From Alphaproteobacteria bacterium (GTDB lineage Bacteria; Pseudomonadota; Alphaproteobacteria; Rs-D84), in NCBI GenBank assembly GCA_017513285.1, contig JAFXGD010000075.1, forward strand, positions 1-40,959: DNA of 40,959 nt. Direction: 5' to 3'. This document shows, piece after piece, positions 1 to 40,959 of the stretch. Positions within the stretch are counted from its first letter, which is position 1. Each line of letters begins with the position of its first letter. The notes below the pieces were generated by a model, which saw nothing but the letters and a program-made list of their open reading frames with translations, was not told the origin of the DNA and did not search any database. The position numbers were made by a program, and so were the translations under genes.

Positions 1-1035
1 AACATTATTGGGACCGCCCGACTGCCCAAGCTGTTGTTTGAGTTCTTCCAGCTCCATATCTTCATCTGTCGCACTGGCACGTTCGGTATCAGGCAACAGT
101 GAAGACACACACATTAAAACATCCCGCTTATTGTTAACACCAGGTTCGCCCCCCAATTTTTCACAACGTTCGGCCCAAATCGTCATGTACAATTCTTCGA
201 AACTGTTCGGCCAATCCGAATCATGACTCTGCAGCACCCACGGCACGGTGGAATCGTATGTGATTTGATACCTCCCACCGGCCATATTTTTAGAATTTGG
301 CAACCACTTTCCGTTATTCGGATTCAAACACGCAACAGCGAATGGTTCAACATCCTCATCTGTCCATGTACAGTCACCAACCCCACCACGTTTGCATTTT
401 TCACAAAACGGCCCCATGCGCCCCTTTTCTATTAATTCCAACATGCCATCATTAATAAATTCATTGGTTTGTGTCGGATCCACATTATTCCAATAATCAC
501 TGGTATATAAATTTGCACTGTCATTATCTGATGAATGACCGGCCGCAACCGACACCGTACCACATGCCAAAGTCGTATTGTTTTTATTTTCAAAACGATA
601 GTTCATTCTGCGACAGTATGTATCAACCAAGTTAATGTAATCTGTTGAAAACCGTAACCCCACCCCGGATTTGCGCAGTGCCATCGGCGTATCATTGGAT
701 ACAGTGACCTTAAATATCTGATTCTTGGTATTATTTGAATTAGGCAGCCATTGTTTATACGGATTAATGCACGCCATGTAAATTTGCGATTCATCCGCCG
801 ACAGAACCGATGTAAAGGCGCCTTCACCAGATTCACAGACAGATTGATACGCATATGACGAACTGTCCGAATGCTGGTGTATTCCCATGTTTTTATAATC
901 AGACGTATTTGTCGGTTTTTCACCAACCCAATCTGCAGCACCATTATCGTTAGAGGCAAACATCACATTACCCGAAACAGGACTTATTACACAACAGACA
1001 GACAAAGCAATAAACGAAGTTATAAATCTATACAT
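1..1035 (-). CDS. Secreted protein of unknown function, 3' end cut by the window edge
   Basis: An open frame runs from an ATG at 1035 through 345 codons to the window edge without a stop, so the C-terminus is missing. The first 22 residues (MYRFITSFIALSVCC...) look like a Sec signal peptide, so the product is probably exported. The visible part contains two copies of a motif of the form C-(I/L)-N-P-x(3-4)-W-L-P-N-S-x-N, about 150 residues apart, each followed by a short beta-like stretch; this suggests two related domains. Several other cysteines (for example CEKCKRGG) could form disulfides. The start is supported by a GGTGGGAAG Shine-Dalgarno stretch directly upstream and by a good promoter at 1056-1084. 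I do not recognise the family. Confidence is high that it is a gene and low for any function. Confidence 0.8.
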   Translation of the reverse strand, partial: MYRFITSFIALSVCCVISPVSGNVMFASNDNGAADWVGEKPTNTSDYKNMGIHQHSDSSSYAYQSVCESGEGAFTSVLSADESQIYMACINPYKQWLPNSNNTKNQIFKVTVSNDTPMALRKSGVGLRFSTDYINLVDTYCRRMNYRFENKNNTTLACGTVSVAAGHSSDNDSANLYTSDYWNNVDPTQTNEFINDGMLELIEKGRMGPFCEKCKRGGVGDCTWTDEDVEPFAVACLNPNNGKWLPNSKNMAGGRYQITYDSTVPWVLQSHDSDWPNSFEELYMTIWAERCEKLGGEPGVNNKRDVLMCVSSLLPDTERASATDEDMELEELKQQLGQSGGPNNV

Positions 1036-1055
1036 CTTCCCACCGACGTGATAAT

Positions 1056-1084
1056 ATTATATCATACCACAGATATTTGCGCAA
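1056..1084 (-). promoter_or_regulatory. Sigma70-type promoter for the secreted-protein gene at 1035
   Basis: On the minus strand TTGCGC (1084-1079) and TATAAT (1061-1056) are separated by 17 bases. Transcription would start about 15 bases before the ribosome-binding site of the gene starting at 1035. Confidence 0.6.
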
Positions 1085-1141
1085 GCAATAACCCCAACCC
1101 CCATTCCACACTGGGGTAACGAACCGCCACAAAACACATAT

Positions 1142-1166
1142 AAAAATCCCCCGAACGGGGGATTTA
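1142..1166 (-). terminator. Intrinsic terminator after rho
   Basis: Nine-base-pair stem (1144-1152 with 1157-1165, core CCCCC/GGGGG, loop GAAC) lying just past the rho stop codon. In the minus direction it is followed by a short T run. Confidence 0.75.
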
Positions 1167-1169
1167 ATT

Positions 1170-2438
1170 TTACTGATTCATCGAACTAAAGAAATCCGAA
1201 TTAGTTTTCGTTAAACGCAACTTGTCCAGCAAGAATTCCATTGCTTCCAATGTACCCATGGGGTTGATAATCCTGCGCAAGACATACATTTTGGACAAAA
1301 TATCTTTACCGACCAACAGATCTTCTTTACGTGTACCCGATTTAGTGATATCAATGGCGGGGTAAACACGTTTATCGGACAATTTACGATCCAGAATAAT
1401 TTCGCTGTTCCCTGTACCTTTAAATTCTTCAAAGATAACTTCATCCATTTTTGAACCTGTATCGACCAATGCGGTGGCAATAATGGTCAAAGACCCACCA
1501 CCTTCGATATTACGTGCCGCACCAAAGAACCGTTTTGGACGCTGTAACGCATATGCATCAACACCACCGGTCAAGACTTTACCACTGGATGGGACACATG
1601 TATTATACGCACGTCCCAAACGTGTAATAGAATCCAACAAAATCACGACATCTTGGCCGGCTTCGACCAAGCGTTTGGCTTTTTCTATGACCATTTCTGC
1701 CACTTGGATATGACGTGCGGCGGGTTCATCGAATGTCGAAGAAATAACTTCCCCTTTTACGCTGCGTTGCATATCGGTTACTTCTTCGGGACGTTCATCA
1801 ATCAGCAGCACAATCAATTTCACATCGGGATAATTTGTTGCGATTGAATGTGCGATATTCTGCAACATAACCGTTTTACCAGTACGTGGTGGTGCAACAA
1901 TCAAAGAACGTTGTCCTTTACCGGTTGGCGAAATCAAATCTATAACCCGTGCCGACAGATTACGTCCTTTATCTTTGTCATCCGACACTTCCATTTTCAA
2001 CTGTTCATCGGGGTATAAAGGTGTCATATCATCAAAAGACACACGATGTTTCAATTTTTCCGGATTATCGCCATTGACCCGTTCGATTGTTTCCAATGCG
2101 AAATATCTTTCTGTTTCTGCGGCGGGTGCCTGAATTTGTCCTTCGACATAATCGCCTGTTTTCAAACCATACTTTTTAATTAAATTTGGCGACACGTACA
2201 AATCATCGGGTCCCGCCAGATAGTTAGATTCCGGCGCACGCAAGAATCCAAAACCATCCTGCATACGTTCCAACACACCATCACCAATCAGTGTGACTTT
2301 TTTATCTGCGGCGAACACACGCATAACTGCGAATCGTAATTGTTGAACATTTAATTGTGACGGGTTTTCGATTCCCATATCTTCGGCCATTTTCAGCAAT
2401 TGCTGCGGCGTCTTGGCCTTTAATTCATTTATATGCAT
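1170..2438 (-). CDS. rho: Transcription termination factor Rho
   Basis: Hexameric RNA-dependent ATPase that terminates transcription; 422 residues, close to the usual ~420. The N-terminal Rho_N domain is seen as [15 protein letters not shown] with a [14 protein letters not shown] helix. It is followed by the cold-shock-like RNA-binding domain ([22 protein letters not shown]). The ATPase core has Walker A (APPRTGKT) and Walker B ([16 protein letters not shown]), and the C-terminus has the usual [20 protein letters not shown] region. The start at 2438 is preferred over an upstream in-frame extension to 2654. It has an AAAAGGATT ribosome site, matches the family N-terminus, and a consensus promoter lies inside the would-be extension. 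The gene is monocistronic, with a terminator on each side. Confidence 0.97.
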
Positions 2439-2493
2439 AAATAATCCTTTTGGAGATTCCCCAGGCGCAGAACACGCCCGTACTTTCGTCGCC

Positions 2494-2522
2494 ATTATAC
2501 AATAAATTGACAAAAAAGTCAA
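2494..2522 (-). promoter_or_regulatory. Consensus sigma70 promoter of rho
   Basis: Minus-strand TTGACT (2522-2517), 17-base spacer, TATAAT (2499-2494). It gives a leader of about 50 bases before the rho ATG at 2438. The -35 region is part of an inverted repeat, TTGACTTTTTTGTCAA. Confidence 0.8.
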
Positions 2523-2552
2523 GTTTTTAGGCTGCACCAATAAAAGACTATA

Positions 2553-2580
2553 AAAAAATCCCCCTTTTGGGGGATTTTTA
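2553..2580 (-). terminator. Intrinsic terminator after the trimeric autotransporter gene
   Basis: Stem AAAATCCCCC (2555-2564) with GGGGGATTTT (2569-2578), loop TTTT, immediately after the stop codon at 2581. It has an A/T run on both sides, so it may work in both directions. Confidence 0.75.
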
Positions 2581-4401
2581 TCAGAACAATTTGAATTTGT
2601 AATTTGTTCCTGCGCGGAATGTGACGTTGGAATCTGCCAAACCTGCGGCTGCATTTACAGACCAGTTATCTGTCAGACCCATTGCTGCACCCAATGCAAC
2701 TGCGGATTGGCTGTTATAATATCCATAACCACCACCAACAGAAACTTCACCTTTGGCAACATTAGATACCGCAACCGAAGACATTGCTGCTGCACTTGCA
2801 ATACCTGCTGACAATTCTTCTTCCAGCGCATCTACTTTTTTATCGGTATAATCATACGCAGACTTCAAAGACATAGTGTTTTTAGCATCTGCATATGCTT
2901 TGGCGGCTGACAAAGTCATTTCATCGCCTGCGATACGATTTGCAACCTCTTCTTCGATTTCCGCTGTATTCAATGCAATCTTGCCGTCTAATTCTGCTTC
3001 GGCGGCCGTCGCACGTGCAACTTCGGATTCAATTGCAGTCTTGTTTGCAGCAATATTTGTTGCATTTGTTTCGATTGCAGTCTTGTTTGCAGCAATATTT
3101 GTCGCATTCGTTGCAATATTTGTTGCATTTGTTTCAATTGCAGTCTTGTTCGCAGCAATATTTGTTGCATTTGTTTCAATTGCGGTTTTGTTCGCAGCAA
3201 TATCAGATGTGTTCTTGGATACCGCATTATCAATTGTGTTAATCGCACCACTGAATGTTGTTTCATTCCCAGCGATTTCGCCCGTCAATGCGTCTGCTAC
3301 GGCATCTGAATTTGCAGATTCAATACCCAATGTGTTATCAACCCATTGTTGTTTTTCTGCAAAGATTGCTTCTGCATCAGACTGGTTTACTTTCTGGTCT
3401 AATTCAGAACGGATTGCACCACCCTGGGCCAATGCGCTGTCAATCGCATCATTTGCCCCATTGGTTATTGTTTCCAAAATAGGCGCATCATAAACATCTT
3501 TTGCAGCCTGCAACAATGTATCGTTTGCAGCATATGCGTCTTTTGCTACTTGTTGTTTGGCTTGTGCGTCGGCATATGCGTCAGTCGCATCACCAACTGT
3601 TGCAAAGAATCCGTCCAATTCTGCAATTTTTGCACTGTCGTCATTAAATACAGCTTCTGCTGCGGCAAAATTTGCTTGTTCTGTTGTCCATTTGGCCCCA
3701 GTGTCTGTAACAGCGGCATCAACGGCGGCTTTGTCTGCGTTATATGCAGCCTGTGCTTCGTTGAATTTTGTTTCTATTATTTCGCCTGCACCTGGTGTTA
3801 CTGTATTGCCATTTTCATCTAATAATTGTGTACCATCTGCTGATAATGTAAATTTATTGCCATTATCTAATTCAAATGAATACAATGAACCGTCAAATGT
3901 TGTGTCGGCTGCACCATTTGTAATTGTCACTTCTGCACCACCTGCATAATCTGACAAAGTGTGAGTTTCAACCATATCTTGTTCTTCTGCACCCAATACA
4001 ACTTCTTCGCCTGCACCGTTCAAATATGTATAATTATCACGACTTGCTGTTGCACCAGAAACGATTGCCTGTGTCGTTTTTACATTTACACCGTCTGCTG
4101 TTGTATCTGCCCAGAAATCAGATTGTGCCGGCACGCCTGTTGATAAATCAGCAGGATTTCCTTCGCGGTCAGTGTATGTAAAATCTGTCATAGATGGCGC
4201 TGTGTTATGGTCTGCAACAGTTGCAGTCGTACCATCTGATTTTGTATATTCATATGACACACTGGATAATGCGTCAGCAATGTTTGCTTGCGTTCCATCT
4301 GTTTGTGTATATTTACCACCGAACGATATATCAGATGCTGCGTGTGCAGAACATGATATACCTATGGCAACCAATGAAGTCAAAAAAACATGTTTTTTCA
4401 T
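2581..4401 (-). CDS. Trimeric autotransporter adhesin (YadA-like anchor)
   Basis: 606 residues. Residues 1-21 ([21 protein letters not shown]) form a Sec signal peptide. Residues ~25-230 are Thr/Asp/Gly-rich with tyrosine-containing beta repeats. A long Ala/Asp/Lys-rich, probably coiled-coil stalk follows and includes a run of 14-residue repeats of the type [14 protein letters not shown] at about 3030-3210. The last ~80 residues (from about [20 protein letters not shown] to the final KLF) match the YadA-type membrane anchor: a coiled coil leading into four beta strands with a terminal Phe. This architecture implies a trimer secreted through its own barrel (type Vc) and displayed as a surface adhesin; the ligand is unknown. 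It stands alone, between a terminator and an unusual structured upstream region (4428-4719) that may control it. Confidence 0.85.
3030..3210 (-). repeat. 42-base tandem repeats in the adhesin stalk
   Basis: About four imperfect copies of a 42-base (14-residue) unit encoding [14 protein letters not shown]-type sequence, with one seven-residue partial unit (NATNIAT). The in-frame unit of two heptads suits a coiled coil and allows stalk-length change by slippage. Confidence 0.75.
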
Positions 4402-4427
4402 TTTTCTTACCCTTTTTCGTTTAATTA

Positions 4428-4456
4428 AACAAAAACCGTCAAAGGAATTTGACGGT
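4428..4456 (-). terminator. Intrinsic terminator upstream of the adhesin start codon
   Basis: Perfect nine-base-pair stem (ACCGTCAAA at 4435-4443 with 4448-4456), four-base loop, followed in the minus direction by TTTTTGTTT. It lies about 30 bases before the adhesin ATG, so it would stop any transcript entering from upstream. Confidence 0.7.
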
Positions 4457-4560
4457 CAGGGGGTTAAGAAAATCATATCATTGAATGACCCCTGTGGCCT
4501 TTACACATACGTGCTGTTGTATAGCCACAGGCCCCCCGACCAAAATCGGGCAGAAACAAC
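4457..4560 (-). other. Candidate structured RNA leader between a small transcript and the adhesin
   Basis: Read on the minus strand, this stretch folds into a nested structure. An outer helix can form between 4541-4532 and 4463-4454 (GGTCGGGGGG with CCCCCTGACC). It encloses a hairpin of eight base pairs (4531-4524 with 4498-4491, CCTGTGGC/GCCACAGG) topped by a second short helix (ATACA/TGTGT). An alternative hairpin (4550-4546 with 4539-4535) competes with the outer helix, and the outer helix shares three bases with the terminator at 4435-4456. This resembles a leader with alternative folds or a stable small RNA. It matches no riboswitch class I can recognise, and no convincing reading frame is present. 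Confidence 0.4.
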
Positions 4561-4684
4561 GCAAAATAAAAAGCGCATCCGCGCCTTGGTTTACTTATTT
4601 TGCCAAAGTCGGATTCAATGCTCCAAAGAACATCGCAATGATAAAGGATTTCTTACGTCCCCGAGCCAACATCCCTGTTGATTC
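4561..4684 (-). ncRNA. Candidate small transcript, either a small RNA or a leader with a 25-codon frame
   Basis: The unit starts at a good promoter (4691-4719) and ends at a hairpin (4570-4576 with 4581-4587, loop ATCC) followed by TTTATTTTG, giving about 120 bases. Inside is a 25-codon frame, 4672-4595, starting MLARGRKKSFIIAMFF and ending TLAK: basic, then hydrophobic, like a short membrane or leader peptide. However, the only purine-rich ribosome site (CAGGG) abuts the ATG, and the ATG lies in the loop side of a CAACA-GGGA-TGTTG hairpin, so translation is doubtful. It could equally be a stable regulatory RNA. Confidence 0.35.
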
Positions 4685-4690
4685 ACACAT

Positions 4691-4719
4691 ATTATAAAAC
4701 AAAATAAACCAAAATTCAA
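4691..4719 (-). promoter_or_regulatory. Promoter for the small transcript before the adhesin
   Basis: Minus-strand TTGAAT (4719-4714), 17-base spacer, TATAAT (4696-4691), in an A/T-rich region. No protein-coding gene starts immediately behind it. Confidence 0.6.
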
Positions 4720-4740
4720 ATAAATTCTTAATTCTAAACA

Positions 4741-4770
4741 ACACCCCCGTCAAACGACGGGGGATTTTTA
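4741..4770 (-). terminator. Terminator after the large autotransporter gene
   Basis: Eight-base-pair stem CCCCCGTC (4744-4751) with GACGGGGG (4756-4763), loop AAAC, next to the stop codon at 4771. The T run is stronger on the plus strand, so it may act in both directions. Confidence 0.7.
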
Positions 4771-11342
<6,572 letters not shown>

Positions 11343-11359
11343 TCCCATTGGAATGAATA

Positions 11360-11384
11360 CAGGGGGGCATATGCCCCCTGTTTT
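11360..11384 (+). terminator. Intrinsic terminator after eno
   Basis: Near-perfect palindrome CAGGGGGGCAT / ATGCCCCCTG (11360-11380) followed by TTTTA. Confidence 0.8.
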
Positions 11385-11405
11385 ACATTAAATAACGGAC
11401 ACAAC

Positions 11406-11651
11406 ATGAACAGAATTCTGTACGAAATTCAACGAATCTTTGCCCAGATTTATTGGACTGATTGTGTTATGGTTATCAAATACACTGTTGCCATTTTGAT
11501 TATTATTGGCGTTATATGCGCCCCCGCATGGATTGCACGTCAAAATGGACACGGCAAACCCCAAATGCACGCCGTCCGTTTGGCCAGTTGGGTTTTCGGT
11601 TGGTCTGTAATTGCATGGTTGTGGTCTGTATTTCGTGCCACCAAGAAATAA
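11406..11651 (+). CDS. Small membrane protein resembling the superinfection immunity (Imm) family
   Basis: 81 residues with a hydrophobic segment at ~23-43 (VIKYTVAILIIIGVICAPAWI) and a second at ~60-76. The arrangement of a first helix ending in P-x-W-I-A-R, a short basic loop, then W-V-F-G-W-S-V-I-A-W-L-W resembles the T4 Imm-like superinfection immunity domain. These small inner-membrane proteins block phage DNA entry in phage T4, but many chromosomal members have no known role. The start at 11406 has only a weak ribosome site (ACGGACACAAC). It lies between the eno terminator and a shared bidirectional terminator and so appears to be transcribed alone. The family assignment is by eye. Confidence 0.6.
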   Translation: MNRILYEIQRIFAQIYWTDCVMVIKYTVAILIIIGVICAPAWIARQNGHGKPQMHAVRLASWVFGWSVIAWLWSVFRATKK

Positions 11652-11653
11652 AA

Positions 11654-11680
11654 ACCGCCCACATGGGGCGATTTATTTTA
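11654..11680. terminator. Bidirectional terminator between converging genes
   Basis: Stem CGCCC (11656-11660) with GGGCG (11666-11670), with T-rich sequence on both sides (ATTTATTTTA on plus, TTTTATTTC on minus). It serves the small membrane protein gene and the converging peptidase gene. Confidence 0.6.
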
Positions 11681-12934
11681 TCACAATTGAATATACAGTT
11701 CTGGTCTCTTTTTTAATTGTTCGATACCATCATCTAATTTCTGACGATATTCGATAAATTTTTTCTTGTCATCTTTCCCCAGATTACTGATTGCGGGCAA
11801 CTTTACGGTCATAGGATTCACATGCACCCCATCTTTGATAATTTCATAGTGCAAATGTGGCCCCGTTGATATACCCGTTGACCCCACATATCCGATTGTT
11901 TGTCCCTGCCGCACAGTTGTACCGACATTTACCCCTTTGGCGAACTTTGACATATGGGCATACAATGTTTCATACGAACCATTATGGCGAATTTTTACAT
12001 AGTTTCCATGCCCACGATTATAACTGCGCGCCACGACACGCCCCGCCCCTGCGGCCGGGATTGGTGTTCCGGTTGACGCACGGAAATCGACACCTTTGTG
12101 CGCCCGTGTAAATCCCAACACCGGATGTTTACGCTTTTTAGAAAAACTGCTGGTCACTTTTGCATTATTAATTGGGGTACGTTTCAAAGACTTAATTGCA
12201 CCATTACCTTCGGCGTCATAATATCCGGTTGTCCCATCAGATTTTCTGAATCTGTACATTTGCACTTCCCCACGCAGTGCTTCGAACGAAACCGCCAAAA
12301 CCCGACCATTATCAATTTTTTTACCTTCTGAAAAGTTTTCTTCATACACGACCCAGAATTTCTGACCCGCCCGCACATCACGTTCAAAGTCCATTTCAAA
12401 TGCCAACAAATCATACACATCGACCAATATTCCGGCCGGCACGCCCGCACGTTGGCCCGCCAAGTAAAAACTGTCACCATCTAAAATTTCACCGCTGCGA
12501 TAAACGGCCCGGGTATCACGTTCAATATCCACGGTCTTACAGTTCCATACCCCATCTGCCCCGCACGTCAATTCAACCTGACGCCAAGGGGATGGCACAA
12601 CAACAATTTTTGACACAGGTGCCGTATCATGCGCACGCACAAATTCCAACCTGTCACGATCTGCACGCAACGTTGCGATATCCGCATCAGATTTCAAAAC
12701 TTTTGCAATCACATTAACATCGTTATGGGTTAACCCCTGCTCTAACAACAGGCCCGACAAAGTATCACCGGATTCCACCGCCACAACAGATACACATTCG
12801 GACACATCACGATTGGACGACGACGTTTGTCGTGTCACAACCAATATAATCGCAATCGACATCAACAGTGCCGCCAACGCCCACACCATACGTGTCAGAT
12901 TGTTTGCATTCATAATATTTTTTGCTTTTTCCAT
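11681..12934 (-). CDS. MepM-like murein DD-endopeptidase (M23)
   Basis: 417 residues from the ATG at 12934. An N-terminal membrane anchor (ALAALLMSIAIILVV) is followed by a LysM/OapA-like segment (SGDTLSGLLLEQGL). A middle domain like those of MepM/YebA family enzymes comes next, and then a C-terminal LytM (M23) domain. The zinc motif is complete: H-K-G-V-D (HxxxD) and H-L-H-Y-E (HxH). Such enzymes cut peptide cross-links to let the wall grow. The family usually acts in the periplasm tethered to the inner membrane. The start at 12934 is chosen because a -10 box sits 7 bases before it (leaderless arrangement). An upstream start at 12970 would overlap the promoter, and an internal ATG at 12913 is less likely. 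It is divergent from prmC. Confidence 0.85.
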   Translation of the reverse strand: MEKAKNIMNANNLTRMVWALAALLMSIAIILVVTRQTSSSNRDVSECVSVVAVESGDTLSGLLLEQGLTHNDVNVIAKVLKSDADIATLRADRDRLEFVRAHDTAPVSKIVVVPSPWRQVELTCGADGVWNCKTVDIERDTRAVYRSGEILDGDSFYLAGQRAGVPAGILVDVYDLLAFEMDFERDVRAGQKFWVVYEENFSEGKKIDNGRVLAVSFEALRGEVQMYRFRKSDGTTGYYDAEGNGAIKSLKRTPINNAKVTSSFSKKRKHPVLGFTRAHKGVDFRASTGTPIPAAGAGRVVARSYNRGHGNYVKIRHNGSYETLYAHMSKFAKGVNVGTTVRQGQTIGYVGSTGISTGPHLHYEIIKDGVHVNPMTVKLPAISNLGKDDKKKFIEYRQKLDDGIEQLKKRPELYIQL

Positions 12935-12949
12935 AACACCGATTATAAT
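12922..12949 (+). promoter_or_regulatory. Promoter of prmC, probably leaderless
   Basis: TTGCTT (12922-12927), 16-base spacer, TATAAT (12944-12949), then only six bases to the prmC ATG at 12956. The expected transcription start therefore falls on or next to the A of the start codon. Its -10 overlaps the -10 of the opposite promoter (shared ATTATAAT). Confidence 0.6.
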
Positions 12950-12971
12950 GCCTTTATGGAAATAAATCAAG
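12942..12971 (-). promoter_or_regulatory. Promoter of the MepM-like gene, probably leaderless
   Basis: Minus-strand TTGATT (12971-12966), 18-base spacer, TATAAT (12947-12942), then seven bases to the ATG at 12934. It overlaps the prmC promoter head to head, so the two cannot be occupied at once. Confidence 0.6.
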
Positions 12972-13735
12972 CCTTCACAATTTTACAAACGTCTGGTGGC
13001 ATTCGTGCCGCCCGGATTATAACGGACAAATATAAAAAATTATCTAAATTGCGCACATTGTACTTTGCGTATTTATTGCGTCGTGGCGTACCTGTGGCCA
13101 AAATAATTCATGAAAAATGGTTTTATGGGTTAAAGTTTTACACCAACCGGCACACATTGGACCCCCGCCCCGACACAGAAACATTGGTATCTGCCGTTAT
13201 ATCGGACAAAACAGATGACAGTCCCGTGCGCATTTTGGATTTGGGGACGGGAACGGGGTGCATCATATGCGCATTGGTAAAAAATATTGCAAATTCATCG
13301 GGGCTGGCAATTGATAAATCCCGCAGCGCATTGCGTATTGCACGCCGAAACATAAAATCTTTGGGACTGTCCAAACAGATACAAACCCGCCACGCATCTT
13401 TTGAACACATTGGTAAAACACATGACCAATTCGATATAATTGTATCAAATCCGCCATACATTGCCCACAACGACCCCCGTGTTAACGATGCGGCATTACA
13501 CGACCCAAAAATGGCATTATATGCAAAAAACAATGGATTGGCGGCATACGAATCCATTGCCAAAAACGCCCACAAATGGATAAAGAATGACGGCAAATTG
13601 TACACGGAAATTGGCGCAGACCAAGGCCCAGATATAAAAAACATCTTTATTCACAACGGATGGGATTTATTACGCAGTGAAAATGACCTGACGGGCATTG
13701 AACGTGTATTGGTATTTATTCGGGCGCACAAATGA
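12956..13735 (+). CDS. prmC: Peptide chain release factor N5-glutamine methyltransferase
   Basis: Uses S-adenosylmethionine to methylate the GGQ glutamine of release factors RF1 and RF2. The 259 residues include the N-terminal helical region and the PRPDTETLV segment typical of PrmC/HemK. They also include the SAM-binding motif I (ILDLGTGTGCI) and the catalytic SNPPYI (NPPY) that binds the glutamine. The start at 12956 gives the usual N-terminal length and has a promoter -10 immediately before it. The last four bases overlap the next gene (ATGA), so the downstream Smr-domain protein is translationally coupled. prfA is not visible next to it in this window. Confidence 0.93.
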   Translation: MEINQAFTILQTSGGIRAARIITDKYKKLSKLRTLYFAYLLRRGVPVAKIIHEKWFYGLKFYTNRHTLDPRPDTETLVSAVISDKTDDSPVRILDLGTGTGCIICALVKNIANSSGLAIDKSRSALRIARRNIKSLGLSKQIQTRHASFEHIGKTHDQFDIIVSNPPYIAHNDPRVNDAALHDPKMALYAKNNGLAAYESIAKNAHKWIKNDGKLYTEIGADQGPDIKNIFIHNGWDLLRSENDLTGIERVLVFIRAHK

Positions 13736-14100
13736 AACAGTTGACAGACCAAGATATTGCAGAAATGATTGGTGCGGAATTTCACGCATCTGACGATGCG
13801 ACCCGTCGTTCGGTTCGTCGCCAATTACACATGTCGACCCGCATTCCACAACATCGCCCAATTCCTGAACATACGACATTGGATTTACATCAATTAACCG
13901 AAGAGCAAGCATGGCACGCCATAATGGAATTGGCGACATCCGGCACACGCACCGCCACCATCATAACGGGCGCCAGTGGCATATTAAAAATCAAATTTCC
14001 AGATTGGGCCACCAACAGCATACTGGCCCCACACATTATATCATGTTCCCCAATAAACAACGGCAGTTTTTCTGTCAAATTCAAACGTCAAAACATCTGA
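13732..14100 (+). CDS. Small Smr-domain protein
   Basis: 122 residues. Residues ~1-45 are polar. From about residue 47 there is an Smr (small MutS-related) domain: LDLHQLTEEQAWHAIMEL, then the strand TATIITGASG. In the family these positions carry LDLHG and TGKG motifs, and Smr domains act as DNA or RNA endonucleases. Here the glycine after LDLH is Gln and the lysine of TGKG is Ala, so activity may be changed. Such stand-alone Smr proteins occur in alphaproteobacteria. It overlaps prmC by four bases and is co-transcribed with it. The role is unknown. Confidence 0.75.
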   Translation: MKQLTDQDIAEMIGAEFHASDDATRRSVRRQLHMSTRIPQHRPIPEHTTLDLHQLTEEQAWHAIMELATSGTRTATIITGASGILKIKFPDWATNSILAPHIISCSPINNGSFSVKFKRQNI

Positions 14101-14133
14101 CCCACACGACAAAATCACACCACATATAATGCA

Positions 14134-15315
14134 CTAATAAACCCCAGTACAACCTTTTAAACTTTTTGTAATACATATACACACTTTATCGTCGGTTCCA
14201 CACCCACTGCCGGGTTTGCCGCTGTTCGGTGTATGGCTATCTGGACTTTCTCTACAGTTGGTTATCATAACATTTGAACTGCTTTTTTTCACTATATATG
14301 TCCGCCCCAACAAATTACGCCTTTCGCCATCTGCTTTATAAGACCACCCGGTATATCCATTGTCCCGCCTGCTCTGATTGACCTCAGCCCAATCCTGAGC
14401 CGAACCCAACATATCTATATACATCGGCTTACTATTTCCATCATTAACAAACATCTCATAATGCAGGTGCGCACCGGTTCCCCTTCCCGTTTTACCAGAA
14501 AGCGCAATTTGTTCGCCTTTTTCAACGGATTGATTCATCGAAACATTTATTTCACAGTTGGTTGCCGCCTGCCCCTCCTGCTGATCACCTTTCAAATGCA
14601 AATACCGGGAATAATATGTATTATTATTGATTATGTGTTCTATCTTAACAAAACACCCCGCACCACCACCATAAGTCCCAGGCCCCGCAAACAGCACCTT
14701 ACCCCCATATATTGCATGAACAGGCGTCCCCTCTTCTACCGCCATATCAACCCCGGGATGGAATGTACTTTGGTTAGCATTGCCCCTGCGCTGCCCAGGG
14801 ATTGAAGCAACATGCAAAGTCGGCACATCCGCTTCCGATATCGGGCTGTCAAATACACTTGCAATGTCACTGCCGCCCGAACTGCCGCCGCCCGAACTGC
14901 TGCCAGCCGAACCGCCACCGCCCGCCCCAGATCCAGGTCTATCTTGCCCCCCGCCCGGTCCATCAGTTGCACATTCTTCCTGTGTACCACCGTTATCCAT
15001 ACATAAATCGTACACCAATTGATTGGTGGCACGTTGCGTTCTCTCTATTTCTTCCCGTAATGTAATCCCCGGATACGCACAGTTTTTAATACACCGCCCC
15101 GATGCATCATATACAGACTCATACGGCAAATAACCTTCTGCCTCAATCGCCCAACGGTCTTCCATTGGCATATCACTAATTGTCTTGGCAAATGCCATTG
15201 GCTTTAACAAACTCTTTTTTGCGCTGCGCACAACCGCACCATCAACCGCCGGCATGGCAACCGCCACACCCGCCATTGTAAACAGCACAGCCAAAAACCC
15301 AACACAAATTCTCAT
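14134..15315 (-). CDS. Secreted M23 metallopeptidase with Gly/Ser linker
   Basis: 393 residues from the ATG at 15315, which follows a GGGGGGA ribosome site; an upstream extension to 15372 is unlikely because the signal peptide would be buried. Order: signal peptide (~1-22, ending AVA), then a module starting MPAVDGAVVRSAKKSLLKPM and leading into a KT...GYLPYES motif. Next comes a Cys-containing region, a Gly/Ser-rich linker (~residues 120-150), an M23 domain and a Cys-rich tail. The zinc ligands are present: F-H-P-G-V-D and H-L-H-Y-E. It is therefore probably an active periplasmic or surface peptidoglycan endopeptidase. It is the last of three related genes in one direction, 135 bases from the second. 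No clear terminator separates it from the converging smr gene. Confidence 0.85.
   Translation of the reverse strand: MRICVGFLAVLFTMAGVAVAMPAVDGAVVRSAKKSLLKPMAFAKTISDMPMEDRWAIEAEGYLPYESVYDASGRCIKNCAYPGITLREEIERTQRATNQLVYDLCMDNGGTQEECATDGPGGGQDRPGSGAGGGGSAGSSSGGGSSGGSDIASVFDSPISEADVPTLHVASIPGQRRGNANQSTFHPGVDMAVEEGTPVHAIYGGKVLFAGPGTYGGGAGCFVKIEHIINNNTYYSRYLHLKGDQQEGQAATNCEINVSMNQSVEKGEQIALSGKTGRGTGAHLHYEMFVNDGNSKPMYIDMLGSAQDWAEVNQSRRDNGYTGWSYKADGERRNLLGRTYIVKKSSSNVMITNCRESPDSHTPNSGKPGSGCGTDDKVCICITKSLKGCTGVY
15182..15275 (-). repeat. 94-base module, copy A (5' end of the M23 gene at 15315)
   Basis: Matches 16403-16496 at 93 of 94 positions, including silent sites. It encodes the end of the signal peptide and the first ~25 mature residues. 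Sequence on either side differs between the two genes. Confidence 0.95.
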
Positions 15316-15450
15316 TCCCCCCGACACTTTTCCTGACTTATATTCTGTATATATGAAACACGCCCAACACAATCATTTTGCCCCGCACATTATATCATTT
15401 TCCCCAACAATCCTGTCTGTTCAGGCGTCAAGAATCGAAATAAACGACCA

Positions 15451-16536
15451 TCAATTTTCATATACAATCATAAAATCATTGGGCTTAATCTTGTTCCCAA
15501 ACTTACTCCGTTCTGTTTCACAATTTTGGGAACAATTCTTCTCACCTTTAACAATCGAAATTATTTGCCCATCTGGCGCCGTCACGCTTCCTGCCGATCC
15601 TGAATATCCTATTTCATAATGCAAATGCGCCACATCCTTTCCCATTCTGGGTGTTCCGGATTTGGCAACCTCGCTGTTACCACCGGTATCACCCATTAAT
15701 CCAATGGCGCACCCTGCAGATACCTGTTGTCCTTTTTGCACAAAAACCCGATCCAAATGCATATACTGCGAATAAAACCCATTATCATGTTTTATCTTTA
15801 TCAGCAATCCAGACGATGGGGTCACCCACCCCACAGAAACCACCACCCCATCTGCCGTAGCAAATACAGGTGTTTGAAAAAAGAACTCCCCCATTCCAAC
15901 ATCAACCCCCACATGTGGGCGATGTGTTGTGGCGTCGCCACACAGCAACTGGCCATCTCTTTGTAAAGACGTCAATGTCTGTCGGCAACCATATGGACTC
16001 GCCATATATCCACGCCTGGTATACCTGATAATACTTCCGCTTCTGGAATCTGGACCTTGCGATTCTAACAAATCTAAATCAACAGGCATACCCACGGGCA
16101 GTTTTTGTCCCTCAAAGTAATCCGGATGCCGAACAAAACAATAAGACTGATCCGTTTCTTGTTCCATCCCACTATTGCGATCTAACACCGCAGTTTGTTC
16201 ATCATTCTCGGCTATAAATGCACATGCTTTTGCATCCCCACCTTTGCACAGTTCTTCATTTTTAAAGTAAGCCTCAACAGATTCATGCGCCACTTCTTCT
16301 TGTGCGACAAAATGAAGATACTGATACGCTGTCAGCCCACTATACGATTCATACCCAGTCGCTTTTATATCCATCTGCTCTGCAAATGTAAGTTCATCAA
16401 CGGTCTTGGCAAATGCCATTGGCTTTAACAAACTCTTTTTTGCGCTGCGCACAACCGCACCATCAACCGCCGGCATGGCAACCGCCACGCCCGCCACCAA
16501 TGACACACAAAAAACAATCCCAAACATTGATTTCAT
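15451..16536 (-). CDS. Secreted M23 metallopeptidase, second paralogue
   Basis: 361 residues. The signal peptide is followed by the same MPAVDGAVVRSAKKSLLKPM module as its downstream neighbour, then the KTVDELTFAEQMDIKATGYE variant of the N-terminal motif. A helical, Cys-containing spacer follows. The C-terminal M23 domain carries the zinc motif H-V-G-V-D (about residue 211) and H-L-H-Y-E, so it is probably active in the periplasm or at the surface. Five or more cysteines outside the catalytic core suggest disulfides. It starts three bases after the stop of the upstream gene (16540), so the two are translationally coupled. The peptidase part is quite diverged from its neighbour, unlike the shared module. 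Confidence 0.85.
   Translation of the reverse strand: MKSMFGIVFCVSLVAGVAVAMPAVDGAVVRSAKKSLLKPMAFAKTVDELTFAEQMDIKATGYESYSGLTAYQYLHFVAQEEVAHESVEAYFKNEELCKGGDAKACAFIAENDEQTAVLDRNSGMEQETDQSYCFVRHPDYFEGQKLPVGMPVDLDLLESQGPDSRSGSIIRYTRRGYMASPYGCRQTLTSLQRDGQLLCGDATTHRPHVGVDVGMGEFFFQTPVFATADGVVVSVGWVTPSSGLLIKIKHDNGFYSQYMHLDRVFVQKGQQVSAGCAIGLMGDTGGNSEVAKSGTPRMGKDVAHLHYEIGYSGSAGSVTAPDGQIISIVKGEKNCSQNCETERSKFGNKIKPNDFMIVYEN
16403..16496 (-). repeat. 94-base module, copy B (5' end of the M23 gene at 16536)
   Basis: Partner of 15182-15275; 93 of 94 bases are identical, in the same orientation, about 1.2 kb apart. Confidence 0.95.
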
Positions 16537-16539
16537 TGT

Positions 16540-17193
16540 CTAACCGCCATTCGACACCACACAATAAAAGAATTTTTCTTTATCTGCAATCTTACCCAAC
16601 TTATCCCCACATTTTACTTTATCACCTTCCTCAACACTTTTCTCCACACCAACAAAAATAATTTTATGGTTTTTAGACCCTAATCCCACATAGGTAGTAG
16701 GATTTATCGGCGCAATCTCCCCATCCACATTGGCATAAAAGCATAAATCACCAGACAATTTCTTCTTTTTATCATCTAACACACAGTAATGAACACAAGT
16801 ACGAGATACTCCCATCAGATCCACTTTCTTATCCTTTTCACACACCACCCCCGTATTAATACCCCTAAAAATTGCCTGTTTGATGCCGGTATTACCCAGC
16901 TCATCCCCGAACCTACATGAAATCTTTTCCCCACAATAATCCGTCCCTTCATCTGCCCCCGCTGCATCTGCGGCCACAGCCGTTTTTTTCTCTAATGTAA
17001 TACCGGTGTACACTTTTTTATCAAACCATGGTTCGTACCCTTTGGTCTTTAATTCCAACATATCAATAAAAGACACATCTTTCATCGTCTTGGGAAAATC
17101 ATGATAAATCAATTTACTGTCGCCGGGCGCACAATATGCCGCCCCCATCCACATAAACGACATAAATATGTAAAAAAAAATTCCTGCTTTCAT
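16540..17193 (-). CDS. Secreted degenerate M23-like protein lacking zinc ligands
   Basis: 217 residues from the ATG at 17193. The signal peptide is MKAGIFFYIFMSFMWMGAAYCA. The mature N-terminus carries PKTMKDVSFIDMLELKTKGYE, the same motif as in the two M23 genes downstream, and VYTGITLE matches YPGITLR in the third gene. The C-terminal part keeps the shape of a LytM domain (VEEGDKVKCGDKLGKI resembles the conserved VKKGQ.I...G strand). However, there is no HxxxD, and the HLHYE position reads FFYCVV, so it cannot bind zinc in the usual way. It may be a regulator or binding partner of the active enzymes, or a decaying copy. It is first in the operon, three bases before the next start. Confidence 0.7.
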   Translation of the reverse strand: MKAGIFFYIFMSFMWMGAAYCAPGDSKLIYHDFPKTMKDVSFIDMLELKTKGYEPWFDKKVYTGITLEKKTAVAADAAGADEGTDYCGEKISCRFGDELGNTGIKQAIFRGINTGVVCEKDKKVDLMGVSRTCVHYCVLDDKKKKLSGDLCFYANVDGEIAPINPTTYVGLGSKNHKIIFVGVEKSVEEGDKVKCGDKLGKIADKEKFFYCVVSNGG

Positions 17194-17200
17194 AAAAATA

Positions 17201-17229
17201 ATATTATCACACATTAACACAAAATACAA
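17201..17229 (-). promoter_or_regulatory. Promoter of the M23-family operon, probably leaderless
   Basis: Minus-strand TTGTAT (17229-17224), 17-base spacer, TAATAT (17206-17201), then seven bases to the ATG at 17193. No ribosome site is visible, which fits a leaderless message. Confidence 0.55.
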
Positions 17230-17318
17230 ATAATATGAGTAATCAACCATGTATTTTTTTCATGACTTAATTTTTTATTTATGCTAAACCTTACACACAG
17301 GACCAGGACAACAATCAC

Positions 17319-18272
17319 ATGACACAAATCACAACCGTTTACGATCATATACGCCACAATAATATTACAACGGCATTACTGGTTGTAATGTTCCCATGCA
17401 TTTTTATCGGCTTGGTTTTTTTATTTACATGGGCGGTCACACCAATGCCAAACGCAATAAACACAACCATTTCGGTTGCTGTACCCACCCTGATAATATG
17501 TGCAATCTGGATGGTTATATCATGGGCCTTTGGTGACAGCATGATGTTACACACCGCCGGCGCATATGAAATATCACCCACCGACAAACAGAATCGGGAA
17601 ATCTTTCGTGCGGTTGAAAATACGGCTTTGGCGGCGGGTCTGCCAACACCACGGGTATACATTATCCCGGACGAATCACTGAACGCCTTTGCGACGGGTC
17701 GCACACCACGCGACGCATCCATCGCATTAACACATGGCATTATCAAAAAACTGTCCCCCGCCGAATTGCGTGGTGTTATTGCACACGAAATGGCACATAT
17801 TGGCAACCGTGACATACGTTTGGACATGTTAATTATAACCGGCATTGGTGTCACTGTATACATATCCGACATATTGTGGCGCCATATAATATATGCCCGC
17901 CACCCCCGGTCATCCGACAACGACAACCAAAGCAATTATGGCACAATACTGTTAATGGTATGGTTGGCATTTATGGTATTTAACTTTATAATATCGCCAT
18001 TATTACGCATGGCCGTATCGCGCAACCGCGAATACATGGCGGATGCGACGGGCGCATATATTACCCGTGATCCCGATTCATTGGCATCTGCCCTGCATAA
18101 AATATCCACCGATTCCCGGGTTGAATCATTGGACGCCATCAAATCCATGTCTGCGGCATGCATTGCCTTTCCGGGCAGCCCCCGTTCATTTATTGGCAAC
18201 ATCATGGCGACCCACCCACCGATTCAGCAACGCATTCAACGATTAAAGTCCATGACCATACCAACCACTTAA
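17319..18272 (+). CDS. htpX: Membrane zinc metalloprotease HtpX (M48)
   Basis: 317 residues. Degrades misfolded inner-membrane proteins as part of envelope quality control. Two N-terminal transmembrane helices (ALLVVMFPCIFIGLVFLFTW and a second at ~48-68) precede the M48 domain. The zinc motif HEMAH is at residues 156-160, with the third ligand region SRNREYMADATGA further on. Two more hydrophobic segments lie between (~168-185 and ~208-228), as in other HtpX proteins. The C-terminus ends with the typical ATHPPIQQRIQRL motif. An AGGA stretch lies about ten bases before the ATG. tdk follows after 19 bases, so the two are probably co-transcribed. Confidence 0.95.
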   Translation: MTQITTVYDHIRHNNITTALLVVMFPCIFIGLVFLFTWAVTPMPNAINTTISVAVPTLIICAIWMVISWAFGDSMMLHTAGAYEISPTDKQNREIFRAVENTALAAGLPTPRVYIIPDESLNAFATGRTPRDASIALTHGIIKKLSPAELRGVIAHEMAHIGNRDIRLDMLIITGIGVTVYISDILWRHIIYARHPRSSDNDNQSNYGTILLMVWLAFMVFNFIISPLLRMAVSRNREYMADATGAYITRDPDSLASALHKISTDSRVESLDAIKSMSAACIAFPGSPRSFIGNIMATHPPIQQRIQRLKSMTIPTT

Positions 18273-18291
18273 AAAATAAAAAGGAATTCAA

Positions 18292-18873
18292 ATGGCCAAC
18301 CTGCATTTTCATTATGGTGTCATGAGCAGCTCTAAATCCGCTGCACTGATAATAAACGCATACAACATGCGTCGCAATGGCAACGCAGTCGAAGTTATTA
18401 AACCCGCATACGATGAACGATTTGGCAAACAAAAAATTGTATCCCGAATTGGTCTGGAATGCGATGCAAACGCACTGCCCAATCTGCAATCTTATCACCC
18501 CGCCCCAAACACCAAGGTGATATTAGTTGACGAAGTTCAATTCTTTGGCGAAGCAGACATTGATACACTGGTACACATTGCCGACCAACAGAACAAAATT
18601 GTAATGTGTTACGGCCTGATGGTGGACAGTAACGAGTCGATATTTCCCGCATCCCGTCGTTTAATTGAAGTTGGCGCAAAATTACACCGCATGGATTCTA
18701 CATGCCAAATAACTGGGTGTATGAAATTAGCGACCCATCACCTACGCTTTGACTCGAACGGGAAAGTTATCCGTTATGGCGACCAATTTGCCTTGGGCGA
18801 CAGCAATTATAAATCCGTTTGTCGCAGTCATTACAATGAATTATGTCATGGGATAAAACAAAAAACAAAATAA
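18292..18873 (+). CDS. tdk: Thymidine kinase (TK1 type)
   Basis: Phosphorylates thymidine in nucleotide salvage. At 193 residues it has the normal length. Visible are the N-terminal P-loop (HYGVMSSSKSAALI), the Walker B-like VILVDEVQFF and the structural-zinc cysteines (CQITGC and CRSHY). The lid and active-site region YGLMVDSNESIFPASRRLIE is also present. The P-loop is unusual: the glycine normally before the lysine (GKS/T) is serine. The start at 18292 follows AAGGAATTCAA. It lies 19 bases downstream of htpX and just before tRNA-Arg. Confidence 0.92.
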   Translation: MANLHFHYGVMSSSKSAALIINAYNMRRNGNAVEVIKPAYDERFGKQKIVSRIGLECDANALPNLQSYHPAPNTKVILVDEVQFFGEADIDTLVHIADQQNKIVMCYGLMVDSNESIFPASRRLIEVGAKLHRMDSTCQITGCMKLATHHLRFDSNGKVIRYGDQFALGDSNYKSVCRSHYNELCHGIKQKTK

Positions 18874-18885
18874 AGATATTTTTAC

Positions 18886-18912
18886 TTGCAATTAAAATAA
18901 AAAGGTATAAAA
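18886..18912 (+). promoter_or_regulatory. Possible tRNA-Arg promoter
   Basis: TTGCAA (18886-18891) and TAAAAT (18907-18912) with a short 15-base spacer, 11 bases before the tRNA. The spacing is not ideal. Confidence 0.35.
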
Positions 18913-18923
18913 TAACAATCCGT

Positions 18924-19001
18924 TGCATCCATAGCTTAACTGGATAAAGCATCTGACTACGGATCAGAAGACTGAGGGTTCGAATCCTTCTGGATGCGCC
19001 A
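18924..19001 (+). tRNA. tRNA-Arg(ACG), with encoded CCA
   Basis: Acceptor GCATCCA pairs with TGGATGC. The anticodon stem TCTGA/TCAGA encloses the loop CTACGGA, giving anticodon ACG (read as ICG after deamination). The T arm is AGGG-TTCGAAT-CCTT, and the gene ends in GCCA. A hairpin with a T run follows at about 19011-19046. Confidence 0.95.
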
Positions 19002-19073
19002 GATTTAATAAAAAGCGTCGCCTTGTGCGGCGTTTTTTATTAAACCATGTACAACATGGGGATTTGAACCCGA
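18981..19073 (+). repeat. Tandem element copy 1: tRNA-Arg 3' end plus terminator
   Basis: 93 bases starting in the tRNA T arm and including its terminator hairpin (CGCC TTGTGC GGCG then TTTTTT). It is repeated at 19164-19256 with two mismatches. Confidence 0.9.
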
Positions 19074-19163
19074 CCAGAGGGTTCGAAAACAAGTAGATTT
19101 CACAAACAAAGTGTAGTGAAATCGTTACGGTTTGCGCACAGCCGGCACATCGTGCCGTGCGAG

Positions 19164-19256
19164 CGAATCCTTCTGGATGCGCCAGATTTAATAAAAAGCG
19201 TCGCCTTGTGCGGCGTTTTTTATTAAACCATGTGTAACATGGGGATTTGAACCCGA
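19164..19256 (+). repeat. Tandem element copy 2: orphan tRNA-Arg 3' end plus terminator
   Basis: 91 of 93 bases match 18981-19073. It carries the last 21 bases of the tRNA, including CCA, without the rest of the tRNA. The 90 bases between the copies and the ~60 after hold further short fragments of the same element (TTTGAACCCGAACACAG at ~19246-19262 and again at ~19303-19319). The 19257-19352 remainder holds no gene. Confidence 0.9.
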
Positions 19257-19352
19257 ACACAGGGTTCGACCCGCTAGTTGGTGAAAACGAGTGCCAACGA
19301 AGTTTGAACCCGAACACAGAAAAAATATAACACCATTCAATTTATAAACCTG

Positions 19353-19382
19353 TTGACACGGTTTTCAAAAATTTACTATGAT
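19353..19382 (+). promoter_or_regulatory. Promoter of the MotA-like / OmpA-like pair
   Basis: TTGACA (19353-19358), 18-base spacer, TATGAT (19377-19382), with the start codon at 19407. It lies right after the tRNA-tail repeats. Confidence 0.7.
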
Positions 19383-19406
19383 TTCATTAAACGGGGGTCT
19401 ATTACA

Positions 19407-20177
19407 ATGACAAGACATTTTCACGGTGCTTTGAATCGTATGACGATATTTACCACATTATTGGTTGTGGGATTGGTATATTTTGGCGCCGAATTTTTGG
19501 AAATATCATCTGCAAACATATGGTTAAACGGCGTTATCATTGGCACGACCCTGTTTGGAATTGGGCTGTGTTTTGTACAAATGTTTCAATTATTACCCGA
19601 ATACAAATGGCTGTTCGAATACACATATGGTCGACGCAAAATTGATTTACCGCCACGACTGTTGCGCCCTGTGGCACAAATGTTATCAACACGTCCACGT
19701 CGTATATCCGCAACAACGTTAAATGGGTTAATGGACACGATATTATTGCGCTTTGAAGATTCACGTGAATCTGTACGTTATGTCACAAACACTTTGATAT
19801 TTTTGGGTCTGTTGGGGACATTTTGGGGATTAATTTTGACGGTTGGTGGTTTTGCAGACCTGATTGGTAATTTAGATTTTTCGGACGAAACGGTACTGAA
19901 CAACATGCAAATTGGTCTGTCACGTCCATTGGCCGGCATGGCCACCGCATTCACCAGTTCTTTGTTGGGATTGGGGGGCAGTTTGGTTATTGGATTCTTG
20001 GGAATCCAGGTTCAGTTTGCCCAAAATGCCATATTCCGTGAATTAGAAGACTATCTGTCTGCGCATACACACGCGGTGTCAACCGAAGATATTGCCACGG
20101 TTCTGCCCCAGATAAACCTGGCAACCCGTGAATTGACACGCACTATACAAAACGTCAGTGATTCTTTAAACGAATAA
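19407..20177 (+). CDS. MotA/TolQ/ExbB-like proton-channel protein
   Basis: 256 residues from the ATG at 19407; an in-frame TTG at 19353 is part of the promoter. Hydrophobic helices lie at ~9-30 and ~35-60. A large cytoplasmic stretch with RFEDSRESVRYVTN follows, then two long helices: TLIFLGLLGTFWGLILTVGGF and GLSRPLAGMATAFTSSLLGLGGSLVIGFLG. The T-x-x-x-L-G-L-L-G-T-F-W-G and G-M-x-x-A-F-x-x-S-L-x-G signatures are those of MotA/TolQ/ExbB ion-channel subunits. The next gene, 37 bases on, encodes the matching MotB/OmpA-type partner, so the two probably form a proton-driven inner-membrane motor gripping peptidoglycan. No flagellar, Tol or Ton genes are nearby. The same pairing occurs as ZorA/ZorB in Zorya defence, but no ZorC, D or E is seen here. 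Confidence 0.8.
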   Translation: MTRHFHGALNRMTIFTTLLVVGLVYFGAEFLEISSANIWLNGVIIGTTLFGIGLCFVQMFQLLPEYKWLFEYTYGRRKIDLPPRLLRPVAQMLSTRPRRISATTLNGLMDTILLRFEDSRESVRYVTNTLIFLGLLGTFWGLILTVGGFADLIGNLDFSDETVLNNMQIGLSRPLAGMATAFTSSLLGLGGSLVIGFLGIQVQFAQNAIFRELEDYLSAHTHAVSTEDIATVLPQINLATRELTRTIQNVSDSLNE

Positions 20178-20214
20178 TCACCGGCAAAAAATTAAAAACC
20201 GAGAGAGAGCAACC

Positions 20215-21327
20215 ATGATGAACTTTCGTTATCGCACACACACCAATGCATGGCCAGGTTTCGTAGACCTGTTTTCCAATTTGGTCATCATATTGATATT
20301 TTTGATGATTGTGTTTGTGTTTTTATGGACCACGACCAGTGTCTTTAACAAATCATCTGGCGCCAAAGCGATTGCCCAATTACGGCAAGCCAACGCATCC
20401 CAAGCGGCCACAATCGAACAAATCACCACGAACGAACAAGCATCCAAACGCATGCTGACACTGGCACAGACAGAAATCACCAATTTAACCCGCCAGAATA
20501 CCAATCTGGCCACACAATTGGACGAAGCCAACCGCAGCATTAACGATTTGGCCACGGCATATGAAAACAAATTGGCGCAATTACAAACCCAAGATGCCCA
20601 AACCCAAGCCATGATTGCCGATTTAACAAAACAGTTAACCCAAGCAAACGCAGACAAAGCCAAAACCGCCCAGTTACAGCAAGAACGCAATCGTTTAGAG
20701 GCAGACATGGTGGCCCAGCGCACACAACTGTTGGAACAATTGGCAACATTACAATCGGCATTAGATGCGGCCGAAGAAAAATCACGCAACCAAGAAATCC
20801 AATATGTTGAAATGTCATCACGTCTGAACCGTGCATTGGCGGATAAAGTCGCAGAATTAAACGATGTTGCGAAATATCAATCTGACTTTTACAAAGCGGT
20901 CAAATTGGCCATGGGGGATCGCACAACCATCACAACCGAAGGCGATCGCTTTATCGTCAACAGCGACATTTTATTCCCCAGTGGCGCATACACATTAAGT
21001 CCCGCCGGCAAAAAACAATTGCACGCAATTGCCAGTGTTATCAAAGACATGGAAAACAAAATCCCAACCGATATCGATTGGATTATCCGTGTTGACGGCC
21101 ACACCGACAGCAAAGCCGTCATCCCCGGCACATGCGATTACAAAAACAACACGGAATTATCATTATTACGTGCCACCGCCGTTGTGAATGAATTGGCAAA
21201 TGCCGGTGTATCCAGGCGTCGCTTAATCCCCAGTGGCTTTGGCGAATTGCACCCCATTGAATTGGGCAGTGACGCCAAATCATTACAACAAAATCGGCGC
21301 ATTGAATTACAATTAACAAACAGATAA
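20215..21327 (+). CDS. MotB-like stator/OmpA-domain peptidoglycan-binding protein
   Basis: 370 residues. A single N-terminal transmembrane helix (NLVIILIFLMIVFVFLW) is preceded by an acidic residue (FVDLF), as in MotB-type stators. Residues ~45-215 form a long Gln/Ala/Glu-rich coiled coil. The C-terminal OmpA domain has DGHTDS, an N-x-E-L-S-x-x-R-A motif, the G-V-S-R-R-R-L-I-P-S-G-F-G-E stretch and NRRIEL, which together bind diaminopimelate in peptidoglycan. It forms the partner of the upstream MotA/TolQ-like protein. The start follows a GAGAGAGAG ribosome site, and two adjacent ATG codons are possible. A strong terminator follows. Confidence 0.85.
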   Translation: MMNFRYRTHTNAWPGFVDLFSNLVIILIFLMIVFVFLWTTTSVFNKSSGAKAIAQLRQANASQAATIEQITTNEQASKRMLTLAQTEITNLTRQNTNLATQLDEANRSINDLATAYENKLAQLQTQDAQTQAMIADLTKQLTQANADKAKTAQLQQERNRLEADMVAQRTQLLEQLATLQSALDAAEEKSRNQEIQYVEMSSRLNRALADKVAELNDVAKYQSDFYKAVKLAMGDRTTITTEGDRFIVNSDILFPSGAYTLSPAGKKQLHAIASVIKDMENKIPTDIDWIIRVDGHTDSKAVIPGTCDYKNNTELSLLRATAVVNELANAGVSRRRLIPSGFGELHPIELGSDAKSLQQNRRIELQLTNR

Positions 21328-21334
21328 AAATAAA

Positions 21335-21360
21335 ACCGCCAAAATGGCGGTGTTATTTTT
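21335..21360. terminator. Bidirectional terminator between converging genes
   Basis: Seven-base-pair stem ACCGCCA (21335-21341) with TGGCGGT (21345-21351), loop AAA, T-rich on both sides. It serves the OmpA-domain gene and, across its own stop codon, the minus-strand gene ending at 21353. Confidence 0.75.
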
Positions 21361-21886
21361 TTCTGTCGTGTATTCTGTCACGGTCATGTTCACGCATATT
21401 TTCCGCACGCAATTGTATGCCTGTCATACTGGCCCGACTGGTCATTGCATATGTGACACATGGTTGAAAATCCATAATAATACGGCGCAAAATCTCTATA
21501 CCGTCATTAATTTTTGTTTCTGCACTGCCCATCCAAGTGGCATATTTATCCGGCGGACATTTTATATATTCATTTGTATGCGCAATGGCCGTCATTTGAA
21601 TTTTCTTTTTACGAATATAATCAAACGCCATGGTACGCACACAATCGGTCATCAAATTTTTCACAGGTATCGAAAACACAGTATCCCGCAACGCATCGAA
21701 CGCCCGCATCCAAGATTCACCCAACGTAATCCGTCCCAACCATTCACGCAACGCCAACCCCGTGAACAGCATATCAATTCCATGCGCAATAATTTCACGA
21801 TCTTTATCGGTTATCTGATTGGCTGCAAAATCTTGGGCAGATGTTCCATCCAACATCGCCACAGTTTTTTCAAAATCAAAATCCAT
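21353..21886 (-). CDS. Hypothetical cytosolic protein
   Basis: 177 residues, no signal peptide or membrane segment, mixed alpha-helical composition. I do not recognise it. The C-terminus is Arg/His/Asp-rich (ENMREHDRDRIHDRKK), and two segments (WLGRITLGESWMRAFDALRD and KIQMTAIAHTNEY) look like amphipathic helices. It follows 17 bases after the gene at 21904-22830 in the same direction and shares its pattern of short helical segments. The two are probably one operon. The gene's stop lies inside the shared terminator region. Confidence 0.65.
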   Translation of the reverse strand: MDFDFEKTVAMLDGTSAQDFAANQITDKDREIIAHGIDMLFTGLALREWLGRITLGESWMRAFDALRDTVFSIPVKNLMTDCVRTMAFDYIRKKKIQMTAIAHTNEYIKCPPDKYATWMGSAETKINDGIEILRRIIMDFQPCVTYAMTSRASMTGIQLRAENMREHDRDRIHDRKK

Positions 21887-21903
21887 ATCTGTATCCCGTT
21901 TTG

Positions 21904-22830
21904 TTATGCGACATTCTGACGTTTATTATTTAACATACGCATCAAAACATCCTGTTGCAAATTGACAGACATTTGCATAACACGTTTTTTTGCCGCCACC
22001 ATCTGCTGTTGCACATTGACATTTTTCACACGCACCACAACCGGCATATCTGACTGTTCGGGCTGGGCCATTGGTTTTGGGGCCGATTGCATCGACGACC
22101 GCTGTGGCACATAGGGCCGTACACGTCCCGCCACCCCTGCATGATTTACCGCCATTTTGGCACGTTTTTGACCGTCCATAACGGTTGTGGCACGCTTGTT
22201 CAAGAAATATAGCAACAATGCCAATATCCACGCCACATATTGTGAATCATTCTGCATTTTTCCACAGGGCATCTGTACATCATTTGGCACAGAATTTACC
22301 GCAGCGTTTGCGACGACCGGTTGTGGTGTCGGCTGTTGCTTAACCGCACCCACGGCCGGCTTGACACTTTTTGTTGCACGCACATCAATCTTTTCTTCTG
22401 TCATTTCATTATATCGTGCCAAAATCAGATTGATTTCTGCCAAACCTTCACCCAGTAATTTTTTGCCATGCGCTTGTTTTTCCATCCGCTTTTCATCGGC
22501 CATATCAATATGTGTATCACTGTACCTGTTGGTCATTATAACTTTGGACCACATTTTTTTATGCGCCGCATACACATTACTTAAATATTGCGCCGCCAAA
22601 TTATTTGATTTTTGCTTTGTCCCAATCACAGCGCCACACATTTCCAATGCGCCTTGCCATGCACGGCCCACAGAATCGCCATTGGTCCAACGAACCCAAG
22701 ACGCACCTGAAAACATTTTCAGATATGCATTCACCAATGCATTTCTGTCACGCACATCCACACGATTTTGGATTTGTTGACTGACAGGAATTTTTACCGT
22801 TCCAAATGAATTATTCATCATATTCTGCAT
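21904..22830 (-). CDS. Hypothetical protein with one central transmembrane segment
   Basis: 308 residues, no family recognised. Residues ~1-150 look helical and soluble; SWVRWTNGDSVGRAWQGALEMCGA is reminiscent of the GESWMRAFDAL segment in the next gene. Residues ~155-195 are Val/Pro/Gln-rich. A hydrophobic segment (YVAWILALLLYFLN) lies at ~203-216. The rest is basic and Gln/Met/Val-rich. A single mid-protein helix with long tails on both sides suggests a membrane-anchored scaffold, but this is only inferred. The ATG at 22830 follows GGGGGGCAGGT. It is the first gene of a two-gene operon. Confidence 0.65.
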   Translation of the reverse strand: MQNMMNNSFGTVKIPVSQQIQNRVDVRDRNALVNAYLKMFSGASWVRWTNGDSVGRAWQGALEMCGAVIGTKQKSNNLAAQYLSNVYAAHKKMWSKVIMTNRYSDTHIDMADEKRMEKQAHGKKLLGEGLAEINLILARYNEMTEEKIDVRATKSVKPAVGAVKQQPTPQPVVANAAVNSVPNDVQMPCGKMQNDSQYVAWILALLLYFLNKRATTVMDGQKRAKMAVNHAGVAGRVRPYVPQRSSMQSAPKPMAQPEQSDMPVVVRVKNVNVQQQMVAAKKRVMQMSVNLQQDVLMRMLNNKRQNVA

Positions 22831-22998
22831 ACCTGCCCCCCTTTGATTGGGATAAATTAAAATTGCGCCATCACCATCTCTTATAATTATAAATCATGCG
22901 GTGACATTTTTCAACCCACCTGTCAAGAAAAAAGATTTTTTGACATATGTCCTAGTCTCATGCAAGAATAGAAATGTACATATCACAAACACATACTG

Positions 22999-23049
22999 TT
23001 GCCAATAATGGGCGGTATGGATATGTACCCGCATCTTGCCAATAATGGG
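22999..23049 (+). promoter_or_regulatory. Promoter with a 37-base-spaced direct repeat before the barrel gene
   Basis: TTGCCA (22999-23004), 17-base spacer and TATGTA (23022-23027) make a plausible promoter. The 14 bases TTGCCAATAATGGG at 22999-23012 recur exactly at 23036-23049, after the expected start site. The second copy could be an operator or a second -35. The rest of 22831-23081 holds no gene I can support. Confidence 0.45.
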
Positions 23050-23081
23050 GGTGTGGCATTTCATCGAAAACAAGGAGTTAA

Positions 23082-24143
23082 ATGATGAAAAAAACATTCA
23101 GCGCAGCAGTTGCATTGTCGGTCTTGGCGGCCCCTGCGATTGCAGCGAACTTGGAAAACCCGCTGTACATGCCAAAACAAGGCGCAGCATATTCCAAAAC
23201 ATCTGCGGGCGTTATGTATAAAATCGCCGACGCTTCTAAAGCCCATCAATTAAAACAACATGACGGCGCCACAGAATTTCCAATCTGGCGTCTGCACGAA
23301 GAATTAGGCTATGGTATTTTAGATAACTTAGAAGCATATGCCAAATTTGGTTATACCCACGACGATGACATTGGTCGTAAAGGTATGCATTTGGGCCGTG
23401 CGGGTTTAAAATACCGCGCAATTGACACAACCGACGGTTGGGCATGGGATTTATATGCCGACGCACAGTTGGGCGGAATCAGCGAAATGTCCGGTTCATA
23501 TGACATTGATGGTTTCACATATGATAACTATTCAAATGGTCGCTGGGGATTCCACGTTGGAACGCAGTTTGGTAGACAATGGTCAAAATTCAGCACCGCC
23601 GCTTTCGTAGAAGTCCTGCGCACATTCGGCAACGACAACAACAGCATTGATGTTACAGGTATGCCTTTTTATGTCGAGGCTCTTGGAATGTCGTTTAACA
23701 ACAGACAATTTGGTTTTCCAGACGAAATCTCAGTTGATTTGAAATCGACAACAGAAATCAATGCCGGTTTGAAAATGTTTTATCAGTTGGATGACCGTTG
23801 GTCATTTGGTGGTGGTCTGACATACAAACACCATTCTGATAACGGCGTAGAAGGCCTGGCAACCAGATTGGGCAAAATTGACACTGGCAACACAACATAT
23901 GACCATATGTTAACTGCTGGTAAAGCACAAGAAGCCGCAATCAACAAATTAATGGCGGTTGTAGAAGATATGGAAGACGGTTTTGACGAATATATCGTCA
24001 ACCTGACCGCTGCATATCAAATGACAGACACAACCCAGGTTGCTGTTTACGGCGAATACACATTTGACGAATCACACGCAAATTCCCAGAACGGCACAGA
24101 TGTCAAAGCGGAATTGGGCGTTCGTTTGAATGTTCAGTTCTAA
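23082..24143 (+). CDS. Outer-membrane beta-barrel protein
   Basis: 353 residues. The signal peptide MMKKTFSAAVALSVLAAPAIA is followed by alternating amphipathic strands (LEAYAKFGYTH, WAWDLYADAQLGG, RWGFHVGTQFG, RWSFGGGLTYKHHS, TQVAVYGEYTF) and a C-terminal LGVRLNVQF. The terminal Phe and strand pattern mark a Gram-negative outer-membrane barrel of about 14-16 strands, perhaps a porin or a channel for small solutes. The exact family is not recognised. The start follows AAGGAGTTA, an excellent ribosome site; a second ATG follows directly. It is monocistronic with its own terminator, and the regular use of favoured codons suggests good expression. Confidence 0.75.
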   Translation: MMKKTFSAAVALSVLAAPAIAANLENPLYMPKQGAAYSKTSAGVMYKIADASKAHQLKQHDGATEFPIWRLHEELGYGILDNLEAYAKFGYTHDDDIGRKGMHLGRAGLKYRAIDTTDGWAWDLYADAQLGGISEMSGSYDIDGFTYDNYSNGRWGFHVGTQFGRQWSKFSTAAFVEVLRTFGNDNNSIDVTGMPFYVEALGMSFNNRQFGFPDEISVDLKSTTEINAGLKMFYQLDDRWSFGGGLTYKHHSDNGVEGLATRLGKIDTGNTTYDHMLTAGKAQEAAINKLMAVVEDMEDGFDEYIVNLTAAYQMTDTTQVAVYGEYTFDESHANSQNGTDVKAELGVRLNVQF

Positions 24144-24183
24144 TTTCAGAACACAAAATAAAAACAAATAATATATATTGGAC

Positions 24184-24213
24184 AGAATCCCACCATTTGG
24201 TGGGATTTTATTT
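24184..24213 (+). terminator. Intrinsic terminator after the barrel gene
   Basis: Nine-base-pair stem AATCCCACC (24186-24194) with GGTGGGATT (24199-24207), then TTATTT. Confidence 0.8.
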
Positions 24214-24216
24214 GCA

Positions 24217-24246
24217 ACAAAAAATGGGGCGAACGCCCCATTTTAC
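24217..24246 (-). terminator. Intrinsic terminator of the rnhB-pgk-DUF1015 operon
   Basis: Stem AAAATGGGGC (24221-24230) with GCCCCATTTT (24235-24244), loop GAAC; in the minus direction it is followed by TTTTTTG. Confidence 0.75.
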
Positions 24247-24257
24247 ACAGATATTGT

Positions 24258-25496
24258 TTACGACAATTTATGGATAACCAAACCACTGCGCAACTTTGGT
24301 TCAAACCAAGTCGTTTTTGGTGGCATGATATTGCCTGTATCTGCAATGTCGATAATTTGACGCATTGTAACCGGATACAGCGCAAATGCCGCAACCATTT
24401 CACCACTGTCAACACGCTTTTGCAATTCGCCCAAACCACGAATTCCACCAACAAAGTCGATACGTTTAGATGTACGTAAATCGCCCAATTCCAAAATTTT
24501 ATCAAACACTAAATTTGACAATACGGTCACATCCAACACACCAATTGGATCATTGTCATCATATGTGCCGGCTTTGGCGGTCAAAGAATACCATTTGCCA
24601 TCCAAATACATACCAAAGTTATGTAATGCATTTGGTTTATAAATTTCGGCACCATTTTCAACAACATCAAATGATTCGGACAATTTTTCCAAAAATTCCG
24701 CAGGTGTCAGACCATTTAAATCCTTTACCACACGGTTATAGTCAATAATCTTTAACTGACTTTCTGGGAAAATCACCGCCAAGAAATAGTTATATTCTTC
24801 TGCCCCCGTATGATTTGGATTTGCCGCACGTTTTTCTGCACCAACCAAAGCCGCCGCCGCCGTACGATGATGCCCATCGGCAACATACAACGCCGGAATT
24901 TCCGCAAAGATTTCTGTAATACGTGCATTTACCGCCGCATCACGAATCGCCCAGAAAGTATGGCCAAACCCATCTTCGGCAACAAAATCATATTCTGGCG
25001 CTTGATTTTTTACAATATTTTCAACAATTTCGTTCATTTCCGCAACATCTGGATACGCAAAGAACACCGGTTCAATATTTGCATCTTGGATACGAACGTG
25101 AATCATACGATCTTCTTCTTTATCTTTACGTGTCAATTCATGCTTTTTGATTTTGCCGGTCATATAGTCATCAACATTTGCCGCCGCCACCAATCCATAT
25201 TGGGTACGTCCATCCATCGTCTGGGCATAAACATAGTACATTTCGGCATCATCTTGGACCAACCAACCACGTTCCTGCCACAGTTTGAAATTTTCAACCG
25301 CTTTGTCATAAACCGGCTGCGAATGTTCATCTGCGATTGGGTCAAAATCAATTTCAGGTTTAATAATATGCAACAAAGACTTTTCACCTGCTTCCATTTT
25401 GGCTTCGACCGAATTCAGAACGTCATACGGACGTGATGCCACTTCGGCGGCCAATTCTTTTGGTGGTCTGACCCCTGCAAAAGGTTTAATTTTCAT
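24258..25496 (-). CDS. DUF1015 family protein
   Basis: 412 residues. The N-terminus MKIKPFAGVRPPKELAAEVA...PYDV, the motif YVADGHHRTAAA and the DGK-W-Y-SLTAK segment are typical of DUF1015 proteins, a widespread cytosolic family without settled function that is often encoded near serine or glycolytic enzymes. Here it follows pgk by 23 bases in the same direction, which supports a link to 3-phosphoglycerate metabolism, though that is inferred from position only. The ATG at 25496 follows an AAAGGAGT ribosome site. It is last in the rnhB-pgk-DUF1015 operon, followed by a terminator. Confidence 0.88.
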   Translation of the reverse strand: MKIKPFAGVRPPKELAAEVASRPYDVLNSVEAKMEAGEKSLLHIIKPEIDFDPIADEHSQPVYDKAVENFKLWQERGWLVQDDAEMYYVYAQTMDGRTQYGLVAAANVDDYMTGKIKKHELTRKDKEEDRMIHVRIQDANIEPVFFAYPDVAEMNEIVENIVKNQAPEYDFVAEDGFGHTFWAIRDAAVNARITEIFAEIPALYVADGHHRTAAAALVGAEKRAANPNHTGAEEYNYFLAVIFPESQLKIIDYNRVVKDLNGLTPAEFLEKLSESFDVVENGAEIYKPNALHNFGMYLDGKWYSLTAKAGTYDDNDPIGVLDVTVLSNLVFDKILELGDLRTSKRIDFVGGIRGLGELQKRVDSGEMVAAFALYPVTMRQIIDIADTGNIMPPKTTWFEPKLRSGLVIHKLS

Positions 25497-25519
25497 GCTT
25501 ACTCCTTTTTTTTGTTAAA

Positions 25520-26689
25520 TTAATTGTTTTCTAAAATCGCAACACCCGGCAAAGTCCGCCCTTCGATAAATTCCAAGAACGCCCCACCACCGGTTGACAC
25601 ATATGTAATATCATCTTTGACGCCACAGGCCTCTAATGCGGCGACGGTATCCCCACCACCGACAATACTGTCCAATTTTCCGGCACGTGTTTGTTCTGCG
25701 ATTGCATTTGCAATTGCAAACGAACCATACGACCACGTTGGCGCCCATTCCGCCATACCAACCGTACCATTCCAAATAACGGTACGTGCCGTGCGAATTT
25801 CCGCCACGTCACGTTCGGTCGTCTGGATTCCTGCATCAATGATAACATCATCATCTGCTATTTCTGTAAAATCTTTATTGGAACGCACCGCATCACGTGC
25901 AAATTCTTTGGCGACGCCTTTATCCAACGGCAATAAAACCCGACAATTGTTCTGCTTGGCGAAATCCAATATTTCCAATGCGGTATCTTTTTGATCTGCT
26001 TCGTACAAAGAGTTCCCAACACGTCCCCCCATTGCATAATTAAATGTCGTCCCCAGCGCCCCACCAATAATCAGTGTATCCGACAATTTTGCCAATGCCT
26101 TTAACACGCCAATTTTGGTTGAAACCTTGCTGCCCGCCACAATCGACAGCAAAGGCCGTTGTGGATTGTCCATAACAACCGACAAATGTTCTATTTCCGC
26201 CGCCAACAGTTCACCCGCATACGACGGCAATATTTCTGCAACGCCAACGGTACTGGCATGCGCACGATGGGACACCGCAAAGGCATCATTAATAAACAAA
26301 TCATATCCACGTGCCAATTCCGCTGCGAATCCAACATCATTCTGCTCTTCCCCTGCATAAAACCGAACGTTTTCCAACAGAACCACATCCCCATCCTGCA
26401 TATTCGCCAAAAAATCTTTATCCAAGCAATCATCAATCAGTTTTATTCCCATATATTCTGCAATTGGACGCAGACTGTATTCCATATTGCGCACACCTTT
26501 TGGGCGTCCACGATGTGCCACAATCGCAACACGTGCGCCGGCGGCACGCAATTTATTTATTGTTGGCATACTTTGTTCGATACGGAACGCATCTGTTATT
26601 TTACCATCAACAATTTGAACATTAAAATCATCACGCAGTAACACATACCGACCACGCAAATCCAAATTATCAATCGTTCGCAATTTCAT
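25520..26689 (-). CDS. pgk: Phosphoglycerate kinase
   Basis: Transfers phosphate from 1,3-bisphosphoglycerate to ADP in glycolysis. At 389 residues it has the normal length. Seen in order are the N-terminal substrate loop LLRDDFNVQ (family RxDxNxP; Arg, Asp and Asn are kept, while the usual Val and Pro are replaced). Next come AHRGRPKG, the nucleotide-domain KVSTKIGVL and VIWNGTVGMAEW, and the C-terminal GGGDT and STGGGAFLEFIEG. The start overlaps the end of rnhB by 20 bases, and its AAAGGATAAAA ribosome site lies inside rnhB, so the two are translationally coupled. No glyceraldehyde-3-phosphate dehydrogenase is next to it. Confidence 0.97.
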   Translation of the reverse strand: MKLRTIDNLDLRGRYVLLRDDFNVQIVDGKITDAFRIEQSMPTINKLRAAGARVAIVAHRGRPKGVRNMEYSLRPIAEYMGIKLIDDCLDKDFLANMQDGDVVLLENVRFYAGEEQNDVGFAAELARGYDLFINDAFAVSHRAHASTVGVAEILPSYAGELLAAEIEHLSVVMDNPQRPLLSIVAGSKVSTKIGVLKALAKLSDTLIIGGALGTTFNYAMGGRVGNSLYEADQKDTALEILDFAKQNNCRVLLPLDKGVAKEFARDAVRSNKDFTEIADDDVIIDAGIQTTERDVAEIRTARTVIWNGTVGMAEWAPTWSYGSFAIANAIAEQTRAGKLDSIVGGGDTVAALEACGVKDDITYVSTGGGAFLEFIEGRTLPGVAILENN

Positions 26690-27296
26690 TTTTTATCCTT
26701 TCCTTAACAGGTCCAAAGCTTTTTCTGTGGTGTTGATTTATACCATACTTTTCAATTGCTTGCAAATGCGATTGTGTGGGATATCCCGCATTTTTATCCC
26801 AACCGTATTCGGGATATTCCAACGCCAATTCACGCATTATTTTATCACGTGTTTCTTTGGCGATAATTGACGCCGCCGCAATTGACATCGACAACCCATC
26901 CCCTTTGACAACAGGCTCCCCCACCAAACCATCCGGCAACCTGTTCCCGTCAACCAAACAAAACCGGGGCGAACACTGCAAAGATTCCACCGCACGTCGC
27001 ATTGCCAACATAGATGCCCATAAAATATTTAAATCGTCAATTTCGGCGGGTGAACATTGCCCCACCGCCCACCATGTATTATTCTGAATCCATTCACATG
27101 CCACCGCCCTTTGTTTTGCGGTCATTTTTTTCGAATCACGAATAACAACCGGAATATCCACATCATATCGTGGAAATACAACCGCCGCCGCCACAACCGG
27201 CCCACACAATGGCCCACGTCCCGCTTCATCAACACCGGCCACCAAACCGTCACACAGTTTTTGTTCCAAAGAAAAATCTGGGGCATTTACCTTCAT
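26670..27296 (-). CDS. rnhB: Ribonuclease HII
   Basis: Removes ribonucleotides and RNA from RNA-DNA hybrids. 208 residues from the ATG at 27296; an in-frame TTG at 27329 would overlap the promoter. The catalytic signature VAGVDEAGRGPLCGPV gives the first Asp and Glu; the other carboxylates lie in VIRDSKK, CLVDGN and the C-terminal half. The motif SIAAASIIAKETRD is also typical. The C-terminus includes GYPTQSHLQAIEKYGINQHHRKSF. It is first in the operon with pgk and DUF1015 and overlaps pgk by 20 bases. Confidence 0.95.
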   Translation of the reverse strand: MKVNAPDFSLEQKLCDGLVAGVDEAGRGPLCGPVVAAAVVFPRYDVDIPVVIRDSKKMTAKQRAVACEWIQNNTWWAVGQCSPAEIDDLNILWASMLAMRRAVESLQCSPRFCLVDGNRLPDGLVGEPVVKGDGLSMSIAAASIIAKETRDKIMRELALEYPEYGWDKNAGYPTQSHLQAIEKYGINQHHRKSFGPVKERIKNEIAND

Positions 27297-27304
27297 CGCC
27301 CCAG

Positions 27305-27333
27305 ATATTAACACCAAAAAATTTCCCAACCAA
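27305..27333 (-). promoter_or_regulatory. Promoter of rnhB-pgk-DUF1015, near-leaderless
   Basis: Minus-strand TTGGTT (27333-27328), 17-base spacer, TAATAT (27310-27305), then eight bases to the ATG at 27296. Confidence 0.5.
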
Positions 27334-27349
27334 GTAATTTTTTAAAAAT

Positions 27350-28219
27350 TTACATCAATCCAAAAGATGTAATATAGTTAAAGGAAATTCCCATAATAAA
27401 ATTACTGCCGTAAACATCAACACCACGCGCCCTGGCACGACGATATTGCACATATGGTCCCATGGTTAAATCACCCCATAAATTTGTATCCATACGCACA
27501 ACGGCACTTAAATCACGTTCCAAATCTGTTGGAATAAATTCGGAATAACTTAAATATTCACGATAGTATCCATTGGTGGATAATTTTACACCTTCACGGA
27601 CTTGATACTCTAAACGCCAACCGATTTCTGCGGCCATTTTACTGGTCTGATCACCGGCATACGTAAAGTCATATTCATACACCCCGGTTAAATATAGACT
27701 TTTGATAATCTGGTTATCAAATAATGACAAACCCGCATTGGCACGCAAGATATTTTGTCGTGGCGTACTGTCTGCGGTTTTAAATTCTGTATCGTATGCC
27801 CCACGAACCGTCGGGCCAAATTTAAATCCGGAAAATTCCCAGCACGCATATGATAAATTACTGGAAAACAATATATCATCGGCATTTTCACTGACTGTGA
27901 CGGGTTCATCATATGGCTTTAATTTTGTTTCCCCATATTCCATGAACAAAGAATTATCCCATTGAAAGCGATTTTTATTATATTCCAATGCGGTATCGAA
28001 CACACCTTTGATAAAGTCTTGACTGTCTGCCTTTAACGCAGATACGGGTGATTCTTGATAATATTCGGAATTTCTGACATCTGTTTTGGACCATTCCAAT
28101 CCGATACGACGCACCGCCAAATTCAGCGTTGTCGCATTTTCCGTCACAACGTCATCTGCCGCATATGCCGCACCCGACAATAACACAGCCAACATTACAC
28201 CACATACATTTTTCACCAC
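27350..28219 (-). CDS. Outer-membrane barrel protein, unknown family
   Basis: 289 residues. Signal peptide to about residue 20 (KNVCGVMLAVLLSGAAYA), then alternating strands rich in Tyr, Trp, Asp and Glu (RFQWDNSLFMEYGET, CWEFSGFKFGPTVRGAY, SLYLTGVYEYDFTY, AEIGWRLEYQ, DLTMGPYVQYRR). The C-terminus is FIMGISFNYITSFGLM, so a final Phe is not at the very end. The start codon is GTG at 28219 after AAAGGTGAT; a second GTG follows. It looks like a barrel of roughly 12 strands, function unknown. It lies 30 bases after the gene at 28250-28870 and is probably the last gene of that operon. No clear hairpin follows before rnhB. Confidence 0.7.
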   Translation of the reverse strand: MVKNVCGVMLAVLLSGAAYAADDVVTENATTLNLAVRRIGLEWSKTDVRNSEYYQESPVSALKADSQDFIKGVFDTALEYNKNRFQWDNSLFMEYGETKLKPYDEPVTVSENADDILFSSNLSYACWEFSGFKFGPTVRGAYDTEFKTADSTPRQNILRANAGLSLFDNQIIKSLYLTGVYEYDFTYAGDQTSKMAAEIGWRLEYQVREGVKLSTNGYYREYLSYSEFIPTDLERDLSAVVRMDTNLWGDLTMGPYVQYRRARARGVDVYGSNFIMGISFNYITSFGLM

Positions 28220-28249
28220 ATCACCTTTCTTTTATTATAACAACTAAAA

Positions 28250-28870
28250 TTATTTCCAAATGCGCAAATCACCGTCTTGGTCGGCGTACCTCCACCCTGC
28301 GCCACGGATGGCGATGGTAAAGTCTGTCCGTTTAGACTTTGGCAATTTCAACTGGGCCGTATTTGCATTTAAACTGACCACATCCAATATAATATCACGA
28401 TTACGTGTCACCCGGTTCAATTCGGACCAATCCATCAATTTATCTTTCATGGTCACGTTAACAACAAAAGTATCACCCACATCATCGGTCGGCAACCAAT
28501 TTTGAATTTCATGCTGTGTCAACCACGTCCGTGCGGCATTGATATCAATTGTCATAGAAACAGATGCCGAATACGTTGTATCTGATGTTTGTTCACCATC
28601 GATACTGGACGATTGAATCAGATTTGCCAATTCATCTGCACCGGCCTTGTTTATTGCATCACGCACGGCATCTGCATCGGCATACTGACGTAATTTATCA
28701 TTTAAAATCTGACGACGTGCCTCATCAAATGCCATATTTTTTGCCGTTGCGGCGGTATCACTGGTAACGTTGACGGACGCCGTTCCCTGCAACGAAACAG
28801 CAAACGACGCCGTCATCCCCCCCACCAAGAAAGAAACTGTTAATAAAAATACTTTACCTATTACTGCCAT
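28250..28870 (-). CDS. Exported protein of unknown function
   Basis: 206 residues from the ATG at 28870; a longer start at 28885 overlaps the upstream gene further. The signal peptide is MAVIGKVFLLTVSFLVGGMTASFA. The mature part begins SLQGTASVNV, with an Ala-rich helix (AFDEARRQILNDKLRQYADA) followed by alternating beta strands. A strand-helix-strand start with DEARRQIL loosely resembles periplasmic LPP20-type repeats, but I would not name a family. It begins within two bases of the stop of the omptin-like gene, so it is translationally coupled to it and may be a periplasmic partner of that barrel. Confidence 0.65.
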   Translation of the reverse strand: MAVIGKVFLLTVSFLVGGMTASFAVSLQGTASVNVTSDTAATAKNMAFDEARRQILNDKLRQYADADAVRDAINKAGADELANLIQSSSIDGEQTSDTTYSASVSMTIDINAARTWLTQHEIQNWLPTDDVGDTFVVNVTMKDKLMDWSELNRVTRNRDIILDVVSLNANTAQLKLPKSKRTDFTIAIRGAGWRYADQDGDLRIWK

Positions 28871-28871
28871 A

Positions 28872-30410
28872 TCAGAACTTCGCATTTATCCCCACACGAA
28901 TCCCCATTGATTTATAGAAAGATTCAATTTCACCCGCTGCTTTACAAACCCATCCCGGACATTCTTCTTCCAATTGCTTGATTGCAATTGCGCTTGAATC
29001 CCCCGTATCTGGGTTTAACATATCACTCTCGGTTTTACCTTTGTCCTGCCATTGATTCAACAGCGTATTGTAATACTCCTCATACATCGCCCCATTCAGA
29101 TACGTTGTTGCATCTGCATCTGACACAGTATAGTAATCATATGTCACCCCAATTGACAGCGCCACCGTATCTGTAATTGCGGTTGACCAATTTGCCCCCA
29201 ACCCCAAATGGAACGCCGAACCAATTCCCGCATCATCTTCAATAGATTTTGGATGCGCCCAGTCAAATCTGTATGGTTGGTCACCGATTGCATTATATGA
29301 CGGCAACCCCAATTCAACGTATCCGTTAACCGAATTATTATTATTTATGTCATACAACATATCCAACGCAAAGTAAGGCCCCGACCATTCCACTTCGTAC
29401 GAATGCGAAACACCCGGCTGCTCGTAATAGAAAGTATCGCCCGGACTTACAAACTCTATACTGCCCATACCCGCCCCGGGAACAGGGATTGCGATTTCGT
29501 CATTTAAATCCAACTTATCATCGCCATTTGTATCACTGCGAACCGCCAACAACGCATTACCATTACGGTCATAGAAAATCAGCACAGGATCACAATCAAT
29601 CTCATCCGTTCCTTCAACGGTAAAGCAACCACCACTGCCACTGAATGTATCGACAGACAGCCCTTTATTATTTTCGGTTTCCAATTTATATTTTAAATAT
29701 CTCCACCCAACGGTTGGTGTGATTTTAAAATTTCCCCACTGCATAAAGTCCGTCAATCCAATTCCGACATTAAATCCCAACATATCACCGCCCGAACTGG
29801 CCCCGACAGACAATGCATGTCCAATTTGATCCCCTAACTCATTACCGGCAGTATCAACCCACTGAACAACAAAGTAGCCACCATTGGTAATATCATCGTC
29901 AATCATATTTGCATCACCGGCCTGCATACCATACTGCAACCCCGCACTTAAACGCATTGACGCACGTCCCGCATTAAAGTCATAATTCGCATTCAAATCG
30001 AACACATTCCAATTAATATCGTCATATCGCAGTATAGACCCCGATTCATTCATTTCGAATTTCCATGCGGCCATCTGTCGCGAAAACCCGGCCCCCACCG
30101 ACAATCCATTTTTATTTACAACATTATTCTTCAGTTGCAGATTGGCCCGACTTTGCGATTGTTGTTGCGTACCACGTGTTCCCATGGACGGCGCAGTATA
30201 GCCCGCATTTGCATATTGATTTCTGTTGTATGCAGACACGCCTTGGGCGGAATAGTTCGCATTTTGATTACGTTGCGCATAAGAACGTTGCGCATACCCA
30301 ACCTGGGGCGACTGATAATTTCCGGTATAATATGTACCTGCGGCATCAACTGCAACCGGCATCAGTCCCAAAACCGACCATCCAACCAGACCTGGCAAAA
30401 ACTTCATCAT
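28872..30410 (-). CDS. Omptin-like outer-membrane barrel with a calcium-loop insertion
   Basis: 512 residues from the ATG at 30410 (AAAGGATTGT in front; the longer start at 30527 would run into the tRNA). Signal peptide ~1-23, then a Gln/Asn/Tyr-rich stretch (~25-100), then a barrel ending in GINAKF. Strand order and spacing recall omptin proteases. ANMIDDDI (D171, D173) resembles the omptin NMVDQD active site, and FDWAHP (D383, H386) sits where omptins have D-E-H. TVGWRYLKY and SGPYFALDMLYDI also sit where omptin strands lie. Between them is an insertion of ~90 residues with an EF-hand/dockerin-like loop (D293-T-N-G-D-D-K-L-D-L-N-D-E305). The D/H spacing differs by one residue from OmpT, so activity is uncertain. 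It is first in an operon with the two genes downstream. Confidence 0.55.
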   Translation of the reverse strand: MMKFLPGLVGWSVLGLMPVAVDAAGTYYTGNYQSPQVGYAQRSYAQRNQNANYSAQGVSAYNRNQYANAGYTAPSMGTRGTQQQSQSRANLQLKNNVVNKNGLSVGAGFSRQMAAWKFEMNESGSILRYDDINWNVFDLNANYDFNAGRASMRLSAGLQYGMQAGDANMIDDDITNGGYFVVQWVDTAGNELGDQIGHALSVGASSGGDMLGFNVGIGLTDFMQWGNFKITPTVGWRYLKYKLETENNKGLSVDTFSGSGGCFTVEGTDEIDCDPVLIFYDRNGNALLAVRSDTNGDDKLDLNDEIAIPVPGAGMGSIEFVSPGDTFYYEQPGVSHSYEVEWSGPYFALDMLYDINNNNSVNGYVELGLPSYNAIGDQPYRFDWAHPKSIEDDAGIGSAFHLGLGANWSTAITDTVALSIGVTYDYYTVSDADATTYLNGAMYEEYYNTLLNQWQDKGKTESDMLNPDTGDSSAIAIKQLEEECPGWVCKAAGEIESFYKSMGIRVGINAKF

Positions 30411-30435
30411 ACAATCCTTTCCTGTATCAAAGAAG

Positions 30436-30464
30436 ATTTTATCATAAAAAATGTTGAAAAACAA
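30436..30464 (-). promoter_or_regulatory. Promoter of the omptin-like operon
   Basis: Minus-strand TTGTTT (30464-30459), 17-base spacer, TAAAAT (30441-30436), about 25 bases before the ATG at 30410. Confidence 0.55.
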
Positions 30465-30494
30465 ATCGGATATTGCAAAAATAATATCTGCATT

Positions 30495-30579
30495 GCGATC
30501 ATGGTGGAATTGGTAGACACGCAGCACTAAGGATGCTGTGGGGCAACCCTTGGGGGTTCAAGTCCCCCTGGTCGCACCA
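30495..30579 (+). tRNA. tRNA-Leu(AAG), with encoded CCA
   Basis: Acceptor GCGATCA pairs with TGGTCGC. The D arm GTGGAATTGGTAGACAC is typical of leucine tRNA, and there is a long variable arm (TGGGGCAACCCTT). The T arm is GGGGG-TTCAAGT-CCCCC, ending ACCA. The anticodon stem CAGCA/TGCTG encloses CTAAGGA, giving AAG. Bacteria usually use GAG here. Confidence 0.92.
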
Positions 30580-30583
30580 CCAA

Positions 30584-30643
30584 TTTTTCAAGCGCAGCGC
30601 AGCAAGCGTTGAAAAATTGAGTGTCTCGCCGTAGCCTTGGGCG
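30584..30643 (+). repeat. 60-base repeat copy 1 after tRNA-Leu
   Basis: Contains a hairpin (TTTTTCAA/TTGAAAAA arms, terminator-like) followed by GAGTGTCTCGCC. It matches 30680-30739 at 57 of 60 positions. Confidence 0.9.
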
Positions 30644-30679
30644 CAGGCGGACAACCAACCCCAAACATGCACACAACTT

Positions 30680-30739
30680 TTTTTCAAGCACAGCGCAGCA
30701 AGCGTTGAAAAATTGAGTGTCTCGCCGCAGCCCTGGGCG
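30680..30739 (+). repeat. 60-base repeat copy 2 after tRNA-Leu
   Basis: Second copy, 96 bases downstream in the same orientation. The 36-base spacer and the sequence up to 30776 hold nothing else I can support. Confidence 0.9.
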
Positions 30740-30776
30740 ACCCCTAAAATAGATAGAAAATAAATATATTTTATAC

Positions 30777-30806
30777 TTGCCCCGTTTTTCATAAATTTGC
30801 TAACAT
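30777..30806 (+). promoter_or_regulatory. Promoter of the large Cys-rich secreted protein gene
   Basis: TTGCCC (30777-30782), 18-base spacer, TAACAT (30801-30806); the ATG is at 30821. The gene at 33831 has the same arrangement (TTGCGA, 18, TAACAT at 33815-33820). Confidence 0.5.
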
Positions 30807-30820
30807 CCATATATCAAAGG

Positions 30821-33760
30821 ATGAAGGGATTTAGACTGCTTTTTGCTGTACTGCTTGCACCGCTTGTGTTTCGGCATGCGGTGGCGGATGACGCATCGGA
30901 AATCGCCCGTGCGGCGACCCGCCGTGACATGACGGCGCCGACACAAACAACACGTCAAAAAACCATATCTTCGGAATCTAAATTACAAAACACAACCCCG
31001 ACGGCATCATATTCACGCACTTTGGACGTGACGCCATTACAAACACTGCGTGAACGTTCCACAACACAACAAAACGTGGCCCAGCGTGCCACCACCACCA
31101 CAACACCAACAAAAAACATTGTAAAACGCACAAACGCCACAAACGTCGCACCACGTGATACTTCTGCCACGGTACGTGGTACGGCACGCACGGCAACCAC
31201 ACCACGTTCCACACCCATCGCACGTACCGGCACCCAACGCAGTAAATCCCCAAATTATGCCCGCACTGCAACAATATCCCGTGCGGCCTTAACGGCACCG
31301 GAAATCATATCCCGTGATTATACCAAATGCCGTGAAACATTTTACGGTTGCATGGATGAATTCTGTGCCAACAAAGACACCCAATTAAAGCGCTGTGCGT
31401 GTTCCAGTCGTGTAAACGAATTCGGCAAAACGCAAAAAATGTTGGACGCCGCCGAAGACAAACTGTTGGATTTCAGCCAACGGTTACTGGTTGTGAACTT
31501 GGACAAAGAAGATGCGGCGGCCATCCACACCGCCACCGAAGGCGAAATTGCATACAACACCAAAGACACATCTGCATCCAAGAAAATGTTGGACGAAATT
31601 GCCAACAAATTGAACACCAGCTTTAATGACAACACATTCAATCAAAGCTTGGCGCCAATATCCTTGTCTTTGGACATAGATTCTGCATTTGACAACATCG
31701 ATTCAATGCGTGGCGCATCGACCACTGCAAAAAGTGGCCCTGCCCTGCATGCGGCGGCATTACCGGTATGCCGTGAAATGGCGGCCGAAGTATGTTCACC
31801 CGACGAATTGGCCATCGCAGAAAGCGGTTATAAAATGTTAATCGAACAAGACTGCAACACCGTTGCCAAATCGTATCAGGCAAAAACCGATTTGGCCCGG
31901 GAACGTGTATTTGAAGGTGGCGCACTGTTGGACATGTCACGTTTGGACATTCATCAAAAGCGTAATTCGGACGACATTTTAACATGTAAAAACAAAATGT
32001 TGGACATGTTAACCGATTCGACCGTATGTGGCTCTGACATGGGCAAATGCTTGGACACATCTGGCCGCTATATTGATCCGACGACGGGGACGGCATTTTT
32101 AACCCCCGAATTGGTTCAGTTAAATTCATTAATCACCCGTCCGACATCGGGCGAAACATGGACAACCGCCGCCACGAACCAACGTTTCGTTGCATTTTTA
32201 GAATCGAAAAAGAAATTTTTGGCACCTGCCACCGAAAACTGCCAAGACATATCTGATTATGTATGGGATTCATTTATCGAAGATGCATTGTCGCAAATCA
32301 AATTGGCCCAAGAAAAAAAGTTAGAAGAGATTCGTCAATCCTGCACGACATTAACGGCCCAATGTTACAGCGACACGATAAAATCCATTACGGACTTGGA
32401 CGGTCGTGCATTATCCATATTTGGCGTATCTGCGGACAAAACCGCCAAAGCCATGTGTGCGGACGTATTAACGGCATGCACGGCGGTATTGGCGGCCCCC
32501 GATGGCACATCGGACGAAAACCCATGGTTGGATGGTGCGACCGACATAATAAACGACACAACATACGCCACCATATTAACCACATGTCGTGAAGTTGGCC
32601 GTGCCTGTATTATCCAAGTCTGCACATCAATTTCCGGCAACTTTGGTTTGTGTGAAAATATATCGACATCAATCAACCGCAAATCGATTATCAATCGCAC
32701 TGCATGCTGGGACGAAGTAGAACAATGTGTCAGAAACGCCGGCGCCGACAACGTATTGGCCATATTACAAAGCCAATCATACCGCGACCAAACATATGGC
32801 GATATGTACAGCAGATTATACAACCTGACCGATCTGACGCGTCACATCTCATCGAACGACACCGCCGCTATTGACGACAATGGTTCAAATACAGACACAA
32901 CCCAACCACAAACCGACCCATCGGTTGACGATTTATGTAAAGGATGCATGATATCGGACAACGCCACCAACCCCACCGAATGCGCCGTATGTCGTTTAAC
33001 GGAACAAATCTGGGGCAATTGCGAATACGAACCCAGCCACAACATCAAAGACAAAAACGCAACCAACCGCATTTGGGAAATGGACAAAAGCGATAAAAAC
33101 GAAACACTGTTATCTTGGTTCGCACGCAACACCGGCACATCGGGAATCGTGGACAATTGTCGCGACACATCATGCGGTGCGGGGTATCAGTTAGATTCCA
33201 AAACCGGCAACTGCCTTGATGCAACATTATTCACCTCAGGCGGCCTATATTGCCCCACCCCGAAGAACAAAATATTCGATGTCATAGGTCAAAAAGGCGA
33301 CGCCAACCATATATCAAATTGTTGCCCCATCAATGATAATAGAGATAATAGTATTGATGCCTTTGGTAATTGCTGCATGGACACCACCACAGCGACTCTG
33401 GCCGAGTACAATTTCATCAGCAGAAATGACAAAAAAGCTGACCTTTGCTTACCACAACAAACACAACAGGCACAACAGGCAACAATCGTTGCGGCAAACG
33501 ACCAATATACAATCGTATGCCTGGGCAAAGTTGTCACACCAGAAAACCCCACGAAATCGGACGGCTATCCCAACGGCGACAAAATTTATTGCGATGGAAA
33601 ATACGTTGTTATAAACAATGGCAATTATTCAACAAATACCAACAACGACAATATCGAAACACCAAATCAATACTACATTAACAATACCGACCCCGACACA
33701 CAACAAACGAATATCGATGCAGTGACCAATTGGTTTGTTGATTTTGTTGATTACGAATAA
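30821..33760 (+). CDS. Large secreted Cys-rich protein of unknown function
   Basis: 979 residues from the ATG at 30821. After a signal peptide (MKGFRLLFAVLLAPLVFRHAVA), residues ~25-150 are low-complexity Thr/Arg/Ala. A conserved-looking block with five closely spaced cysteines follows (Y-T-K-C ... F-Y-G-C-M-D-E-F-C ... K-R-C-A-C, C170 to C194). Beyond it lie long helical stretches and further paired cysteines (CRETFYGC, CKGCMI, ECAVC), suggesting many disulfides. The C-terminal ~100 residues are Asn/Gln/Asp/Thr-rich. I recognise no family. The AAAGG next to the ATG is too close for a normal ribosome site, so a very short leader is likely. It precedes another Cys-rich secreted protein under a separate promoter. 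Confidence 0.75.
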   Translation: MKGFRLLFAVLLAPLVFRHAVADDASEIARAATRRDMTAPTQTTRQKTISSESKLQNTTPTASYSRTLDVTPLQTLRERSTTQQNVAQRATTTTTPTKNIVKRTNATNVAPRDTSATVRGTARTATTPRSTPIARTGTQRSKSPNYARTATISRAALTAPEIISRDYTKCRETFYGCMDEFCANKDTQLKRCACSSRVNEFGKTQKMLDAAEDKLLDFSQRLLVVNLDKEDAAAIHTATEGEIAYNTKDTSASKKMLDEIANKLNTSFNDNTFNQSLAPISLSLDIDSAFDNIDSMRGASTTAKSGPALHAAALPVCREMAAEVCSPDELAIAESGYKMLIEQDCNTVAKSYQAKTDLARERVFEGGALLDMSRLDIHQKRNSDDILTCKNKMLDMLTDSTVCGSDMGKCLDTSGRYIDPTTGTAFLTPELVQLNSLITRPTSGETWTTAATNQRFVAFLESKKKFLAPATENCQDISDYVWDSFIEDALSQIKLAQEKKLEEIRQSCTTLTAQCYSDTIKSITDLDGRALSIFGVSADKTAKAMCADVLTACTAVLAAPDGTSDENPWLDGATDIINDTTYATILTTCREVGRACIIQVCTSISGNFGLCENISTSINRKSIINRTACWDEVEQCVRNAGADNVLAILQSQSYRDQTYGDMYSRLYNLTDLTRHISSNDTAAIDDNGSNTDTTQPQTDPSVDDLCKGCMISDNATNPTECAVCRLTEQIWGNCEYEPSHNIKDKNATNRIWEMDKSDKNETLLSWFARNTGTSGIVDNCRDTSCGAGYQLDSKTGNCLDATLFTSGGLYCPTPKNKIFDVIGQKGDANHISNCCPINDNRDNSIDAFGNCCMDTTTATLAEYNFISRNDKKADLCLPQQTQQAQQATIVAANDQYTIVCLGKVVTPENPTKSDGYPNGDKIYCDGKYVVINNGNYSTNTNNDNIETPNQYYINNTDPDTQQTNIDAVTNWFVDFVDYE

Positions 33761-33790
33761 AAAAATCCGATAAAACATCGGATTTTTTTA
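33761..33790 (+). terminator. Intrinsic terminator after the large Cys-rich gene
   Basis: Eleven-base-pair stem AAAAATCCGAT (33761-33771) with ATCGGATTTTT (33777-33787), then TT. Confidence 0.8.
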
Positions 33791-33830
33791 TTGCGACACC
33801 CCAATTTTTTTTACTAACATTACATTCAGG

Positions 33831-35237
33831 ATGAGAAAATATATAATACCATTATTTTTACTAATCTGCCCAACAGTCGCATGGGGAATTATTACTGACG
33901 AAGATACAGGCGCAATCAAATCTTGTTCACAATACAGTACCTTACAAGATTGTCGCATTCAGGGCTGTGAATGGTACATTCCCCTTAACGGCGGCACTTC
34001 GTCAGAAACATCCCGTTGCAAGGCGTGCGACACCCACTACTATAACGACACATCTCACTGTAGCTCATTGAATCTAGATCCATGCACATGTAAGCCCTGC
34101 CCAACACCGGATGATATAAATCTTTCTTATGAATGGGTCGCCAGCGATACAACAATAGGCTTAACAGAAAAAAGCCAATGCGCATTCACCGTAAACTGTG
34201 ATGCCGGTCAGCAATTAGCTATGACGGCAGATTGGAAATACACCTGTGTGACGTGTTCGGACAACTATTATCAGCCCGCCCCAACAACAATAACCGCCAC
34301 ATACGACAACGCAACAGACAGCTACGGATATGCCATACCGGAATGCAAAAAATGCGGCGACTTCGCCACACATAACGACGACCACACAAACTGCGATTGT
34401 AATTACGGATATCGTATAAAAAAAGACATAAACAACACAGAAAATGTCGGATCTGAAAACTGCTACCTAATAGAATTTGACGTACAATACAGTGATGGCT
34501 CAAACACGCTTGACAACGAAAAGGTACCCAGTCAATATCAAAAAATTCACCTTACACCAAAATACCCATTAACACTACCAAAAATAGATTGTAACCAACC
34601 TTCTATAAACGGCATCCCCCAATCCCTTTGTATGACAAAAACAGGGTATAACTTTACCAACTTCTGGACCGCCGATAAAAAACTAAACGTATGCAATCCA
34701 GGCACATGCCTTGGCGAACTAGAGGCCGGCTCTGAGATTGCCGTGAATGCAACCGCAACATTAACCGCCGACGACATGGACGACGTCATATTCACCGCCG
34801 TATGGAAAGCAAAAGAATTTACAGTCATATATTATAACGATGACAAACAGTATGATAAGCCGCAAGAATGCACATACGACACAACATGCTCGGCATATAT
34901 TGCCCCCACCCCCACAGATCCCACCAAATACTTCGCCGGTTGGAAATGCACATCCGGGTGCGGTGAAGTTGAACCAAAACCAGTATACCAACCGGGGAAC
35001 AACATATCCAACGTCTCTGACGGCAACAATATGGAATTAACCGCCCAATGGGAAACATGCCCCGCCGGCCATTACTGCATAAATAACACCGTAAACCCAT
35101 GTCCCGCCGGCAGCACCAGCGACGGAGGCAAGACCCAAATCACAGATTGCTATATCAACGACAAAACGCAGTTTTGTGACATCAACGGAGGGAGCTGTTT
35201 TACAATCCCCGACCTTGGCATTATATATCATAAATAA
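33831..35237 (+). CDS. Secreted Cys-rich protein with InlB-type and CPAG repeats
   Basis: 468 residues, ending 10 bases inside the converging pth gene. The signal peptide is MRKYIIPLFLLICPTVAWG. The N-terminal half has many Cys pairs (CKACDTHYY, CTCKPCPTPD, CVTCSDNYY, CKKCGDF). From about residue 310 there are segments like Listeria-Bacteroides (InlB B) repeats: FTVIYYNDDKQY ... YFAGWKCTS ... MELTAQW. The end carries CPAGHYC ... PCPAGSTSDGG, resembling the GCC2/GCC3 Cys repeat common in protist surface proteins. These features point to a surface or secreted adhesive protein, but no activity is shown. A promoter-like TTGCGA and TAACAT (33791-33820) precedes an ATG with AGG directly in front. 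Confidence 0.75.
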   Translation: MRKYIIPLFLLICPTVAWGIITDEDTGAIKSCSQYSTLQDCRIQGCEWYIPLNGGTSSETSRCKACDTHYYNDTSHCSSLNLDPCTCKPCPTPDDINLSYEWVASDTTIGLTEKSQCAFTVNCDAGQQLAMTADWKYTCVTCSDNYYQPAPTTITATYDNATDSYGYAIPECKKCGDFATHNDDHTNCDCNYGYRIKKDINNTENVGSENCYLIEFDVQYSDGSNTLDNEKVPSQYQKIHLTPKYPLTLPKIDCNQPSINGIPQSLCMTKTGYNFTNFWTADKKLNVCNPGTCLGELEAGSEIAVNATATLTADDMDDVIFTAVWKAKEFTVIYYNDDKQYDKPQECTYDTTCSAYIAPTPTDPTKYFAGWKCTSGCGEVEPKPVYQPGNNISNVSDGNNMELTAQWETCPAGHYCINNTVNPCPAGSTSDGGKTQITDCYINDKTQFCDINGGSCFTIPDLGIIYHK

Positions 35238-35758
35238 TCAAACAAATTTAAATTATCAATTGTGCGACCGATTATACCCAACTGAACCGCACCGAATCGA
35301 CCCAACACCCAATCGGCCGGATCCATTGGCAAATCAAAATCACGTGGATGACCAATTCCAATCCGAATACGACGATATTGCGCCCCAACATGGGCATCGA
35401 TTGACCGAATTCCGTTGTGACCGGCACTGCCCCCGCCGATTTTTGTGCGGCAATCCCCAACCGGAATGTCCATATCATCATGAATTACAATCACATTTTC
35501 CAATGGTATCTTGTAAAATGCCATCAATGCCGACACCGCCACACCACTGTTATTCATAAATGTCTGGGGCTTTACCAAAATCACACGTCGCCCGTCAATT
35601 TCCGTCCGCATCGTTAATGCATTGTGTTCTTTTTTCCATGTGGCATTTGCGCCCGCCAACGCATCAACCGCCATAAATCCGACATTATGACGTGTTGTGG
35701 CATATCCCGCCCCGGGGTTTCCCAAACCAACGATTAAAATGGGTTTATTTTCTTGCAT
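35228..35758 (-). CDS. pth: Peptidyl-tRNA hydrolase
   Basis: Frees tRNA from peptidyl-tRNA that drops off the ribosome. 176 residues, slightly short for the family (~190) but complete. Motifs seen: IVGLGNPG at the N-terminus, the catalytic TRHNVGF (His, Asn), VKPQTFMNNSG, VIHDDMDIPVG with GGGSAGHNGIRS, and RIRIGIGHP. The last ten bases overlap the end of the plus-strand gene at 33831, with no terminator between them. The start codon region overlaps the promoter of the next plus-strand gene, so the genes around it are tightly packed. Confidence 0.95.
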   Translation of the reverse strand: MQENKPILIVGLGNPGAGYATTRHNVGFMAVDALAGANATWKKEHNALTMRTEIDGRRVILVKPQTFMNNSGVAVSALMAFYKIPLENVIVIHDDMDIPVGDCRTKIGGGSAGHNGIRSIDAHVGAQYRRIRIGIGHPRDFDLPMDPADWVLGRFGAVQLGIIGRTIDNLNLFDYL

Positions 35759-35781
35759 ATTTCATACCCTTTTTTTATCAT
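35753..35781 (+). promoter_or_regulatory. Promoter of the small barrel gene
   Basis: TTGCAT (35753-35758), 17-base spacer, TATCAT (35776-35781), followed by AAAGGAGAAATC and the ATG at 35804. The -35 lies across the pth start codon. Confidence 0.55.
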
Positions 35782-35803
35782 AATATCACACAAAGGAGAA
35801 ATC

Positions 35804-36355
35804 ATGAACATAAAAACTGCAATGACTTTATCGGCCGTTTCCATCATATTATCAACCGGTGCGGCAAATGCAAACTTATTATTCGACATATATGCCGGTG
35901 GCACATACGGTGTCGGCGGATACACATTATTTGCCGATGATGACCATATATCAAAATCATCCCAATCATATGGTGCAGTTTTGGGTATGGACATCCCCAT
36001 GTTCCGGATAGAAGCCGAATACAACTATATCGACACAGATAATTTGTCCATGAACATTGGCATGATTAACGGTTATTTCAAATTACCCACCCCGATGGTA
36101 AAGCCATACATTGGTGCGGGCATTGGTACAACATTTGATTCAAAATACGAACCGAACCACATGGCGTCTGTATCCATTGAAGACACCGTCGCATACCAAG
36201 GCATGTTGGGCATCACATTGGACATTCCGGTAATTCCATTTAACATTGACGTCGAAGGCCGCGCATTATACATACCCAACGCAATGGAATTGGCGACAAT
36301 TGACACAGACATTCTGCAATACGAAGGTCGTGTAAAATTACGCTATGTATTCTGA
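35804..36355 (+). CDS. Small outer-membrane barrel protein
   Basis: 183 residues from the ATG at 35804, which follows AAAGGAGAAATC; an earlier in-frame start at 35753 lies in the promoter. The signal peptide is MNIKTAMTLSAVSIILSTGAANA. The mature part begins NLLFDIYAGGTYGVGGY and continues with amphipathic strands (MFRIEAEYNYIDT, VKPYIGAGIGTTFDSKY, FNIDVEGRALYI) to the final KLRYVF. The length and YIGAGIG motif fit an eight-stranded barrel of the OmpA/Opa type (outer-membrane beta-barrel domain). The function is not known. A hairpin follows. Confidence 0.8.
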   Translation: MNIKTAMTLSAVSIILSTGAANANLLFDIYAGGTYGVGGYTLFADDDHISKSSQSYGAVLGMDIPMFRIEAEYNYIDTDNLSMNIGMINGYFKLPTPMVKPYIGAGIGTTFDSKYEPNHMASVSIEDTVAYQGMLGITLDIPVIPFNIDVEGRALYIPNAMELATIDTDILQYEGRVKLRYVF

Positions 36356-36373
36356 TATACATCCCAAATATAA

Positions 36374-36400
36374 CCTGGGGGCTTTATGCCCCCAAATTTA
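36374..36400 (+). terminator. Hairpin terminator after the small barrel gene
   Basis: Stem TGGGGGC (36376-36382) with GCCCCCA (36388-36394), loop TTTAT; the T run is short (AATTTAA). Confidence 0.55.
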
Positions 36401-36422
36401 ACTGTGGCGGGGGCAACAAGCG

Positions 36423-39191
36423 ATGTTAACACTGATTGATGGGAATTCTTTATTATTTCGGGCATACTATGGGGTGCACAGTCGCCTGACCCGCAACGAT
36501 GGCACGCCAACCGGTGCGGTTTATGGATTTTTGAACATGATTTTACCCATATTGGCCGCCGCCCGCCCCGACGATGAAATCATATGTGTATTTGATGCAT
36601 CACGTCAGACATTTCGTCAAAGCATATATCCGCAATACAAAGCCAACCGTTCCGAAACCCCGGCGGATTTAATATCGCAAAGCGCATTGATTCAGGCGGG
36701 ATTACCCAAAATGGGCGTGCCTGTATTATGTGTTGCAGGGGTCGAAGCCGACGATGTTATTGCCACTTTGGCACATACCCATTGCAACCGCACAGATGCC
36801 ACCCGCATTATTTCCAGTGATAAAGACTTGATGCAATTGGTGTCGGATTGTGTATTTTTATACGACGGCATGAAGCAGCGCGAAATACGCCATGATGCGG
36901 TATTGGAAAAATTCGGCGTTCGCCCCGACCAAGTCATTGATGTCCAATCACTGATGGGCGACACATCGGACAACGTCCCCGGCGTTCCCGGTATTGGCCC
37001 GAAAAAGGCCGCCGAATTAATCAATCAATTTGGCAATTTGGATAATATGTATGCGAACCTGAACGATGTTAAAAACGAACGTATTCGTGGGCTGTTGCAT
37101 GACAATCGGGAAATGGCATATATATCCCGCCAATTGGTGACCTTAAAGACAGACGTCGATTTATCCGGGTTGGAAATTCGACCATTTGTATTTAATACCG
37201 TCGGCGCATTGGAATTTGTTCGCACGCAATTGGAAAGTAATTCTTTGGCGGCCAAGATTGAAAAACTGTTTCCGAACACGTCCGCCGCCCCAACCACACC
37301 ATCATTTTCATTTCCACAAAACGCATGCACTGTGGTGGCGGAAGAAACATCCACACCACAGCCTGTGCAACGTCAAATGGAATTTGAAACGATTCGCACC
37401 TTGGCACATTTGCAAGAATTTTTATCCAAAACGAATCGCATTTTGGCAATTGATACGGAAACGACCGGTCTGAATCAAATGACGGATAAATTGGTTGGCA
37501 TATCGATTGCGATTGACGATGCGCATGGCGCATACATACCACTGCGTCATCGTGGTGCATCGATGGATTTATTTGGTGGCGATGCATTGGCGCCCAATCA
37601 ATTAACGGTTGAATCTGTGCATGCGGCACTGTGGCCATACTTTACCAATCCCGACATTATAAAAATCGGTCACAATTTAAAGTACGATTTGCACATCATG
37701 TCGAACGAAGGGTGGGACACCACCCAAATTCGCCCAATTGATGATACTATGTTGATATCATATGCGTTATATGGCGCACGTCATGGGCATGGATTGGACG
37801 AATTGGCCAAGACATATCTGGGGCATGAAAACATAAAATTTGCATCACTGTTTCCGGCCCGCACACGTGATGCGGACATGCGGTTTGATACGCTGGCGAT
37901 TGACACGGCCACGCCATACGCCGCCGAAGACGCATGTATATGTCGTGCATTATATGACGCCATGCGCCCGCAGTTGGATTCCGACGACCGGCTGCGTCAT
38001 TTGTATGAAACATGCGATCTGCCATTGATGCCGGTATTATTAGATATAGAACGCAACGGTGTATTGGTTGATCGCAAACGCTTGGGCGATTTATCAATCA
38101 CATTTCACAATCAATTACAGGCATTGGGGCAAGAGATATGGGAACAATCGGGTCATGAATTCAATATCGCCAGTCCAAAGCAACTGGCCACGGTTTTATT
38201 TGACGAATTGGGATTACCTGCGAATAAAAAGCGTTCAACCGATGCAGATTCTTTGAATGATTTGATTGACACGCATCCAATTATTGAAAAGATATTAAAT
38301 TGGCGCAGTGTGGCAAAACTGGCGGGGACATACGCAGACGCATTGCCGCATCAAATTGCCCCCGATGGCCGCATTCATACCACATATCTGCAAACCAGCA
38401 CGAACACCGGCCGCCTGTCCAGTCGTGATCCCAACCTGCAAAACATACCGGTTAAGACCGCACTGGGGGAACAGATACGCAAATGCTTTATTGCGCCGAC
38501 GGGCCGTGTATTGATATCTGTGGATTACTCTCAGATTCAGTTACGATTACTGGCGGACATGGCGAACGTCAAAACATTCAAAGACACATTTAATAACAAC
38601 AGTGACATTCACGCCCAAACGGCCCGTCGCATATTTAACATCCCCGACGACCAACCGGTTCCCAAAGAAATGCGCCGTGCGGCCAAAACGGTAAACTTTT
38701 CGATAATATATGGTGTATCTGCATTTGGTTTATCGTCGCAATTGGGTGTATCCCGTGCCGCCGCCAAAGAAATAATTGATTCATACATGGCGGGATTGCC
38801 CGAAATCCAAGAATATATTGAATCGACCAAGCGGTTTGCCATGGAAAACGCATGTGTTTACACCCCATGGGGCCGTCGCATTGAATTACCGATGGTAAAC
38901 AATCCCCGTATGCGTGCATACGCAATGCGTGCGGCGATAAACGCCCCAATCCAAGGATTCGAAGCCGACCTGATGCGGCGTGCGGTTATTGAAATAAACG
39001 AAAAAATTATACGCCCCAACACCGACACCATTCGCATGATTATGCAGGTTCATGACGAAGTTGTATTTGAATGCGACGCCACACATGCGACAAAATTTGC
39101 CGAACGGATAAAGTCCATAATGGAAAACATAACAACATTATCCATACCATTGGTTGCCGAATATACAATTGACACCGTATGGGGCAAATAA
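36423..39191 (+). CDS. polA: DNA polymerase I
   Basis: 922 residues, full length. The 5' nuclease domain (1-~285) has MLTLIDGNSLLFRAYYG, VFDASRQTFR and SLMGDTSDNVPGVPGIGPKKA. The 3'-5' exonuclease is intact: DTETTGL (~342-350), IGHNLKYD (~415) and YAAED (~498). The polymerase domain carries DPNLQNIP, motif A VDYSQIQLRLLAD (~700), motif B RRAAKTVNFSIIYG (~750) and motif C MQVHDEVVFE (~873). The motif A glutamate that acts as steric gate against ribonucleotides in E. coli Pol I (DYSQIEL) is Gln here (codon CAG at 38538-38540, residue 706). Its role is Okazaki-fragment and repair synthesis. A GGCGGGGG stretch precedes the ATG. Confidence 0.97.
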   Translation: MLTLIDGNSLLFRAYYGVHSRLTRNDGTPTGAVYGFLNMILPILAAARPDDEIICVFDASRQTFRQSIYPQYKANRSETPADLISQSALIQAGLPKMGVPVLCVAGVEADDVIATLAHTHCNRTDATRIISSDKDLMQLVSDCVFLYDGMKQREIRHDAVLEKFGVRPDQVIDVQSLMGDTSDNVPGVPGIGPKKAAELINQFGNLDNMYANLNDVKNERIRGLLHDNREMAYISRQLVTLKTDVDLSGLEIRPFVFNTVGALEFVRTQLESNSLAAKIEKLFPNTSAAPTTPSFSFPQNACTVVAEETSTPQPVQRQMEFETIRTLAHLQEFLSKTNRILAIDTETTGLNQMTDKLVGISIAIDDAHGAYIPLRHRGASMDLFGGDALAPNQLTVESVHAALWPYFTNPDIIKIGHNLKYDLHIMSNEGWDTTQIRPIDDTMLISYALYGARHGHGLDELAKTYLGHENIKFASLFPARTRDADMRFDTLAIDTATPYAAEDACICRALYDAMRPQLDSDDRLRHLYETCDLPLMPVLLDIERNGVLVDRKRLGDLSITFHNQLQALGQEIWEQSGHEFNIASPKQLATVLFDELGLPANKKRSTDADSLNDLIDTHPIIEKILNWRSVAKLAGTYADALPHQIAPDGRIHTTYLQTSTNTGRLSSRDPNLQNIPVKTALGEQIRKCFIAPTGRVLISVDYSQIQLRLLADMANVKTFKDTFNNNSDIHAQTARRIFNIPDDQPVPKEMRRAAKTVNFSIIYGVSAFGLSSQLGVSRAAAKEIIDSYMAGLPEIQEYIESTKRFAMENACVYTPWGRRIELPMVNNPRMRAYAMRAAINAPIQGFEADLMRRAVIEINEKIIRPNTDTIRMIMQVHDEVVFECDATHATKFAERIKSIMENITTLSIPLVAEYTIDTVWGK

Positions 39192-39234
39192 CCAACCGAC
39201 ACGGTTTCCAAACCCATTATTCGCCATCCGACGA

Positions 39235-40848
39235 TTAATTGTACTTTGCCATTTTTTTCCTCACCTTCGCGGGTACTTTCGGAACATCATCAAATGCACT
39301 ATCGAACATACCGTCCGCCGCACCCGTTACACCTTTAAATAAATTCTTGGGGATTTTCTTCAAAGCACTGCAACCACAAAATGTACCATGGAACATACCG
39401 TCCGCCGCACCCGTTACACCTTTAAATAAATTCTTGGGGATTTTCGTCAAAGCACTGCAATACGCAAATGTACCATAGAACATACTGTCCGCCGCACCCG
39501 TTACACCGCCAAATAAACCGGCGGGGATTTCCTTCAAAGCACTGCAACCCCAAAATGTACCCAAGAACATACTGTCCGCCGCACCCGTTACACCGGAAAA
39601 TAAATCGGCGGGGATTGTCGTCAAACTCGTGCAATCAATAAATGTGTCAGAGAACATACTGAGCGCCGCACCGTTTACACCGGAAAATAAACCGGTGGGG
39701 ATTGTCGTCAAACTCGTGCAACCTTCAAATGTACTATCGAACATCCACTCTGCCGCACCCGTTACACCGGAAAATAAACCGGCGGGGATTGTCGTCAAAG
39801 CACTGCAACCTTCAAATGTACTATCGAACATAAACTTTGCCGCACCCTTTACACCGTCAAATAGATCGGCGGGGATTGTCATCAAAGCACTGCAATTCTG
39901 AAATGTGCCATAGAACATATGGCCCTTCGCACCCTTTACACCGTCAAATAGATCGGCGGGGATTGTCGTCAAAGCACTGCAACCTTCAAATGTACCACTG
40001 AACATACTGTTCGCCGCACCCTTTACACCGTCAAATAAACCATCTGGGATTGTTGTCAAAGCACTGCAACCTTTAAATGTGTCATAGAACATACCGGACA
40101 CCGCACCCGTTACACCGGAAAATAAATCGGCGGGGATTTTCGTCAAATTTTTGCAATTCAAAAATGTTCTTCCAAATTGCGGTTGGTTAGCATCATCTAA
40201 TGTCGGGAATATGGACCCCAAACTGCCCCGAACAGATTCCAAATATTGACTTTCATTAAAATAAATAACCCCTGGCTCTCCAACGAAATTCCAATAATTC
40301 GTGGCACGCCCGGTTATTGTAATTTGATGCTTCCCACCTTCGTCATATGTACACACAATATCTTCTTTCTTTACGGTCGTATTATCAATCTCACGCTCGG
40401 CCGTTCCGTCACGATTACAATCAACACTAAACTGTCCCGCTGCATGAATTGTGATTGTAATTTCTGCCCCCGCCGTCATGTCGGTCGTTGTTAAAATCAC
40501 ACCATCTGTGACCAACCCGTCACTTTCTTCTGTGGCCGTGGTGGGCGCACCCGACCGTCCAAATGCCGCCGCAACAAAATCTGTACAGATTTTATTGGTA
40601 ACCGCATTATTATAAGCGGCATAATCAATGCATGCCTGGGCAACCTTTTGCAATGTATATTTTTTATCGGTCACCCTGTCCCCCAACAAAAACACAAAGT
40701 CGCTATCATGTAACTGCGGCTGCTTTTTTACCGCTTCATAGATTCGATTGAACGGCACCACCGTGTCACCAATACCCGACGCAACATCCGCACGAACGGC
40801 CATTGGCGCCAACACAGATAAAAAGAAAAATAAATTTATATATTTCAT
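39235..40848 (-). CDS. Secreted BspA-like leucine-rich-repeat surface protein
   Basis: 537 residues. Signal peptide MKYINLFFFLSVLAPMAVRA. Residues ~25-100 are helical with two Cys. Residues ~120-185 look like the PKD-type strand segment that precedes repeats in BspA-family proteins (CTYDEGGKHQITITG). Residues 228-517 are exactly ten 29-residue repeats of the form TF-x-x-C-(S/T)-(A/S/N)-L-x-x-I-P-x-x-LF-x-GV-x-GA-x-x-x-MF-x-x. A 20-residue basic tail ends it (VPAKVRKKMAKYN). Such proteins adhere to host or microbial surfaces. No wall or membrane anchor is visible. The start codon overlaps the stop of the upstream partial gene (ATGA), so the two are translationally coupled. Confidence 0.85.
   Translation of the reverse strand: MKYINLFFFLSVLAPMAVRADVASGIGDTVVPFNRIYEAVKKQPQLHDSDFVFLLGDRVTDKKYTLQKVAQACIDYAAYNNAVTNKICTDFVAAAFGRSGAPTTATEESDGLVTDGVILTTTDMTAGAEITITIHAAGQFSVDCNRDGTAEREIDNTTVKKEDIVCTYDEGGKHQITITGRATNYWNFVGEPGVIYFNESQYLESVRGSLGSIFPTLDDANQPQFGRTFLNCKNLTKIPADLFSGVTGAVSGMFYDTFKGCSALTTIPDGLFDGVKGAANSMFSGTFEGCSALTTIPADLFDGVKGAKGHMFYGTFQNCSALMTIPADLFDGVKGAAKFMFDSTFEGCSALTTIPAGLFSGVTGAAEWMFDSTFEGCTSLTTIPTGLFSGVNGAALSMFSDTFIDCTSLTTIPADLFSGVTGAADSMFLGTFWGCSALKEIPAGLFGGVTGAADSMFYGTFAYCSALTKIPKNLFKGVTGAADGMFHGTFCGCSALKKIPKNLFKGVTGAADGMFDSAFDDVPKVPAKVRKKMAKYN
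39298..40167 (-). repeat. Ten 87-base tandem repeats in the BspA-like gene
   Basis: In-frame units of 29 codons, 870 bases in total with no partial unit. Units differ by many substitutions, most conserved at the C-x-x-L and IP-x-x-LF positions. Confidence 0.9.
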
Positions 40849-40959
40849 TTGAAATTCAGTGCCCCCTTACACGCATCTGCCACCGATAATGCACGCTTTA
40901 ACTCTGAAATCTGCGTTGCATTAAACACCGCCCCCGCAACACCCGTTGCCGCCGTCGTT
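40845..40959 (-). CDS. 3' end of an unidentified gene upstream of the BspA-like gene
   Basis: An open frame enters at the right edge (frame beginning at 40958) and reads 37 residues, including VFNATQISELKRALSVADAC and ending KGALNFK, to a TGA at 40847-40845. This overlaps the ATG of the next gene. It holds one Cys and an Ala-rich helix-like C-terminus. It is too short to identify, but the overlap marks it as co-transcribed with the repeat protein. Confidence 0.55.
   Translation of the reverse strand, partial: TTAATGVAGAVFNATQISELKRALSVADACKGALNFK

Follow-up and report, generated by a model that had tools for sequence, protein, structure and literature searches.

A predicted pseudoknotted leader RNA, partly homologous to sRNA-Xcc1, precedes an adhesin gene and many other accessory genes in gut Alphaproteobacteria

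What is encoded in the gap between two genes for large surface proteins, and does it act on either of them? The window analysed here is a whole contig of 40,959 nucleotides (JAFXGD010000075.1) from a member of the Alphaproteobacteria. On its minus strand, which carries all features of the locus described below, the gap between a large autotransporter gene (stop at 4771) and a trimeric autotransporter adhesin gene (2581..4401, ATG at 4401) comprises a promoter, several hairpins and a terminator. The adhesin, which has a YadA anchor (PF03895, E 1.2e-10), is the putative regulated gene, and its ATG lies ~32 nt 3′ of the terminator stem. An earlier note on this DNA had proposed a promoter, a separate small transcript and a folded RNA that it could match to no known class, possibly a new leader of the adhesin gene or else one or two stable small RNAs. 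The promoter-like site is present as described, a sigma-70-type TTGAAT-17-TATAAT (4719-4691; 10/12 matches) with its -10 box 6 nt 5′ of the first helix, as are the two terminator-like hairpins (4457-4434 and 4587-4570). A short open reading frame at 4690 (MCESTGMLARGRKKSFIIAMFFGALNPTLAK) was dismissed by inspection: it begins right after the -10 box, leaves no room for a ribosome binding site (RBS) and overlaps conserved helices. Just 5′ of the promoter, the autotransporter gene ends in a perfect hairpin (4744-4763), which is GC-rich and flanked by T-rich sequence on both strands.

The gap folds far better than chance. A 291-nt stretch reaches -99.4 kcal/mol against -76.3 in shuffled sequences (z -4.8; 0/200 shuffles as good), and the strongly folding stretch that had been placed between the two terminator-like hairpins is borne out, with 4575-4430 surpassing its shuffles at z -3.8. 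The same is not true of the ~120-base unit that had been read as an RNA in its own right. On its own it folds no better than shuffles (z -0.5); to the long-range fold it contributes the 5′ half. The hairpin at 4587-4570 lies inside one pseudoknotted RNA rather than marking the end of the first of two, although a U-rich internal hairpin comes back in the leaders of some relatives.

Comparison with relatives provides the structure. We aligned 46 full-length homologous leaders with MAFFT, covering the helices P1 to P6, P6a, the pseudoknot PK and the terminator. Across the whole structure, 88.3% of cells are paired (72.7% when shuffled), two-sided changes number 455 (157 when shuffled), and the covariation score is 0.448 against 0.192, a value reached by 0/500 shuffles. 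Sliding the partners by one column reduces paired cells to 30-46%. Both helices singled out in the earlier note exist in relatives: 4541-4532/4463-4454 (P1) is paired in 98.8% of cells and mostly invariant, and 4531-4524/4498-4491 (P6) carries two-sided changes at all eight pairs. The strongest covariation, however, belongs to a helix absent from that note, the long-range pairing of 4655-4636 with 4483-4465. Among 87 copies, the 5′ strand scores 27.2 with its own partner and 19.8 (sd 3.2) with that of another copy; this and all other pairing scores given here are simple base-pair scores, not free energies. The strands follow one another as long-range 5′ strand, P1 5′ strand, long-range 3′ strand and P1 3′ strand, the last two being adjacent. 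Judged from these comparisons, positions 4684 to ~4430 are a single RNA, predicted to fold, together with P1, into a large pseudoknot of the H type.

The whole leader RNA (4430..4684) is delimited by its predicted start at 4684 and by the end of a U tract at ~4430, and covariation extends over its full length. It would open with a 5′-terminal hairpin, P2 (4663..4684; 4684-4677 with 4670-4663, loop GGGA), which shows two-sided changes in 7/8 pairs and 91.6% paired cells in the alignment. The P3 hairpin follows (4646..4662), and its loop UAAGAAA (4655-4649) pairs with 4471-4465 to form PK, with 95.6% of cells paired and 15-29 two-sided changes among the 46 copies at 3/5 pairs. The 5′ strand of P4, the address helix (4636..4645), pairs with 4483-4476. 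Next comes the P5 region (4561..4636), a hairpin at 4636-4616 and a stem-loop (4604-4595/4569-4561) around the terminator-like hairpin 4587-4570; a helix in the equivalent position is conserved in the alignment, with highly variable length. An alternative strand, GCCCGAU (4545..4551), mimics the P1 3′ strand and would be able to capture the P1 5′ strand, GGUCGGGGGG (4532..4541), whose core is almost invariant. P6 (4491..4531; 8/8 pairs covary) has a conserved internal loop, UAUACAACA, and an apical helix, P6a. The hairpin H7 (UCA...UGA; 4465..4489) presents the A3 strand, which comprises the 3′ arms of P4 (4483-4476) and PK (4471-4465). The last bases of the P1 3′ strand, CCCCCUGACC (4454..4463), double as the 5′ arm of the intrinsic terminator, GACCGUCAAA-UUCC-UUUGACGGUU followed by the U tract (4434..4457). 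Unpaired bases are highly conserved in P6 (AUA-AA-A) and ahead of the P1 3′ strand (AAC).

The leader is neither rare nor confined to adhesins. A first survey found copies in 27/40 relatives, one of them with 33. Using a covariance model, R1, built from the 3′ domain, whose E-values are rough as for any home-made model, and counting one genome per species, we found the leader in at least 134/142 genomes sampled from the window's order, often with at least ten copies, and in at least 32/289 genomes sampled from its class, three belonging to the window's own genus; high copy numbers are lower bounds, since the number of candidates scored was capped. Named records with the leader are mostly metagenome-assembled genomes of ruminant and other gut Alphaproteobacteria. 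The window genome itself has ~12 type-1 copies and at least two of a second subtype, and its copies precede lipoproteins, an outer membrane protein (OMP), autotransporters and a type III methyltransferase-like gene. In relatives, downstream genes encode secreted and surface proteins, members of OMP, YadA and autotransporter families, glycosyltransferases, LicD and DNA methyltransferases, and 93/128 downstream proteins pass a crude signal-peptide test. An open reading frame starts a median of 48 nt after P1 (interquartile range 44-53) in 159/162 copies, with a Shine-Dalgarno-like motif in 137.

Several of these contexts invite separate remark. By sequence inspection, the second subtype precedes small XRE-like regulators; with its GAAUAUAUUGAAUAA loop it stands ahead of several of them at L066 and L068-L072 (genomes G003 and G022), which suggests leader-controlled regulator batteries. 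In genome G014, several leaders lie less than 800 bases from contig ends (contigs C3, C4, C6, C13, C22 and C32), so that such repeats probably cause breaks in assemblies, and copy numbers come out too low. The sole viral contig with the core pattern (IMG/VR 3300029904_000303, L241, 5058-5079) has it ahead of a secreted-protein-like open reading frame, and may be host DNA or the edge of a prophage. A 4-kb contig labelled Clostridia (CALVNY010000012.1, L146) has the alphaproteobacterial leader pattern and is probably mis-binned. Between ribosomal-protein-like genes on another contig (C79; L002, 1690-1770 and 2280-2310), a recurring GTAGTGTAC...GCTACATGA motif with complementary arms looks like another recurrent structured leader.

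How might such an RNA act on the gene behind it? In 36/46 homologous leaders, a TATAAT match of at least 5/6 lies exactly 6 or 7 nt 5′ of P2, and transcripts therefore probably start at the first base of P2, position 4684 here. At the other end, the terminator begins inside the P1 3′ strand in 76/90 alphaproteobacterial copies, as against 0.5% in shuffled sequences. The overlap of outer helix and terminator that the earlier note had pointed out is found at the locus itself, where P1 and the terminator have 4457-4454 in common. Between RNA and gene stands an intrinsic terminator, some of whose bases also belong to an alternative helix, as in attenuators of the terminator type. The mimic strand pairs with P1 better in its own copy (17.8 over all copies) than when swapped (14.1) or placed far upstream (11.6); in the window copy it is short and weak (15.0 against 14.2 swapped).

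For the alphaproteobacterial form, a leader acting by transcription attenuation is the best reading, and it is likely that 4684-4430 is a single cis-acting leader that would control the adhesin in this way. Should an early hairpin of mimic strand and P1 5′ strand persist, the P1 3′ strand would stay free and the full terminator could form; RNA polymerase would then stop before the adhesin, leaving an RNA of ~250 nt. Should the pseudoknot form, P1 would gain its 3′ strand through strand exchange at the cost of the terminator's lower pairs, and transcription would read into the adhesin gene. Which fold prevails might depend on kinetics, on a protein or a ligand, or on terminated copies of the same leader that pair with it in trans. 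The polarity of this switch is deduced from the shared bases only. Because the overlap of P1 and terminator spans only 4 nt, P1 might form alongside a shortened terminator, and the RNA could be chiefly a small RNA that ends there. On the comparative evidence, and with a helix competing with the terminator, the leader probably switches the adhesin gene on or off. The attenuator-like part of the original suggestion is supported by these comparisons; the RNA is not tied to adhesins, being a multi-copy leader of many accessory genes.

Of the helices, P4 varies most between the copies in one genome. In G014, its base pairs are identical in 33% of copy pairs, compared with 59-98% for P2, P5, P6 and P1 and 48% for P6a; G127 shows the same trend, with some P4s common to several copies. 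The clearest case is a pair of duplicates (L042 and L048) in which 2/110 core columns differ as against 13/22 P4 columns, both arms being still complementary. In the orthologous adhesin leader of a sister species (L024, genome G006), P4 differs in four pairs, three by two-sided and one by one-sided change, and is still paired. Pairing of P4 appears only partial in the alignment (64% in its outer half), a figure that understates it because MAFFT does not align by structure. Between copies within a genome, cross-pairing scores 8.1, the same as in shuffled sequences (8.3) and with no avoidance below chance, while own pairing scores 18.0. P4 is, on this comparison of copies, private to each of them, and would serve as a copy-specific address, probably keeping the leaders of one cell from pairing together. 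Relaxed constraint alone is not expected to yield the divergence of P4 in so recent a duplicate, and we infer either that diversifying selection favours pairing specific to each copy or that some exchange mechanism is at work.

Does the leader belong to a known family? At Rfam gathering thresholds nothing matches it, and only two tRNAs are found in the window. A permissive scan of the region returns sRNA-Xcc1 (RF02221) at 41.9 bits (E 3.6e-6), below that family's gathering threshold of 53 bits, with model positions 1-87 all matched. The closing helix, P6 with its AUACAA internal loop and the second hairpin of the sRNA-Xcc1 consensus are all there, supported by covariation. Where the earlier note had found no matching class, the RNA does match one in part, through this sub-threshold sRNA-Xcc1 in its 3′ third. 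The 3′ third is, by sequence and predicted fold, a diverged sRNA-Xcc1. In Xanthomonas, sRNA-Xcc1 was detected by Northern blot as an RNA of ~88 nt (PMC2996969) and sits upstream of symE in integron cassettes (PMC12444791). There is no SymE in the window genome, so the leader there is not a symE leader.

For comparison we used 30 loci of sRNA-Xcc1 drawn from the phylum, each scoring above the curated cut-off; 29 belong to classes other than that of the window. Both groups share P1, P6 with an AUACAA-type loop, H7 and the P1 3′ strand, and although the Rfam model spans only 87 positions, the bona fide loci also have the same 5′ partner strand (own 31.3, swapped 24.0 over the 30 loci). Their outputs differ. 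Alphaproteobacterial copies have P2 and a P1-overlapping terminator in addition and stand before an entirely different set of genes, whereas a terminator after P1 occurs in 1/30 bona fide loci, and that one lies outside P1. In the bona fide loci, the A3 strand instead shows complementarity to the RBS region of the gene that follows (own 23.9, swapped 18.2; 40% above the 95th percentile), a pairing that is at chance in alphaproteobacterial copies (16.7 against 16.0 swapped). With RBS pairing in one set and a terminator in the other, we see one core with two output devices. Ten recognisable-looking next genes, when scanned, gave SymE (two), Bro-N (three, and one below cut-off), KilA-N, P22_AR_N and Rha (two). 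A UAAGAAAA match near the window's own RBS was rejected, being lost in the sister species L024. BLAST of one sRNA-Xcc1 locus against phage records gave no match. About 1 kb from one sRNA-Xcc1/Bro-N-like locus (L289), there are two TwoAYGGAY RNA matches barely above threshold (2372-2494 on the minus and 2791-2857 on the plus strand), and 1.3 kb from an sRNA-Xcc1/P22_AR_N locus (L283) there is a sub-threshold c4-2 match (2890-2958, minus strand), which brings two antirepressor-linked RNA types close together.

Other explanations of the alphaproteobacterial leader have to be set against transcription attenuation in cis. That it is a dispersed mobile or repetitive element of no regulatory role is hardly credible: a 1-Mb genome can hold as many as 33 copies, some of them where contigs end, but their orientation and distance to an open reading frame are always alike, compensatory changes maintain the structure, and copies diverge at the very sites at which those of a mobile repeat would be identical. 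The near-constant distance from a same-strand start codon (159/162 copies) also speaks against an independent small RNA gene that merely lies ahead of an adhesin with its own promoter, as does the retention of leader and adhesin together in the sister species. The RNA does have its own promoter and terminator, and the family of its 3′ third has been described as a trans-acting small RNA, yet we find this reading quite improbable. A classical riboswitch, in which the P6 internal loop, P3 and the junctions would make up a binding pocket whose ligand, a metabolite or an ion, stabilises the pseudoknot, seems unlikely too, if less so. The complex pseudoknotted fold, the highly conserved unpaired bases and a strand-exchange platform with a terminator would all suit it. 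Against it, the genes downstream, for adhesins, OMPs, lipoproteins, glycosyltransferases, DNA methyltransferases and XRE-like regulators, share no common pathway and suggest no ligand candidate; further, the predicted transcript start, fixed at the first helix, is unusual for the class, and the P6 loop differs between subtypes.

Self-regulation in trans is a serious possibility, though we would not favour it. Here, terminated or processed fragments would pair through P4 and PK with nascent leaders, but only with those of their own locus, and attenuation would thereby depend on dosage; the private P4 would be a specificity code, like the a′ loop of the C4 RNA of phages P1 and P7. The privacy of P4, the ~88-nt RNA on the Xanthomonas Northern blot, and the complementarity of the sRNA-Xcc1 A3 strand to the RBS regions of SymE, Bro-N, KilA-N, P22_AR_N and Rha genes are consistent with this. 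On the other side, alphaproteobacterial copies lack the RBS pairing, relaxed constraint could also give private helices, and cross-pairing is at chance, not lower. Attenuation in cis remains our preferred reading. More tentatively, and doubtful as a whole, we speculate that a large phage-linked leader family (sRNA-Xcc1 and its 5′ partner) was domesticated in gut Alphaproteobacteria with reduced genomes as a genome-wide set of locus-insulated attenuators, whose hypervariable, self-complementary address helix, under diversifying selection, would give each of 10-30 genes a C4-like, copy-specific feedback.

What was an unexplained gap now reads as a structured leader RNA. Nearly all genomes sampled from this order of gut bacteria have it, ahead of genes for surface proteins, envelope modification and DNA modification. 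For sRNA-Xcc1, hitherto called a trans-acting small RNA, the newly seen 5′ partner supplies a concrete cis context, and so, outside the window's class, does complementarity with the RBS in front of genes of the SymE and antirepressor types. As P4 is wholly different between otherwise identical copies, the leaders provide a natural test of how cross-talk is avoided among many near-identical RNAs in the same cell.

Among known systems, RfaH with ops/JUMPstart and LoaP with EAR are antitermination systems whose 5′ elements also stand ahead of surface and accessory genes. The leaders described here differ in that they mostly precede short single genes, and no NusG paralogue was found as an RfaH- or LoaP-like partner, each of 21/21 genomes having a single NusG. 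With riboswitch and attenuator leaders they share a conserved pseudoknotted domain followed by a terminator that uses bases of the closing helix; they differ in matching no known class of these, in their heterogeneous regulon, in a predicted start fixed at the first helix, and in a private long-range helix. The C4 antisense RNA of phages P1 and P7 is a small structured leader RNA, processed and involved in phage immunity, whose variable loops set its target (PMC5320573). The C4 models (RF01695; c4-2, RF02944; compare the c4-a1b1 motif of Weinberg 2010) matched none of the RNAs when 10 sRNA-Xcc1 loci were scanned at E<=0.5, and RF01695 and c4-2 gave no match in the window region at E<=5. The likeness is one of arrangement: as in phage P1 C4, the sRNA-Xcc1 loci of other classes show antisense complementarity to the downstream RBS. 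In the lineage of the window, by contrast, this complementarity is at chance, the predicted output is a terminator, and the genes that it would regulate are accessory genes of the host.
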